Shown: positions 1-64,000 of the stretch, piece by piece
How positions within the stretch are numbered: position 1 is the stretch's first letter
Layout: every line of letters starts with the position of its first letter
Assembly: GCA_017415025.1 (NCBI GenBank)
Contig: JAFQJH010000016.1
Span: 1-64,000 of the forward strand
Source: Clostridia bacterium
Lineage (GTDB): Bacteria > Bacillota > Clostridia > Oscillospirales > Acutalibacteraceae
Reading direction: 5' to 3'
Length of the DNA: 64,000 bases
The notes under the pieces: generated by a model
Database searches by the model: none
The model's input: only the letters and a program-made list of their open reading frames with translations
Told to the model about the DNA's origin: nothing
Translations under genes and position numbers: made by a program

Positions 1-92
1 CGCCCTGTCGGGCACCTTCCCTTTCAGAGAAGGTTGCTTGTATTTAGATTGTTTCAATTTTGAAAAGACCCCCACAAAACCCAACTTATCTT
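1..92. repeat. Partial copy of dispersed hairpin repeat (3' end)
   Basis: Non-coding sequence that closely matches 44899-44975 and 48065-48135. It is the right-hand end of a large imperfect palindrome and contains the short hairpins GCCCTGTCGGGC and CCTTCCCTTTCAGAGAAGG. The left part of this copy lies outside the window. No convincing gene is seen. Confidence 0.7.
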
Positions 93-217
93 GTAGGACA
101 CGGCGCTTGCCGACGTGCCGAAGATTTTTAAACCAACTAACGGCGTGTCTCAAGAGCCACGCCCTACACACCTTAATGTAATTGTGTCAGTAGGGGAGCA
201 TATTATGCTCCCGAAAG
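93..217. repeat. Dispersed palindromic element, copy 1
   Basis: The segment 93-167 is bounded by GTAGG and CCCTAC, and its two halves can fold on each other over about 28 nt. It is followed by a small hairpin of the GGGGAGCATA/TATGCTCCC type at about 197-215. A second, nearly identical copy is at 48178-48300. No ORF with a ribosome-binding site is present, so it is best read as a repeated structured DNA or RNA element. Confidence 0.7.
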
Positions 218-246
218 TCACATCAAAATTCGCACAGCCCATAAAC

Positions 247-352
247 TTTTGCGAAGCAAAAATATCACATCGGCAAAGCCGATATTTCATATTGCGCAAG
301 CAATATTTCACCTGACCGAAGGTCAGATTTCACTGCAACGCGTGAGCGTTGC
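247..352. repeat. Mini-hairpin array upstream of tRNA-Ala
   Basis: Five consecutive perfect short hairpins are visible: TTTTGC/GCAAAA (247-261), ATCGGC/GCCGAT (269-283), ATTGC/GCAAT (291-304), CTGACC/GGTCAG (312-326) and GCAACGC/GCGTTGC (335-352). The stems are unrelated in sequence, but the spacers keep a common theme of ATATCAC or ATTTCAC. The array ends 5 bp before the tRNA gene. Function unknown. Confidence 0.75.
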
Positions 353-357
353 CACAC

Positions 358-433
358 GGGCCCGTAGCTCAGTTGGGAGAGTACTGCATTCGCATTGCAG
401 GTGTCGTGAGTTCGAATCTCATCGGGTCCACCA
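358..433 (+). tRNA. tRNA-Ala (anticodon CGC)
   Basis: A full cloverleaf can be drawn. The acceptor stem GGGCCCG (358-364) pairs with CGGGTCC, and the anticodon loop TTCGCAT has anticodon CGC (codon GCG). The T arm carries TTCGAAT and the CCA end is encoded (431-433). The G3-U70 wobble pair and A73, identity elements of alanine tRNAs, are both present. A strong terminator follows. Confidence 0.96.
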
Positions 434-436
434 ACA

Positions 437-475
437 AAAAAGTCCCTTTTGTCCGATAGACAAAAGGGACTTTTT
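437..475 (+). terminator. Terminator of tRNA-Ala
   Basis: A perfect 17-bp stem (437-453 with 459-475) around the loop CGATA, with A-rich left and T-rich right arms, lies directly after the tRNA CCA end. Confidence 0.92.
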
Positions 476-483
476 GAGTGATG

Positions 484-645
484 CGTTCCTTTCGGAACGA
501 GATGTGCACTTTGTGCGTGATGCAGGCTCTTCCTGTGATGCACGCCTTCGGCGCGTGAATGGAACGCATTGCATTACCTATCACAGCAAAGCGACATCAC
601 TTATCACTATTTGCATCGCTGTATATCATAATCTCGCAAGCGATG
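484..645. repeat. Second mini-hairpin array and degenerate palindromes
   Basis: Short hairpins CGTTCC/GGAACG (484-499), GCAC/GTGC (505-515), CAGG/CCTG and CGCC/GGCG (543-553) are separated by spacers related to GTGATG. A looser GCATCGCT/AGCGATGC palindrome follows near 610-645. This fills the gap between the tRNA terminator and the end of the GH36 gene; no gene is supported here. Confidence 0.6.
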
Positions 646-675
646 CATAATTGAAAAGATTGGTTTCACACAATC

Positions 676-2745
676 TCACTTCACCGAAAACATAATTATA
701 AACGCTTTTTCGCTTTCGGGGAGGGTGAGCTTTATGCCGTCTGTCATAAGCTCGTTGCCTGTTATTTCGAAAACCTCGTCGGGTTTGTCATAGTCATAAA
801 CGCTGTATACGGCTTCGCGGTCAAGTCCGTTAAGCTTAACGGTATATTCGCTGTCCTTAACATCAGCACGCTTGTAAACGAGCGCCATACCGTTCTCGGC
901 GGAATAGTCGGAATACTGCATTGCGAGCATTCTGTCGGAATAGTAACTGCCCGAGGAAAGCGGATAGTAATATCCGTTCATCATCTTGCGCTGGTTTATG
1001 TATTCGCCGTAATGAGCGCCATGGATTGTTCCGAAGGTTTCAAGACTCATCGGCATAATACTGCTTCGTGCGGCATATTCGGATTCGCTGTAAGCTACTG
1101 TGCCCGAAAGCGGAAGCCAGAAGGAAAGACCGAAGGTCTGCGACTGTGTTGCTTCAAGAATGTCCTCGTGAGGGTTGCAGTTATAGTCGCTTCGCCATAC
1201 AGGCACACTGCGGCGTGTCATTTCAAGGTCAAGCCTTCTTCCGCCCGAAGCGCAGTTATCAATAATCAGACCGTCAACATTTTCGCACAAGCCGTCGAGG
1301 TATCTGTAAAGATTAGTGACATAGTGGTTTTCCGTGATTCCTTTTCGGTTGCCGTAGAATTCCTTGTCCGTCTGTTCCCAATAAATGTCGGGTGAGAAAT
1401 TGAAATCCTGTCTGTAAATCGAAACTCTGTTGTCTTTAAGGAAGGTTGAAATGTATTCGGTAAGGTAATCTGTTGCATCATCGTTCGCGAGGTTCCACAT
1501 CAGGTTATCCGCGTCCTTTACTTCAATGAGCCACTGTTCGTTTTCTGCACCTTTTTTGTGGAAAAGCGAATCCCTGCATGCGCGTTCGGGCTCAAACCAG
1601 AGAACAAGACCGCAGCCCTTGCCTGCGGCAAAGTCGGAAACCTCGCCGATGCCGTTCGGGAAACGTACGGGATTTGCTACCCACGTTCCGACGGAATCGT
1701 GCCAGCCCTCGTTATACTTGTACCAGCCTGCATCCATCCAGAAGCAGTCGATTTTACCGTAAACCTCCTCGCCGTAGCCGTCCGCCGCGGCAAACAATTC
1801 CTCTGCGGTCTGAGTGTGCATCGGGCCCGAAAATTCAAGCATTGTCATTGTGTCGGGGATGTTTTCGGGATAAACACAGCCGCTTATCCAGCTTCTGAAG
1901 GTGTTGAAGCCCTTGAGCGGATTTTCGTTTTCATAAAAGCTGAGTGAAACAAGAGGTGAGCGAACCTCTTCACCGGGAAGAAGATAAGCCTTGAATTTTT
2001 CCTGCTTTACTTTTACCGAAACTTCACCGGCAGCCTTACTGATGTCCGCTTTCCAAAGACCTGTCCAACCGATACCGAGAATGATACCCGAGTCCTTACC
2101 GTTTATATTGAAATAGGGGAGATATGTGTCCGTCGATCTGCCGTCCTCGCTGGTGAAAACAGTAGGGAAGAGAGAGAGCTTTTTATGCATCAGCGCAAAG
2201 TCATAAGGCTCGTCGTGACTGCCCTTTGAATAGTAAAGCTCTGCATTCTTTATTTCAAAATCTGTATCAGCGGCATAAAAATCGCTGATTACGGGAGAAT
2301 TTTCGTCACCCTCATTTGTGATATAAACCGTCCATTCGCAGGTGGCGTTTTCCTCATAAATCGTAGCCTCAACCGTTGCTTCAATGTCACTTTTCTTGTG
2401 ACGGAGTGTTATGTAAGTTGTCTTACCACCGTTGTAAAACGCACCGACTTCGCTCTCTTCACCAACGGTAATATCCCATTTGTCGATGTTGTTTCCCAAA
2501 GCTTTTCCGCCGACCTTGAAATCGTACGGCAGCTCGCCGCCGTCTTTGACAAGACGCAGATTTCTGTCAAACCAGTCGCGGCACTGCTCCTTCTCTTTTT
2601 CACTTATATTTAATTCTTCGGCAGATATACTTTCAAAAGTAATATCGCTGTTGTATTTGTTTTCGGGCAGTCTTTCAATCTCGGTAAAAAACGCACCGAA
2701 AAATGTCGAGATTGCCAGAAATACCGATGTGATGATTTTAAACAT
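676..2745 (-). CDS. Secreted GH36-type alpha-galactosidase
   Basis: A 689-residue protein of the glycoside hydrolase family 36 (melibiase) type, which removes terminal alpha-galactose by a retaining mechanism. The N terminus MFKIITSVFLAISTFFGAFF looks like a signal peptide, so it probably acts outside the cell. A beta-rich N-terminal domain is followed by a TIM barrel with WMDAGW, the nucleophile motif YRQDFN (Asp447) and the acid/base motif VWRSDY (Asp520). The start is set by an AAGGGGGG Shine-Dalgarno about 8 bp upstream and a consensus promoter at 2775-2803. It is divergent from the GNAT-Gfo gene. Family confidence is high; the exact substrate is inferred. Confidence 0.9.
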   Translation of the reverse strand: MFKIITSVFLAISTFFGAFFTEIERLPENKYNSDITFESISAEELNISEKEKEQCRDWFDRNLRLVKDGGELPYDFKVGGKALGNNIDKWDITVGEESEVGAFYNGGKTTYITLRHKKSDIEATVEATIYEENATCEWTVYITNEGDENSPVISDFYAADTDFEIKNAELYYSKGSHDEPYDFALMHKKLSLFPTVFTSEDGRSTDTYLPYFNINGKDSGIILGIGWTGLWKADISKAAGEVSVKVKQEKFKAYLLPGEEVRSPLVSLSFYENENPLKGFNTFRSWISGCVYPENIPDTMTMLEFSGPMHTQTAEELFAAADGYGEEVYGKIDCFWMDAGWYKYNEGWHDSVGTWVANPVRFPNGIGEVSDFAAGKGCGLVLWFEPERACRDSLFHKKGAENEQWLIEVKDADNLMWNLANDDATDYLTEYISTFLKDNRVSIYRQDFNFSPDIYWEQTDKEFYGNRKGITENHYVTNLYRYLDGLCENVDGLIIDNCASGGRRLDLEMTRRSVPVWRSDYNCNPHEDILEATQSQTFGLSFWLPLSGTVAYSESEYAARSSIMPMSLETFGTIHGAHYGEYINQRKMMNGYYYPLSSGSYYSDRMLAMQYSDYSAENGMALVYKRADVKDSEYTVKLNGLDREAVYSVYDYDKPDEVFEITGNELMTDGIKLTLPESEKAFIIMFSVK

Positions 2746-2774
2746 AGCTATGCCCCCCTTGATTACTGCTTACA

Positions 2775-2803
2775 ATTATAACCTATTCGTATTTTTGTGT
2801 CAA
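2775..2803 (-). promoter_or_regulatory. Promoter of the GH36 gene
   Basis: Consensus sigma-A promoter on the minus strand: TTGACA (2798-2803), 17-bp spacer, TATAAT (2775-2780). Confidence 0.88.
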
Positions 2804-2840
2804 TCAACAGAAAATCTTTGTTTATTTTTCCTTTTCGTTA

Positions 2841-2869
2841 TTGAACTTTATTTCTTGTTGTGCTACAAT
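2841..2869 (+). promoter_or_regulatory. Promoter of the GNAT-Gfo fusion gene
   Basis: TTGAAC (2841-2846), 17-bp spacer, TACAAT (2864-2869). The predicted transcript starts near 2876, just ahead of the Shine-Dalgarno at 2878-2886. This supports the ATG at 2895 over the in-frame GTG at 2886. Confidence 0.8.
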
Positions 2870-2894
2870 TCCTTCTTGAAAGGCGGTGGCTATT

Positions 2895-4736
2895 ATGGCA
2901 CAGTTAAAAATGTATTGGTTGGCAGGTACTCCTATTGCAGACCTTGCTTTACCGGAAGAATATAAGATTTCACGTTACAACGGCACAGCCGAGGACAGAC
3001 AGGCTTGGGTTGACTGCTGTAAGAACGGTTTGGTTGGTGACGAGCCGTTTGAAGAAATTTTTGAGGACAGAATTCTCAATCACGCATTCACAAACCCCGA
3101 TACGGATACATACTTTATCGACTTTGAGGGCGAGCACGTCGGCACAATCACAGCCGTTCATCACACAGACGTAAACTGCGGTGAGGTACACATGGTCGGT
3201 CTCAAAACCGAATTCCGCGGAAAGGGACTCGGCAAGCACCTCAACAACATCGCACTCAAGGATCTTGAGGCTCGCGGAGTTGACTATATCTACCTTACAA
3301 CAGACGAGTGGCGTAAGGGTGCAGTCAAGAGCTATCTCTCTTCAGGCTTTAAGCCCGTTGAATATGACGAGGGTATGCAGAAGCGTTGGGAGGCAATTCT
3401 TACAGAATTTGATATTGACAGCATTGATATGGTAAATGAGGATTGCTCATTCTACAAGACGATTTATAAAGCACCGAAGATTAAAATCGGTGTTGTCGGC
3501 GCAGGTCGCGGTAAGACAATGATAAACTACTGCGTCAACTCAAAGAACGCAGAGCTTGTTGCAGTCTGCGATAACCATAAGCCCACACTCGATTTTGCAA
3601 AGGAGAGCTACGGCAACGATACAATCGTTTTCTATGATGACCTTGAGGATTTCCTCAAGCACGATATGGATGCAGTTGTTCTTGCAAACTTTGCAACAGA
3701 GCATACACCGCTTGCAATCCGTTGTATGGAAAGCGGTCTTGACGTTATCAGTGAGGTTCTTCCCGTTCAGACAATGAAAGAGGCTGTCGAGCTTATCGAA
3801 ACAGTTGAAAGAACAGGCAGAGTCTATGCTTATGCTGAAAACTACTGCTATATGGGCGCACCCAAGAAGATGCGCGAGCTTTACAGAGCAGGCGTACTCG
3901 GTGAGTTCGAATACGGCGAAGGCGAATATATGCATAACTGCGAGTCAATCTGGCACGACATCACAAGAGGTCTTCCCGAGCATTGGCGTAACAATATGCA
4001 CGCTTGCTACTACTGCACACATTCAATCGGTCCGCTTATCCATATCACAGGTATGCGTCCCGTTAAGGTAGCAGGCTTTGAGGTTGCACTCAATGCAAGA
4101 ATGACACGTATGGGTGCTAAGGCAGGTCCGATCGGTATGGAGGTCATCACACTCGAAAACGGTGCGGTGCTCAAGTCAATCCACGGTGTCGGCTGTTCAA
4201 AGGATTCAATCTGGTATTCAATCTACGGCTCAAAGGGACGTATGGAAAGCTTCCGTGAGGATAACGACCGCCACGGCGTAAATCACCTTTATGTCAACTG
4301 TGACGCTAACGAGGGTGACAACAAATCCGAGGCAGTTGAAACAAGCACGGAAGACCGTCTTTCAAAGCTTGCTGAGGAAGCAGGACACGGCGGCTCTGAC
4401 TTCTACACAATGTATAACTTTGTTGAAAAGCTTCGCGGCAGAGAGGATATGGACGTTATCGACGTTTACGAGGCAATGGATATGTTCCTTCCGGGTATGT
4501 TCGCATACTATTCGGTGCTTGAAGGCGGTAAGCCGATGGATATTCCGAATCTCCGCGACCCCGAGGAGCGTGCAAAGTGGAAGAACGATACACGTTGCAC
4601 AGACCCGAACGTAGCAGGCGATATGCTTATCCCGAGCTATTCAAAGGGCAACCCCGACTTCCCCGATTCTACATACGAGCGTGTCCGTAAGATGTATGAG
4701 GAAAAGCTCGCAGAAAGAATGAATAAGAAAGACTAA
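2895..4736 (+). CDS. GNAT acetyltransferase fused to Gfo/Idh/MocA oxidoreductase
   Basis: A 613-residue two-domain protein. Residues 1 to about 170 form a GNAT acetyltransferase, with the acetyl-CoA loop seen as FRGKGLGKHL. From about residue 190 a Gfo/Idh/MocA-type NAD(P)-binding fold begins (KIGVVGAGRG) and runs to the end. The usual EKP motif of this family is replaced by SEVLP, resembling NAD-dependent glycosidase relatives such as GH109 (family knowledge; function inferred). ATG 2895 is chosen because AAAGGCGG sits about 9 bp upstream. Its C-terminal part is clearly related to the oxidoreductase at 7210-8451. A joint role in modified-sugar metabolism is plausible, but the substrate is unknown. 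Confidence 0.85.
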   Translation: MAQLKMYWLAGTPIADLALPEEYKISRYNGTAEDRQAWVDCCKNGLVGDEPFEEIFEDRILNHAFTNPDTDTYFIDFEGEHVGTITAVHHTDVNCGEVHMVGLKTEFRGKGLGKHLNNIALKDLEARGVDYIYLTTDEWRKGAVKSYLSSGFKPVEYDEGMQKRWEAILTEFDIDSIDMVNEDCSFYKTIYKAPKIKIGVVGAGRGKTMINYCVNSKNAELVAVCDNHKPTLDFAKESYGNDTIVFYDDLEDFLKHDMDAVVLANFATEHTPLAIRCMESGLDVISEVLPVQTMKEAVELIETVERTGRVYAYAENYCYMGAPKKMRELYRAGVLGEFEYGEGEYMHNCESIWHDITRGLPEHWRNNMHACYYCTHSIGPLIHITGMRPVKVAGFEVALNARMTRMGAKAGPIGMEVITLENGAVLKSIHGVGCSKDSIWYSIYGSKGRMESFREDNDRHGVNHLYVNCDANEGDNKSEAVETSTEDRLSKLAEEAGHGGSDFYTMYNFVEKLRGREDMDVIDVYEAMDMFLPGMFAYYSVLEGGKPMDIPNLRDPEERAKWKNDTRCTDPNVAGDMLIPSYSKGNPDFPDSTYERVRKMYEEKLAERMNKKD

Positions 4737-4741
4737 AAAAT

Positions 4742-4770
4742 AAGACGGAAATCATTGCGATTTCCGTCTT
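4742..4770. terminator. Bidirectional terminator between GNAT-Gfo and GH38 genes
   Basis: Perfect 12-bp stem AAGACGGAAATC/GATTTCCGTCTT with loop ATTGC, flanked by A and T runs. It lies between two convergent genes and can serve both. Confidence 0.9.
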
Positions 4771-4775
4771 TTCTT

Positions 4776-7193
4776 TTATTCGGTTATCATACATTCCGTA
4801 ACGCCGTTTTCGGTAATACGGAATGTTTTTATTTCCTGCGGCTTCCAATCTGCCGTGATTTTTACATTGAGAGCGTTGAAATCGACTGTTGCCGTTGTCG
4901 GCTTGCCGTCCGTCTCGATGATACGCATAACCATACCGTTGCCGTCCTCGGCGGGCTTGATTGCCGTTACGACGATATTTTCCTTATCAACACTGAGCGC
5001 GGAGAGCGTCTGCGGCAGCTCGCCGTCGTGGTGAGTTTCCTGATGTGTCTGTAAAGGATTGTTGAGAATTTCGGACAGCTTGAAAAGCTTGCCGTTCATC
5101 TTACTTAAATGCGGTACGATTTCGTATGTAAATTCCTGCTCACCCTTGTCGAGGAATTCCATTTCGCTGTCGCGGTGATTCTGACCGTAATGGTCGAGAT
5201 ATGCACAGCTTCGCGCAATCATCATTCTCAGGTCGTTGCCGATTGAACAGAAGCTGTATTTGCTTGTGTTGAGAAGCGCAAGTCCCTTGCCGCTCTCATC
5301 GCAGATGTCGCACCAGGCGTGTGACGGCTCCTCCTGTCCGTTGGCAGGCTTTTCGATAAAGCCATAGGGCATTGAATAAGTAACCGTATCATTATTGATA
5401 TCTGCCTTGAAGGAAAGCTTGACGGATTTATACTGCTCGTCAAGATCAAGCACGGTTCTGACCGTCAGCTTTTCACTTTCGGAATAAAGTGAATAGTATC
5501 TCTTGAGCACGGATTCGCCGTATTTAACAACGGATTTGATTGTAGCTCTCACGGGACCGTTTTCGATAAGCTCAAGCGTACCGCCGCCGAACTGACCGAT
5601 ATCAATGTTATAATCGAAAATCTTATGTCCCCACGTGTCATTCGCAAAATCGTCACATACAACAGCCTTGCCGAGAAGCTCCTTTGCAAATTCAACGTTG
5701 CTATCCTTGATAATATAAGAGCTGACCGCGCCCGTTTCCTTATCAAACGCGATTTTAACCCTGCTGTTTTCGAGTGTGCTGTCAGTTGCAATAAGGTCGG
5801 TGGGATAATTCTTTATATTTTTCTCATCGCGATGATAGAGATAGTAAACAGCGTAGCCGTAAGCAGGGATTTCCGCCTCAAAAATGGTTTTCTGTACGTG
5901 ATCGCCGTCGGTGTAGGGTGCACGTACCTTTTGCAAACGGACTTCGTTGCCGTTTGAATCAAGCACCTTTGAAACGCCTGCGTCACCGAACTGACCGATT
6001 GACTTTACGGGGAAGGAGTGCGGATTGAAAACAACCATCGGAGAGCCTTCGCCCTCTCTGTACCACATACGGGCGCGCATTTCACTTGCATCAGCGTTGA
6101 GGAAATCCGTGGTTTTAATTCTCCACGAAATGCGCTGTGCCGCAAAGGTGTTGATTTCCGCCGCCGTTTCGCGTGCGTAGCCGAAGGAGTTTTCGGCATC
6201 AATGTAAGCCTCTTTTATTGAACAGCCTGCAAGAATATCGTGGAATTGATTGAACATAACCCTCTCCCACGCGGATTCGATTGTTTCGCGGTGAAGTGAT
6301 GAGCCTGTAATAAGCTTTGCGAGCACATCGAGCTTTTCTGCAGTAACAAGCTCTGTCTCCGCGCAACGGTTGAGCTCCTTGATTTTACTGTTCGCGCTGT
6401 AACAGCCGCTTGCGTGGTGCTGTAAATCCTCGGCAACAAGCGGTCTTGCAACGTCCTTTGTCTCCTCAAAATATTCGTCAGGTGTGGAATACTTGAAATC
6501 TCCGCCGAGGATGAGTTTCTCAGCATTTTTAAGATGCTCCTTTGACGGGCCGCCGCCGTGGTTGCCCACTCCGAACAGCACCATCATCGGTTGATTTTTA
6601 TTGTAATAATGCTCCTCAAGTCTTTCAGCGTGAACGTTTCCGCCGTAGCCGTCGGGAAGGTGGTATGCGGAGACAACACTTCCGTCGGGACTCTGCCAAT
6701 CGTGGAGACTTTCAAACGGAAGGTTAGGCTTTTCGTCACGGTTGTCGGGACGCTGATAGATATAATTATCAATACCCGATTTCTTGAAAAGCTGGGGCAG
6801 CATACCGTTATGACCGAAGGAGTCAACGTTGTAGCCTGTTTTTACCGTAAAGCCGAAATTCTCTTTAAAAAACTTCTGCGAATAAAGCAGATGACGGCAG
6901 AAAGCCTCACCGGACGGAATGTTGCAGTCGGGCTGTACCCACATACCGCCGACAACCGCCCAACGTCCTTCCTTTACTCTCTGCTTGATTTCTTTGAACA
7001 TTTCGGGCTCGCTGAGTTTTATCCATTTATAATAGCTTGCGCACGCACTTGTGAAGGTGTAATCGGGAAATTCCTTCATCCTGTCAAGTGCGGAACGGAA
7101 GGTTGATTTGACGAGAGACAAGCCCTCGGGGAATCTCCATTGCCATACGGGGTCGAGGTGAGCGTTTGCTATAAGGTAGTATTTTTCGTTCAT
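4776..7193 (-). CDS. GH38 alpha-mannosidase
   Basis: An 805-residue cytoplasmic-type glycoside hydrolase family 38 enzyme that hydrolyses alpha-mannosides using a zinc ion. The N-terminal motif NAHLDPVWQW provides zinc ligands, and GYNVDSFGHNG contains the nucleophile Asp124. The middle and C-terminal beta domains typical of the family follow, and no signal peptide is seen. The start at ATG 7193 has GGAG 8 bp upstream; the longer in-frame GTG at 7202 overlaps that site and is rejected. It is the last gene of a GH3, Gfo/Idh, GH38 operon, 16 bp after the oxidoreductase. It probably trims mannose from imported N-glycan or mannan fragments. Confidence 0.92.
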   Translation of the reverse strand: MNEKYYLIANAHLDPVWQWRFPEGLSLVKSTFRSALDRMKEFPDYTFTSACASYYKWIKLSEPEMFKEIKQRVKEGRWAVVGGMWVQPDCNIPSGEAFCRHLLYSQKFFKENFGFTVKTGYNVDSFGHNGMLPQLFKKSGIDNYIYQRPDNRDEKPNLPFESLHDWQSPDGSVVSAYHLPDGYGGNVHAERLEEHYYNKNQPMMVLFGVGNHGGGPSKEHLKNAEKLILGGDFKYSTPDEYFEETKDVARPLVAEDLQHHASGCYSANSKIKELNRCAETELVTAEKLDVLAKLITGSSLHRETIESAWERVMFNQFHDILAGCSIKEAYIDAENSFGYARETAAEINTFAAQRISWRIKTTDFLNADASEMRARMWYREGEGSPMVVFNPHSFPVKSIGQFGDAGVSKVLDSNGNEVRLQKVRAPYTDGDHVQKTIFEAEIPAYGYAVYYLYHRDEKNIKNYPTDLIATDSTLENSRVKIAFDKETGAVSSYIIKDSNVEFAKELLGKAVVCDDFANDTWGHKIFDYNIDIGQFGGGTLELIENGPVRATIKSVVKYGESVLKRYYSLYSESEKLTVRTVLDLDEQYKSVKLSFKADINNDTVTYSMPYGFIEKPANGQEEPSHAWCDICDESGKGLALLNTSKYSFCSIGNDLRMMIARSCAYLDHYGQNHRDSEMEFLDKGEQEFTYEIVPHLSKMNGKLFKLSEILNNPLQTHQETHHDGELPQTLSALSVDKENIVVTAIKPAEDGNGMVMRIIETDGKPTTATVDFNALNVKITADWKPQEIKTFRITENGVTECMITE

Positions 7194-7209
7194 AGTTATC
7201 ACTCCACAT

Positions 7210-8451
7210 TTATTTTATTGCTTCGTAGTAGGCTTTTTTCTGTTCTTCGCTCGGAGTATAATCTGTTACCGAACAGCAGGGGATAGTCGGTTTACTGCCG
7301 TCCGTACCGTAGAAGGGTGTTTCACGGTCGTTTTCGTACTGTTTGCGATAATCCTCGTTGCGAAAATCGGGGATATCGTAAGGCTGACCGCCGTTAAGAA
7401 CGGAGCGGTGACCGAGGATAGCGACGCTCGACATTGTAACAGCTGAATAAATATCATAAGGATGCTCGGGCTGTCTGCCGTCGCGGATACAGTCGCGGAA
7501 CATTCTTGCAACGATGAAATCTCCGCCGCCGTGACCTGCGTTTTCTATCAGTTTTTCGTCCTTATCGCTCCACGTCGGCTCGTAGAGGTTTTCTTCCTTG
7601 AGTCCCTCGGGAACTGTCCAGTGATTATAGCGGAGCATAACCTGTTCACCCATACCGCGGAGGTTTTCGAACTGTCCGTGTAAACCGCATACACGGTATG
7701 CATTGTGATGTGCGCCGAAGCCGCCGCAACCCGTTACGCGGAAAACAGAGCCGTCATCGTTGTTAAGTGTGATGATTGCCGCAGAATCGCCGACAGCTCT
7801 CGTTGTTGCTGTTTCGGGCTGTGGACAGAAAATCGGAACGGCACTCACACGCTTCGGTGTTGCACCCGTTGCCCACATAAGCGGAGCGAGCGAATGTGTT
7901 ATGTAATAAGTGCGGGGAAGATAGTTCCGCCAATGCTTATCAAAGTAAATGTAGCCCTTGAGAAAGCTCAGATCCGAACAGTCAACGGGGTGGTTATATT
8001 CGCCCTCGGCATAAAGGATTTTGCCCAGAGTACCGCCGTCGCAGATTTTTTTCATTTCTCGGTTGAATTTCATCTGCGGATAGTTTTCTGCAAGCATATA
8101 GATTGATTTGCTTTTTTCAAAGGCACGGATAAGCTCAACACCCTCTGCCATAGTACCGTTACTGATACATTCCGAAAGAACGTGTATATTCTTTTTAAAG
8201 CACTTTATTGCATAGGGTGTGTGCTCGTGAAAATAGTTTGCAAGAACAACAGCATCAAGGCTCTGCTCAAGGAAAAGGTCAAAATCTTCGAAAACAGGTA
8301 CGTCTCTGCCGAATCTTTCGATACCTGCCTTCGCTCTTTGAGCATTGTTTTCACAGAAAGCAACAACCTCGCAATCATCAAGAAGGGAAAGATTTTCGGC
8401 AATATCTATGCCTCTGCCCATACCAAAAATACCGATTCTGATTTTTTTCAT
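7210..8451 (-). CDS. Gfo/Idh/MocA family oxidoreductase
   Basis: A 413-residue protein with an N-terminal Rossmann fold (IRIGIFGMGRG) and the alpha/beta C-terminal domain of Gfo/Idh/MocA proteins. It resembles the oxidoreductase half of the fusion at 2895-4736 (shared DAVVLAN, EHTP, YAEGEY). Where classical members have EKP with a catalytic lysine it reads SECIS, so ordinary dehydrogenase chemistry is uncertain. The start has a perfect GGAGG about 9 bp upstream. It sits between a GH3 and a GH38 gene in one operon, which suggests work on a sugar or glycoside released by them. NAD-dependent glycosidase activity is one possibility. Confidence 0.82.
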   Translation of the reverse strand: MKKIRIGIFGMGRGIDIAENLSLLDDCEVVAFCENNAQRAKAGIERFGRDVPVFEDFDLFLEQSLDAVVLANYFHEHTPYAIKCFKKNIHVLSECISNGTMAEGVELIRAFEKSKSIYMLAENYPQMKFNREMKKICDGGTLGKILYAEGEYNHPVDCSDLSFLKGYIYFDKHWRNYLPRTYYITHSLAPLMWATGATPKRVSAVPIFCPQPETATTRAVGDSAAIITLNNDDGSVFRVTGCGGFGAHHNAYRVCGLHGQFENLRGMGEQVMLRYNHWTVPEGLKEENLYEPTWSDKDEKLIENAGHGGGDFIVARMFRDCIRDGRQPEHPYDIYSAVTMSSVAILGHRSVLNGGQPYDIPDFRNEDYRKQYENDRETPFYGTDGSKPTIPCCSVTDYTPSEEQKKAYYEAIK

Positions 8452-8468
8452 AGCTGAAGCCTCCGAAT

Positions 8469-10571
8469 TTATTTAAGGTTGATTTCAATACAATCGTAAC
8501 CGAGAAGACGGTTGCTGACTGCGTCGGGCTGATGTCCGCCGACGTAAAGCTTCAGCTCTCCGTCAGGTGTGATACGCTTGCCGTTTTCATCAACAGCCTT
8601 GAGCCAATATGTATCAATATCAAATGTAACTGTCTTTGTCTCGCCATTTTTAAGCTCTGTGGGATTTATTGCGCAAAGCTGGAAGTGGGGAGTATAGGTT
8701 CGGCTGTCGGTATACTTCGCGTAAACCTGTGACTTCTCTATACCGTCGCGGTTGCCCGTGTTTGTAATTTCAACGCTTACCTGTACCTTGTCCTCGCTAT
8801 TTTCGAGAATTTTTGCGTTGTTGTAGGAGAAGCTAGTGTAAGAAAGACCGTAGCCGAAGGGGTAGAGGGCATCGCCGTCGATGTAACGGTATGTTTTACC
8901 GCGCATATCATAGTCAAGGAAGCTCGGAAGAGAATGCTTTTCGTCATAGATTGTGACGGGGAGCTTACCACAGGGTGAAACTTCGCCTGCAAGGATGTTT
9001 GCAACCGCAAGTCCGCCCGTTGAGCCGGGATACCATGCGTGAAGAATTGCCTTTGCCTTGCTTCTTACCTTTTCGCCGACGTCAACGGAGCTGCCGCACA
9101 TAAGAACAACGATAACGTTTTCACATTCGTCGCAAACTGCCTCTGCAAGCTTCTGCTGTGTTGCGGGAAGTGTGACGTATTTCTTATCACCGCAGGCTGT
9201 GTAATCGTTGTCAAAGCCTGTGTCCTCACCCTCAATTGAGCAGTCGAGTCCGAGTGCAAGCACAGTGATGTCTGCCTGTGCCGCCGCCGCAACGCCGTCG
9301 CTGATAAGGTTACCGAAGCCGCCCCAGTCATTCTGCTTTTCGAGACAGTAGTTTGTACCCTTTTCAACCGTAACGTGTGCGTTTGTGAACACGCGGCGGA
9401 TACCGTCGGCAACAGTTATGTATTCTGATGCGTAAGCGTTGTAGTTACCCTCAAGTGCCGTTACGGACATTGAGTTCGGGCCGACAACGGCGATACGCTT
9501 TTCAATGCTCTTGTCAAGCGGAAGGAAATTATCCTTATTGTGAAGAAGAACAATGCTCTCCTGTGCTGTTTTAAGGTTAAGCTCTCTGTGCTCCTTGCAG
9601 TCGAGCTTGTCATAGCTGATATCGGAGAACGGTCTGACCTCTTCAAATTCGCCGAGGAGGAAACGGATTGTGTAAAGTCTTTCTGCCGCGCTTGTGAGAT
9701 CCTCTTCTGTAATAAGATCCTCCTCGTAAGCATCTATAAGATGCTGATAAAGCTCACCGCAGTTGAGGTCGCAGGTGTTCTTGAGTGAAACAGCCGCCGC
9801 CTCCGCTTTTGTGTTGACGTACTTGTGGTGCTCATAGATATCGTTGAGTGCACCGCAGTCGGAAACAACGTAGCCGTCGAAGCCCCAATCGCCGCGGAGA
9901 ACCTCTTTAAGAAGATACGGATGAGCACAGCACGGGTGACCGTTGGTGCGGTTGTAAGCACCCATAACGCCCGCAACGCCTGCTTTTACGGTTTTCTCAA
10001 AGGCGGGGAGATATGTTTCGTACATATCGTGCATAGATGCCTGCGCATCAAAGCCGTGGCGGTCCTTTTCGGGGCCCGAATGAACGGCATAATGCTTTGA
10101 GCAGGCTGTTGCCTTGTAAAATTCGCCCTCGCCCTGAATACCCTTTACGAAGGAAACGCCGAGCTCGGCTGTAAGGAACGGGTCCTCGCCGAAGGTCTCC
10201 TGACCTCTGCCCCAACGCGGGTCACGGAAGATGTTGATATTCGGTGCCCAGAAGGTGATACCCTTGAAGATATCAAAATCGTTATATTTAACGTGCTGAT
10301 TGTACTTTACTCTGCCCTCTGTCGAGATAGCATCTGCAACCGTGTTGACGAGCTTCGGGTCGAAGGTAGCCGCCATTGCGATAGCGTGTGGGAATACCGT
10401 TGCAGTTCCCGCGCGGGCAACACCGTGTGAGCCCTCGTTCCACCAGTTGTAAGCCTTGATGCCGAGTCTTTCAATAGGTGCTGATGTATAAAGAAGCTGA
10501 GAAATTTTTTCCTCAACCGTCATTTGTGAAACCAATTCTTTTGCTTTGATTTTTGCCTGTTCCTTTGTCAT
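8469..10571 (-). CDS. GH3 beta-glycosidase (beta-xylosidase/beta-glucosidase type)
   Basis: A 700-residue glycoside hydrolase family 3 protein. Residues 20-320 form the TIM barrel with KHYAVHSGPE and the nucleophile motif GYVVSDCGAL (Asp238). An alpha/beta sandwich and a C-terminal fibronectin III-like domain (VEITNTGNRDG) follow. There is no signal peptide, so it should act on imported oligosaccharides. The start is ATG 10571, preceded by AAAGGAG at 7 bp; an in-frame upstream extension to 10610 lacks a ribosome site. It leads the GH3-Gfo-GH38 operon from a clear promoter at 10601-10629. The sequence style resembles xylan beta-xylosidases, but the linkage cannot be fixed by eye. Confidence 0.9.
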   Translation of the reverse strand: MTKEQAKIKAKELVSQMTVEEKISQLLYTSAPIERLGIKAYNWWNEGSHGVARAGTATVFPHAIAMAATFDPKLVNTVADAISTEGRVKYNQHVKYNDFDIFKGITFWAPNINIFRDPRWGRGQETFGEDPFLTAELGVSFVKGIQGEGEFYKATACSKHYAVHSGPEKDRHGFDAQASMHDMYETYLPAFEKTVKAGVAGVMGAYNRTNGHPCCAHPYLLKEVLRGDWGFDGYVVSDCGALNDIYEHHKYVNTKAEAAAVSLKNTCDLNCGELYQHLIDAYEEDLITEEDLTSAAERLYTIRFLLGEFEEVRPFSDISYDKLDCKEHRELNLKTAQESIVLLHNKDNFLPLDKSIEKRIAVVGPNSMSVTALEGNYNAYASEYITVADGIRRVFTNAHVTVEKGTNYCLEKQNDWGGFGNLISDGVAAAAQADITVLALGLDCSIEGEDTGFDNDYTACGDKKYVTLPATQQKLAEAVCDECENVIVVLMCGSSVDVGEKVRSKAKAILHAWYPGSTGGLAVANILAGEVSPCGKLPVTIYDEKHSLPSFLDYDMRGKTYRYIDGDALYPFGYGLSYTSFSYNNAKILENSEDKVQVSVEITNTGNRDGIEKSQVYAKYTDSRTYTPHFQLCAINPTELKNGETKTVTFDIDTYWLKAVDENGKRITPDGELKLYVGGHQPDAVSNRLLGYDCIEINLK

Positions 10572-10600
10572 TTTTTTGCTCCTTTCCAAGCCTTTTCCTG

Positions 10601-10629
10601 ATTGTATCATTTAACTGTTTTCTTTTCAA
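10601..10629 (-). promoter_or_regulatory. Promoter of the GH3-Gfo-GH38 operon
   Basis: Minus strand TTGAAA (10624-10629), 17-bp spacer, TACAAT (10601-10606), about 30 bp before the GH3 start. Confidence 0.82.
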
Positions 10630-10645
10630 TAAATATAATAGGAAA

Positions 10646-11518
10646 TTACCGGATTTCCCTGACTGTCTGCTTGCTGCAGGTGATGAATTTGTGTGCAACC
10701 GGTGAGAGAGAATTCTTGCTTTTGATTAAAATTCCGAGTTCGCGGTGCGTTTTCGGCTCAATTTCTTTTGCCGTGAATCTGCCGTGCATACCCTTGAGAA
10801 CAAGCTTGGGCAGAATACTGTAACCGAGCGAATGGCTGACCATAGAAACAACTGCGCTGTCGTCGAGAGCAGTGCGGTTGATGAGCGGATGCACGTTGTT
10901 TTTTTCGAGAGTGTGCATAATATCATAGTCCAAACCGTATGTCGGCATAAAAAACGATTTATTGTTAAGTATAGAAATGGGAACAGATTTTTGATTGTTG
11001 TCAGCTTCAACGGGAAGCACCGCGTACAGCGGATCTTCTGCAAGCGGAATCCAGTCACCGTGTATTGCGGGCTGGTGACTTGTGAAGCCGAGGTCGGCAT
11101 CTCCGCTTTCTACCGCCTGAGCAATTTCGTCATATCCGGCAACCTGAATTTCAAAGCTGATATTCGGATAATCTTTTTTGAAATTGCTGATTATCACGGG
11201 CAGCCAATGGCTTGCAATGCTCGCGTAAGCGTAGATGCGAAGAAGCTTATCATTACCGCTTTTGAGACTGTTGATTGCGTTGTCGAGTGTGAGACCCGCC
11301 TGAGTGAACTGCTTGATAAGCGGAAAAAGCTCAGTTCCGTCAGCGGTCAGGGTAACACCGGACTTGTTGCGCTGTAACAGAGTCAGTCCGATTTCCTTTT
11401 CAAGTCTGTTCATCATATGCGTCAGACCTGCCTGAGTATAGCCGAGCTCTTCGGCGGCTTTGGTCAGACTTCCGTGTTCAACAGCCTTGAGTAAAGCGTA
11501 AAACTTTGAAGAATCCAA
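10646..11518 (-). CDS. LysR family transcriptional regulator
   Basis: A protein of about 290 residues. It has an N-terminal winged helix-turn-helix (LTKAAEELGYTQAGLTHMMN) and a LysR substrate-binding domain. The preferred start is a TTG at 11518, because GGAG lies 9 bp upstream and it gives the usual LysR N terminus. A longer TTG start at 11533 would bury that site. It is divergent from the permease at 11634, with inverted repeats between them, so it probably controls the permease and itself. It also sits just upstream of the GH3 operon in the same direction. The effector is unknown. Confidence 0.88.
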   Translation of the reverse strand: MDSSKFYALLKAVEHGSLTKAAEELGYTQAGLTHMMNRLEKEIGLTLLQRNKSGVTLTADGTELFPLIKQFTQAGLTLDNAINSLKSGNDKLLRIYAYASIASHWLPVIISNFKKDYPNISFEIQVAGYDEIAQAVESGDADLGFTSHQPAIHGDWIPLAEDPLYAVLPVEADNNQKSVPISILNNKSFFMPTYGLDYDIMHTLEKNNVHPLINRTALDDSAVVSMVSHSLGYSILPKLVLKGMHGRFTAKEIEPKTHRELGILIKSKNSLSPVAHKFITCSKQTVREIR

Positions 11519-11535
11519 AAATATCAGCTCCAAAC

Positions 11536-11550
11536 ATTACATTTTGTAAT
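11536..11550. promoter_or_regulatory. Likely LysR operator (inverted repeat)
   Basis: Perfect inverted repeat ATTACA-TTT-TGTAAT next to the lysR start. A related TTTACATTTTACAA copy lies at 11572-11585, overlapping the -35 regions of both divergent promoters. The T-N11-A form suits LysR proteins; assignment is inferred from position. Confidence 0.6.
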
Positions 11551-11556
11551 AATTAT

Positions 11557-11585
11557 ATTATAATATGCAAGTTTACATTTTACAA
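11557..11585 (-). promoter_or_regulatory. Promoter of lysR-type gene
   Basis: Minus strand TTGTAA (11580-11585), 17-bp spacer, TATAAT (11557-11562). Confidence 0.65.
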
Positions 11586-11600
11586 TATATATTTTATAAT
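11572..11600 (+). promoter_or_regulatory. Promoter of the amino-acid permease
   Basis: TTTACA (11572-11577), 17-bp spacer, TATAAT (11595-11600). Its -35 overlaps a LysR-like repeat and the lysR promoter. Confidence 0.75.
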
Positions 11601-11633
11601 TTTTATACTTTAAATTAAGGAAGGGGTAAAAAT

Positions 11634-13052
11634 ATGGGTACAGAACTTAAAAAGAAGTACGGTCTTGTCACCGCTATCTGTATGGTTGTCGGTATTGTTA
11701 TCGGCAGCGGTGTTTTCTTCAAGGCACAGAACGTGCTTCAGTACACTCAGGGTAATATGCCGCTCGGTATTCTTGCATGGATAATCGGTGGTATTGTTAT
11801 CATTGTCTGTTCCTACAACTTTGCGACACTCGCAAACAAATATGAAAAGGTCAACGGACTTGTTGACTATGCGGAAGCAACACTTGGCTCGAAATACGCT
11901 TATATGCTCGGTTGGTTTGCAACAACAATCTACTATCCGGGAATGACAAGCGTTCTTGCATGGGTTTCGGCCCGTTACACACTCGTGTTGTTCGGCTCAG
12001 ATGATATTACAGGCGGTCTTTGCCTTGCATTGTCCTGCTTGTATCTTTGCCTCAGCTACGCAATCAACACACTTTCACCGATTATTGCAGGTAAGTTCCA
12101 GGTTGGCTCAACAGCAGTCAAGCTTGTTCCGCTTATCATTATGGCTGTCGTCGGTACAATCGTCGGACTTAAAAACGGTAACACTGCAGCAGCTTTCCAG
12201 ACATGGGATCTTGTTGAGCAGACAGGCGTAGGCGCTCCGCTTTTTGCAGCGGTTGTTGCAACAGCATTTGCTTATGAAGGTTGGATTATCGCAACCTCAA
12301 TCAATGCAGAGCTCAAGAATTCAAAGAAGAATCTTCCTATCGCTCTCGTTGTAGGTTCTCTTATTATCGTAGCTGTTTATATTCTCTACTACATCGGTCT
12401 TGCAGGCGGTGCTAAGATTGCTGATCTTAAAGACGGCGCAGGTGCACCCACAGCTTTCCTTAACATCTTCGGCAATGTCGGCGGTACGGCACTCAACGCT
12501 ATGATCGTTGTTTCCTGCCTCGGTACGCTCAACGGTCTTATGGTTGCAAGCACACGAAGCCTTTACGCTCTTTCAGCAAGAAATCAGGGCCCGAAGGTAA
12601 AGATGTTCAAGGAAGTCAGCGCAGAAACAAATATGCCCACAAACGCTTCCGTTTTCGGTCTTATCGTTTGTGCAGTATGGCTCTTCTATTTCTACGGAGC
12701 TAACCTCTGGGGCAACCCCGAAACAGGCAAGCCGCTCTTCGGCATCTTCAGCTTTGACTCATCAGAGCTTCCGATTGTTACAATCTATGCCCTCTATATT
12801 CCGATTTTCTTTGCATTTATGTTCAAGCACGGCAAGGAAAACGCATTCAAGAATATTGTTATGCCGCTCATAGGTATTATTGCATCGGGCTTTATGGTAT
12901 TTGCCGCTGTTTACGCACACGGCATCACACCGTATCTCAACGCAAAGGCAAACGGTGAATTCTCATTCCCCGTACTCTTCTACCTCATCGTATTTGCGGT
13001 AACTATGATTATCGGTGCTTGCTTCTACAAGAAGAACCGTAAGGAAGACTGA
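11634..13052 (+). CDS. APC superfamily amino-acid permease
   Basis: A 472-residue integral membrane protein with about twelve hydrophobic segments. The N-terminal helix motif GIVIGSGVFF is typical of the amino acid-polyamine-organocation superfamily, near the LAT/SteT-type exchangers. It should move an amino acid across the cytoplasmic membrane. A strong AAGGAAGGGG site precedes the ATG. It is divergent from the LysR gene, which probably regulates it, and ends at a strong terminator. Substrate cannot be read from the sequence; its place among glycosidases may be coincidental. Confidence 0.88.
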   Translation: MGTELKKKYGLVTAICMVVGIVIGSGVFFKAQNVLQYTQGNMPLGILAWIIGGIVIIVCSYNFATLANKYEKVNGLVDYAEATLGSKYAYMLGWFATTIYYPGMTSVLAWVSARYTLVLFGSDDITGGLCLALSCLYLCLSYAINTLSPIIAGKFQVGSTAVKLVPLIIMAVVGTIVGLKNGNTAAAFQTWDLVEQTGVGAPLFAAVVATAFAYEGWIIATSINAELKNSKKNLPIALVVGSLIIVAVYILYYIGLAGGAKIADLKDGAGAPTAFLNIFGNVGGTALNAMIVVSCLGTLNGLMVASTRSLYALSARNQGPKVKMFKEVSAETNMPTNASVFGLIVCAVWLFYFYGANLWGNPETGKPLFGIFSFDSSELPIVTIYALYIPIFFAFMFKHGKENAFKNIVMPLIGIIASGFMVFAAVYAHGITPYLNAKANGEFSFPVLFYLIVFAVTMIIGACFYKKNRKED

Positions 13053-13067
13053 TTCCTGACAAAATAA

Positions 13068-13097
13068 TAAGAGCTGAGTTTTCGGACTCAGCTCTTA
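13068..13097. terminator. Bidirectional terminator between permease and uxaC
   Basis: Perfect 12-bp stem TAAGAGCTGAGT/ACTCAGCTCTTA with a 6-nt loop, A-rich before and T-rich after, between convergent genes. Confidence 0.92.
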
Positions 13098-13102
13098 ATT
13101 TT

Positions 13103-14500
13103 TTATATACCGAAATATTCTTTTGCGTTATTAAAGGATATGTCTTCAATAATTTTTTCCAACTCTTCCGTGTAGGGATAAAGGCCGTTTTCGACCATAT
13201 CGCCGACAAGTCCGCAGAGGATACGGCGGAAATATTCGTGTCTCGGGTATGAGAGGAAACTTCTTGAATCCGTAACCATACCGACGAATTTGCCGAGTAC
13301 ACCGAGGTTGCCGAGAGCCTTCATCTGCTCGCGCATACCGTCGATATTATCGTTGAACCACCAGCCCGAGCCGAACTGAAGCTTTGACGGCACTTCGCTC
13401 GTTTGGAAATTGCCGAGCATTGTGCCTAGCACGTAATTGTCCTTCGGGTTAAGGCAGAAGAGAATCGTTTTCGGCAAGCTGTCTTCAACTGCAAGCGAAT
13501 CGAGCATTCTTGAAAGATCCTCCGCGATGTTGCGGTCACAGATTGAATCAAAGCCTGTATCGGGACCTATTTTATTGAACATTGCCGTGTTGTTGTTTCT
13601 CATCGGGCCGATGTGGATTTCACAGCCCCAGCCCTTCTTTGCATACTCTTTAGCAAAGAAACGGAAAAGCTCTGTCTTGTACTTGTCCTGCTCTTCAACC
13701 GTAAGAGATTCTTTGTTGAGTGCCTTTGCAAAAATCGCTTCAAGCTCGTCCTCGGTTGCCCTGTTATACGGAACGTAGAGGAAGCCGTGGTCGCTTGCGC
13801 GGCAACCCATTTCGTCAAAGAAATCAATTCTCGTTTTGAGAACCTCAATCAATTTTTTGTACGTTGTGATTGCCTCACCGCTGACTTTCTCAAGGTCGGA
13901 AAGCCACGGAAGATATGTGGGAAGCTCAATGCTCAAAGCCTTATCGGGACGGAAGGCAGGAAGTACCTTGCACTTGAAAGACTCGTCCTCGGCGAGGAGC
14001 TTGTGATATTCGAGGCTGTCTGCGGCATCATCCGTTGTGCAAAGGCAGGCAACGTTTGAGCTTTCAATAAGCTGACGGGGAGTAAAACCGCCGTCGGCAA
14101 TTTTTTTGTTCGCCTTTTCCCATATTGCATCGGCCGTCTTTTCGCTCAACGGCTCATAGATATCAAAATATCTCTGCAATTCAAGGTGAGTCCAATGGTA
14201 AAGCGGATTGCCGATACAGTAGGGCATCGCACCTGCCCAAGCCTTGAATTTTTCGTAGTCGCTTGCATCGCCCGTGATGTATTTTTCGTCAATTCCGCAG
14301 CTTCTCATTGCGCGCCACTTGTAATGGTCACCGCCGAGCCAGAGCTGTGCGATGTTTTCGGGCTGCTTGTTTTCAAAAATCTCCTTCGGAGAGAGATGAC
14401 AGTGCCAATCGAAAATAGGCATCTGTGCCGCGTGCTCGTGGAAAAGCTTTTTTGCTGTATCGTTAAAAAGGAGAAAATCCTTATCCATAAAAGCTTTCAT
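13103..14500 (-). CDS. uxaC: Uronate (glucuronate/galacturonate) isomerase
   Basis: A 465-residue UxaC protein of the amidohydrolase-like superfamily. It converts D-glucuronate to fructuronate or D-galacturonate to tagaturonate, the first step of hexuronate breakdown. The metal-site motif FDWHCHLSPKEI near residue 30 and the overall length fit. AGGAGG stands 5 bp before the ATG. It follows the GH2 gene by 12 bp in the same direction, so both are probably one transcript; this suggests a glycan bearing galactose and uronic acid. No other hexuronate genes (uxaB, uxuA, kdgK) lie in the window. Confidence 0.95.
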   Translation of the reverse strand: MKAFMDKDFLLFNDTAKKLFHEHAAQMPIFDWHCHLSPKEIFENKQPENIAQLWLGGDHYKWRAMRSCGIDEKYITGDASDYEKFKAWAGAMPYCIGNPLYHWTHLELQRYFDIYEPLSEKTADAIWEKANKKIADGGFTPRQLIESSNVACLCTTDDAADSLEYHKLLAEDESFKCKVLPAFRPDKALSIELPTYLPWLSDLEKVSGEAITTYKKLIEVLKTRIDFFDEMGCRASDHGFLYVPYNRATEDELEAIFAKALNKESLTVEEQDKYKTELFRFFAKEYAKKGWGCEIHIGPMRNNNTAMFNKIGPDTGFDSICDRNIAEDLSRMLDSLAVEDSLPKTILFCLNPKDNYVLGTMLGNFQTSEVPSKLQFGSGWWFNDNIDGMREQMKALGNLGVLGKFVGMVTDSRSFLSYPRHEYFRRILCGLVGDMVENGLYPYTEELEKIIEDISFNNAKEYFGI

Positions 14501-14512
14501 AAAATCCTCCTC

Positions 14513-17485
14513 TTATTCGGGAATAATATCATAGGAAAAGCTGAATTCTTTTTCTTCAAACTTTCTCCACGGCTCAATGTCCGTGTGATCCTGGTTGTCG
14601 CAGTGGAATTTGTAGTCGAGCGAAACTATTGTTTCGTCAAGCGCAATCAATTCATCATCGTGCATTGTTTCGTGAATCTGCTTGTCGTCAAAGTGGATAG
14701 CCTTGAAGCAGAAGCCCTTTTTGCTTGTATCAGCGAAGGTGAAGCCGTTGCCGTCGTTATCCTTAACGGATGCAAGCTTTGTCTTGTAGTGTGAGCCGCT
14801 CTCCTGAGGCTTGATGTAATGCTCGTAGCAGTCCGTTGCAGTAGTGCTGTATTCGGAAATCATCTGACTTGCAAAGCGGTCAGCATAGGTTTCAACGGGA
14901 CCGTAGCCAAGATATGTTACGTTTTCGAATCCCTCGGGCATTGTGATTTTGATGCCGAAGCGCGGAAGTGCGGGCGCATTGTACGTAACCTTTGCATCAA
15001 CGGCGATATTGAGCTTACCGTCCGCTGTGAAGGTGTAGATAATATCCGCACGGATTGCGGGAGGCATTGCCGCCGCCGCGAAGGAGGTCTTTGTCACAAT
15101 AACGAGCTTGTCGTCGCTTGCCTCGGCAATTTCGCTTGAATAGGTCTTCTGCTTAACCTGCTCGTATCTTGCACGCTTCCACTGCTCGGCAAAGCCGTTG
15201 CTTAAGTGATAGCTGCGGTCAACGTTGAATTCAATCGGATTTGCCAAAAGCTCTTTGCCGTTGTTGATTGAAGAAATCTTGCCTGCAAGCTTATCGAAAA
15301 CATATTCGGTATTACCGCAGTTTACTGTAATAGCTGTTCTTGTTTCGTTATACTTAACGGTATTATTCTTACCTGTTTCAACGGCGATCGCACTGTCGGA
15401 AAGAATGAATTGCTTATAGCCGACCTCAAAGCCTTTTTCTGCCCATTCGGTGTCTGTGTTCTGAACGAAACGGATGACAAGTGTTGTCAGCTCATCCGCA
15501 TCAACGTTATCAAAGAGCTTGTATTCAGCCGCTCCGCGTGCGGGGATTTCTGTTTTTTCAACAGCACCGCTCATAACAGCCTTGCCGTTTTTCTCGACAG
15601 TCCATTCAAAGCAGAGGTCGTCAAGGGCTGTGAAATAACGCTTGTTTCTGACCTTGATTGTGCCGTCAGCATACTCGACCTCGAACGGCTGATACGTAAT
15701 CTTCATATCGTGGAAACCGGGACGAAGTCTTCTGTCGGGATAAACAAGACCGTCAACGCAGTAAATCTTGTCGTTCGGCAGGTCGCCGAAGTCACCGCCG
15801 TAACGGTATTTCGGGTTTTCGGGAGTGCCGATGTTGACCGCGTGGTCGCAGTATTCCCAGATGCAGCCACCCATATAATTGTCGTATTCCTCAAACTTGC
15901 CCCAGTGAAGCGGAATGTCACCTGTTGTCCATGCCGCAACGTATTCGCAGTAGTAGAAAGGCTTGTGATTTTCGGGGTTTTTGAGATATGAATCAAGATA
16001 ATCGAGTGAAGCGTACATACGGCTCTCAACGTCGGAAATGTCGCTGAAATCCTTGCACAGCCTTGACTGATATTCAAGGTGAGCGTTCTCGTAATGGATG
16101 ATAGCATCTGCTTTACGCGAACGGATGTAATTTGCCATTTGTCTGTGGTTTTCACCGCAGCCCGACTCGTTACCGAGCGACCACATAATAATACAACCGT
16201 GGTTCTTGTCACGCTCGAAAAGTCTTTTCGCACGGTCAAGGTAAGCCTCGCGCCATTCGGGAGTATCGGAAAGGAATGCCCAATAGTCCCAATACCAATC
16301 GCCGTAGTTGTAGCCCATACCGTGAGTTTCGATGTCAGCCTCGTCGATTACCATAAAGCCGAGCTTATCGCAAAGCTCAAGGAAACGAGGATCGTTCGGA
16401 TAATGGGAGGTACGGATAGCGTTGACGTTGCCCTGCTTGAGGATGTGCAGGTCTCTCGTCATATGCTCCATTGAAACGGCATATCCCGTTTCGGGGTTGC
16501 TGTCATGGCGGTTGATACCGCGGATTTTGATTTTCTTTCCGTTGAAAAGGAAACAACGGTTTTTGATTTCAGCTTTTCTTACTGCAAGCGGGAGGTTAAT
16601 CCACTCATTACCGATATTGAGCATAAGATTGTAAAGCTGCGGATTTTCCGTATTCCATAGGACGGGGGAATTGACGCCGATGTTGAATGAGCCGTCAGTC
16701 TTGCCGTCTGCAACCTTTTCTCCGTTTGGAGCTTTAAGCTCCCAAGCGATTGATGCGTTACCCGCAAGTGTAACATCAGCCTTGATTTCTACGTGCGAGA
16801 AATCATCAGCGAAGCTGTAATCAATATAAATATCCTTAAGATAATTCTCGTCTCTTTCAAGAATGTAAACGTCGCGGAAGATACCCGAAAGGCGGAAGAA
16901 ATCCTGATCCTCAAGGTAAGAGCCGTCGCACCATTTGACAACCAGAACCTCAAACGTATTTTCGCCGTTTACGAGAGCATCCGTGATTTCAAGCTCGCTT
17001 GTGTTGTGGCTGACCTGGCTGTAACCGATGAACTTGCCGTTCACCCAGAGATAGAAGCAGGGTGCGACGCCTTCAAAGTTGATGAAATATTTTTTACCGT
17101 CAGCCTTCTTAAAATCAGCCTTACGGCGGTAAAATCCGCAGGGGATAACGTCGGGAAGATGCGGCGGATCAACGGGGTAGGGGTAGTCCTGATTGATGTA
17201 ATTAGGAACGTCATATCCGCCGTCGAGCTTCATCTGCCAGCAGAACGGAACAGTCATCTTGTCGGAGCAGACAACGGACGAGGAAAAGCCCTCAGACTCA
17301 ATATCAAGCTCCTCAACGTTTTTGAAGAAAGCGAAATCCCATTCGCCGTTCAGAAGGGTGAAAAATGCCGAGCTTTCACGCGGAAGAATTGCCTTTTCAG
17401 CAGACTCGGCAGGCACAAAATAAGCCCTCGGAGCTTCACAGCCGACGTGGAGCTTCTCAAGCATTCTGTAAAATCTTTTAATCAT
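14513..17485 (-). CDS. GH2 beta-galactosidase (LacZ type)
   Basis: A 990-residue glycoside hydrolase family 2 enzyme of LacZ length. The domains run sugar-binding jelly roll (residues 40-210), immunoglobulin-like, TIM barrel (about 300-600) and the large C-terminal beta domain. The acid/base is Glu440 in LGNESGCGEN and the nucleophile is Glu514 in YYCEYVAAW. No signal peptide is present. AAAGGAG precedes ATG 17485, and a likely promoter is at 17522-17550. It is followed after 12 bp by uxaC. Beta-galactoside hydrolysis is likely; a uronic-acid-bearing galactan substrate is a guess from context. Confidence 0.92.
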   Translation of the reverse strand: MIKRFYRMLEKLHVGCEAPRAYFVPAESAEKAILPRESSAFFTLLNGEWDFAFFKNVEELDIESEGFSSSVVCSDKMTVPFCWQMKLDGGYDVPNYINQDYPYPVDPPHLPDVIPCGFYRRKADFKKADGKKYFINFEGVAPCFYLWVNGKFIGYSQVSHNTSELEITDALVNGENTFEVLVVKWCDGSYLEDQDFFRLSGIFRDVYILERDENYLKDIYIDYSFADDFSHVEIKADVTLAGNASIAWELKAPNGEKVADGKTDGSFNIGVNSPVLWNTENPQLYNLMLNIGNEWINLPLAVRKAEIKNRCFLFNGKKIKIRGINRHDSNPETGYAVSMEHMTRDLHILKQGNVNAIRTSHYPNDPRFLELCDKLGFMVIDEADIETHGMGYNYGDWYWDYWAFLSDTPEWREAYLDRAKRLFERDKNHGCIIMWSLGNESGCGENHRQMANYIRSRKADAIIHYENAHLEYQSRLCKDFSDISDVESRMYASLDYLDSYLKNPENHKPFYYCEYVAAWTTGDIPLHWGKFEEYDNYMGGCIWEYCDHAVNIGTPENPKYRYGGDFGDLPNDKIYCVDGLVYPDRRLRPGFHDMKITYQPFEVEYADGTIKVRNKRYFTALDDLCFEWTVEKNGKAVMSGAVEKTEIPARGAAEYKLFDNVDADELTTLVIRFVQNTDTEWAEKGFEVGYKQFILSDSAIAVETGKNNTVKYNETRTAITVNCGNTEYVFDKLAGKISSINNGKELLANPIEFNVDRSYHLSNGFAEQWKRARYEQVKQKTYSSEIAEASDDKLVIVTKTSFAAAAMPPAIRADIIYTFTADGKLNIAVDAKVTYNAPALPRFGIKITMPEGFENVTYLGYGPVETYADRFASQMISEYSTTATDCYEHYIKPQESGSHYKTKLASVKDNDGNGFTFADTSKKGFCFKAIHFDDKQIHETMHDDELIALDETIVSLDYKFHCDNQDHTDIEPWRKFEEKEFSFSYDIIPE

Positions 17486-17521
17486 AAATAACTCTCCTTT
17501 GCCAAGGTGGATATCAGGTAA

Positions 17522-17550
17522 ATTTTAACATATATAACCGTGTATGTCGA
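17522..17550 (-). promoter_or_regulatory. Promoter of GH2-uxaC operon
   Basis: Minus strand TCGACA (17545-17550), 17-bp spacer, TAAAAT (17522-17527). Confidence 0.6.
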
Positions 17551-17615
17551 GATATAATGCGAAAAAATAAACACAAAAAATCATTTATATTTACTGCCGC
17601 AAAGACAATAATTAC

Positions 17616-17644
17616 TTTACAAAATATAAGATGTGTTGTATAAT
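17616..17644 (+). promoter_or_regulatory. Promoter of the surface-polymer operon
   Basis: TTTACA (17616-17621), 17-bp spacer, TATAAT (17639-17644), ahead of the gene at 17690. Confidence 0.8.
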
Positions 17645-17689
17645 TTTTAGTTGAGAAAAGATGCACATTAACGGAAAGGATTGTAACTT

Positions 17690-18439
17690 ATGGCAATGCT
17701 GGATATTGTTGTTATATTAAAAAATAACGTTTCTTCTTTTGAACGCTTGCTGATGAGCATCAGACGTCAGACGGTTGATGGAATAGCTGTTACTGCCGTC
17801 ACCGACAGACCGCAGGAGGTTGAAGACCTTAAGGAAAAATACGGTTTCCGGCTTGTTGACGGTAAGGGCGACCTTATAACAGCGGTCAACGATGCCGTTA
17901 AAGGCACGGATGCGCAGTACGCTATGCTCGCCGCCGAGGACCAGATGTTTGAGGTTGATTTTTACGAGATTGTCAGTGCTTATTTCAACAAATTCGATGC
18001 GATTGCGCTGAACGTTTCGCGCCTTCACCGCAGCGGAAATTTCTATAAGCTTTTCCCGACCGAGGAAGCAGACGCAAAGGCTTGCCTTATGAAAAGACCG
18101 TGCATCTACGGCTGGATTATCGGTGCGGACGTGCTTCGCAAAAACAACTCTCCGCTTCTTTCACTCAGCCTGAGCGACCAGCTTGATTTTATCAACGGCT
18201 GTATTGCCGCAGGCGAAAAAAGCTGTTACATTCCTGTTTCCAAAACCTATATTGATGATATGACACTCAGCTCCGAGCCTTCCTTTACGGCGGCTCTTTC
18301 AAAGGGCGAGTATAAAAACGCTCTTATCAGACAATCCGCCAAGGATTGCTTTGAGGTTCTTGCAAAAACAAGGTTCTACAAGCGCCTCGGCAGAATTAAA
18401 AGATTTATCAAACGCAATCTGAGACGCATCGTGAAATGA
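17690..18439 (+). CDS. Degenerate GT2-like glycosyltransferase
   Basis: A 249-residue protein with a GT-A-like start (MLDIVVILKNNVSSFERLL) resembling family 2 glycosyltransferases. Where active GT2 enzymes carry a DxD metal-binding motif this one reads AAEDQ, so catalysis is doubtful. The C terminus is strongly basic (RIKRFIKRNLRRIVK), which suggests contact with the membrane or a polymer. AAAGGA stands upstream of the ATG. Its stop codon overlaps the start region of the GT2-TagF gene, so the two are translationally coupled and probably work together on a surface polymer. Confidence 0.65.
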   Translation: MAMLDIVVILKNNVSSFERLLMSIRRQTVDGIAVTAVTDRPQEVEDLKEKYGFRLVDGKGDLITAVNDAVKGTDAQYAMLAAEDQMFEVDFYEIVSAYFNKFDAIALNVSRLHRSGNFYKLFPTEEADAKACLMKRPCIYGWIIGADVLRKNNSPLLSLSLSDQLDFINGCIAAGEKSCYIPVSKTYIDDMTLSSEPSFTAALSKGEYKNALIRQSAKDCFEVLAKTRFYKRLGRIKRFIKRNLRRIVK

Positions 18440-21105
18440 GGGATATGATGAAAGACTATAATTACAGAGTTTCAATAATTGTACCCGTTTATAATGTTGA
18501 GGATTATCTTGCGGAATGTCTTGATTCACTTCTCAATCAGACTATGCCGCGCGAGGATATGGAAATTATCGTTGTCAACGACGGCTCGACTGATTCCAGC
18601 TATGAAATCGCAAAGGAGTATGCAGAAAAATATCCTTGCATCAAGCTGTTTTCGAAAGAAAACGAGGGTCTTTCCGCAACCAGAAACTACGGCATTAACC
18701 GCGCAACGGGTAAGTATATGATGTTCATCGACAGTGATGACAGCTTCACCGAGCCGACGGTCAAGAGCGTTGCCGATTTCTTTGATACGGTATATGACGA
18801 GGTTGACCTTGTCACATATTTTGAACAGCCGTACACGACCGAGCGCGACCTTGCACCGCATTTCAGATATAAGCACTATCTCAAGGAAACGGGCGTTTAC
18901 GACCTTAACGAACAGCCGTTTATCGTGCAGACGAGAGTTAACGTCTGCGTTAAAAACCTGTTCGAGAATAACTTTATGTTCGACACTACTCCCGGCTTTA
19001 AGCAGGAGGATCAGGAATACAACAACCGCGTAGTTAAGGAAAAAATGAAAATCGGCTACTGTGCCGAGGGCTGTTACCGTTACAACAAGTCAAACGAGAG
19101 CAGTATCGTTGCAACTACCTTCCACGCGTTCTATCTTTTCGAATTGAGTATGGCTTATTTCGAAAGACTTTTCGGACAGTTTGAGGATGAGGTTCCGCCG
19201 TATTTTCAGGCAATGTTCGTTCACGATGTCCGCTGGAAGCTTTCTTCAAAGATTCTTTATCCCTTCCACTATGAGGGCGAAAAATTCGAACAGGCTGTCG
19301 GCAGAATTAAGGCACTGCTTGCGCGCGTTGACGTGCAGACCATCCTCAGAGATCCGATATCAAATAATTTCCAGAAGCAGTATTGGATAAGTATGAAGCC
19401 GAATGTAAAGCCCACCGTTTACACGGACGGCAAGTCAACAGGTATCCTTGTGGACGGCAGATTTATCTATCACTGTCCCGATATTGAGGTTAAAATCGTC
19501 CGTATTCAGCCTGCGGATAACAACAAGCTTCTTGTCCGCGCTTATGTGCGTTCGCCGCTTTATAACCACATTGACGAGGCGACCGAGATTTATATATGCG
19601 AAAACGGAGATATGAATAATCTCTTTGTGCCGAAAACATATCTTTCAAAGTACGGCTATGAGAGCGCGAACGTCCGCACAAATAACTTCTATGCGGTCGA
19701 GTATCTGTGCGACCCCGATAAAATCACGAGCTTCCAGCACTTTATCAAGCTCGACGGATACTATATCCCTGCGAGATATACGTTTATGAGCACCTCTGTG
19801 TTCAGCCACGCTAAAAAGCTTTACAGCTACGTATGCGGCAACGCAAAAATCACCTTGAACAATAAGGTTTTTGAGGTTGAAAAGCTGACTGACCAAGAGG
19901 TTGATGCTTTTGAAACAAAGCAGACAAAGCGTCTTAAGTTCCTTGACCGCGATGCGAAAAAGCTGCGTCTGAGCGCAATAAAATACCGCAGACAGCACCG
20001 CATCTGGCTTTACAGCGATCTGTATACGGTCAAGAAGGATAACGGCTATTATCAGTTCATCAACGATTTCAGCCACGATGACGGCGTTGAGCGTTACTAC
20101 GTTTATACCCGCGATTATGATGAAATCGCCGAGTTTTTCACCCCCGAGCAGAGAAAAAATCTTGTTGAATTCGGCAGCGAAAGGCATAAGCTTCTGTACC
20201 TTTCAAGCGAGCTGATTCTCAGCGGATTTTACGGCAGAAGCCCGATTTCTCCGTTCGAGCTTGAATCAGAGGAGCAGAATTACTACGACATCGAGCACTT
20301 CAAGGTTGTATATCTTCAGCACGGTGTTCTCCACGCTTCGCTTTATGTGCAGAATTCAGCGGAGAATGCAAGAGCGGAAAAGGTTGTTATTTCTTCACCG
20401 TTCGAAAAGAAGAATTACTGTGAGAGATATAACTACAACCCCGAGGATCTTATCGAAAGCTCAATGTCGCGCTACGACCATATCGACTTTGACACAGTTC
20501 CCGGCAATAAAATTCTTTTTGCACCGTCGTGGAGAAATTATCTTGCTTCTAACGTCACCGCTTCAAAGTGGAGCGTAATGCACGGCAAGATTGTAGCGTC
20601 AGATTATTATAAAAATATTCAGGCATTTATCGAATCACCGAAGCTTCACGAAATTCTCGAAAAATACGATATGACGCTTGAGCTCAAGCTTCATCCGATT
20701 ATTTCATCAGCTACGGACTTGTTCAATATTACATCCGACAGAATTGTTTATGCCGCTTCGGATGTTGATGTTGCGGATTACAAGGTGTTTATGACGGACT
20801 TCTCGTCGTTCGTTTTTGACTACGCTTGTCTTGTCAGACCGATTCTCTATTTTGTTCCCGACTATCCGCAGTTCAAATCGGGTATGGGACATTACCGCGA
20901 CCTTGACCTGCCGTTTGAGGATGCGTTCGGACCGCTTTCACTCAATGCGGAGGACACCGTTGCAAATCTCGAAAAGGTTCTTGCCGCAGACAGTGTTCCT
21001 GCCGAGCCTTATAAGGAGCGAATGGAAAACTTCTATTATCCTCTCGAAAACTGTGCCGAGCGTTTGTATGAATACATTACGACTTCGGACTTTTTGAAAA
21101 AATAA
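18436..21105 (+). CDS. GT2 glycosyltransferase fused to TagF-like glycerophosphotransferase
   Basis: An 889-residue fusion. Residues 10-300 are a family 2 glycosyltransferase with VSIIVPVYN, VVNDGSTD and the metal motif DSDD. After a middle region, the last 400 or so residues match CDP-glycerol:polyglycerophosphate transferases (TagB/TagF), with YLQHGVLH, FAPSWR, LKLHP and MTDFSSFVFDYA. Such proteins build teichoic-acid-like polymers at the cytoplasmic membrane. The ATG at 18436 overlaps the upstream stop; ATG codons at 18445 and 18448 are alternatives that better use GAGGG. A terminator follows at 21115-21144. The polymer is unidentified. Confidence 0.85.
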   Translation: MRDMMKDYNYRVSIIVPVYNVEDYLAECLDSLLNQTMPREDMEIIVVNDGSTDSSYEIAKEYAEKYPCIKLFSKENEGLSATRNYGINRATGKYMMFIDSDDSFTEPTVKSVADFFDTVYDEVDLVTYFEQPYTTERDLAPHFRYKHYLKETGVYDLNEQPFIVQTRVNVCVKNLFENNFMFDTTPGFKQEDQEYNNRVVKEKMKIGYCAEGCYRYNKSNESSIVATTFHAFYLFELSMAYFERLFGQFEDEVPPYFQAMFVHDVRWKLSSKILYPFHYEGEKFEQAVGRIKALLARVDVQTILRDPISNNFQKQYWISMKPNVKPTVYTDGKSTGILVDGRFIYHCPDIEVKIVRIQPADNNKLLVRAYVRSPLYNHIDEATEIYICENGDMNNLFVPKTYLSKYGYESANVRTNNFYAVEYLCDPDKITSFQHFIKLDGYYIPARYTFMSTSVFSHAKKLYSYVCGNAKITLNNKVFEVEKLTDQEVDAFETKQTKRLKFLDRDAKKLRLSAIKYRRQHRIWLYSDLYTVKKDNGYYQFINDFSHDDGVERYYVYTRDYDEIAEFFTPEQRKNLVEFGSERHKLLYLSSELILSGFYGRSPISPFELESEEQNYYDIEHFKVVYLQHGVLHASLYVQNSAENARAEKVVISSPFEKKNYCERYNYNPEDLIESSMSRYDHIDFDTVPGNKILFAPSWRNYLASNVTASKWSVMHGKIVASDYYKNIQAFIESPKLHEILEKYDMTLELKLHPIISSATDLFNITSDRIVYAASDVDVADYKVFMTDFSSFVFDYACLVRPILYFVPDYPQFKSGMGHYRDLDLPFEDAFGPLSLNAEDTVANLEKVLAADSVPAEPYKERMENFYYPLENCAERLYEYITTSDFLKK

Positions 21106-21114
21106 TTCCCGATT

Positions 21115-21144
21115 AAAATGCCGAGCACACTAACTCGGCATTTT
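21115..21144 (+). terminator. Terminator after the GT2-TagF gene
   Basis: 11-bp stem AAAATGCCGAG/CTCGGCATTTT followed by TT, between the TagF-like gene and the acyltransferase gene. Some readthrough into the next gene is possible. Confidence 0.85.
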
Positions 21145-21161
21145 TTGCAGGAGGTAGTTTT

Positions 21162-22244
21162 ATGCAATTCACAAAGAACGATACCAACATCGTCAAGGGT
21201 GCGGCAATTATTATGATGATGCTTCATCATTGCTTCCTTGCGCCCGAAAGATATGCGGGCTATGAAATTGAATTCGGCCCGGTCGGTGAAGGTTATACCG
21301 TTCTTGTTTCCGCATTTTTCAAGATATGCGTGGGGCTTTTTGTTTTTCTTTCCGGCTACGGAATTTCAATCAGCCTCAGCCGCGTCGACCTCAATGACCG
21401 AAAACAGTGTGAGAATCAGATTAAAAAGCGTATGCTTTCGCTGATGTCGGGCTATTGGTTTATTTACGCCCTTTCGGTTATAGCGGCTCTCATTATTGAC
21501 CGCGGTATGTTCACCGTGTATAAAAACAAGTTTTTCCCGAATTCAATTATTTTTGTAGTTGCGGATGTTCTCGGACTCGCCGAGCTTTTCGGTACACCGA
21601 CCTTTAACGGTACCTGGTGGTATATGAGCCTTGCGATAATCATCGTTGCGATTATGCCGCTCTTCTATCTGATTTACAAAAAATTTGGGGAATTTGTTCC
21701 GATAGTGGCAACCTTTATACTCTGCTATATTTTTGAAAAGCAGAATTATGATATGGTACGCTGGCTGTTGGTAATGGTGATCGGTATGATTTGTGCCGAA
21801 CGCAACCTGCTTGTTAAATGGGCGCAGTTCAGATTTATCAAAAAATCCGAATGGGCGGATTGGCTGATAAAGCTCATCGTCTATACTCCGATTGCCGTGC
21901 TTTTAGTGTTCGCAAGACAGTATTGCAGGTACACTATGTGCTTCCACGATGCGATTATACCCGTGTTCTATGTGTTCTACATATTTGCCGTTGTCAGTAA
22001 GATTCCCGTTATTGATAAGGTGCTTGCGTTCCTCGGTAAGCATTCAATGAACATATTCCTCAGCCATACCTTCCTTCGTGCATATTTCCTCAAGGATTTC
22101 CTATATTCGCTCAAATATCCCGTGGTTATCGTAACGGTGCTGACAATGCTGTCGCTCCTGCTTTCAATAGTAATTGATTTACTGAAAAAATACACAGGCT
22201 ACGATAAGCTGGTTAATAAGCTGATACAGAAGGTTACGGAATAA
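21162..22244 (+). CDS. Acyltransferase 3 family membrane protein
   Basis: A 360-residue integral membrane protein with about ten hydrophobic segments and the acyltransferase-3 hallmark at the N terminus (KGAAIIMMMLHHCF, with the early His). These enzymes O-acylate, commonly O-acetylate, surface polysaccharides or teichoic acids. GGAGG precedes the ATG. It follows the GT2-TagF gene across a terminator and ends at another terminator, so it probably decorates the same polymer. Target and acyl group are inferred only from family and context. Confidence 0.85.
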   Translation: MQFTKNDTNIVKGAAIIMMMLHHCFLAPERYAGYEIEFGPVGEGYTVLVSAFFKICVGLFVFLSGYGISISLSRVDLNDRKQCENQIKKRMLSLMSGYWFIYALSVIAALIIDRGMFTVYKNKFFPNSIIFVVADVLGLAELFGTPTFNGTWWYMSLAIIIVAIMPLFYLIYKKFGEFVPIVATFILCYIFEKQNYDMVRWLLVMVIGMICAERNLLVKWAQFRFIKKSEWADWLIKLIVYTPIAVLLVFARQYCRYTMCFHDAIIPVFYVFYIFAVVSKIPVIDKVLAFLGKHSMNIFLSHTFLRAYFLKDFLYSLKYPVVIVTVLTMLSLLLSIVIDLLKKYTGYDKLVNKLIQKVTE

Positions 22245-22261
22245 TATAGTTACTGAATAAT

Positions 22262-22303
22262 AAAACACACCGCTTTGTTCGTTTGAACGGGGCGGTGTGT
22301 TTT
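22262..22303 (+). terminator. Terminator of the acyltransferase gene
   Basis: 12-bp stem AAAACACACCGC/GCGGTGTGTTTT (22262-22273 with 22292-22303), with an inner GTTC/GAAC hairpin. Confidence 0.85.
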
Positions 22304-22322
22304 GGTTAAGAGTGAATAAGAA

Positions 22323-22352
22323 AAATTCCGCACATTATCGTGTGCGGAATTT
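22323..22352 (-). terminator. Terminator of tRNA-Thr
   Basis: Perfect 12-bp stem AAATTCCGCACA/TGTGCGGAATTT directly after the tRNA on the minus strand, followed by a T run in that direction. Confidence 0.9.
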
Positions 22353-22354
22353 AT

Positions 22355-22430
22355 TGGAGCTAGTAGTCGGACTCGAACCGACGACCTGCGCATTACGAAT
22401 GCGCTGCTCTACCAACTGAGCCATACTAGC
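22355..22430 (-). tRNA. tRNA-Thr (anticodon CGT)
   Basis: On the minus strand the acceptor stem GCTAGTA pairs with TACTAGC. The D arm GCTC/GAGC is present, the anticodon loop TTCGTAA gives CGT (codon ACG), the T loop is TTCGAGT, and the CCA is encoded. A promoter (22447-22475) and a terminator (22323-22352) frame it as a single-tRNA unit. Confidence 0.96.
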
Positions 22431-22446
22431 ATTTTGTGCGAGGATT

Positions 22447-22475
22447 ATTATAATATATCCCCGCACAAATTTCAA
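22447..22475 (-). promoter_or_regulatory. Promoter of tRNA-Thr
   Basis: Minus strand TTGAAA (22470-22475), 17-bp spacer, TATAAT (22447-22452), ending about 17 bp before the tRNA. Confidence 0.85.
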
Positions 22476-22579
22476 GTGGTTTTGGAAAATTATTTACGAA
22501 GCTGAATGTAAATCAGTTTAAAATTTAAATAAAAAAATCAATTCGTTTCACGGGTTCCGCGAAGATTCAGAAGGGGAGA

Positions 22580-23491
22580 TTATTTCTTTTCAACAGGAAT
22601 CATAATTTCGATTGTTCTTCCGTTATATCCGCCAACGATTCCCCAATGATAAACAGCAAGTTCGGGAGCGTTGGTTATCTGATATTCATCATTGGATATC
22701 CATTCAGCGGCAATCTGTTTACGGATTTCAAAGTATTCGGGAATGGGCATTTTTGTTTTTTCGGTTTCAAAAACAAGATAAGTTCTTTCGGGGATGATGA
22801 TTTCTTCAAAGCCGAATTTATCCATAAAGTCAATTCCCGTGACCTTACTGTTATACAGATTATCACGTTCATAATCATCGGTTGTGACAGAAATATAGAA
22901 ATCATATCCATCATCATCAAAGTTTGAAAGAACACAATAATCCGACATTTTGTCGTTGCTAATTCCTTTAAGCATCCACTGATGTGCTCTTGTCGTCTTG
23001 AAAAAATTTCCTTCTTGCTGTTGTCTTGCTTCATCATAGGGAGTTCCGCTGAACCGTTTTTTGTAGCCTAAAAGTGTAAATGCAGGTTTTGTTTCAATAC
23101 GATAGTTCATTGTTGTACCGCCTTCCAAAGAAAATTTCAGTACAAGACGGGAAAAGGATTTGAGATTACTGCCGTTACTTCTGGCTTGAGAGGGCAATAT
23201 ACCGTGAAATTTCTGAAACGCTTTCGCGAAGCTGTCAGGACTTTCATAACCGTATTTCATTGCAACATCAATAACTTTGGCATTGGTTGTTGCAAGCTCT
23301 CTGCCGGCTAGAGTCAGTCTGCGGTTACGGATATACTCACCTAACGTAAAGCCGCAAAGAATACTGAATACACGCTGAAAATGATAGCTTGAAGAATAGC
23401 ACTGTTTAGCAACTTCTTCATAGTCAATCGTTTCGGTGAGATTATCTTCAATATAATCAATAGCGTGTTGTATTCCGATAATCCAATCCAT
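22580..23491 (-). CDS. AraC family regulator with GyrI-like effector domain
   Basis: A 303-residue protein. Residues 1-110 carry two AraC helix-turn-helix motifs (EEVAKQCYSSSYHFQRVF and VIDVAMKYGYESPDSFAKAF). Residues 130-303 match the GyrI-like/BmrR-type small-molecule binding domain. Such proteins usually activate transporter or stress genes on binding hydrophobic compounds. A strong AAGGAGGG site precedes the ATG. The neighbouring genes (24529 to 23633 and 25081 to 24554, same strand) could be targets or unrelated. The ligand cannot be inferred. Confidence 0.9.
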   Translation of the reverse strand: MDWIIGIQHAIDYIEDNLTETIDYEEVAKQCYSSSYHFQRVFSILCGFTLGEYIRNRRLTLAGRELATTNAKVIDVAMKYGYESPDSFAKAFQKFHGILPSQARSNGSNLKSFSRLVLKFSLEGGTTMNYRIETKPAFTLLGYKKRFSGTPYDEARQQQEGNFFKTTRAHQWMLKGISNDKMSDYCVLSNFDDDGYDFYISVTTDDYERDNLYNSKVTGIDFMDKFGFEEIIIPERTYLVFETEKTKMPIPEYFEIRKQIAAEWISNDEYQITNAPELAVYHWGIVGGYNGRTIEIMIPVEKK

Positions 23492-23632
23492 TGTTATCCC
23501 TCCTTGTATGATTTAATTCTATCAGAAGGTTGAAAGGCTTTCCCGACATTCTGTGCGGAGTGTCGTCGGTTTTTGGGTTCCCATTTAATTAACAAAACAC
23601 CTCTACACACTATAAAAACACAGTTTAGATGT

Positions 23633-24529
23633 TTATACCTGAATCTCGTTAAAAAGAAGCTTATCAATGGTAATCCGCGGACGCCACCAGGCTCTTGCCT
23701 GTTCAAATTCGGGATAAGGAGTAAACCATTTCCAAGTAATATCAAAACCGCCGTCATTCATCTGCAGCTTGCCTAAAATTTCTTTTTCTGCGGCAATTAA
23801 CGGTTTGATTTCAGGGGTGATGAACTCCGAATATCTGCCGGTAAAGATAACAGAGGGCATCGGCACATATTCAACACCGTATTTTGTAATATCCTTACAA
23901 ACGGAATTGTCAATAGCCTTACTCAATAAATCTTTGAAGATTTTTAAGTCGATTATATCTTTAATATCGTTTGCCGTTAAAAGCTCGTATGCCAACAGAA
24001 AACAATTCAGGTCATCGCCGCTTAACTCTTCGTTATTTTTAAGATAATCAAAGCCTTCCTGTATGATTTCTTCATAAAAAGGAGTGCGGCTACCATAGCA
24101 TATCAAAAATACAGCCAACGATATTGACGGATTGAATTTGCTGATTCCGTCACCATTTTTCTCCCACCATATTGCGTGTGGATAATCCTTGTTACTGTCA
24201 ATCGCAAACAGCCAACGCTTCTTATCTTCATCAAAAGAATCGTGAGATTTCAAATATCTGATAATACCTTGTACAATATCAGAATTTCTGTCAAGCGCAT
24301 TCACACGACAAAGTGTTATTATAGCGTCATTCGTAGCAATAGGACTTGAGTTCGGATTGAAAAAATCGGGTTCAAGAGCATTGCCGAAACCTCCGTCAGT
24401 ATTTTGAAATTTGTTAAGTTCATTAACAACGGTTTGATTCGAACCGTTTTCAAAGAAATATTTATAAACAGCCAAATCAAGCGGGCGGGCATTTTCTGAA
24501 ACAAAATTTATTGCTTTGTTTTTATCCAT
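23633..24529 (-). CDS. Uncharacterised protein with alpha-toroid (prenyltransferase-like) repeats
   Basis: A 298-residue protein, probably cytoplasmic. Helical repeats containing QNTDGGFGNAL near residue 45 and LQMNDGGFDI near residue 255 recall the QW-type repeats of the terpenoid cyclase/protein prenyltransferase alpha-alpha toroid. No catalytic DXDD is seen, so cyclase activity is unlikely. Conserved aromatic residues (ARAWWRPR) close the C terminus. AGAGGTG precedes the ATG. It lies between an AraC-type regulator and a GNAT enzyme on the same strand. Function unknown. Confidence 0.7.
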   Translation of the reverse strand: MDKNKAINFVSENARPLDLAVYKYFFENGSNQTVVNELNKFQNTDGGFGNALEPDFFNPNSSPIATNDAIITLCRVNALDRNSDIVQGIIRYLKSHDSFDEDKKRWLFAIDSNKDYPHAIWWEKNGDGISKFNPSISLAVFLICYGSRTPFYEEIIQEGFDYLKNNEELSGDDLNCFLLAYELLTANDIKDIIDLKIFKDLLSKAIDNSVCKDITKYGVEYVPMPSVIFTGRYSEFITPEIKPLIAAEKEILGKLQMNDGGFDITWKWFTPYPEFEQARAWWRPRITIDKLLFNEIQV

Positions 24530-24553
24530 TGCAGTTTTTCACCTCTAATTCAA

Positions 24554-25081
24554 TTACAACGATTTACTGTAATATTCGACACCCGAATAACTGCCGTCGC
24601 GATTTCTTCTTCTGTTTTTTATGTATCCGTCTTTTGTAAAACCTGCTTTGAGCATAACTCCGGAAGATGCGGTGTTTAATTCATTGCAGGAGCACTCAAC
24701 AAGATAACATTTTCTTTCCTGCAACAAATAATCGGACACAGCCGTTAACGCCTCGGTCGCATATCCGTTGCGCTGATAATCAAACAAGATTACGTAGCCC
24801 ACATTGCAATAATTATTCTTTTTGTCTATTCCGTTGACGGAAATGTTACCAATCGGCTCATCAGTATCTTTTAATGCAATTACCCAACGCTCGTAGCTGC
24901 TTGTGTCGGCTTCGGATATCCACTTTTTTATTACTTCAAGCTCTTCGTCTTTGCTCAACTTCGGCGGAGAGATATATTGATGCAATCTTTCATCCTGCAA
25001 AAATTCATATTGCATATCAATGTCTGTTTCTTTATATCTGCGAATTGTCAGTCTTTCGGTTTGTATTGTAGGACAAAGCAT
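24554..25081 (-). CDS. GNAT acetyltransferase (RimJ/RimL type)
   Basis: A 175-residue GNAT protein that starts with TERLTIRRYKETD, the usual N terminus of RimJ/RimL-like N-acetyltransferases. It has the acetyl-CoA loop YQRNGYATEAL and ends with the expected beta strands. It transfers an acetyl group from acetyl-CoA to an amine, often a protein N terminus or small molecule. GGAGG precedes the ATG. It lies 24 bp before the alpha-toroid protein in the same direction, so the two may be co-transcribed. Substrate unknown. Confidence 0.88.
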   Translation of the reverse strand: MLCPTIQTERLTIRRYKETDIDMQYEFLQDERLHQYISPPKLSKDEELEVIKKWISEADTSSYERWVIALKDTDEPIGNISVNGIDKKNNYCNVGYVILFDYQRNGYATEALTAVSDYLLQERKCYLVECSCNELNTASSGVMLKAGFTKDGYIKNRRRNRDGSYSGVEYYSKSL

Positions 25082-25149
25082 GGGTATTTCCTCCGAACAA
25101 TATCTTAATAAGGCAATTATAGCATATTATAATCAATTCAACAACAAAA

Positions 25150-25186
25150 AACGCACATCAAAGGCGGTTTACCTCTGATGTGCGTT
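25150..25186 (-). terminator. Terminator of galE-hflX
   Basis: 11-bp stem AACGCACATCA/TGATGTGCGTT with an inner partly paired loop, 5 bp after the hflX stop. Confidence 0.8.
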
Positions 25187-25190
25187 AAAT

Positions 25191-26441
25191 TTATCCAATC
25201 ACATAATCCTTATGCTTTTCAAGAAATCTGATATCCACAATCGCTTTGACGTAAACGCCGTCGCCGCGGTATTCCTCTTCGAGCAGAACACCGTCCTCGC
25301 GGATGTAATTGACAAGTCCTGCATCGGAATAGGGGATAAGAAGCTCCGCTTTTTTTCTCGTCAGCGGTAATGCAAGCTGAATCTGTGCGAGAAGATTGTC
25401 GAGTCCGCGGCTGTTGAGCGCGGAAATCATAACAAATTTGCCCTCTGCGGGAAGAATAAACGAATTGTCGCAAAGGTCGCACTTGTTAAGCACGGAAATT
25501 ATCGGCTTACCCTCACAGCCGAGTGAGTTGAGAAGGCTTGTCGTAACGGCAAGATGCTCGGCACAGCATTCGTCCGAAGCATCGCAGACGTTAAGGATAA
25601 CCGTCGCTGATGCAGCTTCCTCAAGTGTTGAGCGGAATGCCTCGACAAGGTGGTGCGGAAGTCTGCGGACGAGACCGACAGTATCGATGAGCATAACGCT
25701 TCTTCCGTCGGGGAGGATGAGTGCTCTTGACGTCGGGTCAAGCGTTGCGAAAAGCTTGTTCTCTGCGAGAACGCCTGCATCCGTCAGCGCATTCATCAGC
25801 GTTGACTTGCCTGCATTGGTGTAGCCGACGATTGCAACGGTCTCAACACCGTCCTTTTCACGTCTTGTGCGAAGCTGCTCTCTGCGCTTTGCGATTTCCT
25901 TGAGGTCCTCTTCAAGGCTCTGTATTCTTCTTCGGATGTGACGGCGGTCACTTTCAAGCTTCGTTTCACCGGGTCCTCTTGTACCGATACCGCCGCCGAG
26001 ACGGGAGAGCTGAGTTCCCTTACCGCCGAGTCGGGGAAGAGAATACTTAAGCTGGGCAAGCTCAACCTGAATTTTACCCTCACCGCTTCTTGCGCGCGCG
26101 GCGAAAATATCAAGAATGAGCGTTGTTCTGTCGATAACGCGGATGTCGGTTTCGTTTTCGATGTTTCTCTGCTGTGACGGAGTCAGCTCGCCGTCAAAAA
26201 TCAGCAGGTCAACGTCGTTTGCTTCGGCAAATTCCTTGATTTCCTCAAGCTTGCCGCTGCCGACGTAGGTTGCCGAGTCGGGACGGTCGCGCTTCTGCAA
26301 AGTTTTTGCGCAGACAACCGCACCCGCAGTACGCGCAAGCTCTTCAAGCTCGTCAATCGAAACCTCGGCGTCGTAATCATCCGTATCTATGCCGACAAGC
26401 ATAGCAATTTCGGGTGACTGGCTGTTTTCGTAAAGTTCCAT
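25191..26441 (-). CDS. hflX: Ribosome-splitting GTPase HflX
   Basis: A 416-residue HflX. The N-terminal HflX domain contains TYVGSGKLEEI and the glycine-rich LSRLGGGIGTRGPGETKLE, followed by a coiled helix and a TRAFAC GTPase domain with P-loop GYTNAGKST, DTVG and NKCD. HflX splits stalled ribosomes under stress (family knowledge). Its ATG lies 3 bp after the galE stop, so galE and hflX form an operon. Confidence 0.95.
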   Translation of the reverse strand: MELYENSQSPEIAMLVGIDTDDYDAEVSIDELEELARTAGAVVCAKTLQKRDRPDSATYVGSGKLEEIKEFAEANDVDLLIFDGELTPSQQRNIENETDIRVIDRTTLILDIFAARARSGEGKIQVELAQLKYSLPRLGGKGTQLSRLGGGIGTRGPGETKLESDRRHIRRRIQSLEEDLKEIAKRREQLRTRREKDGVETVAIVGYTNAGKSTLMNALTDAGVLAENKLFATLDPTSRALILPDGRSVMLIDTVGLVRRLPHHLVEAFRSTLEEAASATVILNVCDASDECCAEHLAVTTSLLNSLGCEGKPIISVLNKCDLCDNSFILPAEGKFVMISALNSRGLDNLLAQIQLALPLTRKKAELLIPYSDAGLVNYIREDGVLLEEEYRGDGVYVKAIVDIRFLEKHKDYVIG

Positions 26442-26444
26442 AAA

Positions 26445-27455
26445 TCAATATCCTTCGGGATTATTCTTCTGCCATCTCCAGGAGTCCTCGCACATCTCGT
26501 CAAGTCCTCTTTCTGCCTTCCAGCCGAGGATTTCAAAAGCCTTTGTCGGGTCGGAATAGCAGGTTGCAAGGTCGCCAGGACGGCGGTCAACTATCTTGTA
26601 ATTAAGCGGCTTTCCGCAAGCCTTTTCAAATGCGTGAACAATGTCAAGCACGCTGTAGCCGTTGCCTGTGCCGAGGTTGTAGGCATCAACGCCCGTGCCT
26701 GAGAGCACCTTCTCGACAGCCTTGACGTGGCCGAGTGCAAGGTCAACAACGTGGATGTAGTCGCGGACACCCGTGCCGTCGTGAGTATCGTAGTCATCAC
26801 CGAAAACGCTCAGACAAGCGAGCTTGCCGACAGCAACCTGAGTGATGTACGGCATAAGATTGTTCGGGATTCCGTTCGGATTTTCGCCGATTCTGCCGCT
26901 CTTGTGAGCTCCGATGGGGTTGAAGTAACGAAGAAGCGCAATGCTCCACTCATTGTCGGAAGCCCAGAGGTCGCGGAGAATGAGCTCAATCATATATTTT
27001 GTTGTTCCGTAGGGGTTTGTTGTACCTCCAATCTGCATTGTTTCCTTAAGGGGAGAGGGGTTGTTCTCGCCGTAAACGGTTGCAGAAGAGCTGAAAACGA
27101 TTTTCTTACAGCCTGCATCGCGCATAGCCTCGCAGAGCGTGATTGTACCGCCTACGTTGTTCTCGTAATATTCAAGGGGCTTTGCACAGCTTTCGCCGAC
27201 AGCCTTGAGTCCTGCAAAATGGATAACTGCATCAATCTTGTTTTCTGCAAAGATTTTATCAAGACCCTCTCTGTCACGGATATCGCACTCATAGAAGAGA
27301 AAATCCTTGCCCGTAAGCTCCCTGATTCTGTTAAGAGACTCGGGACAGCTATTGTAGAAGTTATCTACGATAACGATTTCGTGACCTGCGTTGAGCATTT
27401 CAACACAAGTATGTGAGCCGATGTAGCCGGCACCGCCTGTAACTAAAATTTTCAT
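26445..27455 (-). CDS. galE: UDP-glucose 4-epimerase
   Basis: A 336-residue GalE of the extended short-chain dehydrogenase family that interconverts UDP-glucose and UDP-galactose. The NAD site [15 protein letters not shown] opens the protein, and the catalytic Ser/Tyr-x3-Lys appear in FSSSATVYG and [12 protein letters not shown] 27455 is chosen because GGAG stands 8 bp upstream and the protein then begins directly with the Rossmann strand; an in-frame extension to 27476 is rejected. It links the galactose released by the GH36 and GH2 enzymes to central metabolism, and can also feed the surface polymer. Confidence 0.95.
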
Positions 27456-27469
27456 TTCAATCACTCCAA

Positions 27470-27498
27470 TTGACAAATTTTCACCTATACTGTATTAT
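27470..27498 (+). promoter_or_regulatory. Promoter of ksgA
   Basis: TTGACA (27470-27475), 17-bp spacer, TATTAT (27493-27498). Its -10 overlaps the -10 of the divergent galE promoter. Confidence 0.82.
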
Positions 27499-27525
27499 TA
27501 TAAATGTTTCAGGAAAAAATTGCAA
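27497..27525 (-). promoter_or_regulatory. Promoter of galE-hflX
   Basis: Minus strand TTGCAA (27520-27525), 17-bp spacer, TATAAT (27497-27502). It overlaps the ksgA promoter by two bases of the -10 elements. Confidence 0.82.
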
Positions 27526-27542
27526 CAGCAAATGAGGTTATT

Positions 27543-28403
27543 ATGAGTAATTTATCAGATATCGGTGTTATAAAAAGCGTGCTTCAGCGCCACGGCTTCA
27601 CATTTTCCAAGGCGCTCGGACAGAATTTTATAGTCAACCCCTCTGTCTGCCCGCGGATTGCGGAGGAGGGCGGAGCGCGTGAGGGCGTAGGTGTGCTTGA
27701 GGTCGGCGCAGGAATAGGTGTTCTTACCGCCGAGCTTGCAAAGCGTGCGGATAAGGTTGTCTGCGTTGAGCTTGATACAAGGCTTCTGCCCGTTCTTGAC
27801 GAAACCCTCGCCGATTTTGACAACATAAAAATCATCAACGGCGATATTCTCAAGGTTGATCTGCATAAGATTCTTGAGGAGGAGTTCGGCGATATGCCCG
27901 TAATAGTTTGCGCAAATCTGCCGTATTATATCACATCTCCCGTCATTATGCGCCTGCTTGAGGAAAGGCTGAATATTGAATCAATCACCGTAATGGTGCA
28001 GAAGGAGGCCGCGGTCAGGCTTTGCGCCGATGTGGGCAGTCGTGATTCGGGTGCGGTGACCGTTGCGGTTGATTTTTATTCCGATGCGCAGAAGCTGTTT
28101 GACGTCTCCCGCGGCTCGTTTATGCCTGCGCCGAACGTTGACAGCGCGGTAATCCGCCTTGATGTGCGTAAAGAAGTACCCGTAAGGGTGACGGATGAAA
28201 AATTCTTCTTCTCAATGGTGCGTTCGGCGTTCAGCCAGCGCAGAAAAACGGCATCAAACGGCATCAGCTCGGGACTCGGGATGAATAAGCAGACGGTGAT
28301 AACCGCAATCGAAAATGCAGGACTTCCCGCGACCGTCCGCGCCGAGAGTCTTACAATGGAACAGCTCGGCACGCTGTGCGAGGAGCTTTATAAGTTGAGA
28401 TAA
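27543..28403 (+). CDS. ksgA: 16S rRNA dimethyladenosine transferase KsgA/RsmA
   Basis: A 286-residue SAM-dependent enzyme that dimethylates two adjacent adenines near the 3' end of 16S rRNA during small-subunit assembly. The motifs are ALGQNFI, the SAM loop LEVGAGIGVLT and the catalytic NLPYYI; the C-terminal helical domain is complete. ATG 27543 has GAGG at 5 bp; the upstream in-frame ATG 27504 sits at the transcription start and is rejected. The gene runs into the structured element at 28403-28744. Confidence 0.95.
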   Translation: MSNLSDIGVIKSVLQRHGFTFSKALGQNFIVNPSVCPRIAEEGGAREGVGVLEVGAGIGVLTAELAKRADKVVCVELDTRLLPVLDETLADFDNIKIINGDILKVDLHKILEEEFGDMPVIVCANLPYYITSPVIMRLLEERLNIESITVMVQKEAAVRLCADVGSRDSGAVTVAVDFYSDAQKLFDVSRGSFMPAPNVDSAVIRLDVRKEVPVRVTDEKFFFSMVRSAFSQRRKTASNGISSGLGMNKQTVITAIENAGLPATVRAESLTMEQLGTLCEELYKLR

Positions 28404-28744
28404 AAAAGGAGAGCACGAAGCGTGGGTGTCCAGAGGACACTCACGCAGTTTTATTCGCCTTGCGGCGAGTGATATTGCTTCGCAGTTATATAATGCTACG
28501 CATTGTGTTATTGTCCTTCGGACAGTTTTATGCGAATAAAATAACACTGAAATCGAAGATTTCAATATCACTATGCCGAAAAGTGCATAATATCACTCTT
28601 TCCGAAGGAAAGAATATCACTTAAAGTTAAAAGCGCACTTACTCACCACTTTTAGTGACAGTGCAAAAAAGTAAGAGTTAATGCAGTTTTTGCTACATTA
28701 ACTCTTTTTGTACTTTAGAGTACGACTCGGAAGCTCTCCTTTTT
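28403..28744. repeat. Large structured intergenic element with mini-hairpin array
   Basis: A 340-bp non-coding stretch enclosed by a perfect 12-bp inverted repeat, AAAAAGGAGAGC (28403-28414) and GCTCTCCTTTTT (28733-28744). Inside are many small hairpins with unrelated stems: CGTGGGTGTCC/GGACACTCACG, TCGCC/GGCGA, AATGC/GCATT, TGTCC/GGACA, TGAAATC/GATTTCA and TCTTTCC/GGAAAGA. The left half uses spacers like GTGATATT or GTGTTATT and the right half uses their complement, AATATCAC or AATAACAC. The whole can therefore fold as one branched structure. Function unknown; it separates two convergent genes. Confidence 0.8.
28674..28709 (+). terminator. Terminator-like hairpin within the element
   Basis: 10-bp stem AGAGTTAATG/CATTAACTCT followed by TTTTT. 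It probably ends ksgA transcription; the A-rich left flank may let it act on the other strand too. Confidence 0.8.
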
Positions 28745-28746
28745 GT

Positions 28747-29592
28747 TTAGTATGAGAATTTGTAGGTTGTGTGCTGAGTAAGGCTGACATCCATATAAAG
28801 CTGCATATCTGCATTATTTGCCTCTGCCTCGAGGTTGGCAACTATATGAGCCTCAACGGAAGATATTCTGCCGTTTGAATCAACAACGGCGGTTATTTCG
28901 GTGAACGGATACTCGGCGATATAGCTTTTAAAATTGAAGAGCTCAGACATATCGTTGTTATCCGTCAAATCCTCTGTTCTGGAATAAAGGCTGAACGTAA
29001 GCTTATATCCGCCATCCTGCTTCTTTGCCGTTGCGGCTTTGACTTCGCTTGCAGAGAGGCTTATTGATGAAAGCAGATCCTCGGCTTTTTCTCCGTTGAG
29101 AGTTTTGCCGTTATAGAATGTGAATTTTTCGTCTTCAAACTTTGCGCTTTCAAGTATATCTGAAAAAATCGTGTTAAAATCAGGATCTTCTTCGCCGTCA
29201 ATTAAAACCTTGTTGACAACGGCATCAACGTCATTTGAAACAACAAGAGTGCACTTGCTTTGTTTACAAGCCTTATTAACGCTGTCATTGTAGAGTTTAA
29301 CAATATCTTCCTTACTCATTACATTAACATCAAGTCCGACTGCGATTTTCAGGACAATCAGTGCATCGGTCGAATTGATTTTTCCGTCTGCGTTAAGGTC
29401 AGCAGCAGATTTGTCAAACTTTGACGGCGTTATTCCTACTGCGTGGCTTAAGATGCTTAACGCATCTATTGAATTTACCTTGCCGTCGGCATTAACGTCT
29501 CCTGCTGTTGCGGCAAAGGCTGTCAGCGATGTTGTCAGCAGTATGCCGATAGCAAGCAATGCTGAGAGAGCTTTTCGGATTGTTTTGTTCAT
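28747..29592 (-). CDS. Secreted protein with N-terminal dockerin type I
   Basis: A 281-residue exported protein. A signal peptide (cleavage after about LTAFA) is followed at once by a dockerin with two calcium-binding loops, GDVNADGKVNSIDAL and ADLNADGKINSTDAL (residues 31-95). The remaining 185 residues are an unrecognised mixed alpha/beta domain. Dockerins normally bind cohesins, so the protein could attach to a cohesin-bearing surface partner such as the one at 39786-40862. The dockerin sits at the N terminus instead of the more usual C terminus. GGAGG precedes the ATG, with a likely promoter at 29624-29652. Confidence 0.82.
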   Translation of the reverse strand: MNKTIRKALSALLAIGILLTTSLTAFAATAGDVNADGKVNSIDALSILSHAVGITPSKFDKSAADLNADGKINSTDALIVLKIAVGLDVNVMSKEDIVKLYNDSVNKACKQSKCTLVVSNDVDAVVNKVLIDGEEDPDFNTIFSDILESAKFEDEKFTFYNGKTLNGEKAEDLLSSISLSASEVKAATAKKQDGGYKLTFSLYSRTEDLTDNNDMSELFNFKSYIAEYPFTEITAVVDSNGRISSVEAHIVANLEAEANNADMQLYMDVSLTQHTTYKFSY

Positions 29593-29623
29593 TTTTAATT
29601 TCCTCCTTGATTTCAGTAATTAT

Positions 29624-29652
29624 ATTTTACGATAAATTATTTTGGTTGTAAA
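29624..29652 (-). promoter_or_regulatory. Promoter of the dockerin protein gene
   Basis: Minus strand TTTACA (29647-29652), 17-bp spacer, TAAAAT (29624-29629). Confidence 0.6.
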
Positions 29653-29653
29653 A

Positions 29654-31837
29654 TCAAGCCTTTACAAACCAGAATTCACTTATCATAAATCCGTCAATCG
29701 GCTCGGTGATTTCGAGCGTTGCACATCCGTTTTCGAGATATTCTGCAGGAATATCGTAAACTATGCTTGAAAAATCATCAGTGAGCCACAGCTTTTCAAA
29801 TTCCTCGTCTTTTACACCGCCGTACTGCGCGCCGTCGTGGATAACGTTACCGTTGATTGTTACCTTGTGGTGCTCAATCTCATCGTTACGGTTGTTTTTA
29901 TAGGTGATTCGCAGCTTATAATCGCCCGCGGTCAGTCCCGAAACACGGCAATCAAAGTTGAAGTGGTCAAAAACCTTTGTTATGCACATCGGAAGCTCCT
30001 CATCAAAGTTCATATCGCCACGGAAGTTCATATAGTACTCGCCCTTCTGCTTGCCGCAGACCTCAAAGCCGTGCTCCGCAAAGGAGAAGTAGTATTCATC
30101 GTGTGCAACGTTGTTTCTTTCAAAATATTTAACGCCGAAATCGGGGTTTTCTTCGAGCTTGTTTATAAGATAACGTCTGTCCGTGACGGGATTATCAATC
30201 GTCATCAGCGTACAGCCTCTTTCCCACTTCATACCGTGGTAATGCTCAACGTCAAGCTGAATACCGATAAGATTAAACAGTAATTCTGCAAATTCATCAA
30301 GCTTTTTGCGGTTTTCCTTATATTCCTCGCTGAAATCTGTCTTGAGAATTTCAAGAGCCTTCTTGGTTTCACCGAGATAAACGAGTGTTTTTGCTTCATC
30401 AATAAGTCCGAGCTCAAAAATACGTCTGTCGCGCACGATTTTGTCGCAATATGCTCTGAAAAGGTGGAGGACAAAACGCCAATTCTGCATCAGATCGGGA
30501 TTTTCGTTCGCCATTTTTGTGAAGGCATCGAAGTTTGTCTGAATATTTACGTTTTCTACGGGGTCACCCTCCCAGCTATGCTCAAAGGCGATGAGCATAT
30601 CCGCGAGCTTTTCGGCATCCGCACCGATGAAAAACGCACGGCAATAGTCGAGCACGTTTTCGCGAAGGTCGCTCTCGCAGTCGAGGTCCATAGCACTCCA
30701 GATAAACTTGTTAAGGTCATCGTTGACACCCTCGGAATATGTAACGCTGCCGTCAACGTACTGTCTTGTCTGTCTGTGGTAAAGTCTGTATTCCGACGGA
30801 CGGGGATTGACCGCCTCGCGGCTTAAGGTTGCGGCGAGCGAATAGTGCCAATCGTCGCGGTCAAAGTGAACGGGAGTTTCACAGCGCACATTGTGACCGA
30901 TATCGGGATAGAGTCGGAACGGATAACGGCTGTCAATTTTTCTGCGAAGTTCATCAAGCGGCATCGCGTGGTTCGGACCGTAGATAACGCCGTCAATCTC
31001 CTCGGGACATTTCGTCATTTCCTTAACGAAACGCTCACCCCAATCGGGATATTCGTGCGGTGCCTGAGCCGACGGCCACATCTGAATATTCGGGAAAACC
31101 TTCTGCATTTCGCGCTTCATAAGCACGCAACGCTGAACGAATGCCTCACCCTGCATATCACCCGGGTCGCCTCCGGGAGGGAAGAGGATGTCAAGCTTCG
31201 GCAGGTCATCGTAAAGGCGGTGCATTTTTTCTACCGTTTCCTCGTCGGAATCCTTTGACCATAATTCGTGCCATACGGAAAGGTCGATATCGCATTTAAG
31301 GCAGATTTCGGACGTCGCAACGAGCATTTCCTTCTGCGAAAACTTCATCAGCTCGTTTGTTTCCTCGCGCACACCTGAGTCCGCCTCAACCGTGTTCATA
31401 CCGAAAAGCACGAGGTCGCGGATATAACGCTCATACTGCTCCTTGTCCCACGCATCGACAGTGTTGTTCATATCGGTGTAGCTGAGCTGGTGACCGCGGA
31501 TTTTCAACGACGGTGTTCTCGTAACGCTGATATTCTTGACAAGTCCGATTTTTCTGCCGTCAAAAACAGCCTTTCTGATAAATTCGCCGCAACCGAAAAG
31601 CAATCCGCGCAGACGGTGTGCAGTTATAACGACCTTGTCGCCGTTATGCTCAACGCGGTATTCCTCGCTGTCGCTTGCATCCTCAATGCGGAATGCAACG
31701 TAGCTGCCGTTATATTCCGAACAGATTTCGGGCTTGAATCCTGCACGGATTTCGATTTCTTCGGCAAACATTTCTGCCGCGCGAAGGGAGATTTCATCCG
31801 ATGCGACTATTTTAAAATTATCAAAAATATATTTCAC
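29654..31837 (-). CDS. Putative glycoside hydrolase with GH20b-like N-terminal domain
   Basis: A 727-residue protein without a signal peptide. Residues 1-100 resemble the alpha/beta domain that precedes the barrel in GH20 hexosaminidases, GH67 and GH84 enzymes (strands ending in ITAHRLRGLLFGCGEF). A TIM-barrel-like region follows (RGHQLSYTDMN, FGMNTVEAD, LFPPGGDPGD, PDIGHNVRCE). The last 150 residues look like a carbohydrate-binding jelly roll. No catalytic pair can be assigned by eye. The start is GTG 31837 with AAGG about 10 bp upstream. Glycosidase function is inferred from fold and neighbours. Confidence 0.6.
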   Translation of the reverse strand: MKYIFDNFKIVASDEISLRAAEMFAEEIEIRAGFKPEICSEYNGSYVAFRIEDASDSEEYRVEHNGDKVVITAHRLRGLLFGCGEFIRKAVFDGRKIGLVKNISVTRTPSLKIRGHQLSYTDMNNTVDAWDKEQYERYIRDLVLFGMNTVEADSGVREETNELMKFSQKEMLVATSEICLKCDIDLSVWHELWSKDSDEETVEKMHRLYDDLPKLDILFPPGGDPGDMQGEAFVQRCVLMKREMQKVFPNIQMWPSAQAPHEYPDWGERFVKEMTKCPEEIDGVIYGPNHAMPLDELRRKIDSRYPFRLYPDIGHNVRCETPVHFDRDDWHYSLAATLSREAVNPRPSEYRLYHRQTRQYVDGSVTYSEGVNDDLNKFIWSAMDLDCESDLRENVLDYCRAFFIGADAEKLADMLIAFEHSWEGDPVENVNIQTNFDAFTKMANENPDLMQNWRFVLHLFRAYCDKIVRDRRIFELGLIDEAKTLVYLGETKKALEILKTDFSEEYKENRKKLDEFAELLFNLIGIQLDVEHYHGMKWERGCTLMTIDNPVTDRRYLINKLEENPDFGVKYFERNNVAHDEYYFSFAEHGFEVCGKQKGEYYMNFRGDMNFDEELPMCITKVFDHFNFDCRVSGLTAGDYKLRITYKNNRNDEIEHHKVTINGNVIHDGAQYGGVKDEEFEKLWLTDDFSSIVYDIPAEYLENGCATLEITEPIDGFMISEFWFVKA

Positions 31838-31849
31838 TAAATCACAACC

Positions 31850-31878
31850 TTGATTATTCTGATAATTTAGTATATCAT
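31850..31878 (+). promoter_or_regulatory. Promoter of the FkbM-type gene
   Basis: TTGATT (31850-31855), 17-bp spacer, TATCAT (31873-31878). Confidence 0.65.
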
Positions 31879-31915
31879 ATTCTCACTGAAGAAAACAACA
31901 GAAAGCGTAAAAAAT

Positions 31916-32980
31916 ATGATTGAAAGAATAAAAGAAAAGAACGTCTGGGATTATCTTAAGGAAACCGAGCTGCCGATTGTCCTCTACGGTATGGGCAACG
32001 GCACGGATATGGTAATTGAACAGCTCGAAAAAATCGGTGTTTCTGCCGCAGAGGTGTTTGCCTCCGATGAATTTGTACGCGGTCATTCCTTCCGCGGATA
32101 CAAGGTTATCAAGTATTCCGACGTGTGTGAAAAGTATGATGATTTTGTAATCGTTGTCTGCTTTGCCGTGCACGACGAGGCGATGCTGACTAAAATCAAG
32201 GCACTTTCCGAAAAGCATACTCTTTTTGCACCGAACGTGCCGATCGTCAATGACGGTGTGTTCACACGTGAGTTTATAGAGGAGCACGATGAAGATTTCG
32301 AGCGTGCGTACAGCCTGCTTGCCGATGATTTTTCGCGTCAGAGCTTTGTTGACGTGCTCAACTTCAAGGTAAGCGGAAAGGTGGAATATCTTTTCAAATG
32401 CGAGAAGCAAAAGGAAGAGATTTATTCCGAATATCTGCAGCTTGGCAAGAACGAGGTTTTTATGGATCTCGGTGCTTATGACGGAGACACGGTGCGCGAT
32501 TTTCTGCAGGCGACGGACTGTGAATATGAAAAAATCATCGCTGTTGAGGCTGATGAAAAGAATTATAAGAAGCTGACCGATAAAACCGCAGAGGTTAAAA
32601 ACATAACAACCCATAATCTTGCTGTCTGGGACAAAAAAGAAACCCTTTTCTTTGAAAAGAAAAAGGGCAGAAACTCGAAGCTTTCCTCGTCGGGCAAGGT
32701 TGAGGTGCAGGCTGACAGTGTTGATAATATCCTCGGCGGAGAAAAAATAACCGTGCTGAAAATGGACATCGAGGGCAGTGAGGAGAAGGCACTCGACGGT
32801 GCGAGACATACTGTTGCAAGATACCGTCCGAAGCTTTATGTCTGTGCATATCACCGCAATTCCGATATGTACCGTCTGCCGCTTAAAATCAATGAGCTTT
32901 GCGCGGATTACAAGATTTATTTCTGCCACCATCCGTACATTCCCGCGTGGGAATCAAACTTTTACTGTATAGCAAAATAA
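31916..32980 (+). CDS. FkbM family methyltransferase
   Basis: A 354-residue protein. The N-terminal 130 residues form a separate Rossmann-like domain (LPIVLYGMGNGTDMV). Residues from about 180 on form an FkbM-type SAM-dependent methyltransferase with MDLGAYDGDT, IIAVEADEKNYKKL and LKMDIEGSEEKAL. FkbM enzymes often O-methylate sugars in surface glycans or antibiotics. The Shine-Dalgarno is weak, so the start is less certain. It stands alone between its promoter and a terminator at 32981-33006. Confidence 0.85.
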   Translation: MIERIKEKNVWDYLKETELPIVLYGMGNGTDMVIEQLEKIGVSAAEVFASDEFVRGHSFRGYKVIKYSDVCEKYDDFVIVVCFAVHDEAMLTKIKALSEKHTLFAPNVPIVNDGVFTREFIEEHDEDFERAYSLLADDFSRQSFVDVLNFKVSGKVEYLFKCEKQKEEIYSEYLQLGKNEVFMDLGAYDGDTVRDFLQATDCEYEKIIAVEADEKNYKKLTDKTAEVKNITTHNLAVWDKKETLFFEKKKGRNSKLSSSGKVEVQADSVDNILGGEKITVLKMDIEGSEEKALDGARHTVARYRPKLYVCAYHRNSDMYRLPLKINELCADYKIYFCHHPYIPAWESNFYCIAK

Positions 32981-33006
32981 AAAAGGGTTGCGCCGGCAAC
33001 CCTTTT
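32981..33006. terminator. Bidirectional terminator (fkbM-type / zinc-ribbon genes)
   Basis: 11-bp stem AAAAGGGTTGC/GCAACCCTTTT between convergent genes. Confidence 0.88.
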
Positions 33007-33019
33007 ACTTTTGTTAAAT

Positions 33020-33298
33020 TTATGCCTCTTCCTTCATCTTTGCGAAGCACTCGCTGCAATAAACGGGACGATCCTCACGGGGACGGAAGGGAACCTTAGC
33101 AACACCGCCGCAATTAGCGCATGTAGCCTCGAAAAGCTCGCGCTCACCGCGAACAGCGTTCTTTCTTGCATCACGGCAAGCCTTACAACGCTGGGGCTCG
33201 TTTACGAAACCTTTCTCTGCGTAAAATTCCTGCTCGCCTGCTGAGAAGATGAATTCCTCACCGCAATCCTTGCAAATTAAAGTCTTGTCTTCGTACAT
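33020..33298 (-). CDS. Zinc-ribbon protein
   Basis: A 92-residue protein with three CxxC pairs (CKDC, CKAC, CANC) and a final CSEC, the pattern of a small zinc-binding protein with two ribbons (one residue group spanning CKDCGEEFIFSAGEQEFY). ATG 33298 has GAGGT upstream; an in-frame extension to 33337 lacks a site. It lies downstream of the sigma factor on the same strand. A role in nucleic acid binding is plausible, but nothing in the sequence fixes it. Confidence 0.8.
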   Translation of the reverse strand: MYEDKTLICKDCGEEFIFSAGEQEFYAEKGFVNEPQRCKACRDARKNAVRGERELFEATCANCGGVAKVPFRPREDRPVYCSECFAKMKEEA

Positions 33299-33381
33299 AG
33301 TTTTTACCTCACTTAATTTATTTTGCAGCCTGTACAAGCCGCGGACACCTGCGTGCTAATATTTCACAAGTGCCTAAGGTA

Positions 33382-33939
33382 TCATTTTTCCTTGAGTTTT
33401 TTTCTTGCTCTTTGCAAAGCGTTGTCAACGGTTTTTGCGTTGACAGAAAGAATTTCGGCAATAGAACTGTAATTGTGACCGGAAATATGAAGCTTGAGAA
33501 CATCTCTTTCAAGGTCGGTAAGCTCCGTCTTGATTTTTTGATGAATAATGCTCATTCTTTCCTGCATCTCGAAAACAGACTGGGGGTTTGCCTGACCGTC
33601 GGCCAGGTCAATACTGTCGATAAGCACGTATGAGTTCAGTGGTGTGTGTTTATTGCGCAGTTGATTTCTTACCGCACTCATAATACGGTTGGAAATGCAC
33701 TTGACAGAGTATGTATAAAACTCTGCACCTCCGCTTGACGAATAACCGTAAACTGAGCTTAAAAGACCGATCATTCCTTCCTGGATAAGATCACCGTGCG
33801 TCAATGGGGAACGCCCCACATAGGCGGCGGCAATGCTTTCAACGGTAGGAGCGAGGGTGGTTACAAGCTCGTTCATAGCGTCGTTATCGCCGTTCCGTGC
33901 CGCGTTAAGCAGATTCTCTTCGATTGAGAATTTACTCAT
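33382..33939 (-). CDS. Sigma-70 family sigma factor, SigH-like
   Basis: A 185-residue sigma factor with region 2 (DLIQEGMIGLLSSVYGY, then FYTYSVKCISNRI) and region 4 (LTDLERDVLKLHISGHNYSSIAEILSV, given here as two motifs joined). It is close in size and form to the sigma-30/SigH group of Firmicutes, which directs early-sporulation and stationary-phase genes. Its own promoter is at 33972-34000. The gene is divergent from truB. SigH assignment is by similarity of layout only; a related minor sigma factor is possible. Confidence 0.85.
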   Translation of the reverse strand: MSKFSIEENLLNAARNGDNDAMNELVTTLAPTVESIAAAYVGRSPLTHGDLIQEGMIGLLSSVYGYSSSGGAEFYTYSVKCISNRIMSAVRNQLRNKHTPLNSYVLIDSIDLADGQANPQSVFEMQERMSIIHQKIKTELTDLERDVLKLHISGHNYSSIAEILSVNAKTVDNALQRARKKLKEK

Positions 33940-33971
33940 ACGGACACCTCACAGGACTAAGATACGCTATA

Positions 33972-34000
33972 ATGATAGCCTATAAAATTTGTAAAGTCAA
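33972..34000 (-). promoter_or_regulatory. Promoter of the sigma factor gene
   Basis: Minus strand TTGACT (33995-34000), 17-bp spacer, TATCAT (33972-33977). Confidence 0.78.
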
Positions 34001-34026
34001 ATAAAATCCGTTAATTCTCCGTTTAC

Positions 34027-34052
34027 ACCAAAACAGAGTCTCTGTTTTTGGT
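34027..34052. promoter_or_regulatory. Inverted repeat between divergent sigma factor and truB genes
   Basis: Arms ACCAAAACAGAG and CTCTGTTTTTGGT pair over 12 bp with one bulge. No gene ends here, so a terminator role is unlikely; it may be an operator for either promoter. Confidence 0.4.
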
Positions 34053-34137
34053 TAAAAATACAGACAATTTTTCACCTCTCGACAAAAAAATATATTTTTT
34101 GCACAAAATGTAAAAATTTGTTGCTGTTTTTTGTGGC

Positions 34138-34166
34138 TTGAAAAAGCCGTCGTTTTGAGTTATAAT
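34138..34166 (+). promoter_or_regulatory. Promoter of truB
   Basis: TTGAAA (34138-34143), 17-bp spacer, TATAAT (34161-34166), about 25 bp before the truB start. Confidence 0.85.
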
Positions 34167-34191
34167 TAAATGAATTTAAGGGGGCTAAACG

Positions 34192-35082
34192 ATGACAGGC
34201 TTCATTTTTCTTGACAAACCCGAGGGTATAACTTCATTCACGGCGGTCAACAAAACGCGCCGTATCCTCGGCATAAAAAAAGCGGGACACACGGGAACTC
34301 TTGACCCGATGGCGACGGGCGTTCTGCCGATAATGCTCGGCGGTGTAACGCGATTTTCACAGTATCTTCCCGTGTACGATAAAGCCTACCGCGCAAAAAT
34401 TCTGCTCGGTACGGTCACGGATACCCTCGATACAACGGGCGAAATCCTCGAAAAAAGGGAAGTAAATGTCACTTCGGACGAGCTGTGCTCTGCCGTGATG
34501 TCCTTTGTCGGCCGGATCAAACAGCTTCCGCCGATGTATTCCGCGGTGTCAAAGGACGGCGTTCGCCTTTATAAGCTGGCGCGTCAGGGAATCGAAATTG
34601 AGCGTGAGGCACGTGACGTTACAATTCACTCAATCGAAATCGTCTCCGACCTTGAAAATAACGAGTTTGAAATCGACGTTTCCTGCTCGGCAGGTACATA
34701 CATCCGTTCGCTCGCGGCAGATATCGGTGAAAAGCTTGGTTGCGGCGCAACGATTGCAGCCCTTCGCAGAACAAACGCAAACGGCATTGACATCTCGCGA
34801 ACCGTAACCCTTGAGGAGCTCGAAAAGGCTGTTGCCGAAGGTAGGGCGGAGGAGCTGATTTCTCCCTGCGACGAGATGCTTTCCGCGTATCCCGCGGTTA
34901 CTGTCAGTGAAAAGCAAGCGTTTTATTTCTCAAACGGCGGTGCGCTCGACCTTGTGCGCGTACGCGATAAGCAGACTGTCGGAATCTGCAGGGTCAAATC
35001 ACCCGACGGAAAGCTCGCAGGTTTGGGCAGAATTGACAGGGAAGCAGGTACTCTTGCGGTCGAAAAAATCCTCGTTTATTGA
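34192..35082 (+). CDS. truB: tRNA pseudouridine-55 synthase TruB
   Basis: A 296-residue TruB. It isomerises U55 in the T loop of tRNAs. The opening GFIFLDKPEGITS and the catalytic motif HTGTLDPMATGVL (Asp38) are diagnostic, and the C-terminal PUA-like domain is present. AAGGGGG precedes the ATG, with its own promoter at 34138-34166. Unlike in many bacteria it does not sit next to rbfA, infB or ribF here. A terminator follows at 35123-35150. Confidence 0.96.
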   Translation: MTGFIFLDKPEGITSFTAVNKTRRILGIKKAGHTGTLDPMATGVLPIMLGGVTRFSQYLPVYDKAYRAKILLGTVTDTLDTTGEILEKREVNVTSDELCSAVMSFVGRIKQLPPMYSAVSKDGVRLYKLARQGIEIEREARDVTIHSIEIVSDLENNEFEIDVSCSAGTYIRSLAADIGEKLGCGATIAALRRTNANGIDISRTVTLEELEKAVAEGRAEELISPCDEMLSAYPAVTVSEKQAFYFSNGGALDLVRVRDKQTVGICRVKSPDGKLAGLGRIDREAGTLAVEKILVY

Positions 35083-35122
35083 GCAAAATCCGTATACATT
35101 TTATATATAATAAAACACGCTG

Positions 35123-35150
35123 AATCGGCATAGTGGTCACTGTGCCGATT
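35123..35150 (+). terminator. Terminator of truB
   Basis: Stem AATCGGCA/TGCCGATT plus inner AGTG/CACT, followed by TTT. Confidence 0.88.
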
Positions 35151-35289
35151 TTTGTCATTTTTTCGACAAAAAAGCAGATGTGTTGAATAACTGAAAAACG
35201 CGAAAATACTGTCAATATTTCAACTCGTAAAAAATAGATATCAAATACTGTGAAATATGTACAAAATCAAAATATTACTTGAAAATTTA

Positions 35290-35318
35290 TTGACTTTGAC
35301 CGCAGAATGGTTTATATT
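35290..35318 (+). promoter_or_regulatory. Promoter of the structured RNA / surface-protein operon
   Basis: TTGACT (35290-35295), 17-bp spacer, TATATT (35313-35318). Transcription should start near 35325, about 290 nt before the first start codon. Confidence 0.8.
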
Positions 35319-35324
35319 TAAACT

Positions 35325-35587
35325 AACCATAAGAGTGGTGTCATTAGGGTTAGTGTGCCCTGATGTCAGCAACGCTATGCTGTGACACCCGTCTGGTTTA
35401 AATTCGCGTCGTATTGACGTGGTAATCGCGACCATCGGCACGAGCCGGGCACGCTGCTAAGGCGGGAAGGCTTAGGTGGCGGACGGCGGTTCGATTCGAA
35501 AGGGGAGGTTACTCAACGTAATAATGTCGCATCAGCGGTGCACAGCTGACTAAAAGCGTGCAAAACCTATACTATATTATATAGTAT
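35325..35587 (+). ncRNA. Candidate structured RNA (leader or stand-alone ncRNA), class unassigned
   Basis: GC-rich non-coding stretch in an AT-rich intergenic region, starting just after a good promoter. Pairings seen: GGTGTCA (35337) with TGACACC (35383), enclosing AGGG/CCCT and CAGCA/TGCTG hairpins as a three-way junction; TCGCG (35404) with CGCGA (35427); GAGCCG (35442) with CGGTTC (35487), enclosing CTAAG/CTTAG; AGGTT (35506) with AACCT (35564), enclosing TCAGC/GCTGA; and a final ATACTATA/TATAGTAT hairpin (35569-35587) before the Shine-Dalgarno. It matches none of the common riboswitches I can recall. The raiA-type RNA of Firmicutes is one class worth comparing. Confidence 0.6.
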
Positions 35588-35614
35588 CAAATTTTAACGG
35601 AGGTGCAATCCAAA

Positions 35615-38600
35615 ATGAGTAATGCAAAAAGATTTCTGAGTGTTATTCTTGCAATCGTAATGATGTGCTCAACACTCGTAATCGGTGCAAACGCTGCATA
35701 CGTCGCTTATAAGGATTCCGCTATCGAAGAGTACGACGCTCTTGATAAGGCAATTCTTACAACTGAGCAGTATGCAACTGCAGCAATGGATGAGCTTGAC
35801 CGTATGCTCAATAAAGAGCAGCTCAAGTTCACAAAGGAAGACATCATCGTCGGTGATATCGACCTTACATCCGTTGACGCAGCATTCGACTCTGTCGACA
35901 CCATCATCGACGGTGCTCTCTTCTCATCATTGAAGGGTATGCTCGGCGACCTTCAGTACTTGAATGCAGATGCATTTGAGACTCCTGATAACGGCGGTGT
36001 TCGTAGAGACACACCGGGCAAGACTGATCTTGACATGTTCTACAAGGTTTTCCAGTTCTTGCACGACAACACTGACCTTCTCGTTTCTTTCGTAGAAGGC
36101 GAGCTCGACCCGGGTTCAATCCTTGGTTCACTCATCGACCTCAGCGAGTTTATGGACGTTAACAAGCTCCTTAAGGGTCTCCTTTATGAGTTTGCTTACG
36201 GCGTTGAGGGTACAGACGAGCAGGTTGTTGCTTCTTCTGTTGACACAATGGCTCAGGACCTCATCGACAAGTATGTAGTTGACGGCTACACAGATGAAGA
36301 CGGCGTTTTCGTTGAGCCCCTTGTTCCTGCCCTCGAGGGTATGACAAACATCTCAACAGGCACAACCTACAACTTCCTTGACAGCGTTATTAAGGTTCTC
36401 TACAATGAGCTTCTCGTTCCCATCATTAACGAGGATCTCGGCGAGACAATCAAAAAGCTCTGTGGCGTTGAGTACATCGCTAACGGTGACGGCACATACA
36501 CACTTGACTATTCAAACCTCAATGAGTATGCAAGCCTTCTTAACGTTGATTATGAAGTTCCTGTTTATGAATTTACATCTGATACATTCATCTCACAGGG
36601 TAACAACATCATCAAGTCAATCTTTGATGCAATCATCAATCCCGATGTAATGGTATGGCAGGCTGGCGATAAGACAGCTTTCAAGGATAACCTTGTTAAT
36701 GTTGCAAAGCAGCTTCTTATTAACGCAGGTGACGAGCTCTTCGCAGATTACATCGAGCTTGCAACAGAGGAAGAGATCGAAGCTATGACAGCAGAGCAGC
36801 TTGTAGTTTATGCAGTTCGCGCTATCATCAACAGCTCATCCTTCGGTATGTATGTTCCTGAGACAGCAACAATCCGCGAGTTCGCATTTGTTGCTCTTCA
36901 GCAGGTTCTTGCAACTGACGTTCCTGAGCTTGATTTCTCAGACCTCGATCCGACAAGCACAGACTCTCTTGTAATTATGGGTATCGACTATGCTATCTAT
37001 GCTGTAAGCTCAGAGATCGATATGGGCCTTGAGTATGTTTACACAATGGACGGCGTTGAGGCTCAGCTCAAGAAGGCAATGGACTATGCAGTTGATAACT
37101 ATTCAGGTGTTCTTAACGGAATCACATTCAGCGAGACAGCATCTGCTTGGGATAACCTCAACACATTGCTCTTCTCAATCATTCCTGCAAACTGGCTTCC
37201 GGCTTCTGCAAACAACGATTTCAAGACCTTCCTCTTTGGTCTTATCGATAACATTGCAGATCTCAACTTCGAATACATTTTCGAGATGTTCGAGTATCGT
37301 TCAGATTCAGAGCTTCAGAAGACTCCGAAGCAGGTTGTCATCAATCTTGTAACTCGCGTTGTTAACATCATCTTCCCGGGTGCTTTCAAGGCAGCTACAA
37401 CTCTTGATGCTCTTGTTACAAATCAGGCACTTGCAGGTACAGTAAGAGCTATCTTCGATGCTCTCTGGAACTACAAGGCAAACCTTGCAAAGGTTGCTCT
37501 TCCGATTGTATGTAGCATCCTTGATCTTACAAACGCTCAGGAATTCGAATTCCCCGAGCTTACTTGGGACCCGACAGACGCAAACGTTGACGGTAACTCA
37601 ATCCGTACTGCAGGTTCAGTTGCTGTTAAGCTTATGGTTCGTAACGGTTCAACAGGTATCAACACAGGTTATACAGATGCTAACGGTGTATTCCACCAGG
37701 ATCAGCTCTATACCTACGATATCAAGTCAGTTACATCTAACGTTTCAGCTCTTACTATTACATACCCCGACACAATCGCCGGTGGTCAGACAGTTGAAAT
37801 GTCATTCTCAGGTGCTGTTTCAGCATCAACTCCGCTCGTTGTTACAATGACTTATGACGTTCTTACTGAGGACGGCTCACCGCTTACAGAGGAGCCCATC
37901 ACTGAGACAATCTATTCATACATCGCTTACAACGAGTCTCCCGACGATACAACAAAGCTTACTTCAACAGCAGTTGGTGGTTTCTCAATCACAGACGGTC
38001 CTCGTTACCTCTATGCTAACAGCTTTGGTGACCTCGAGGATATCGAGATTACAATTCAGAACACAAACGCAACTGCTGCAACAGTAGTTCCTTACTACAC
38101 ACTCACCGGTACTGCATCTGCAAACAACTTCAATGTAGGTCAGGACGGATTTAACGGTACTCAGTATCTCCAGACTCGTACTGAAGAAACTTCAATTATG
38201 CAGCAGGTTGAAGATGCTCCCGGTATCGCAAACATCAAGATCTTTGAAACAACAGAAGCTTACAATGCTCTTACTGATGAAGAAAGAGAAGCTCTCTGGG
38301 ATTCAATGATCGCTAAGGGTACAATCACTAACCCGAGAACAGGTGCTATTTCTCGTTACCCGAGAACACAGTACACAGTTGGTGCTACAATCAACGGTTC
38401 AACAAAGGTTCAGAACACAGGTGCTCTTGTATTCCTTTATAAGGACTACGGTCTTCCCGGAATCCTTGAATCAGAAATGAACAAGCACCGTCAGGCATCA
38501 GCTTATGCAACAGCTGATTCAACAGTATTCTCCGGCTTAACAGTTTGGGAAGCTTACGGCCAGGCTATGGAAGCTGCTGCAAAGGCAGTTTACAGCTGTT

Positions 38601-39664
38601 TCCGTAACACAACATTCGCAACACCGACAGGTAAGTTCAGCTTCTATGAGCCCGCTTACAATAACCTTGTAGCAGCTATCGAAGAGCTTGATGCACAGGT
38701 TCTTTCAGCAGGTGTTGCTTCTTCACAGGAACTCATTGATAAGTGCTATCCGTCAAATCCGGAAGGTCTCGCTTACTATGATCCTGCTTACATCCATCAG
38801 GGTGTTTCGGACTATGTTCCTTACACATACTACAACTTCCGCGACGAGTTGAACGCTCTTGAAGATATGATCTACTGGGCAACAACTCCGGACGAAGAGG
38901 GTAACGTAGCTGTTGTCAACGAGCTTGACAAGACATACAAGGAGCACAGATTCTCACTCTACTTCGGCAGACTTCTTAAGGTTGACAACGTTGTTAAGAC
39001 TCACCTTCAGAGAGAAGTTGACAACCCGTCACGTGAAATCGGTGCAGAAGCAGATTATTCACCCGAGTCATGGAACAACTATCAGATAGCTCTTAACTTT
39101 GCTATCTCAACTCTTAACGATGCTGAAGCTAACCCGACAAAGGTTAAGGCAGCATATCGTAACCTCCTTGAGGAAGAGAAGAGACTTGTTCCTGCAGGTG
39201 AAGGCGGCGGCGACATCGGCGGCGACGTATCTTACGTTCCCGCAGAGAATACTGAAATCTTTGCAACTGAAGATGGTTCAAAGGTTATCACAGGCTTTGC
39301 TCCTGAATCTGATTTTGCTGAATACTTCGAGTGCACAGGCTGCTATGTAGAAGTTACAGCAAACTCTCAGGATGTATATTCAACAGGTTCTGTTGTTAAA
39401 ATCATCAACGAAGCAACAGGTGATGTTATTGATACATTCACAGTTGCAGTATTCGCAGATTTGACAGGTGACGGTATGACGGACACAGGTGAGCTCGGCG
39501 TTGTTCTTGAAATCACAGGTGGTTCAATCGTTGCTGATGAGCTTCAGACAATCGTTGGTGATACCAACTTTGACGAAGTTATCGATACAGCTGAAATCAA
39601 CAGCTACCTCGAAGTAGCAGCAGGTTCAGTTGTTGTTGACTACGAAGCACGTGTAATCGCATAA
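35615..39664 (+). CDS. Large secreted surface protein with dockerin-like C terminus
   Basis: A 1349-residue exported protein with a signal peptide ending near GANAA. Residues 20-650 are a helical, acidic region unlike any domain I know. Residues 660-780 look like an immunoglobulin-type beta sandwich. A FIVAR-like three-helix unit (SPESWNNYQIALNFAISTLN) follows near residue 1155. The C terminus has a small beta domain and a dockerin-like pair (FADLTGDGMTDTGEL and GDTNFDEVIDTAEI). No enzyme motif is seen. GGAGGTG precedes ATG 35615; an in-frame GTG at 35603 overlaps that site and is rejected. First gene of a three-gene surface cluster. Strongly biased codons suggest high expression. Confidence 0.78.
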   Translation: MSNAKRFLSVILAIVMMCSTLVIGANAAYVAYKDSAIEEYDALDKAILTTEQYATAAMDELDRMLNKEQLKFTKEDIIVGDIDLTSVDAAFDSVDTIIDGALFSSLKGMLGDLQYLNADAFETPDNGGVRRDTPGKTDLDMFYKVFQFLHDNTDLLVSFVEGELDPGSILGSLIDLSEFMDVNKLLKGLLYEFAYGVEGTDEQVVASSVDTMAQDLIDKYVVDGYTDEDGVFVEPLVPALEGMTNISTGTTYNFLDSVIKVLYNELLVPIINEDLGETIKKLCGVEYIANGDGTYTLDYSNLNEYASLLNVDYEVPVYEFTSDTFISQGNNIIKSIFDAIINPDVMVWQAGDKTAFKDNLVNVAKQLLINAGDELFADYIELATEEEIEAMTAEQLVVYAVRAIINSSSFGMYVPETATIREFAFVALQQVLATDVPELDFSDLDPTSTDSLVIMGIDYAIYAVSSEIDMGLEYVYTMDGVEAQLKKAMDYAVDNYSGVLNGITFSETASAWDNLNTLLFSIIPANWLPASANNDFKTFLFGLIDNIADLNFEYIFEMFEYRSDSELQKTPKQVVINLVTRVVNIIFPGAFKAATTLDALVTNQALAGTVRAIFDALWNYKANLAKVALPIVCSILDLTNAQEFEFPELTWDPTDANVDGNSIRTAGSVAVKLMVRNGSTGINTGYTDANGVFHQDQLYTYDIKSVTSNVSALTITYPDTIAGGQTVEMSFSGAVSASTPLVVTMTYDVLTEDGSPLTEEPITETIYSYIAYNESPDDTTKLTSTAVGGFSITDGPRYLYANSFGDLEDIEITIQNTNATAATVVPYYTLTGTASANNFNVGQDGFNGTQYLQTRTEETSIMQQVEDAPGIANIKIFETTEAYNALTDEEREALWDSMIAKGTITNPRTGAISRYPRTQYTVGATINGSTKVQNTGALVFLYKDYGLPGILESEMNKHRQASAYATADSTVFSGLTVWEAYGQAMEAAAKAVYSCFRNTTFATPTGKFSFYEPAYNNLVAAIEELDAQVLSAGVASSQELIDKCYPSNPEGLAYYDPAYIHQGVSDYVPYTYYNFRDELNALEDMIYWATTPDEEGNVAVVNELDKTYKEHRFSLYFGRLLKVDNVVKTHLQREVDNPSREIGAEADYSPESWNNYQIALNFAISTLNDAEANPTKVKAAYRNLLEEEKRLVPAGEGGGDIGGDVSYVPAENTEIFATEDGSKVITGFAPESDFAEYFECTGCYVEVTANSQDVYSTGSVVKIINEATGDVIDTFTVAVFADLTGDGMTDTGELGVVLEITGGSIVADELQTIVGDTNFDEVIDTAEINSYLEVAAGSVVVDYEARVIA

Positions 39665-39694
39665 GATTATATCTTTTCTAAAACAAATATTTGT

Positions 39695-39720
39695 CCGACG
39701 GAGGCGAAAGCCTCTGTCGG
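39695..39720 (+). other. Stable hairpin between surface-protein genes
   Basis: 11-bp stem CCGACGGAGGC/GCCTCTGTCGG closed by a GAAA tetraloop, with no T run after it. It is more likely an mRNA processing or stability element than a terminator. Confidence 0.6.
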
Positions 39721-39785
39721 GTAAAACGGCGAGAGGTCAGCTCTTGTGCCGTGTATATCAATCAGACGAACAGGAGGAATAAAAA

Positions 39786-40862
39786 GTGAAAATTTCAAAG
39801 AAAATTCTTACTATTCTTCTTGCTGTAACTCTTGCTCTTTCCGTCTTTGCTGTCAGCGCATCAGCCGCAGGCACACCGACAGGAACAGAGGCAATGACAG
39901 TGACTATTACAACGGATAACGAAACCTACGAGGCTGAGGCTACTGTTCAGGTTCGTGTTACAATTTCAAGTAACTATAATGTTCCGTCCTTCCGTTTCCC
40001 GATTATGTTCGATGCTGAAGTTTATGAGCTTCCCGTCATTATCGGTCTTAAGTCTTACAATACCTGCGCTGAAGCCGGTACTGTAAACTACAATACAGTA
40101 GATACAGCCCAGTTTATTCCTGAAGCTTATGACCCGTCAGCCTTTGGTTGCGTTCTCTTTCAATGGACAGCATCCGTAGTTAACGGTGAGGTAGGCAGCA
40201 TCAATAACGAGGCTGGCGAGCTCGCTTTCACATTCGAGCTCAAAACAAAGTCATCTGCAGTCGGCAAGACCGGCACAATCTTCATTCCTGAGGAGTCAGA
40301 TCTCTTCTACTATCAGGCAATCGAAAATCCCGCAGATGCAACTTCTTTCTATTACCTTGATGCAACAACCTGCGCAATGTCATTTGTTCCTGCAAATGCT
40401 ATGGTCGTAGGTGAGCAGGTCGCTCTTGTTCCTAACGAAGATTTCGGTACACCCGCAATTATCGACGAGGAAAACCGTCGTATCTACGGTCTTAAAACAG
40501 ATATTTTGGGTAACTCTGAAATTAAGGAATTTGTTAAAGCAACAGGTAATGCAGTCATCCGTTCAACAGGCACGGAGTATGGTTACGGTACAGGTACCGT
40601 TGTTTCTCTTAACATCGATGCTGTCCCCGTAAAGAGTTATACTCTCATTGTCTTCGGTGATATTGATGGTGACTCGCTTAGTGACAATAACGACTTGACA
40701 TACGTTATCAGTTATTCTGCAGGTGACATTGTTTGCGAAGACGCAAATATTATATTTGCAGGTGACCTTACAAACGATGGCACAATTGACATCGGTGATT
40801 TGCCGGTTTACCTTGAAATCACAAGTGGTTCAGTTGTTATTGACCAATCTAATCCATACTAA
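39786..40862 (+). CDS. Secreted cohesin-like and dockerin-like protein
   Basis: A 358-residue exported protein starting at GTG 39786 behind a perfect AGGAGG. After the signal peptide, residues 35-205 form a beta-rich domain resembling cohesins (EATVQVRVTISSNYNVPSFR). A small beta domain (RRIYGLKTDILGNSEIKEF) leads into a dockerin-like pair, FGDIDGDSLSDNNDL and AGDLTNDGTIDIGDL. The last two modules are shared with the C terminus of the preceding gene. A protein holding both partner types could cross-link surface proteins. Cohesin identity is by pattern, not proven. Confidence 0.72.
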   Translation: MKISKKILTILLAVTLALSVFAVSASAAGTPTGTEAMTVTITTDNETYEAEATVQVRVTISSNYNVPSFRFPIMFDAEVYELPVIIGLKSYNTCAEAGTVNYNTVDTAQFIPEAYDPSAFGCVLFQWTASVVNGEVGSINNEAGELAFTFELKTKSSAVGKTGTIFIPEESDLFYYQAIENPADATSFYYLDATTCAMSFVPANAMVVGEQVALVPNEDFGTPAIIDEENRRIYGLKTDILGNSEIKEFVKATGNAVIRSTGTEYGYGTGTVVSLNIDAVPVKSYTLIVFGDIDGDSLSDNNDLTYVISYSAGDIVCEDANIIFAGDLTNDGTIDIGDLPVYLEITSGSVVIDQSNPY

Positions 40863-40915
40863 TCAGCAAGAAAACTGATTATTTGGTAAATATTATTTAG
40901 GAGGATTATTCAACT

Positions 40916-43900
40916 ATGAAACTCGCAAAAAAAGTTTTGAGTGTCGTTCTTGCTCTTGCAATCGCACTCGGCGCTTTCGCAGTTGCAGCTTCAGCTAACG
41001 GTAGCCCTGATGCAGATTATCAGGTTAAAATGTGGCTTACCGGTTCCGTTGGTACCGCTACATGGGCAACAGCTTCGAGAGTAACAATTGATGAAGGCGA
41101 TGAATCAGAGCCCGGTGCAACTATTGAAGTACAGCCCGGTGACACAGTTTTTGTTCGTGTTTACGTAACAAACAACTATATGGTTCATACAATTCAGGCA
41201 AACCTTTTCTATTCAAAGGATCTTATCGATGCAGCTGAAGAGTTTACAGCTCAGAAAAGCGCAACAATTAAACCGGCAGCTCTTAAGAAGATTCACCTCT
41301 GGAATGAGGACAACTATTGGGTAGGTCTTCAGGGTAACTCTTATTCAGCTCAGAATGCTTGGTCACTTCAGGATCCTACATTCAATGCTGACGTTGCTCA
41401 GAACTGGCCGACAGATGACGCTGGTAACAACCTCTTCAAAATTGATGAGTGGAAGTTTAACCGTTTCAACAACCTTGTAACATCAGGTGTTGGTGAAACT
41501 TGTATGTTTGACGATCCTGATAACAGCATTATTATGATGCCTGTTAAGGTTCCTGCAAATGCAGCACCCGGTTCAACATACTATGTAACAATTCCCGAAG
41601 GTCTTGAGCAGCGTTCAACAAAGACACAGGGTGCTCTCAGACTTTATGAGAATGGTGTTTGTGCAGACTGTGGCGAAGGCGGAGAGCCTTGTGAATTGGT
41701 TGACTCCCAGGCAGCTCTTAATCCGAATATGAAATATTCTGATGATAACCAGTACTGGGATCTTTCCGAGGCAACTCTTACTCTCCAGATCCCCGGCGCA
41801 TCAGAGCCCGAAGTAAACTACGACGAGCTTAATGCAAAGCTTACAGAAGCAGCTAACCTCCTCGCAGCAGGTAACCTTACAGCTGATTCTATAGCAACTC
41901 TTAACGCAGCTATCACAGCTGGTAACTCAGCTCTTACAGCTGAAGATCAGGAAACAGTTAATACAGCAGTTGAGACTCTTACAGCAGCTATCGCAGCAGC
42001 TAAGAACCTTGCAAACTTTGAGGCTCTTAACGCAGCTCTTGCAGAGTATGCAACTCTTAATGCTGAAGATTGGACAGACACTTCTTGGGCAGACGTAGCA
42101 GCAGCTTATGCAACAGCAGCAGCTATCGATCAGACTAACGAAGCTGATCAGGATAAGGTTGATGCAGCAGCTAACGACCTTGCAACAGCAATCGACAACC
42201 TTGTTCCCGCTCTCGTTTACACAGCTCTTGAAGCTAAGTACAACGAAGTTAAGGACACAGATACTTCTATCTACACAGATGCAACAGCAGGCGCATTCAA
42301 CTCAGCTCTTGCAGTAGCAAAGAACCTTGTTGAAAACAAGAACGCAGCTGATCAGAACGAAATTGACACAGCTCTTAATGACCTTACAACAACATTCGGC
42401 GCTCTTGCAGAGAAGGATGCTAACTACGAAGCACTCACAGCAGCTAAGGATCGCTTCACAGCTCTTAACGCTAAGGAGTGGACAGTAGCTTCTTACAACG
42501 CAGCTAAGGATGCTTATGACGCAGCTTGCGAAGTTCCCGCTGATCTTAAGATTTCACAGCAGGCTACAATCGACAACGCAGCTAACGAGCTCAACGCAAA
42601 GATTGACGCTCTTGTTCCCGCTGGCGCAGCTAGCTACACAGCACTTGACGAAGCTATCGCAGCAGCTAAGGCTCTCGTAGCTGATCATTATGTAGATTTC
42701 TCAGGCGTTACAGCAGCTCTTGCAACAGCAGAGAACGTTGACCGTAACCTCACATCTAACGATCAGGCTATCGTTGACGAGGCTACAAACGCTCTTGTAG
42801 CAGCTATGGGCGCTCTTGTTCCCGCAGATGCTGACTATTCAGCAGTAGAGCTTGCTAAGACAGCAGCAGCAGCTAAGGTTGCTGAAAATGACGAAGGCAC
42901 ACTTCGTTACACAGACGCTTCTATTGACGCTATCAACGATGCAGTAGCAGCAGTTGTTGAAGGTCTCAAGAAGGCTGATCAGGAAACAGTTGACGGTTAT
43001 GCAGCAGCTATCAATGCAGCTATTGAAGCAGCTGAGTACAGACCGTACGACTATTCAGCAATCGAAGAAAAGATTGCTCTCTTCGAAACATACAACAGAG
43101 ACGATTATAAGTATGACACTTATGATGCAGTAGCAGCAGCTATCGAAGCTCTCGTTTGGGGTTACACACATGAGCAGTATGGTCTTGCAAAGGTTCAGGA
43201 GAACAAGTTCAACACAACTTGGAACGCTCTTGCACTTGCTGATGCAGCTAACTACGACGATGTAAACCTTGCTATCGACGAGTACGAAGCTAAGATCGCA
43301 GCAGCTGACTACGAGCAGGATGGCATCGATGCAGTTGACGCTATCATCGAAGCTATTGATTGGCAGCTCAACGAGAACAAGCAGGATGTAGTTGACGGTT
43401 ATGCAGCAGCTATCCGCGAGGCTACAGACGCTCTTGTAGAAGTTGTTTATGAGCTTGTTGACTACACAAGACTTGACGCAGCTATCAAGGCAGCTAAGGA
43501 AGTTAACGCTGACCTTTACACAGGCGCTTCTTACAACGAAGTTACAACAGCTCTCTACACAGCTGAGTCAATCAGCCGTGACCTCCTTAAGGAAGAGCAG
43601 CAGGATTTCGTAGACGAAGTTGCTAAGACTCTTGAAGATGCTATCGCAGCTCTTGAGCTCAAGGCTAACTATGCAGATCTCGACGCAGCTATCCTTCGTG
43701 CAGGCACTTATGACAAGAACGTATGGACTGACACAACATGGGCAGTTGTAGAAGAGAAGCTCGCAGCAGCTAACGATGTTGACAGAGAGCTTGGCGAAAC
43801 ACAGCAGGATATCATCGACGAGGCAGCAGCAGCTCTTAATAAGGCTCTTGATGATCTCGTAGCTAAGGAAGTTGTTTCCAGCATCTCAACAATCAATTGG

Positions 43901-44500
43901 ACTCCGTCAGAGGACACTCATAACACATTCACAGTTGCTGTAACCGGCAGAATGGCTATGATCCAGTTCATCGAAATGGACGGCGGTACAAGAACTTACG
44001 ACAGATACAACAAGAATGTTAAAATCGTTAGCTACAATGCAGCTGGCGAAGAGGTTAACTCACTCAGCCGTGACGTTGCTTATGAGGTATGGACAATCGA
44101 TACAAACCTCATCGGTCCTGACGTAAAGGCTCGTGCTAAGTATCTCGAAGGTAACTCATACAAGTGGGAGACAGAGACATACGACTTCACAGTTGAAACT
44201 CTTGAACCCGTAATTGATGCAGACGTTCGTTCAATCACACCCGCAGCTACAGCTGGCAAGAAGGGCGCAGTTGCTACAACAGTAGTAGTTGGTCCTGACG
44301 CACAGGGTATCAGATTCGTAATGAGCAACGACACAACAACAACTTACTATGCTGATAAGGCTACTGTTCTTGATAACGGCGACCTTCAGTTCGTAGGTAA
44401 TGCTTGGGCAAACGACGCTGGTCTTAACACAATCATTGTTAAGGTACGCGTTAACAATGTTTGGGTAGAGGCTGGTACAGTAGAGTACACAGTTGAATAA
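40916..44500 (+). CDS. Secreted surface protein with about ten FIVAR repeats
   Basis: A 1194-residue exported protein. After the signal peptide (ends near VAASA) comes a cohesin-like beta domain (VQPGDTVFVRVYVTNNYMVH, residues about 75-290). From residue 302 to about 984 there are some ten three-helix FIVAR-type repeats of 65-80 residues, each opening with a Y/F-x-x-L/V motif (YDELNAKL, FEALNAAL, YTALEAKY, YTALDEAI, YADLDAAI) and many closing with LVP or similar. The last 200 residues are two beta domains. No sortase signal or dockerin is seen. Alanine is very common, nearly always coded GCA or GCT. Likely a long adhesive or structural stalk. Confidence 0.78.
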   Translation: MKLAKKVLSVVLALAIALGAFAVAASANGSPDADYQVKMWLTGSVGTATWATASRVTIDEGDESEPGATIEVQPGDTVFVRVYVTNNYMVHTIQANLFYSKDLIDAAEEFTAQKSATIKPAALKKIHLWNEDNYWVGLQGNSYSAQNAWSLQDPTFNADVAQNWPTDDAGNNLFKIDEWKFNRFNNLVTSGVGETCMFDDPDNSIIMMPVKVPANAAPGSTYYVTIPEGLEQRSTKTQGALRLYENGVCADCGEGGEPCELVDSQAALNPNMKYSDDNQYWDLSEATLTLQIPGASEPEVNYDELNAKLTEAANLLAAGNLTADSIATLNAAITAGNSALTAEDQETVNTAVETLTAAIAAAKNLANFEALNAALAEYATLNAEDWTDTSWADVAAAYATAAAIDQTNEADQDKVDAAANDLATAIDNLVPALVYTALEAKYNEVKDTDTSIYTDATAGAFNSALAVAKNLVENKNAADQNEIDTALNDLTTTFGALAEKDANYEALTAAKDRFTALNAKEWTVASYNAAKDAYDAACEVPADLKISQQATIDNAANELNAKIDALVPAGAASYTALDEAIAAAKALVADHYVDFSGVTAALATAENVDRNLTSNDQAIVDEATNALVAAMGALVPADADYSAVELAKTAAAAKVAENDEGTLRYTDASIDAINDAVAAVVEGLKKADQETVDGYAAAINAAIEAAEYRPYDYSAIEEKIALFETYNRDDYKYDTYDAVAAAIEALVWGYTHEQYGLAKVQENKFNTTWNALALADAANYDDVNLAIDEYEAKIAAADYEQDGIDAVDAIIEAIDWQLNENKQDVVDGYAAAIREATDALVEVVYELVDYTRLDAAIKAAKEVNADLYTGASYNEVTTALYTAESISRDLLKEEQQDFVDEVAKTLEDAIAALELKANYADLDAAILRAGTYDKNVWTDTTWAVVEEKLAAANDVDRELGETQQDIIDEAAAALNKALDDLVAKEVVSSISTINWTPSEDTHNTFTVAVTGRMAMIQFIEMDGGTRTYDRYNKNVKIVSYNAAGEEVNSLSRDVAYEVWTIDTNLIGPDVKARAKYLEGNSYKWETETYDFTVETLEPVIDADVRSITPAATAGKKGAVATTVVVGPDAQGIRFVMSNDTTTTYYADKATVLDNGDLQFVGNAWANDAGLNTIIVKVRVNNVWVEAGTVEYTVE

Positions 44501-44520
44501 TCCGAATTACAACTAATTTT

Positions 44521-44550
44521 AGGGTTGCGTGGAAACACGCAACCCTTTTT
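44521..44550 (+). terminator. Terminator of the surface-protein operon
   Basis: Perfect 11-bp stem AGGGTTGCGTG/CACGCAACCCT with GAAA loop and a T run. Confidence 0.93.
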
Positions 44551-44647
44551 CTTGTCCCCAACCCACACCCTGTGTTGCAGGTGCTTGTTTGGTTGTTAAG
44601 TTTTAATTTGTCGGGGAGTAAAAATTGCACAAACAAACTTTGTACGT

Positions 44648-44718
44648 GTAGGGATGGGCCTCCCGGACCATCCGTGGATTATGCTGTTTTCAGGACGGTC
44701 GAGGACGCCCGTCCCTAC
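44648..44718. repeat. GTAGGG...CCCTAC palindromic element
   Basis: Imperfect palindrome with arms starting GTAGGGATGGGC and ending GCCCGTCCCTAC. It has the same terminal bases as the elements at 93-167 and 48178-48250 but a different interior. Non-coding. Confidence 0.6.
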
Positions 44719-44730
44719 GCGGCTCATTAC

Positions 44731-44770
44731 AAATATCCCGCAAACTTCCAATTTGTCGGGATATTTTTTT
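44731..44770 (+). terminator. Terminator-like hairpin in repeat region
   Basis: 10-bp stem AAATATCCCG/CGGGATATTT (44731-44740 with 44757-44766) followed by a run of T. No gene ends directly before it. Confidence 0.6.
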
Positions 44771-44776
44771 GTTGTT

Positions 44777-44946
44777 GCTAGCCTTGAGCAGTTTCCCCTG
44801 AAAGGGGAAATGTCGCGTAGCGACAAAGGGGTGTTGCGAAGCAACGAGGAAAACAAGATAAATCAAAGAGCTTTTTGGTCGCTGACGCTCCACCCATCCG
44901 CCCTGTCGGGCACCTTCCCTTTCAGAGAAGGTTGCTTGTCTTTAGC
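44777..44946. repeat. Long dispersed palindromic repeat, copy A
   Basis: About 170 bp whose ends (GCTAGCCTTGAGCAG and TTGCTTGTCTTTAGC) are imperfect inverted repeats. Inside are the hairpins CCCC/GGGG, TGTCGC/GCGACA, GTTGC/GCAAC, GCCC/GGGC and CCTTC/GAAGG. The right 130 bp differ from the copy ending at 48113 by about one base. No transposase is encoded, so it resembles a miniature or REP-like element. Confidence 0.72.
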
Positions 44947-45048
44947 TTGTTTCAAAATTGAAAAAACATCGACAAAACCAAATTTATCGAGCAAACTGAA
45001 ATTTATTTTGTAGCGCACGGTACTCGAACGTGCATATTAGGCGGGAAA

Positions 45049-45384
45049 TTACGGCGTTTCCTTATCCTGCACCATTTCCGCGATTTCCTTCACCATAAGA
45101 TATGTTGTGTTCACGGGCGGGGGAAGGAAGGTCAGAATTTTATCCGCGACAGCGAGGTAATCGCGTTTTGGAGTGAGAGTAATTCCCTCGTGAGTTGTGA
45201 CGGAAATCTGCGTGCTTTCTCTTTCGGCAACTATTTTTCCTGCACGCACACCCGTCTGCATATAATCGGTATTGATTTTGCTGATTGCAATGCCCGTCAT
45301 AACGAGTGTAGCCGCCGTTATCAGCACCACAACCGTCACATAAGCCTCAATAATTCGCCGTGTCTGCGTTTTATCCTTTTGCAT
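45049..45384 (-). CDS. Small single-pass membrane protein, unknown function
   Basis: A 111-residue protein with one N-terminal transmembrane segment (YVTVVVLITAATLVMTGIA) followed by an extracytoplasmic domain of about 70 residues, which contains ISVTTHEGITLTPKRDY. No family recognised. ATG 45384 has GGAGGTG 8 bp upstream. That Shine-Dalgarno lies in one arm of a 9-bp hairpin (45389-45397 with 45411-45419), which could limit translation. A longer reading to 45432 is rejected because it runs through the hairpin. It is divergent from the gene at 45528. Confidence 0.65.
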   Translation of the reverse strand: MQKDKTQTRRIIEAYVTVVVLITAATLVMTGIAISKINTDYMQTGVRAGKIVAERESTQISVTTHEGITLTPKRDYLAVADKILTFLPPPVNTTYLMVKEIAEMVQDKETP

Positions 45385-45388
45385 CAAA

Positions 45389-45419
45389 ACACCTCCGAAT
45401 TTATTTTTGACGGAGGTGT
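45389..45419 (-). promoter_or_regulatory. Shine-Dalgarno-sequestering hairpin
   Basis: Arms ACACCTCCG and CGGAGGTGT pair perfectly over 9 bp around a 13-nt AT-rich loop. In the minus-strand mRNA one arm is the ribosome site of the membrane protein gene. Confidence 0.55.
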
Positions 45420-45460
45420 AAGTTTTAATCAACAGGTTACCTGAGTAAAATTACTTCGCC

Positions 45461-45489
45461 TTGACAAGCAATCTGTCGAATGATAAAAT
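45461..45489 (+). promoter_or_regulatory. Promoter of the gene at 45528
   Basis: TTGACA (45461-45466), 17-bp spacer, TAAAAT (45484-45489). Confidence 0.8.
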
Positions 45490-45527
45490 TATTTAAGTAT
45501 AATAAAGGATTTTTCAAAGAGGCTGAT

Positions 45528-45920
45528 ATGAAAAAATTTCTTATTGATAAAACGATATTTCTTGTAATTGAAATAATTATAATGATTTTAATTCCGTTGT
45601 ATTCAGGTCCTGTTTTTACGGTGATTTTTGAACTGATGGCTATATTTTCGGCAGTTTATCTTTGCAGAAATATACTTTTACTGCCGTTGGATTTGATCGT
45701 TGGTAAAACTAAAAAAGAGATGTATTTTTCCTCTCAGAGTGGTTATGAAGAGAACCAGGTTTTTAAGGGTAAGTACCCCAATTGGTATTTTCACTATGGT
45801 GAGAATGAAAAAGTATCTTTAGTTGTACCGTCTTGTTATGATTCCGTCCCCGAACAGGATATTAAAATCAAAGTCACTTATTACCGATATTCTAAAATTT
45901 TACTTGATTGGGAAGTATAA
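45528..45920 (+). CDS. Small membrane protein, unknown function
   Basis: A 130-residue protein with two adjacent N-terminal transmembrane segments (FLVIEIIIMILIPLY and FTVIFELMAIFSAVYL) and a soluble C-terminal half with many aromatic residues (KYPNWYFHYGENEK). No known domain. ATG 45528 has GAGG at 5 bp and a strong promoter 40 bp upstream; an in-frame ATG at 45480 lies inside the promoter and is rejected. Confidence 0.7.
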   Translation: MKKFLIDKTIFLVIEIIIMILIPLYSGPVFTVIFELMAIFSAVYLCRNILLLPLDLIVGKTKKEMYFSSQSGYEENQVFKGKYPNWYFHYGENEKVSLVVPSCYDSVPEQDIKIKVTYYRYSKILLDWEV

Positions 45921-45988
45921 TGCTTGTTGTATTTGTAACATTTCACAAAATATAACCCGTTTTATTGCAACAATAAGCAATTTGTATA

Positions 45989-46017
45989 TTGCAAATTCCC
46001 TTTTTATTGGATATAAT
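45989..46017 (+). promoter_or_regulatory. Promoter of pckG
   Basis: TTGCAA (45989-45994), 17-bp spacer, TATAAT (46012-46017). Confidence 0.85.
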
Positions 46018-46061
46018 ATATGTGTAAAAATTTGTATTTTCAACGAAAGGATTGAAATATT

Positions 46062-47849
46062 ATGGCATTGACAACCAACAAGTCAATTCTCGATTGGATT
46101 GACGAAAAAGTAGAACTCGTTAAGCCTGACGAGGTAGTCTGGATTGACGGCTCTGAGGAACAGCTCGAGGCTCTTCGCGCTGAATCTGTTTCAACAGGCG
46201 AAATGATCAAGCTCAACCAGGAAAAGCTTCCCGGCTGCTACCTTCACAGAACTAACCCCAACGACGTTGCACGTGTTGAGGACAGAACCTTCATCTGCTC
46301 AAAGAAGAAGGAAGATGCAGGCCCGACAAACAACTGGTGCGATCCCGACGAGATGTACGCAAAGCTTTACGACATCGCTCGTGATTCATACAAGGGCAGA
46401 ACAATGTACGTTATCCCGTTCTCAATGGGTCCGATCGGCTCACCTCTTGCAAAGGTTGGTGTTGAGATCACAGACTCAATCTACGTTGTTCTCAATATGG
46501 TAATTATGACTCGTGTCGGCAAGGAAGTTATGGACGTTCTCGGCGACAGCAATGACTGGGTACGCTGCTTCCACGCAAAATGCGATATCGACCCCGAGAA
46601 GAGATACATCTGCCAGTTCCCCGAAGACAACGCTATCATCTCCGTTAACTCAGGTTACGGCGGAAACGTTCTCCTCGGTAAGAAGTGCTTTGCTCTTCGT
46701 ATCGCTTCATACCAGGGCTGGAAGGAAGGCTGGATGGCAGAGCATATGCTCATCCTCGGTCTTGAGAATCCGCAGGGCGAGGTTAAGTACATCGCTGCTG
46801 CGTTCCCCTCAGCTTGCGGTAAGACAAACCTTGCTATGCTCATTCCTCCCGCATACCTTAAGGAGAAGGGCTACAAGGTATGGACAATCGGTGATGACAT
46901 CGCTTGGATGAGAATAGGTAAGGATGGCAGACTCTATGCTATCAACCCAGAAAACGGCTTCTTCGGCGTTGCACCGGGCACAAACGAGAAGTCAAACTTC
47001 AACGCTCTTGAGTCAACAAAGAAGAACACAATCTTCACAAACGTTCTTCACAATCTTGAAGATAATACAGTTTGGTGGGAAGGCCTCAACAAGGATCTCC
47101 CGACAAATGCTAATGACTGGATCGGCAATCCCTGGGATCCGACAAAGTTCAATAAGGCTGACAAGTCAACCTACGGCGCAAACCCGAACTCAAGATTTAC
47201 AGCTCCGGCAATCAACTGCCCCTGCATCTCTCCCGAGTTTGATAAGGGCGAAGGTGTGCCCATCTCTGCAATCGTATTCGGCGGCCGCCGTGCAAAGTGC
47301 GCTCCGCTCGTTTACCAGTCAAAGAGCTGGGAGAACGGTGTATTCATCGGTTCTGCTATGGCTTCTGAGACAACAGCTGCTGCTGCAGGTGCAGTAGGCG
47401 TTGTTCGCCGTGACCCGATGGCTATGCTTCCGTTCTGCGGTTACCATATGGCTGACTACTTCCAGCACTGGCTCGATATGGGCGAGAAGCTTGGCGACAA
47501 GGCTCCGAAGATCTTCAACGTCAACTGGTTCCGTACAGACGATGAAGGCAACTTCATCTGGCCGGGATTCGGCGACAATATGCGTGTCCTCAACTGGATT
47601 CTTGACCGTTGCGAGGGCAAGGCAGATGCAACAGAAACAGCTATCGGTTACGTTCCGAAGCCGGAAGACATCGACCTTACAGACCTCGATATGGACATCG
47701 AAACTCTTAAGGAAATCCTTACAGTTGATAAGGAGACATGGGAGAAGGAAGCAGCAGAAATCGAAGAGCACTACAAGAAGTTTGGCGACAGACTTCCCGA
47801 GGAGCTTAAGGTTCAGCTCGCTAACCTCAAGGCAAACCTTGCAAAATAA
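46062..47849 (+). CDS. pckG: Phosphoenolpyruvate carboxykinase (GTP)
   Basis: A 595-residue GTP-dependent PEP carboxykinase, the full family length. It interconverts oxaloacetate and PEP with GTP/GDP; in fermenting anaerobes it often runs toward oxaloacetate. The motifs are IPFSMGPIGSP (substrate loop), FPSACGKTNLAML (P-loop with the reactive Cys), IGDDIAWM (metal site) and FGGRRAKCAPL. AAAGG precedes the ATG and a near-consensus promoter is at 45989-46017. It is a single-gene unit ending at 47866-47895. Codon use matches the highly expressed surface-protein genes. Confidence 0.96.
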   Translation: MALTTNKSILDWIDEKVELVKPDEVVWIDGSEEQLEALRAESVSTGEMIKLNQEKLPGCYLHRTNPNDVARVEDRTFICSKKKEDAGPTNNWCDPDEMYAKLYDIARDSYKGRTMYVIPFSMGPIGSPLAKVGVEITDSIYVVLNMVIMTRVGKEVMDVLGDSNDWVRCFHAKCDIDPEKRYICQFPEDNAIISVNSGYGGNVLLGKKCFALRIASYQGWKEGWMAEHMLILGLENPQGEVKYIAAAFPSACGKTNLAMLIPPAYLKEKGYKVWTIGDDIAWMRIGKDGRLYAINPENGFFGVAPGTNEKSNFNALESTKKNTIFTNVLHNLEDNTVWWEGLNKDLPTNANDWIGNPWDPTKFNKADKSTYGANPNSRFTAPAINCPCISPEFDKGEGVPISAIVFGGRRAKCAPLVYQSKSWENGVFIGSAMASETTAAAAGAVGVVRRDPMAMLPFCGYHMADYFQHWLDMGEKLGDKAPKIFNVNWFRTDDEGNFIWPGFGDNMRVLNWILDRCEGKADATETAIGYVPKPEDIDLTDLDMDIETLKEILTVDKETWEKEAAEIEEHYKKFGDRLPEELKVQLANLKANLAK

Positions 47850-47865
47850 GTTTATAAAACAAATC

Positions 47866-47895
47866 ACGGCTCGCACAACAGTGCGGGCCGTTTTT
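47866..47895 (+). terminator. Terminator of pckG
   Basis: 11-bp stem ACGGCTCGCAC/GTGCGGGCCGT with AACA loop and TTTTT. Confidence 0.92.
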
Positions 47896-47944
47896 GTGTG
47901 GTTGTTAAATTTTAATTTGTCGGGGAGAAATAAAAGTCAGTAGA

Positions 47945-48113
47945 ACAATGGCGCCCCTGAAAGGGGAGCTGGCACGACGAAGTCGTGACTGAGGGGTTCG
48001 TTGCGAAGCAACGAGAAAAACAAGATAAATCAAAGAGCTTTTTGGTCGCTGACGCTCCACCCATCCGCCCTGTCGGGCACCTTCCCTTTCAGAGAAGGTT
48101 GCTTGTCTTTAGC
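47945..48113. repeat. Long dispersed palindromic repeat, copy B
   Basis: Second complete copy of the element at 44777-44946. The hairpin after CCCCTGAAAGGGG has a different stem, GCACGAC/GTCGTG, in place of TGTCGC/GCGACA, but remains paired. The GTTGC/GCAAC hairpin and the right-hand 110 bp are nearly unchanged. Confidence 0.72.
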
Positions 48114-48177
48114 TTGTTTCAAAATTGAAAAGACAGCGACAAACTTCCAATTTATCGAGCAAATATCGAGCGGATTC

Positions 48178-48300
48178 GTAGGGCACGGCGCTTGCCGACG
48201 TGCCGAAGATTCAGCAAAAATAACGGCGTGTCTCAAGAGCCACGCCCTACGCACCTTAATGTAATTATGTCAGTAGGGGAGCATAGTATGCTCCCGAAGA
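48178..48300. repeat. Dispersed palindromic element, copy 2
   Basis: Near-identical to 93-217: a GTAGGGC/GCCCTAC-bounded fold (48178-48250), a constant linker, then the GGGGAGCATA/TATGCTCCC hairpin. In both copies it follows the right end of the long palindromic repeat, so the two behave as a composite. Between 48301 and 48428 nothing else is seen. Confidence 0.72.
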
Positions 48301-48428
48301 TTACGCGAATTTCCGCGGTCAGATGATATCTGCCTCTACGAAACCAAATATAATTTGTTATTTATAAACCGCGGCGCACCCCGAAATTCATCGTCATTCA
48401 TTATTCATTGCAAAGTCAAGGACACTGC

Positions 48429-48457
48429 TTGACGGTGGGATAATTTTAATATAAAAT
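48429..48457 (+). promoter_or_regulatory. Promoter of the FAD oxidoreductase gene
   Basis: TTGACG (48429-48434), 17-bp spacer, TAAAAT (48452-48457). It would give a leader of only about 10 nt before the start codon. Confidence 0.55.
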
Positions 48458-48474
48458 AAATCCGAGGTGATGTT

Positions 48475-49722
48475 ATGAAATACGACCTTGTTGTTGCCGG
48501 CGGAGGGCTTTCGGGCGTTGCGGCGGCGGTAAGTGCCGCACGTGAGGGGATGCGTGTTCTGCTTGTTGAAAAAGCGGGTTGTCTCGGCGGTGCGATTGCA
48601 AATAATCTCGTTTATCCGTTTATGCCCTATTGGTTAAGAGGCGAAACGGCTGAAAGAAGTTATCTCTCGCAAGGAATTTTCAAAGAGATGAAAGAAAGGC
48701 ACGATAAGTATGTTTCGGATTGTAAGGACCACGAATTCAATTCGGAATATTTTAAAATTGTGCTCGATGATATGACAACCGCAGCGGGTGTCGATGTCCT
48801 TTTTCACGGTGTTGTTTACGGTGTGAAAACACAGGAAAGACAAATTACCGAGATTGAAATAACTGCAAAGAGTCAGCAGATAACCGTTGAGGCAGATTTC
48901 TTTATTGATGCGACGGGCGACGGTGAATTGTTTTACCTCGCAGGATGCGATTTTCAGCTCGGTCGCGAAAGTGATGGACTTTGCCAGCCGATGACGACCT
49001 GCTTCAGAATGAGCGGTGTTGACCTTGATTTATTTACCGAAGAGCGTCCGCGCTTGCAGGAGCTGTATAAAGAAAAGCAGGCTAAGGGTGAGATAACAAA
49101 TCCCCGAGAGAATATTCTTGTGTTTTTCGGAGTGGGTGAGGATGTCCTGCATTTTAATACAACCCGAGTGGTTAAGCTTGACCCGACAAACCCGTTCGAC
49201 GTGAGCCGTGCGGAGATTATCGCGCGCCGACAGATTCACGAAATGGTGAGCTTCCTTAAAGAAAATTCAAAGGCATTTGACGAAAGTGCATTGATTTCCA
49301 TAGCCGTTGACATCGGCGTGAGAGAAAGCCGCAAGCTCAAAGGTGTTCACATTCTCACGGCTGATGAGATTATAAACTGCACGCGCTTTGAGGATTCAAT
49401 TGCACTCGGCAATTACGATATTGATATACATAACCCGTCGGGTACGGGAACAAGCCACAGGTTTTTCGGTGACGGTGAGTATTATACAATTCCTTACCGC
49501 AGTTTGTTGCCTGTTGAGTATGACAATCTGTTGGTTGCAGGACGCTGTCTGTCCGCAACGCACGAGGCACAGGCATCCGTCAGAATTATACCGATTTGCT
49601 GTTGTCTCGGTCAGGCGGCAGGCACAGCGGCGGCACTTGCGTTTAAGACAAATAAAAATGTCCACACCGTTGATATTGCTGATTTGCAGAAAAAGCTTAT
49701 CGAAAACGGCGCGGTGATATAA
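48475..49722 (+). CDS. FAD-dependent oxidoreductase
   Basis: A 415-residue flavoprotein of the FAD_oxidored type (fumarate-reductase-like fold). The N terminus has the dinucleotide motif VAGGGLSGVAAAVSAAREG and VLLVEK, and the FAD-binding ATG motif appears as IDATGDGELFYLAG. The C-terminal VAGRCLSATHEAQASVRI closes the FAD site. Such proteins are found near glycoside hydrolases in gut anaerobes, but their substrate is mostly unknown. GAGGTG precedes the ATG. It is a single gene ending at a shared terminator. Confidence 0.85.
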   Translation: MKYDLVVAGGGLSGVAAAVSAAREGMRVLLVEKAGCLGGAIANNLVYPFMPYWLRGETAERSYLSQGIFKEMKERHDKYVSDCKDHEFNSEYFKIVLDDMTTAAGVDVLFHGVVYGVKTQERQITEIEITAKSQQITVEADFFIDATGDGELFYLAGCDFQLGRESDGLCQPMTTCFRMSGVDLDLFTEERPRLQELYKEKQAKGEITNPRENILVFFGVGEDVLHFNTTRVVKLDPTNPFDVSRAEIIARRQIHEMVSFLKENSKAFDESALISIAVDIGVRESRKLKGVHILTADEIINCTRFEDSIALGNYDIDIHNPSGTGTSHRFFGDGEYYTIPYRSLLPVEYDNLLVAGRCLSATHEAQASVRIIPICCCLGQAAGTAAALAFKTNKNVHTVDIADLQKKLIENGAVI

Positions 49723-49726
49723 AAGT

Positions 49727-49758
49727 AAGAAGCTGACATCATTCGGTGTCAGCTTCTT
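49727..49758. terminator. Bidirectional terminator (FAD oxidoreductase / trxB)
   Basis: Perfect 12-bp stem AAGAAGCTGACA/TGTCAGCTTCTT with 8-nt loop, between convergent genes. Confidence 0.92.
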
Positions 49759-49776
49759 TATTATATTACGATATTT

Positions 49777-50685
49777 TTATTTCAATCCGTCAACAAAATC
49801 ACAAGCGGCGAGGGCGGCGACTGCGCCGTCAGCGGCTGCTGTTGCGACCTGGCGGATTTTCTTTGTGCGGCAATCGCCTGCAACAAAAATTCCGTTTGCG
49901 CCTGTTACGCAGGATTCGTCTGCGCTTGCATAACCTCTTTCGTCAAGAGCGATAACATTTGCGAACGCCTCGTTCTGCGGAATAAGACCGATTGCGATGA
50001 AGAGTCCGTCAAGGCTGATGTGAGAAACACTGCCGTCGGCATTCTTTGTGATTTCTACGCCGTCAAGCTCGGTTTCGCCCGTGAAGGCGGTTACCTTTGT
50101 GCCCGTGATAACCTCGATGTTGTCCTTCGCGTAAACCTGCTCTGCGAGCTTCTGTTCACCTGTGAGGAAATCGAGGTCCTGCATAACGTAAACCTTTTCT
50201 GCAAGGTCGGAAAGGAGAATAGCCTCCTGTAAAGCGGAATTACCTCCGCCGACAACACCGACCGTCTTGCCCTTGAAGAAAGCACCGTCACATACAGCGC
50301 AGAAGGAAATTCCTTCGCCGACGTATTTGTGCTCGTTCTCGAGACCTAACATTCTGTGCTTTGCACCTGTTGCGATGATGACTGCTTTGCCTTCAAATTC
50401 GCCTGAATCGGTAACAACTGTCTTTGTTGCACCGTCCTTGATTTCGAGCGCTTCGCAAAGCTCAACGTCTGCGCCCTGCTCAAGCACCTGCTCAACGAGC
50501 TTGTCTGCAAACTCGTTGCCCGTAAGCTGAATAAAGCCGGGAATATTCTCAACCTTGGGGGAGTACGTAATCTGACCGCCGAAGGTTGCCTTCTCAATAA
50601 CGAGAACGCTCTTGTTAGCCCTGCGAGCATACAGGGCGGCGGTAAGCCCCGCAGGACCACCGCCGATAATTATAATATCATACAT
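49777..50685 (-). CDS. trxB: Thioredoxin reductase
   Basis: A 302-residue NADPH-dependent thioredoxin reductase. It has the FAD motif IIIGGGPAGLTAALYA, the redox pair in FCAVCDG (Cys129, Cys132), the NADPH motif VVGGGNSALQEA and the C-terminal FAD motif GIFVAGDC. It lies 30 bp after nrdD on the same strand, so it is probably co-transcribed with it and reduces the redoxin domain fused to NrdD. Confidence 0.95.
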   Translation of the reverse strand: MYDIIIIGGGPAGLTAALYARRANKSVLVIEKATFGGQITYSPKVENIPGFIQLTGNEFADKLVEQVLEQGADVELCEALEIKDGATKTVVTDSGEFEGKAVIIATGAKHRMLGLENEHKYVGEGISFCAVCDGAFFKGKTVGVVGGGNSALQEAILLSDLAEKVYVMQDLDFLTGEQKLAEQVYAKDNIEVITGTKVTAFTGETELDGVEITKNADGSVSHISLDGLFIAIGLIPQNEAFANVIALDERGYASADESCVTGANGIFVAGDCRTKKIRQVATAAADGAVAALAACDFVDGLK

Positions 50686-50715
50686 AAATATTATCCCTTA
50701 AAATGTTGTTTTTAC

Positions 50716-53088
50716 TTAAGCGCCGAGGAACTTTTTGATATCGGAAACGCCTGTATACTTCTCAACAACGCCGTCCTTGATAATTACAAGTGTCGGAGCC
50801 TGCTTGATGCCGAACTGTGTTGCGAGGTCTGCGTTTTCTTCTGCAAGGAGCTTCTCGTAGGGGAAGCCTGCCTTGTCGAGGAATGCACAGGCAATCTTAC
50901 AGTTGGGACAGGTTGCTGTTGCAAAAAGGATGTTGCGTGTCTCTGCAACGGGAGCATCAGCACCAACGATTACATCGGATTTAACAGTGTCAGATGCTGA
51001 CTTTTTGAGAATTGATTTGCCGATATCGTAAACCTTACGGTCCTTGTACTCCTGAGTCTTACCGTCGTTCCAGTTCTTAACGGGACGGTAGTAGCCTGTG
51101 ATACGGCTGTAAACCTCTGCCTCCTCACCGCACTCGGGACAGGTGAATGCCTCGCCTGCGATGTAGCCGTGGTTTTTACATACGGAGTATGTCGGAGAAA
51201 TTGAGTAGTAGGGGAGTCTGTAATTCTCTGCAATCTTTCTTACAAGACTTGCGCAGGACTGCCAATCGGGAAGCTTTTCGCCGAGGAAAGCGTGGAAAAC
51301 AGTACCTGAAGTGTAAAGAGTGTGAAGCTCATCCTGCATATCAAGAGCTGTGAAGATATCCTCTGTGTAACCAACGGGAAGATGTGAAGAGTTGGTGTAG
51401 TAAGGAGTCTGATTCTTCTCACAGCCTGCTGTGATGATGTCGGGATAGTACTTGAGGTCGTGCTTTGCAAGACGGAATGCTGTTGACTCAGCGGGAGTTG
51501 CCTCAAGGTTGTAAAGATCGCCGTACTGAACCTGATAGTCGGAGAGTCTTTCTCTCATATGGTTAAGAACGTCCTTTGCAAACTGCTGTGTCTTCTCCGT
51601 TGTCATATCAGCGCGGAGCCACTTTGCATTAAGACCAACCTCGTTCATACCGACAAGACCGATTGTTGAGAAGTGGTTGTCGAATGTGCCGAGATATCTC
51701 TTTGTGTAGGGGTAAAGACCTGAATCGAGAAGCTTTGTGATAACTGTTCTCTTAACCTTGAGTGAACGTGCGGAAATATCCATCATTCTGTCAAGACGAG
51801 CGTAGAAATCCTCCTCATCCTTTGCAAGGTAAGCAATTCTCGGAAGGTTGATTGTAACAACGCCGACTGAACCTGTTGATTCACCTGAACCGAAGAAGCC
51901 GCCGGACTTCTTACGAAGCTCACGAAGGTCAAGACGGAGACGGCAGCACATTGAACGTACATCGCTGGGCTCCATATCGGAGTTGATGTAGTTTGAGAAA
52001 TACGGTGTGCCGTACTTTGCAGTCATCTCGAAGAGAAGCTTGTTGTTCTCTGTCTCTGACCAGTCAAAGTCGCGTGTGATTGAATATGTGGGGATAGGAT
52101 ACTGGAAGCCTCTGCCGTTGGCATCACCCTCGACCATAATCTCGATGAATGCCTTGTTGACCATATCCATTTCTTTCTTACAATCTTTGTACTTGAAGTC
52201 CATTTCCTTGCCGCCGACGATAGCGTTGAGCTCTGCAAGGTCGTTGGGAACTGTCCAGTCAAGAGTAATGTTTGTGAAGGGTGACTGTGTACCCCAACGT
52301 GACGGAGTGTTTACACCGTAGATGAATGACTGGATGCACTGCTTGACCTCCTTGTATGAAAGGTTATCAACCTTTACGAAGGGAGCAAGATAAGTGTCGA
52401 ATGATGAGAATGCCTGTGCGCCTGCCCATTCATTCTGCATAATGCCGAGGAAGTTTACCATCTGGTTGCAGAGAGTTGAAAGGTGAGCAGCGGGAGCAGA
52501 TGTAATCTTGCCGGGAACACCGCCGAGACCCTCCTGAATAAGCTGCTTGAGTGACCAGCCTGCACAGTAGCCTGTGAGCATTGAAAGGTCGTGGATGTGG
52601 ATATCAGCGTTTCTGTGAGCGTTGCCGATCTCGTCATCATAAATCTCTGAAAGCCAGTAGTTAGCGGTAACTGCGCCTGAGTTTGAAAGGATAAGACCGC
52701 CGACTGAATAAGTAACGGTGGAGTTTTCCTTAACACGCCAGTCGTTGATTTTAAGGTAATTGTCGATGATTGCCTTGTAGTCAACCATTGTTGCGTTGAG
52801 GTTACGGATCTTCTCTCTCTGACGGCGGTAGATGATGTATGCCTTTGCAACATCGTCATAGCCTGCCTTGATGAGAACTGACTCAACGCTGTCCTGGATG
52901 TTTTCGACGGAAATCTGACCGTCCTTGATTTTCGGCTCAAATTCTGCCGTAACCTTTAATGCGATAAGATCGATAATGTCGGGGTGTGAATACTTGTCAC
53001 AAGCCTCGAATGCCTGGGAGATCGCTGTGCTGATTTTTGAAATGTCAAATTCTACGGTCTTGCCGTCTCTTTTAATGACAGTATACAT
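50716..53088 (-). CDS. nrdD: Anaerobic ribonucleotide reductase with C-terminal redoxin domain
   Basis: A 790-residue class III ribonucleotide reductase. An N-terminal ATP cone (residues 1-90) precedes the ten-stranded catalytic barrel, then a metal-binding segment (CKNHGY, CPECG) and the glycyl-radical motif RITGYY (Gly665). Residues about 705-790 form an extra glutaredoxin/NrdH-like domain with the redox pair CPNC (Cys727, Cys730). This suggests a thiol-dependent enzyme carrying its own electron donor, with the adjacent TrxB as reductase. It makes deoxynucleotides without oxygen. The promoter and NrdR-like boxes are at 53134-53187. Confidence 0.93.
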   Translation of the reverse strand: MYTVIKRDGKTVEFDISKISTAISQAFEACDKYSHPDIIDLIALKVTAEFEPKIKDGQISVENIQDSVESVLIKAGYDDVAKAYIIYRRQREKIRNLNATMVDYKAIIDNYLKINDWRVKENSTVTYSVGGLILSNSGAVTANYWLSEIYDDEIGNAHRNADIHIHDLSMLTGYCAGWSLKQLIQEGLGGVPGKITSAPAAHLSTLCNQMVNFLGIMQNEWAGAQAFSSFDTYLAPFVKVDNLSYKEVKQCIQSFIYGVNTPSRWGTQSPFTNITLDWTVPNDLAELNAIVGGKEMDFKYKDCKKEMDMVNKAFIEIMVEGDANGRGFQYPIPTYSITRDFDWSETENNKLLFEMTAKYGTPYFSNYINSDMEPSDVRSMCCRLRLDLRELRKKSGGFFGSGESTGSVGVVTINLPRIAYLAKDEEDFYARLDRMMDISARSLKVKRTVITKLLDSGLYPYTKRYLGTFDNHFSTIGLVGMNEVGLNAKWLRADMTTEKTQQFAKDVLNHMRERLSDYQVQYGDLYNLEATPAESTAFRLAKHDLKYYPDIITAGCEKNQTPYYTNSSHLPVGYTEDIFTALDMQDELHTLYTSGTVFHAFLGEKLPDWQSCASLVRKIAENYRLPYYSISPTYSVCKNHGYIAGEAFTCPECGEEAEVYSRITGYYRPVKNWNDGKTQEYKDRKVYDIGKSILKKSASDTVKSDVIVGADAPVAETRNILFATATCPNCKIACAFLDKAGFPYEKLLAEENADLATQFGIKQAPTLVIIKDGVVEKYTGVSDIKKFLGA

Positions 53089-53133
53089 AGTTTTTCTCCT
53101 TTTCTTTTTTCTTCTTCATTTGCGTGCGGGACG

Positions 53134-53163
53134 ATTATAGCATAGATATTGTGTGCTTGTCAA
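53134..53163 (-). promoter_or_regulatory. Promoter of nrdD-trxB
   Basis: Minus strand TTGACA (53158-53163), 18-bp spacer, TATAAT (53134-53139). One NrdR-like box fills the spacer. Confidence 0.85.
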
Positions 53164-53187
53164 CAGCAAAAACACAATATCTTGGTT
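53139..53187. promoter_or_regulatory. Tandem NrdR-like boxes
   Basis: Two 16-bp sites, 53139-53154 and 53172-53187, share ACACAATATCT (in opposite orientations) and their centres are 33 bp apart, about three helical turns. This fits the paired NrdR boxes known ahead of ribonucleotide reductase genes. A further inverted repeat, TAGTAC-N8-GTACTA, is at 53201-53220. Confidence 0.65.
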
Positions 53188-53258
53188 AATTTCTGCCCCA
53201 TAGTACGATATTTGGTACTAAATCTTGTGTTTTTACAAGAAATAACACATAAATTTGG

Positions 53259-53954
53259 TTATTTTATACCTCTGAGCACAGTATTTGGTAGCTTTTCTTG
53301 TGCTCGGGTACAAATTTCCACCATTTCTTGTGGTCTGTAAGCCGAGAGATTTTCACCGATAAGGCTTCCTGAATCGACAAAGCCCTGAAGGAAATATCTT
53401 TTTGCACCTGCAATCCAATCTGCGATTTCTGCGATATCGTCGGCGGTATGAAGCTCCCTTACGACCGTTGTGCGGAACTCATAATCAACCGCATCGCTTA
53501 AAAGAAATTCTACGCTTTCCTCAATTTTGCTGATGTCATACCCGGGTATACCGACGGTGAGCGGATACTTTGCCTTGGAGTTTTTGATGTCCATTGCGAC
53601 GTAATCAACAAGTCCGTCTGCGACAAGTGTCTTTAGCTTGTCGGGATAGCTGCCGTTGGTGTCGAGCTTGACGGGCAGACCCGTTTCTCTGACCTTGCCG
53701 ATAAATTCGGCGATGTCCTTTTGCATAAGAGGCTCGCCGCCCGTAATGCAGATTCCGTCAATTATTCCTTTCCTTTTATAAAGGTATTCGATAATTTCGC
53801 TTTCCTCCCAGAGGTTATCCTCGTCAATCTCCGTCACAAGCAGAGCGTTGTGGCAGAAGGGACAGCGGAAATTGCAGCCGCCCGTAAAAACGGTGCAGGC
53901 AACCTTGCCGGGGTAGTCGAGCATTGTCATTTTCTGAAAACCGCAGATTTTCAT
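53259..53954 (-). CDS. nrdG: Anaerobic ribonucleotide reductase activating protein
   Basis: A 231-residue radical SAM enzyme. The CxxxCxxC cluster motif is at Cys27, Cys31 and Cys34 (GGCNFRCPFC), with ITGGEPL downstream. It generates the glycyl radical on NrdD. Its length and the opening GFQKMTMLDYPGK fit the longer NrdG form common in clostridia. It lies upstream of nrdD on the same strand, but nrdD has its own promoter in the 170-bp gap. A TATAAT lies near 53985 on the minus strand. Confidence 0.93.
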   Translation of the reverse strand: MKICGFQKMTMLDYPGKVACTVFTGGCNFRCPFCHNALLVTEIDEDNLWEESEIIEYLYKRKGIIDGICITGGEPLMQKDIAEFIGKVRETGLPVKLDTNGSYPDKLKTLVADGLVDYVAMDIKNSKAKYPLTVGIPGYDISKIEESVEFLLSDAVDYEFRTTVVRELHTADDIAEIADWIAGAKRYFLQGFVDSGSLIGENLSAYRPQEMVEICTRAQEKLPNTVLRGIK

Positions 53955-54123
53955 AGTGCATCTCCTTTTATTTGCGTACTTTAATATTATATCAAAATAA
54001 ATTGCGGTTGCATATTGGTATCTTGCTTGAAAAAAGGTGAGTTTTTATCGCCTTTTTCTATACTGTAAAAATAATACACAAAAAAATCAGTTTTATTTTG
54101 GCAGGCTTGTTTATTCCATAAAG

Positions 54124-54152
54124 TTGACACTTATTTTTGGATGTGATAACAT
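54124..54152 (+). promoter_or_regulatory. Promoter of the lipase-sulfatase-anSME operon
   Basis: TTGACA (54124-54129), 17-bp spacer, TAACAT (54147-54152). Confidence 0.8.
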
Positions 54153-54186
54153 TAAACTATCTATAATCGTAAAGGAGCGATTTTAA

Positions 54187-55737
54187 ATGAAAAAGATTTT
54201 ATCGGCAATTATGGCTGTCGTAATGGCTTTTGCTGTTATGGTGCCCGCTTTTGCGGCTGACAAGTGTAACTGCGGCGAAACACCGACGGTTTACGTTGCG
54301 GCACTCGGCAGCGGCTACGTTATGCTTGATGAGGGTACGGAAAACGAGAGAGTTCTCTTCCGTCCCGAAACAGAGGATATCCTCAAGATACTTCTCCCCG
54401 TTGTTCCCGCAGCAGTCGAGCTTATCGCTACAAAGAATTATGATAAATTCGGCGACGTGCTCATCGGCTGTGTCAACGAGGCATTCGGTATGCTTGCACT
54501 CGACGGTAACGGCAATTCTCATCCGAGAGTAACAAGCGAGCAGTTCCACCCCGATACTGCAGAGCACGGCGGTGACCATTCATACTACTTCGGCTACGAT
54601 TTCCGTTTGGATCCCGTTGAGCATGCGAAAAATCTCCATTCATACCTTGAAGAGGTTAAGGAGCTCACAGGTCATGATGAGGTTAAAATCCGTGCATCGA
54701 GTATGGGCGGCGTTGTAATGATGGCTTATATCCGTCTTTACGGCACAAAGAATATCGAAACTATCATCTTCCAGAACTGTCCGCTTCTCGGCACTGCTGT
54801 TGCAGGCGAGCTTTTCAACGGTAAGTTCGAAATCAATAAGGATGCACTCGTAAGATATGCTGAATGTGCACTTCCCGCAATCGAAATCGACTTCGTCAGC
54901 GGTTTGCTCTATGCACTCTGCGAGGCTTTTGATGAGGCAGGTATTTTCGATGCACTCCTCGGTCTTGTTGACGGCATTATCGTCAACCTCAAGGACAGAG
55001 TTTTCGACGAATGTCTTATCCCGATTTTCGGCACACTTCCCGGAATCTGGAGCTTCGTTCCCGATGAGTATTATGAGAGCGGCAAGGAATTTATGAAGCT
55101 TGACCCCGCTACACAGGCAGGTCTTATTGCAAAGCTCGACTTCTACCACTATGAGGTACAGGGCAAGGCTGAAGAGCTTCTCCGCGGTGCTCAGGCTGAC
55201 GGCACAAACATCTACATCGTAGCAGGCTACAATATGCAGAGAACTCCTCTTGTTACGGCATATATGGAGACCTCCGACGGTACTGTTGATACAAAGTACG
55301 CTTCCTGCGGTGCAACGTGTGCGCCTATTGGCTCACAGCTTCCCGAGGATTACGTTCAGGCACGCTTTAACGATATCGACTACATCTCACCTGACAGAAT
55401 GATTGACGCATCAACCTGTATGCTCCCCGAGTGCACGTGGTTTGTAAAGGATATGCTTCACTCAACAACTCACGACGGTCACGGTGTATTCTATGACGTG
55501 CTCTTTGCAAGCGAGGAGCAGTTGACGGTATTCGATATGCCCGAATATCCGCAGTTTATGCAGAATGATACAATCAACCAGACCTTCGTTCCCGTTGCAG
55601 AGCTTTCAAATCCGATTGAGGATGCTTTCAATATGATGAAGACAATTCCGTCCTTCCTCAACTTTGTAAAGCTTGTTGCAACAGTTCTCGAAACGGTTGT
55701 TGACTTTGTTTTCAAAACCCTTATTCCTGCTGTATAA
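54187..55737 (+). CDS. Secreted LCAT/PGAP1-like lipase or esterase
   Basis: A 516-residue exported protein with a signal peptide ending near VPAFA. The fold is an alpha/beta hydrolase of the lecithin:cholesterol acyltransferase/PGAP1 type: YFGYDFRLDPVEHAKNL, then the nucleophile elbow RASSMGGVV (Ser172) in which Ala replaces the first Gly of GxSxG. A late HDGHG may hold the catalytic His. It could hydrolyse lipids or acyl esters outside the cell. It is first in an operon with a sulfatase (15 bp later) and its maturase, which suggests an acylated or lipid-linked sulfated substrate. AAAGGAG precedes the ATG. Confidence 0.78.
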   Translation: MKKILSAIMAVVMAFAVMVPAFAADKCNCGETPTVYVAALGSGYVMLDEGTENERVLFRPETEDILKILLPVVPAAVELIATKNYDKFGDVLIGCVNEAFGMLALDGNGNSHPRVTSEQFHPDTAEHGGDHSYYFGYDFRLDPVEHAKNLHSYLEEVKELTGHDEVKIRASSMGGVVMMAYIRLYGTKNIETIIFQNCPLLGTAVAGELFNGKFEINKDALVRYAECALPAIEIDFVSGLLYALCEAFDEAGIFDALLGLVDGIIVNLKDRVFDECLIPIFGTLPGIWSFVPDEYYESGKEFMKLDPATQAGLIAKLDFYHYEVQGKAEELLRGAQADGTNIYIVAGYNMQRTPLVTAYMETSDGTVDTKYASCGATCAPIGSQLPEDYVQARFNDIDYISPDRMIDASTCMLPECTWFVKDMLHSTTHDGHGVFYDVLFASEEQLTVFDMPEYPQFMQNDTINQTFVPVAELSNPIEDAFNMMKTIPSFLNFVKLVATVLETVVDFVFKTLIPAV

Positions 55738-55752
55738 AGAGAGGAATATTAA

Positions 55753-57762
55753 ATGAAAGATAAAAAACCGGTATTCAGCTTTTTGCCGAATATCATCTCA
55801 ATGCTTCTTATAATTGCACTGCTCTATAAAAGAACAAATATGTTCGCAGTTGTCAATGTCGGCTTTATGTGCATCTGCACGGTGCTTGTTATTATAAGTA
55901 TGATTATCAGCAAAAAGCCTTCAAAGAACGTTCTTGCGGCTTATGCAACCTCAGGCTTTGCCGTGACTATGTATTATGTCGTCTATGGTGCAGATGCAGG
56001 CTTCGGCGCATTTTCAAACTGCCTTGCAGGCTGGAAGTCGGCGGAAAACGCACTTTTTGCAGGCGAGGGTAACCTCGGTCTGCGCTTCCTCGGCAATGTT
56101 CTTCTTATTCTGCCGAGCGCAATTAGCTGCGGTCTGCTCTTCCTTCTTGCGGTGAAGAAGCTTAAAAACGTTAAATTGCAGAAGGCTCTTTCCGCTGTTT
56201 TAAGCGTTGTGTTTGTGCTTACAACAGTGCTCTATCTTCTCACAATGAATCTTCGTTCACAGCCGAATGTTGAAAGAATGTGGGAGGGTCACGACGAATA
56301 CCTCAAAAAGGTTGATAAGGCTTCTACGGAAAATCCGAACGTGCTGTTCATTCTTATGGATGACCTTGGCTACGGCGACGTTTCGCTCAACGGTGCGATT
56401 TACGACACACCGAACATCGACAGAATCGGTGAAGAGGGTGTAAATCTCGAGAATTTCTATTCCTGCTATTCCGTTTGTTCTCCCGCCCGCTTCGGACTTC
56501 TTACGGGCAGATATCCGTTCAGAGGCTATGCGGATAACGTTATCTATCCGACAATCAGCTCGACAACGGAGTTTGCAACCACAAGACTTTTCAATTCCTT
56601 TGAGATGGGTGCAAACTGTGACGGTATGCTCGGTGACGAAATTACGGTTGCCGAGGTTTTCCAAAACGCAGGCTATAACACGGGCGCATTCGGCAAGTGG
56701 CATCTCGGTGATTACGGCGAGTATCTTCCGACAAATCAGGGCTTTGATTATTTCTACGGCAGTCACCACGTCAATGATATGACACCGTTCTACCACGTTA
56801 CCGAGGAAGACGGTGAATACGAAATCGTCCACGGCTATGACGAGCTTGAGGATCAGAGTATGGCAACAAAGTGGATTCACGAGGAAATCACCGAATGGGT
56901 GACGGATGTTGTTACAAATTCTGACGAGCCGTTCTTTGCCTACTACGCTTCACCCTGGCCTCACGGTCCTGTTTTTGCAGGTGACGATTTTGACGGTACA
57001 ACGGGTATGGGAACTTACGTTGACTGTGTTACGGAGTTCGACTTCTATCTCGGCAAGCTCTTTGCAACGCTCGAGGAGCTCGGTGTTATGGATGATACAA
57101 TCATCGTCTTTACCTCCGACAACGGCCCTGCACTCGAGGGCTCTGTCAATGAGCTTCGCGGCGGAAAATACCTTGCTTATGAGGGCGGTCAGAAGGTTCC
57201 GTTTATGCTCCGTTGGGGCAACGGCGGACTCTGGGATGCAGGTACTGTTCTTGAACAGAGTGCTGTTATGGTTGACCTTTTCCCGACTCTTATCGAGCTT
57301 TGCGGTGTCAGCGTGAACGGCGAAAAGAACGCTCTTCCCACCGACAGAACAATCGACGGTGTTTCAATGCTTCCTCTTCTTACAGGAGATAAGGTTATCC
57401 ACACCGAGGAGCATCCGATTCTTCATATGAAGCGCGAAAAGCTCAAGGCAATTCAGTACACCGTACCGACCGAAACTGTTAAGACAAACGAAAATTATAC
57501 GAAATATGACTATGCCGTTCTCAACGAAAACGAGAACGTGACGTTCAAGTATTTCAAGAATATTCAGAATGATAACTCTGCGTTCTTTGACAAGTACCGC
57601 AAGAACTGGCTTCATATTCTTACGGACGATGTCGGCGAGAACTACAACCGCACAAGCGTTTATCCCGAGGTCTCCGAGAAAATGAACGCAAAAATGGATG
57701 AGGTTATGTCGTCCTTCAAGGAAAACCGCAGAGGAATAAATTACGACTATTACAGCGAATAA
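55753..57762 (+). CDS. Membrane-tethered sulfatase (Cys type)
   Basis: A 669-residue protein. Residues 1-165 hold about five transmembrane segments. From residue 196 a full sulfatase domain follows, with the calcium ligands LMDDLGYGD (Asp203, Asp204), the formylglycine motif CSPAR (Cys242), FGKWHLGD and FTSDNGPALEG. This layout recalls LtaS, but the active site is that of an arylsulfatase-type enzyme. It should remove sulfate from glycans at the outer face of the membrane. It is preceded by a secreted lipase and followed after 19 bp by the maturase it needs. Confidence 0.92.
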   Translation: MKDKKPVFSFLPNIISMLLIIALLYKRTNMFAVVNVGFMCICTVLVIISMIISKKPSKNVLAAYATSGFAVTMYYVVYGADAGFGAFSNCLAGWKSAENALFAGEGNLGLRFLGNVLLILPSAISCGLLFLLAVKKLKNVKLQKALSAVLSVVFVLTTVLYLLTMNLRSQPNVERMWEGHDEYLKKVDKASTENPNVLFILMDDLGYGDVSLNGAIYDTPNIDRIGEEGVNLENFYSCYSVCSPARFGLLTGRYPFRGYADNVIYPTISSTTEFATTRLFNSFEMGANCDGMLGDEITVAEVFQNAGYNTGAFGKWHLGDYGEYLPTNQGFDYFYGSHHVNDMTPFYHVTEEDGEYEIVHGYDELEDQSMATKWIHEEITEWVTDVVTNSDEPFFAYYASPWPHGPVFAGDDFDGTTGMGTYVDCVTEFDFYLGKLFATLEELGVMDDTIIVFTSDNGPALEGSVNELRGGKYLAYEGGQKVPFMLRWGNGGLWDAGTVLEQSAVMVDLFPTLIELCGVSVNGEKNALPTDRTIDGVSMLPLLTGDKVIHTEEHPILHMKREKLKAIQYTVPTETVKTNENYTKYDYAVLNENENVTFKYFKNIQNDNSAFFDKYRKNWLHILTDDVGENYNRTSVYPEVSEKMNAKMDEVMSSFKENRRGINYDYYSE

Positions 57763-57781
57763 AAAAGATTAGAGGTAAGCC

Positions 57782-58873
57782 ATGCCACCGTTGTCAATAA
57801 TGATTAAACCTGCATCGAGCCTTTGCAATATGCGGTGCAGATACTGCTTTTATCACGATGTCACAGAGCACAGAGATGTGCAGAGCTTCGGCATTATGAG
57901 TGATGAAACGGCAGAAAATCTTATTACAAAAGCCTTGACTTTTGCAAACGGTGAAAGCGTGGCTTTTGCCTTTCAGGGCGGAGAGCCGCTTATTGCGGGA
58001 CTTGATTATTTCAAAAGCTTCGTAAAGACAGTTAAAGAAAAAAATGTGCTTTCAAGCCCGGTTTATTTCTCGCTCCAGACCAACGGAACTCTTGTTACGG
58101 AGGAATGGGCGGAGTTTTTTAAGGAGAACGGATTCCTTATAGGCCTGAGCCTTGACGGAGATTTTGAAAATAACCGCTTCAGGGTTGACGATAAGGGCAA
58201 CAATACCTTTTATAAGATATTACAAACGGCACAGCTTTTTAAAGATACGGGTGTTGAATTCAATATCCTGACCGTGCTGACGGGAAACTGTGCCGATAAT
58301 ATTGATGATATTTATAAATTTTTCCGTTCAAAGGGCTTTAAGTATCTGCAGTTCATTCCTTGCCTTCGTCCGTTCGGGGATAAGACCGAGAGCGAGCTTT
58401 ATATGACCGAAAAGCAGTATGCTGATTTCCTTATAAAGTGCTTCAACTACTTTGTCAAGGACTATGTGCGAGGGGAGTACACAAGTATAAGATATTTCGA
58501 TAATCTTGTGCATCTCTTCGTCGGCAACCGTCCCGAGCAGTGCGGAGTGTGCGGACACTGCACGCATCAGTTTGTTGTCGAGGGCAACGGCAACGTTTAT
58601 CCCTGTGACTTTTACTGTACGGATGAGTGGCTGCTGGGTAACGTCAATGTTGTCAGCTTTGAGAGTCTGGCAAACTGCGAAAAGGCGAAACGCTTTATTA
58701 CGGAAAGCCTGACAGTTGAGGAAAAATGCAAAAGGTGCAAATATTATCCGCTCTGCAGAGCGGGCGGATGCAAGCGAAACCGCGCCGACCGCGACTACTG
58801 CGAGGCGTACAAAACCTTTTTCTCGTCCTGCCTTCCGCTGTTCAGAGTGTTTATTAATGAAAAAAGAGCCTGA
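57782..58873 (+). CDS. Anaerobic sulfatase-maturating enzyme (radical SAM)
   Basis: A 363-residue radical SAM/SPASM protein. It has the cluster motif CNMRCRYC (Cys15, Cys19, Cys22), the family signature YCFYHDV and the C-terminal SPASM cysteines (CGVCGHC, CDFYC, CKRCKYYPLC). Anaerobic maturases oxidise the Cys (or Ser) of the sulfatase CxPxR motif to formylglycine; the adjacent sulfatase carries CSPAR. This direct pairing makes the assignment firm. The ATG at 57782 follows a GAGG site. The operon ends at 58864-58890. Confidence 0.94.
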   Translation: MPPLSIMIKPASSLCNMRCRYCFYHDVTEHRDVQSFGIMSDETAENLITKALTFANGESVAFAFQGGEPLIAGLDYFKSFVKTVKEKNVLSSPVYFSLQTNGTLVTEEWAEFFKENGFLIGLSLDGDFENNRFRVDDKGNNTFYKILQTAQLFKDTGVEFNILTVLTGNCADNIDDIYKFFRSKGFKYLQFIPCLRPFGDKTESELYMTEKQYADFLIKCFNYFVKDYVRGEYTSIRYFDNLVHLFVGNRPEQCGVCGHCTHQFVVEGNGNVYPCDFYCTDEWLLGNVNVVSFESLANCEKAKRFITESLTVEEKCKRCKYYPLCRAGGCKRNRADRDYCEAYKTFFSSCLPLFRVFINEKRA

Positions 58874-58890
58874 CTTTGTGTCAGGTTCTT
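58864..58890 (+). terminator. Terminator of the sulfatase operon
   Basis: Stem AAGAGCCTGAC/GTCAGGTTCTT (one G-U pair) then a T run. It overlaps the end of the anSME gene. Confidence 0.88.
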
Positions 58891-58910
58891 GTTTTTTTGC
58901 TGATTTTCTA

Positions 58911-58939
58911 TTTAAAAATGGAAATAACTGTGTTATTAT
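58911..58939 (+). promoter_or_regulatory. Possible promoter of the PIG-L operon
   Basis: TTTAAA (58911-58916), 17-bp spacer, TATTAT (58934-58939). The -35 is weak. Confidence 0.5.
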
Positions 58940-58989
58940 ATAAGGTGAAAAATTTTGTAAACTTTTCTGAAAAGGAATGGGTGATAAAT

Positions 58990-59826
58990 ATGAATTTTAA
59001 GAAATCAAACGCTACAATCTGTTTCCCGGGCAAGGAGAGCCTTGAGGGTATCACCGATATGTGCATTGCCGCACATCAGGATGATATCGAAATTATGGCT
59101 TATGCTCCGATTTCCGAGTGCTACGACAGCGAGACACGCAGCTTCTGCGGTGTTGTTATGACTGACGGCGCAGGCAGTCCGAGAGCAGGTGAGTACAGCA
59201 ACTATACGAACGAGCAGATGAAGGAGGTTCGTATCGAGGAGCAGAACGATGCTGCAAGACTCGGTAAGTATGCCGCAATTCTTCAGCTCGGCTACGCTTC
59301 GTCCGAAATCAAGGACGGTGCAAACAAGGATACTGTTGATGAGCTTTATGACCTTCTCTGCAAGATTCAGCCGAAGCGTCTTTACACTCACAACCTCGCA
59401 GACAAGCACGAAACACACGTCGCAGTTGTTCTTCGTGTGATTGAGGCTGTCCGCCGTATGCCCGAGGATATCCGTCCCGAGGAAGTAGTTTCTCTCGAGG
59501 TTTGGCGCAATCTCGACTGGCTTCCCGATTCACAGAAGGTATGCCTTGACACCTCAAAGCATCCTCAGCTTGCGGAAGACCTTATTACTGTTTACCGCTC
59601 ACAGGTTGTCGGCGGTAAGAGCTATGACAAGGCGGCAATCGGCAGACGCTGTGCGAATGCAACCTTCTTTGAATCCCACAACACTGACGAGGCATCCAGC
59701 CAGAGCTTCGGTCTTGACCTTATGCCTCTTATCAAGGGCGACGCAACTCCGACAGAGTACATCGTCAGCTACATTGAAATGTTCAAATCAGAAGTAGAAA
59801 ACACGATTGCGAGGCTTACAAAATGA
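58990..59826 (+). CDS. PIG-L/LmbE family deacetylase
   Basis: A 278-residue zinc deacetylase of the PIG-L family, with the metal motif AAHQDDIE (variant of AHPDDE) and a second His in NLADKHETHVAV. Members remove N-acetyl groups from sugars such as GlcNAc or from related amino sugars. ATG 58990 is chosen; GTG 58981 in frame is an alternative start with AAGGA upstream. Its stop overlaps the ATG of the phosphohexomutase by 4 bp, so the two are coupled. With NanA and an AGE epimerase downstream, an amino-sugar substrate is likely. Confidence 0.87.
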   Translation: MNFKKSNATICFPGKESLEGITDMCIAAHQDDIEIMAYAPISECYDSETRSFCGVVMTDGAGSPRAGEYSNYTNEQMKEVRIEEQNDAARLGKYAAILQLGYASSEIKDGANKDTVDELYDLLCKIQPKRLYTHNLADKHETHVAVVLRVIEAVRRMPEDIRPEEVVSLEVWRNLDWLPDSQKVCLDTSKHPQLAEDLITVYRSQVVGGKSYDKAAIGRRCANATFFESHNTDEASSQSFGLDLMPLIKGDATPTEYIVSYIEMFKSEVENTIARLTK

Positions 59827-61232
59827 TTGAATTCGGAACAGGCGGTTGGAGAGCCGTAATCGGTAAGGATTTTGTTTACGATAATATTGTGCGCGTAGCT
59901 CAGGGTATCGCTGAGCTTGCTGAAAAAGAGGGCAAGACGGATAAGCCGATTGCTGTCGGCTATGACCGACGCTTCCTTTCCCAGGGCGCGGCAAAATGGG
60001 TGGCTCAGGTGCTTGCAGGCAACGGAATTGACGTCTGGTTTATGCCGCGTTCAACTCCGACTCCGCTCGTTATGCATATGGTAAAGGACAGCGAGCTTTA
60101 CTACGGCATTGAAATTACCGCAAGCCACAACCCGGCAAACTATAACGGAATAAAGCTCATTGTTGAAGAGGGACGCGATGCTCCGCTCGAAACAACAAAG
60201 GAGCTTGAAAGACTTATTGAAGAGGTTAAGGAAATCAACGAGGTTTCAATGGATGAGGGTATTGAAAGCGGAAAAATTGTATATCTGCGCAACCCGTTCA
60301 ATAAGTTCCTTGATGACATTCTCGGACTTCTTGACGTTGAAGCCCTCCGCGACCGCGGACTTCGTGTTCTCTTTGATACAATGCATGGCTCGGGCGCATA
60401 TCCCTTGCAGGTTATCTTCCACACGGCACGTTGCACAATTGACACAATGAATCTTAACAAGGATGCGTGGTTCGGCGGTATGATGCCCGCTCCGAGCGAA
60501 AACACACTCGGTCTTCTTCGTGACGGTGTTATCCGCGGAAACTACGACCTTGGCATCGCAATGGATGGCGACGGCGACCGTCTCGGCATCATTGACCACA
60601 GCGGAAGATACATAAATGCAAACGAAATTCTCTGTCTTCTTTACTACTACCTTGTAAAGTATAAGGGCTGGAAGGGCCCCGTTGTCCGTAACCTTGCAAC
60701 AACACATATGCTTGATAAAATTGCGGAATCCTTTGGCGAAAAATGCTATGAGGTGCCCGTCGGCTTTAAGTACATCTCTTCAAAAATTGATGAGGTTGAT
60801 GCAGTTCTCGGCGGCGAATCCTCGGGCGGTCTTACCGTAAGAGGACACATCCACGGCAAGGACTCCGTTTACGCGGCTTCACTTATGGCAGAGATGATAA
60901 GCGTTGTCGGCAAATCACCTTCGGATATGATTGACGAGCTGAACGCACAGTTCGGTAAGTTCGAAATGGTAGAGGATAATCTCCGCTTTGAGCCCGAATA
61001 CAAGGCAACGGTCAACGATATTTTAATGGTCAAAAAACAGCTTCCCGATTTCGGCAAAAAGGTTGTACGTGTCAACTATGAGGACGGCTGTAAGGTTTAC
61101 TTTGAGGACGACAGCTTCGTTATCTGCCGTTTCTCGGGTACTGAGCCGCTTCTCCGTATCTTTGCGGAAAGCTCGGATAAGGCAACCGCAACAGAATATA
61201 TCAATGCATTCAGAAAGTTTTTGAATATATAA
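59823..61232 (+). CDS. Phosphoglucomutase/phosphomannomutase family protein
   Basis: A 469-residue alpha-D-phosphohexomutase, complete with four domains: the phosphoserine loop TASHNPA (Ser101), metal loop DGDGDR, sugar loop GGESSGGLT and phosphate loop RFSGTEP. It moves phosphate between C1 and C6 of a hexose or hexosamine. The short opening FGTGGWRA is typical of the bacterial PGM/PMM/PNGM group. It overlaps the PIG-L gene. The exact sugar (glucose, mannose or N-acetylglucosamine) cannot be told from these motifs. Confidence 0.92.
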   Translation: MIEFGTGGWRAVIGKDFVYDNIVRVAQGIAELAEKEGKTDKPIAVGYDRRFLSQGAAKWVAQVLAGNGIDVWFMPRSTPTPLVMHMVKDSELYYGIEITASHNPANYNGIKLIVEEGRDAPLETTKELERLIEEVKEINEVSMDEGIESGKIVYLRNPFNKFLDDILGLLDVEALRDRGLRVLFDTMHGSGAYPLQVIFHTARCTIDTMNLNKDAWFGGMMPAPSENTLGLLRDGVIRGNYDLGIAMDGDGDRLGIIDHSGRYINANEILCLLYYYLVKYKGWKGPVVRNLATTHMLDKIAESFGEKCYEVPVGFKYISSKIDEVDAVLGGESSGGLTVRGHIHGKDSVYAASLMAEMISVVGKSPSDMIDELNAQFGKFEMVEDNLRFEPEYKATVNDILMVKKQLPDFGKKVVRVNYEDGCKVYFEDDSFVICRFSGTEPLLRIFAESSDKATATEYINAFRKFLNI

Positions 61233-61250
61233 CTTTTCGGAGTGATAAAA

Positions 61251-61844
61251 ATGAAATTAAAAAATAAAACCGATACGGATTTGCAGGTCTGTTACGGTGA
61301 AGAAAAAGTGAAGCTTTTTTCAGGTGATGAAGCGGAGCTTTTATACAATCAGGATCTTTCAGAGATTACTGTTTCAGAATATTATGTTAAGCCGGATTTT
61401 AAAGAAAAGCTGTTTTCGCTTCTTTTGGGGTCCTTTATTGCAATTCTTGCAGGCGAGGAGTTTACTCCGATGAGTGAGTATTTTAAATTCCCCGTAAGAT
61501 TTAAAACTGACGGCAATGACATTGTTCTGGTAAAATCACACAGGCTTTACGAAATATGTGCTATTAATGTAGACGACACAGAAGAGAACGGAATGCCGAT
61601 TATTACAAAAGAAGAAATTAAACAGCAGAAAACGCGTTATTATTCTGAATATTTTGCAATGGTGTTTATTCCGCTGGTTATTCTGCTTTGTATTCTGGCG
61701 GCGATGGTTGCAAAGAAAAGCTTTAAGGAAGCAACAGTTTTCGCCATTACTTTGGCTTTGGTTTTGACATTTGTGATTCTGCTAATCAGATTTTCAAAGT
61801 CGAACATACAAACTCTTAAAAAACTTAATCAAATGACTGAATAA
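61251..61844 (+). CDS. Membrane protein of unknown function
   Basis: A 197-residue protein. The first 140 residues are mostly soluble, with a possible re-entrant hydrophobic stretch (LFSLLLGSFIAILAG), and the C terminus has two transmembrane helices (AMVFIPLVILLCILAAMVA and ATVFAITLALVLTFVILLI). No family recognised. ATG 61251 has GGAG 8 bp upstream. It is inserted between a phosphohexomutase and a sialate lyase gene, with gaps of 18 and 12 bp, so it belongs to the operon. Its base composition is more AT-rich than its neighbours. Confidence 0.68.
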   Translation: MKLKNKTDTDLQVCYGEEKVKLFSGDEAELLYNQDLSEITVSEYYVKPDFKEKLFSLLLGSFIAILAGEEFTPMSEYFKFPVRFKTDGNDIVLVKSHRLYEICAINVDDTEENGMPIITKEEIKQQKTRYYSEYFAMVFIPLVILLCILAAMVAKKSFKEATVFAITLALVLTFVILLIRFSKSNIQTLKKLNQMTE

Positions 61845-61856
61845 GGAGTGTTTATA

Positions 61857-62774
61857 ATGAGAGATTTAACAAAATATATGGGTGTTATCCCTGCGTTTTA
61901 TGCTTGTTATGAGGATAACGGTGATGTCAGCGCAGAGCGCACCGCAAATCTTGCAAAGCATCTTCTCGAAAAGGGCGTAAAAGGACTCTACGTCTGCGGC
62001 TCATCGGGCGAGTGCATCTATCAGAGCAAGGAAGAAAGAAAGCTCACTCTTGAAAGTGTTATGAAGGCTGTCGGCGGCAAGATGACAATCATTGCTCACG
62101 TTGCCTGCAACAATACAAAGGATTCAATGGAGCTTGCGGCTCACGCAGAAAGCCTCGGAGTTGATGCGATTGCGGCAATTCCTCCGATTTATTTCCACCT
62201 TCCCGAGGACTCAATCGCAAAGTATTGGAACGATATTTCCTCGGCAGCACCCAACACAGATTTTATTATCTACAACATCCCCCAGCTTGCAGGTGTTGCT
62301 CTGACAATGCCTCTTTTCAAAAAGATGCGTGAAAATCCCCGCGTAATCGGTGTTAAAAACTCATCAATGCCCGTTCAGGATATCCAGATGTTCAAAATGG
62401 AGGGCGGAGACGACTGCATCATCTTCAACGGTCCCGACGAGCAGTTCATTTCGGGCAGAATCATCGGTGCAGGCGGCGGAATCGGCGGTACTTACGGCGT
62501 TATGCCCGAGCTTTTCCTCAAGGCGGACGAGCTCCTCAAGGAAGGCAAGCTCGCAGAAGCAAACGAGGTTCAGCACGCTATTGACAAGATTATCTATGCT
62601 ATGTGCGCTTGCAAGTGCAATATGTATGCTGCCGCAAAGCAGATTCTTAAAGAGCAGGGTGTAGAGTGCGGTTCTGTGCGCGCACCGCTCGCAGAAATTA
62701 CCGAAGAGGGTATCGGACTCGCCCATAACGTTAAGCTTATGATTGACGAAGCAATCGCTAAATTTGTCGGCTGA
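61857..62774 (+). CDS. nanA: Sialate lyase-like protein (DapA/NanA family)
   Basis: A 305-residue class I aldolase of the dihydrodipicolinate synthase family, nearest to N-acetylneuraminate lyases. It has the GSSGE substrate loop, Tyr139 in IIYNIPQLAG and the Schiff-base Lys167 in IGVKNSS. NanA cleaves sialic acid to ManNAc and pyruvate. The start is ATG 61857 with AGGAG upstream. The next gene is an AGE-type epimerase that could convert ManNAc to GlcNAc, which supports a sialic-acid role. A different keto-sugar acid aldolase cannot be excluded. Confidence 0.85.
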   Translation: MRDLTKYMGVIPAFYACYEDNGDVSAERTANLAKHLLEKGVKGLYVCGSSGECIYQSKEERKLTLESVMKAVGGKMTIIAHVACNNTKDSMELAAHAESLGVDAIAAIPPIYFHLPEDSIAKYWNDISSAAPNTDFIIYNIPQLAGVALTMPLFKKMRENPRVIGVKNSSMPVQDIQMFKMEGGDDCIIFNGPDEQFISGRIIGAGGGIGGTYGVMPELFLKADELLKEGKLAEANEVQHAIDKIIYAMCACKCNMYAAAKQILKEQGVECGSVRAPLAEITEEGIGLAHNVKLMIDEAIAKFVG

Positions 62775-62782
62775 GGTGCATT

Positions 62783-63985
62783 ATGAACAGAGAGTATTTG
62801 ATTGAAACTCAGAAATGGGTTAAAGAAGAGCTTGAAAGATGTGTTAATTTCTGGCTCAAAAACGGTATGGATGAGGTGAACGGCGGTGTTTACACCTGCC
62901 TCGACCGTGAGGGTAAGATTTATTCAACGGATAAGAGCGTTTGGATGCAGGGTCGCTGCGGATGGATTTTTGCATATCTCTGCAAGGTCTACGGCGTAAA
63001 GGACGAATGGCTCAAGGCGTCCAAGTCCTGCCTCGACTTTATGGAAAATTACTGCATCAACAAGGATGCAGGCAGAAGAATGTATTTCACTGTTACCGCT
63101 GACGGTAAGCCGCTACGTCAGAGAAGATACTGCTTCTCCGAGGGCTTCTACTGTATTGCAAATGCCGAATATTACGGAGTAACAGGTGAAAAAGAACACC
63201 TCGAGCGTGCAAGACAGGCTTATGACCTTATTTACCACCTTAACCACGGCGGTGAAGATCCGACAGGAATGGGACCGAAAACGATTCCCGAAACAAGAAC
63301 GGGCAGAGCACTTGCAGACCCGATGATTTTCCTTAATACGACAGCGATTATGCGCCGTGTTGACCCCGAAAACAAGGAGAAGTACGATAAGTACAGCGCA
63401 GAGTGCGTTCACGACATCTTCGCTTACCACCACAAGCCCGAGCTTAAATGTACGCTTGAAAGCGTAGGCGTGAACGGTGAGTTCTGTTCGGATTATACCG
63501 CAGGCAGAGTTGTAAACCCCGGTCACGATATCGAGTGCGCGTGGTTTATTATGGAAGAGGCTAACCGCATCGGCGACAAGGAGCTTTACAAGAAGGCAGA
63601 GGAGGTTTACCGCTTTGCAATCGAGGGCGGTTGGGATAACGAGTTCGGCGGACTTCTCTATTTCCGCGACTGTCTCGGCAATCCTCCCGAGGCTTATGAG
63701 CACGATATGAAGCTCTGGTGGCCTCATAACGAGATTCTCATCGCTTCAATGATGGCTTACCGTGACACGGGCGACGAGTATTATATGGATTGGTTTAAAA
63801 AGACTCTTTCTTATTGTCAGGAGGTATTCTCCGACCCCGAATTCGGCGAGTGGTACGGTTATCTCCGCCGTGACGGCAAGCCGACAATGCCCGCCTGCAA
63901 GGGCAGTACCTTCAAGGGCCCGTTCCACCTCCCGCGAATGCTCATTATGCTTGATACAATGATTGGCGAGATTCTGAATAAATAA
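62783..63985 (+). CDS. N-acylglucosamine 2-epimerase (AGE) family protein
   Basis: A 400-residue (alpha/alpha)6-barrel protein of the AGE family. Motifs include GGVYTCLDREG, WMQGRCGWIFAYL, NPGHDIECAWF (active-site His) and LWWPHNEILIA. These enzymes epimerise ManNAc and GlcNAc at C2, or related sugars and cellobiose-type disaccharides. It starts 8 bp after nanA, with GAGGTG upstream. That order suggests the route sialic acid to ManNAc to GlcNAc. The operon may continue beyond the window end. Confidence 0.9.
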   Translation: MNREYLIETQKWVKEELERCVNFWLKNGMDEVNGGVYTCLDREGKIYSTDKSVWMQGRCGWIFAYLCKVYGVKDEWLKASKSCLDFMENYCINKDAGRRMYFTVTADGKPLRQRRYCFSEGFYCIANAEYYGVTGEKEHLERARQAYDLIYHLNHGGEDPTGMGPKTIPETRTGRALADPMIFLNTTAIMRRVDPENKEKYDKYSAECVHDIFAYHHKPELKCTLESVGVNGEFCSDYTAGRVVNPGHDIECAWFIMEEANRIGDKELYKKAEEVYRFAIEGGWDNEFGGLLYFRDCLGNPPEAYEHDMKLWWPHNEILIASMMAYRDTGDEYYMDWFKKTLSYCQEVFSDPEFGEWYGYLRRDGKPTMPACKGSTFKGPFHLPRMLIMLDTMIGEILNK

Positions 63986-64000
63986 CAAAAAAGAACAAGA

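What the first reader, a model, noticed from the sequence alone, without database searches (positions are those of the whole stretch)
35325..35587. Large structured RNA of unknown class ahead of the surface-protein operon
A consensus promoter starts a 290-nt untranslated region holding at least seven separate complementary stems (a three-way junction at 35337-35389, a long internal-loop hairpin at 35442-35492, a closed domain at 35506-35568 and an AT-rich hairpin next to the Shine-Dalgarno). GC content rises sharply against flanking DNA. It fits none of the common riboswitch consensus patterns I know. It may be a new cis-regulator of surface proteins, or a stand-alone RNA such as a raiA-type member.
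Basis: partly seen in the sequence, partly recalled or inferred. Interest (0 to 1): 0.78.

Follow-up and report, generated by a model that had tools for sequence, protein, structure and literature searches.

The report
Pseudoknotted leader of surface-protein mRNA
A long folded RNA region at the start of the message for a large secreted protein in uncultured gut Clostridia keeps its shape, including a knot-like fold, while its letters change between species; it matches no catalogued RNA family and probably protects the message or helps it be translated.

Summary
Window 35323-35614 is the 5' leader of the gene at 35615-39664 (1,349-aa secreted protein, unknown domain), behind a TTGACT-17-TATATT promoter. 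It folds better than shuffles (z -4.0) and matches no Rfam 15 family, raiA included. Homologous leaders precede the orthologous gene in other genera of the same unnamed Clostridia family; I analysed 75. First feature: a sequence-conserved core at the transcription start (consensus UAACCAUAAGAGUGGUGUnAUGGGGnnnAGUGUGCCC), one match in each of 20 family genomes, in 19 directly upstream of this gene. Its helices change sequence but stay paired (31 distinct S2 strand sequences; swapped tails pair as well in 73 of 1,464 trials). It is clear in g1, g98 and g87, in the one g58 leader and 1 of 4 g102 leaders; 1 of 9 in g19; none of 12 in g15, g16, g49, g122. Single-column covariation in the genus was not significant; helix-level tests were. 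No conserved terminator or small ORF was found. Favoured, unproven mechanism: a structured leader that stabilises, and helps translation of, a highly expressed surface-protein mRNA. A ligand- or protein-sensing switch is not excluded.

The parts
35290..35318 (+). Promoter TTGACT-17-TATATT
   Evidence: same kind of element before homologous leaders
35323..35614 (+). Whole 5' leader (start at about 35323-35325, inferred from the -10 and from where conservation begins) up to the start codon
35324..35365 (+). Sequence-conserved 5' core UAACCAUAAGAGUGGUGUCAUUAGGGUUAGUGUGCCCUGAUG
35325..35329 (+). P1 5' strand AACCA, pairs with 35394-35398 UGGUU
   Evidence: four of five pairs invariant in 11 genus sequences, the innermost kept in 9 (uninformative); weak statistics
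35394..35398 (+). P1 3' strand UGGUU
35337..35343 (+). P2 5' strand GGUGUCA, closes the three-way junction
   Evidence: six different complementary P2 versions in 13 genus leaders; 40 of 806 foreign partners pair as well; L012, L057 and L058 individually weak
35383..35389 (+). P2 3' strand UGACACC
35342..35365 (+). P3 hairpin CAUUAGGG/CCCUGAUG (its first two bases overlap P2)
   Evidence: 93% paired cells, reached by 2 of 400 tree-simulated alignments; pair types 5 of 400; two-sided changes 49 of 400
35367..35382 (+). P4 hairpin CAGC/GCUG, third arm of the junction (absent or replaced in some relatives)
   Evidence: sequence; not tested statistically
35457..35475 (+). Hairpin CUAAG[GCGGGAAGG]CUUAG with conserved 9-nt loop
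   Evidence: loop: paired cells 95%, reached by 10 of 400; two-sided changes 45 of 400 and pair types 142 of 400, not significant
35504..35509 (+). SD-like GGAGGU inside the leader, 95 nt before the true SD, no conserved ORF
   Evidence: significant in 3 of 13 genus leaders only, but 5 of 6 (g16) and 7 of 9 (g19)
35532..35536 (+). Pseudoknot S1 5' strand UCAGC
35539..35543 (+). Pseudoknot S2 5' strand UGCAC
35545..35549 (+). Pseudoknot S1 3' strand GCUGA
35550..35557 (+). Pseudoknot loop L3 CUAAAAGC, A-rich
   Evidence: L3 55% A over 40 leaders, 31% A in the surrounding 130 nt
35558..35562 (+). Pseudoknot S2 3' strand GUGCA
35569..35587 (+). A+T-rich hairpin AUACUAUA/UAUAGUAU next to the ribosome-binding site
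   Evidence: similar hairpins by eye in relatives
35599..35604 (+). Shine-Dalgarno GGAGGU
35615..39664 (+). 1,349-aa secreted protein, signal-peptide-like N-terminus; weak FIVAR match at 1128-1188 (below Pfam's cut-off)
   Evidence: effective codon number 35.3, third lowest of 38 ORFs
35122..35151 (+). Terminator-like hairpin after truB, upstream of the leader's promoter

Best explanation
It is the structured 5' leader of one mRNA, lineage-specific and single-copy, that serves strong expression of a large secreted surface protein. Shown here by comparison: the location, the conserved core at the transcription start, the closing helix of the 5' junction in the window's genus, and the H-type pseudoknot kept in shape but not in sequence. 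Inferred: the folded 5' end and the compact pseudoknot slow 5'-to-3' decay (an RNase J-like gene is present in this genome) and leave the ribosome-binding site in an A+U-rich stretch, so that the message is long-lived and well translated. The conserved core may add a binding site for a protein or a small molecule.
For: 20 of 398 family genomes have a core match, one each; in 19 it lies 200-400 bases upstream of the orthologous gene (one search read; many of these sequences trained the model). Canonical pseudoknot at p<=0.05 against shuffles in g1 11 of 13, g98 23 of 28, g87 5 of 8 (L065 borderline), g58 1 of 1, g102 1 of 4; 31 distinct S2 and 26 distinct S1 strand sequences among the 40 best, some differing only in length; in the genus alignment S1 and S2 measures reached by 0 of 400 tree-simulated alignments (that region was aligned by hand to the structure). 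In g87 S1 stays UGCCGG/CCGGCG while S2 changes on both sides (L064, L174, L175, L176). Because the pseudoknot keeps no sequence except an A-rich loop, it looks like a structural part rather than a ligand pocket. High expression: near-consensus promoter and strong codon bias. RNase J-like gene over cut-off (the model is named MG423, its link to RNase J is recalled). A different, viral pseudoknot-ring RNA blocks purified RNase J1 (PMC5760640, passages read), so the principle is possible.
Against: No expression, half-life or probing data. Genera g15, g16, g49 and g122 keep a related core but show no such pseudoknot (0 of 2, 0 of 6, 0 of 3, 0 of 1), g19 only 1 of 9, g102 1 of 4. A looser finder scored 21 of 45 leaders, but also 13 of 52 upstream regions of related genes without the core, at p<=0.05, so that shuffle null is too easy or those genes have pseudoknots of their own; the stricter finder was not run on those controls. 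No single column pair was significant in an R-scape-like test on 11 genus sequences (best E 4.9). SD accessibility is no better than in control genes (0.34 against 0.33). Strong sequence conservation of the core is more than a mere stabiliser needs.
Confidence: 0.47

Rival explanations
1. A sensing leader (orphan riboswitch or protein-binding leader): the conserved core and three-way junction bind a metabolite or protein; alternative pairing of AACCA with the near UGGU or the far UGGUU transmits the state to translation or decay.
For: The core is the best conserved part over several genera; a junction with conserved letters; two mutually exclusive partners for AACCA in the genus.
Against: One copy per genome before a single gene of unknown, non-metabolic type in the family genomes searched; no conserved terminator (8 of 75 leaders have a terminator-like site, at scattered positions); no special SD masking (a crude test); far pairing P1 statistically weak (132 of 806 foreign partners pair as well).
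Confidence: 0.24
2. The conserved core is a DNA operator: a regulator binds ACCA-N6-TGGT just downstream of the start site; the rest of the leader is secondary.
For: Core begins at the start site and contains ACCA..TGGT as an inverted repeat.
Against: The gap between the half-sites varies (6 in g1, 5 in L103, L104, L107 and L115 of g16) and half-sites change in a hairpin-compatible way (AACCGUAAGGUU in L133); conservation runs on into the GGG..CCC hairpin; RNA helices of the genus show helix-level covariation.
Confidence: 0.14
3. A stand-alone RNA (raiA/ModT-like) that happens to lie before the gene.
For: Long, G+C-rich, highly structured, own promoter.
Against: No terminator in this leader; in the analysed set about 190-410 nt before the same gene (the set was chosen by that); no raiA match in the window or held genome; no match outside the family better than chance in 394 genomes of the order.
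Confidence: 0.06
4. Stab-SD leader: the internal GGAGGU binds 30S subunits and blocks 5' decay, as in cry3Aa.
For: AAGGAGGU-like element without a conserved ORF in g16 (5 of 6) and g19 (7 of 9), genera mostly lacking the pseudoknot; also L133 (g58) and 1 of 3 in g49; GGAGGU at 35504 in the window.
Against: Significant in only 3 of 13 leaders of the window's genus, 0 of 28 in g98 and 0 of 8 in g87.
Confidence: 0.08

Closest known systems
raiA motif / ModT RNA (Rfam RF03072)
   Same: Large structured RNA in Clostridia with pseudoknots (PMC11706538: passages read).
   Different: No sequence or structure match; here a leader tied to one gene, in one unnamed family, with no terminator in the window's copy.
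Structured stabilising 5' leaders of abundant surface or secreted proteins (aprE leader stem-loop; S-layer gene leaders)
   Same: Long structured leader, strong promoter and strong SD before a secreted protein. The aprE work was seen only as a reference title in PMC3997798; S-layer leaders are recalled, two searches found no paper.
   Different: An H-type pseudoknot with helix-level covariation is the central element here; stabilisation not shown; sequences not compared.
STAB-SD (cry3Aa-type) leaders
   Same: SD-like element far upstream of the gene in some genera; STAB-SD seen as a reference title in PMC3997798 and in a search listing.
   Different: Not conserved in the window's genus.
H-type pseudoknot elements (preQ1-I, SAM-II riboswitches, xrRNA pseudoknots; geometry of these recalled)
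   Same: Two interleaved stems, short L1 (1-2 nt in 35 of 40), L2 of 0-1 nt in 39 of 40, A-rich L3.
   Different: No conserved ligand-contact letters; SD not part of the knot; no Rfam match.

Membership tests
raiA motif (RF03072) | Covariance-model match at the gathering score | tested here: not met
   window; held genome, E up to 10
raiA motif (RF03072) | Wide spread in Bacillota and Actinomycetota, high abundance | tested here: not met
   core only in one family at better than chance, within 394 genomes of one order and 398 of the family; other orders not searched; abundance not testable
Riboswitch (any Rfam class) | Match to a described class | tested here: not met
Riboswitch (any) | Ligand binding | not testable with these tools
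   needs probing
Riboswitch (any) | Expression platform: conserved terminator or SD-masking stem | tested here: inconclusive
   terminator-like sites in 8 of 75 leaders at scattered places; SD accessibility as in controls, 38 leaders and 47 controls, a crude test without pseudoknots
H-type pseudoknot RNA | Two interleaved helices kept by compensatory change | tested here: met
   for g1, g98, g87 (plus L133, L070); not found in g15, g16, g49, g122; single-column test not significant
STAB-SD leader | Conserved SD-like element in the leader without ORF | tested here: not met
   g1 3 of 13, g98 0 of 28, g87 0 of 8; met in g16 5 of 6, g19 7 of 9
mRNA-stabilising leader | Lengthens mRNA half-life | not testable with these tools
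   experiment needed
Leader-peptide attenuator | Conserved short ORF over the structured part | tested here: not met
   AUG UCG.. frame (MSHQRCTAD) only in part of the genus, read by eye; start codons just after the best internal SD-like site are absent or inconsistent in the 75 leaders

The most novel reading that the evidence does not exclude
A new RNA class of gut Clostridia: a start-site aptamer-like core plus a sequence-free H-type pseudoknot that works as a bacterial 5'-to-3' exonuclease roadblock (a bacterial counterpart of xrRNA), setting the dosage of the cell's main surface protein, perhaps in response to a signal read by the core.
Probability: 0.17. Interest if true: 0.85.

Novelty: new variant of a known kind. 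Interest (0 to 1): 0.56.

Why it matters
Structured leaders that set surface-protein dosage are little known outside model species (recalled). This one has good comparative evidence, fixed anatomy and an obvious test (break S2, restore it with the partner change, measure half-life and output). It would add a family to Rfam-type catalogues, and a pseudoknot that keeps geometry but no sequence is a good candidate for a mechanical role in bacterial mRNA decay.

Tried and rejected
Rfam at permissive thresholds: seven hits, all chance-level and outside the leader. Phage records: no match. A 19-nt core pattern with 2 mismatches hit 21 of 398 family genomes, but the reversed control pattern hit 26 by my count of the listing; after reading contexts only the g1, g15 and g98 hits were kept. 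Two viral contigs with the exact pattern show no leader-like surroundings by eye. Column covariation on 11 genus sequences: no significant pair, best E 4.9. MAFFT does not line up the pseudoknot helices over genera, so alignment-free and swap tests were used. A first swap test with a loose finder was weaker (33 of 364 between genera; 45 of 130 within the genus). Leader-peptide and Stab-SD ideas: not supported for this genus. Attenuation: no conserved terminator. One search used a wrong core offset for L056 and L057; repeated for the genus. Over all genera P2 stood out only in g1 and the single g58 leader; g98 798 of 1,316 and g87 263 of 536 foreign partners did as well. Protein function: for the three surface proteins nothing over a cut-off in Pfam or NCBIfam; the best PDB sequence match of the first had E 0.049. 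Structure prediction was never accepted, the machine being busy.

Rows dropped: of 90 upstream regions of protein matches, 38 were taken as leaders by promoter and core, partly by eye, and 52 used as controls; weaker matches were not fetched. Of 33 new ones were kept; L159, L167 and L177 dropped (L159 shows a core-like start by eye). Two g98 matches (G421, G438) came without loci. Five of 18 genus genomes (G300, G301, G309, G312, G313) gave no significant DNA match and were not searched with the protein.

Full report
What is there. The gene at 35615-39664 codes for a 1,349-aa protein with a signal-peptide-like start and no Pfam or NCBIfam domain over cut-off; a weak FIVAR match lies near its end. 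Two further secreted proteins follow (39786-40862, 40916-44500), and the same three-gene order is found in L004, 'Clostridia bacterium isolate RGIG150', dairy-cattle cecum. Upstream lie truB and a terminator-like hairpin (35122-35151), then a TTGACT-17-TATATT promoter at 35290-35318. From there to the start codon is a leader of about 290 nt. Its G+C is 0.54 (35323-35568), against 0.29 before it and 0.26 just after it. It folds with -98.8 kcal/mol, z -3.98 against 200 shuffles; the opposite strand gives z -1.55.

Known families. The whole window at gathering scores gave two tRNAs and two Gut-1 RNAs, nothing in the leader. The region 35080-35700 at E up to 10 gave seven chance-level hits, all outside the leader. 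raiA is absent from the held genome (the genome is 84% complete).

Homologues. A DNA search of the 18 genomes of the genus found the leader in 11 at E below 1e-3; the protein search added G177 and G305, 13 of 18 in all. A profile of the N-terminal 380 aa (A1) matched 87 of 398 family genomes in 29 of 135 genera. Of 90 upstream regions read, 38 were taken as leaders: a near-consensus promoter about 210-385 nt before the gene with a related start-site core. Searches in genera g98, g87 and g19 gave 30 more of 33 new ones. With seven further g1 leaders the set is 75: g98 28, g1 13, g19 9, g87 8, g16 6, g102 4, g49 3, g15 2, g122 1, g58 1. The set was chosen partly by eye.

Core. Over 33 cores from g1, g15, g16, g58, g87 and g98 the consensus is UAACCAUAAGAGUGGUGUnAUGGGGnnnAGUGUGCCCUUUU. 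A sequence model of it (R1) found 20 of 398 family genomes at E<=0.02, one match each. Nineteen lie directly upstream of the orthologous gene (positions compared); the twentieth, G237, is weak (E 0.018) and was not examined. Many of these trained the model, and large searches use stricter filters that lose weak matches. In 394 genomes of the order 17 matched at E<=0.05: the seven strong ones (E<=8.8e-6) are all in this family, and the other ten (E 0.004-0.044) are fewer than the about 20 expected by chance. So in what was searched the element is restricted to one family, single-copy and tied to one gene; other orders were not searched.

Pseudoknot. Seen by eye, then tested with a finder of fixed geometry (S1 and S2 of at least 4 and 5 pairs, L1 1-4, L2 0-2, L3 3-13 nt, ending 20-62 nt before the SD), scored against 100 dinucleotide shuffles of each leader: p<=0.05 in g1 11 of 13, g98 23 of 28, g87 5 of 8 (one, L065, borderline), g58 1 of 1, g102 1 of 4, g19 1 of 9, and none of 12 in g15, g16, g49 and g122; 42 of 75 in all. 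In g1, g98, g87, g58 and L070, 40 of 51 leaders score -18 or better, with 31 distinct S2 and 26 distinct S1 strand sequences, some of them differing only in length. Joining each leader's front to another's tail gives as good a knot in 73 of 1,464 cases; L3 is 55% A against 31% in the surrounding region. In g87 four leaders share S1 (UGCCGG/CCGGCG) while S2 is GUGCGUG/CGCGCAU, UUGCGCA/UGCGCAG, UAUGCGC/GCGCAUA and GCGUGCG/CGCACGC. In the window's genus (11 aligned sequences) the paired cells, two-sided changes and pair types of S1 and S2 were each reached by 0 of 400 tree-simulated alignments; the pseudoknot region was aligned by hand to the structure, which favours it.

Against this: column-by-column covariation on the same 11 sequences gives no significant pair (best E 4.9). 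A looser finder gave 21 of 45 leaders, but also 13 of 52 upstream regions of related genes without the core, at p<=0.05. Some of the latter look like pseudoknots of a second leader type, but this was not settled, and the stricter finder was not run on them. A first, looser swap test was weaker (33 of 364 between genera, 45 of 130 within the genus).

5' domain. In the genus, the closing helix P2 of the three-way junction occurs in six complementary versions (GGUGUCAU/GUGACACC, GAGUGGUGU/ACACCGCUU, GAGUGGU/GCCGCUC, AGUGGUGU/GCACUGCU, AGAGUGGUAUC/GGUAUCGCUUU, UGGUGUA/UACACCA). Foreign partners do as well in 40 of 806 cases, shuffled own partners in 159 of 2,600; the third to fifth versions are individually weak (21, 54 and 24 of 200 shuffles). 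The window's own MFE does not contain P2; those of L008-L011 do. P3 is supported by paired cells (2 of 400) and pair types (5 of 400), not by two-sided changes (49 of 400). The far pairing P1 (AACCA/UGGUU) hardly varies and is weakly supported (132 of 806; 543 of 2,600). Outside the genus P2 is not generally supported. The hairpin at 35457-35475 carries a 9-nt loop GCGGGAAGG, unchanged in 10 of 11 aligned genus sequences, but it is not seen in G177 and G305.

How it may work. There is no conserved terminator (8 of 75 scattered sites), no unusual SD masking (38 leaders 0.34, 47 controls 0.33), no conserved ORF, and one target gene. The gene's codon usage is among the most biased of the window (35.3, third of 38 ORFs of at least 200 aa, some of which may not be genes) and the promoter is near consensus, so high expression is likely. 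An RNase J-like gene is encoded. A stabilising and translation-supporting leader fits best; the role of the pseudoknot as a block to 5'-to-3' decay is inference by analogy with a viral pseudoknot-ring RNA that stops RNase J1 in vitro (PMC5760640, passages read). The strongly conserved core leaves room for a sensing role.

Literature. Seven text searches of the held library listed no paper that by title or abstract start describes such a leader; most subscription papers are not in that library, so this is weak evidence. Papers read only as passages: PMC3997798, PMC11706538, PMC5760640; the motif-discovery papers were seen only in the listing.

Noticed in passing
L116 (G000:C6:92014-93300, gene on the minus strand), about 140-195, and L117: A related secreted-protein gene of the same genome has a different short leader that can form another pseudoknot ([GUAUAAGCC]..<AGUGUAUUAG>..[GGCUUGUAU]..<CUGAUAUGCU>), with a changed but still paired version in L117: perhaps a second leader family.
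   Followed up: partly
L153, L130 and other g98 leaders: A long hairpin GAUACACAUCC..GGUAAU..CUCGGGUGUGUAUC is conserved in many g98 leaders; its loop could pair with the start-site core (UCCUnnGGU with ACCAUAGGA), and core variants (AACCAUAAGGA in L160, L163, L168) go with changed loops (UCCGAGUGGU).
   Followed up: partly
window 257-335 (-) and 28446-28516 (+): Two Gut-1 RNAs, a family listed in Rfam.
   Followed up: no
window 39660-39780: Between the first and second surface-protein genes lie a G+C-rich hairpin (CCGACGGAGGC/GCCUCUGUCGG) and a further inverted repeat, by eye.
   Followed up: no
L103, L104, L107, L110, L115 (g16); L071, L072, L078, L178-L180 (g19): Leaders of g16 and g19 have a strong SD-like AAGGAGG(U) (GGAGGU in L103) about 85-130 nt before the true SD and lack the pseudoknot; perhaps an alternative solution of the STAB-SD type.
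   Followed up: partly
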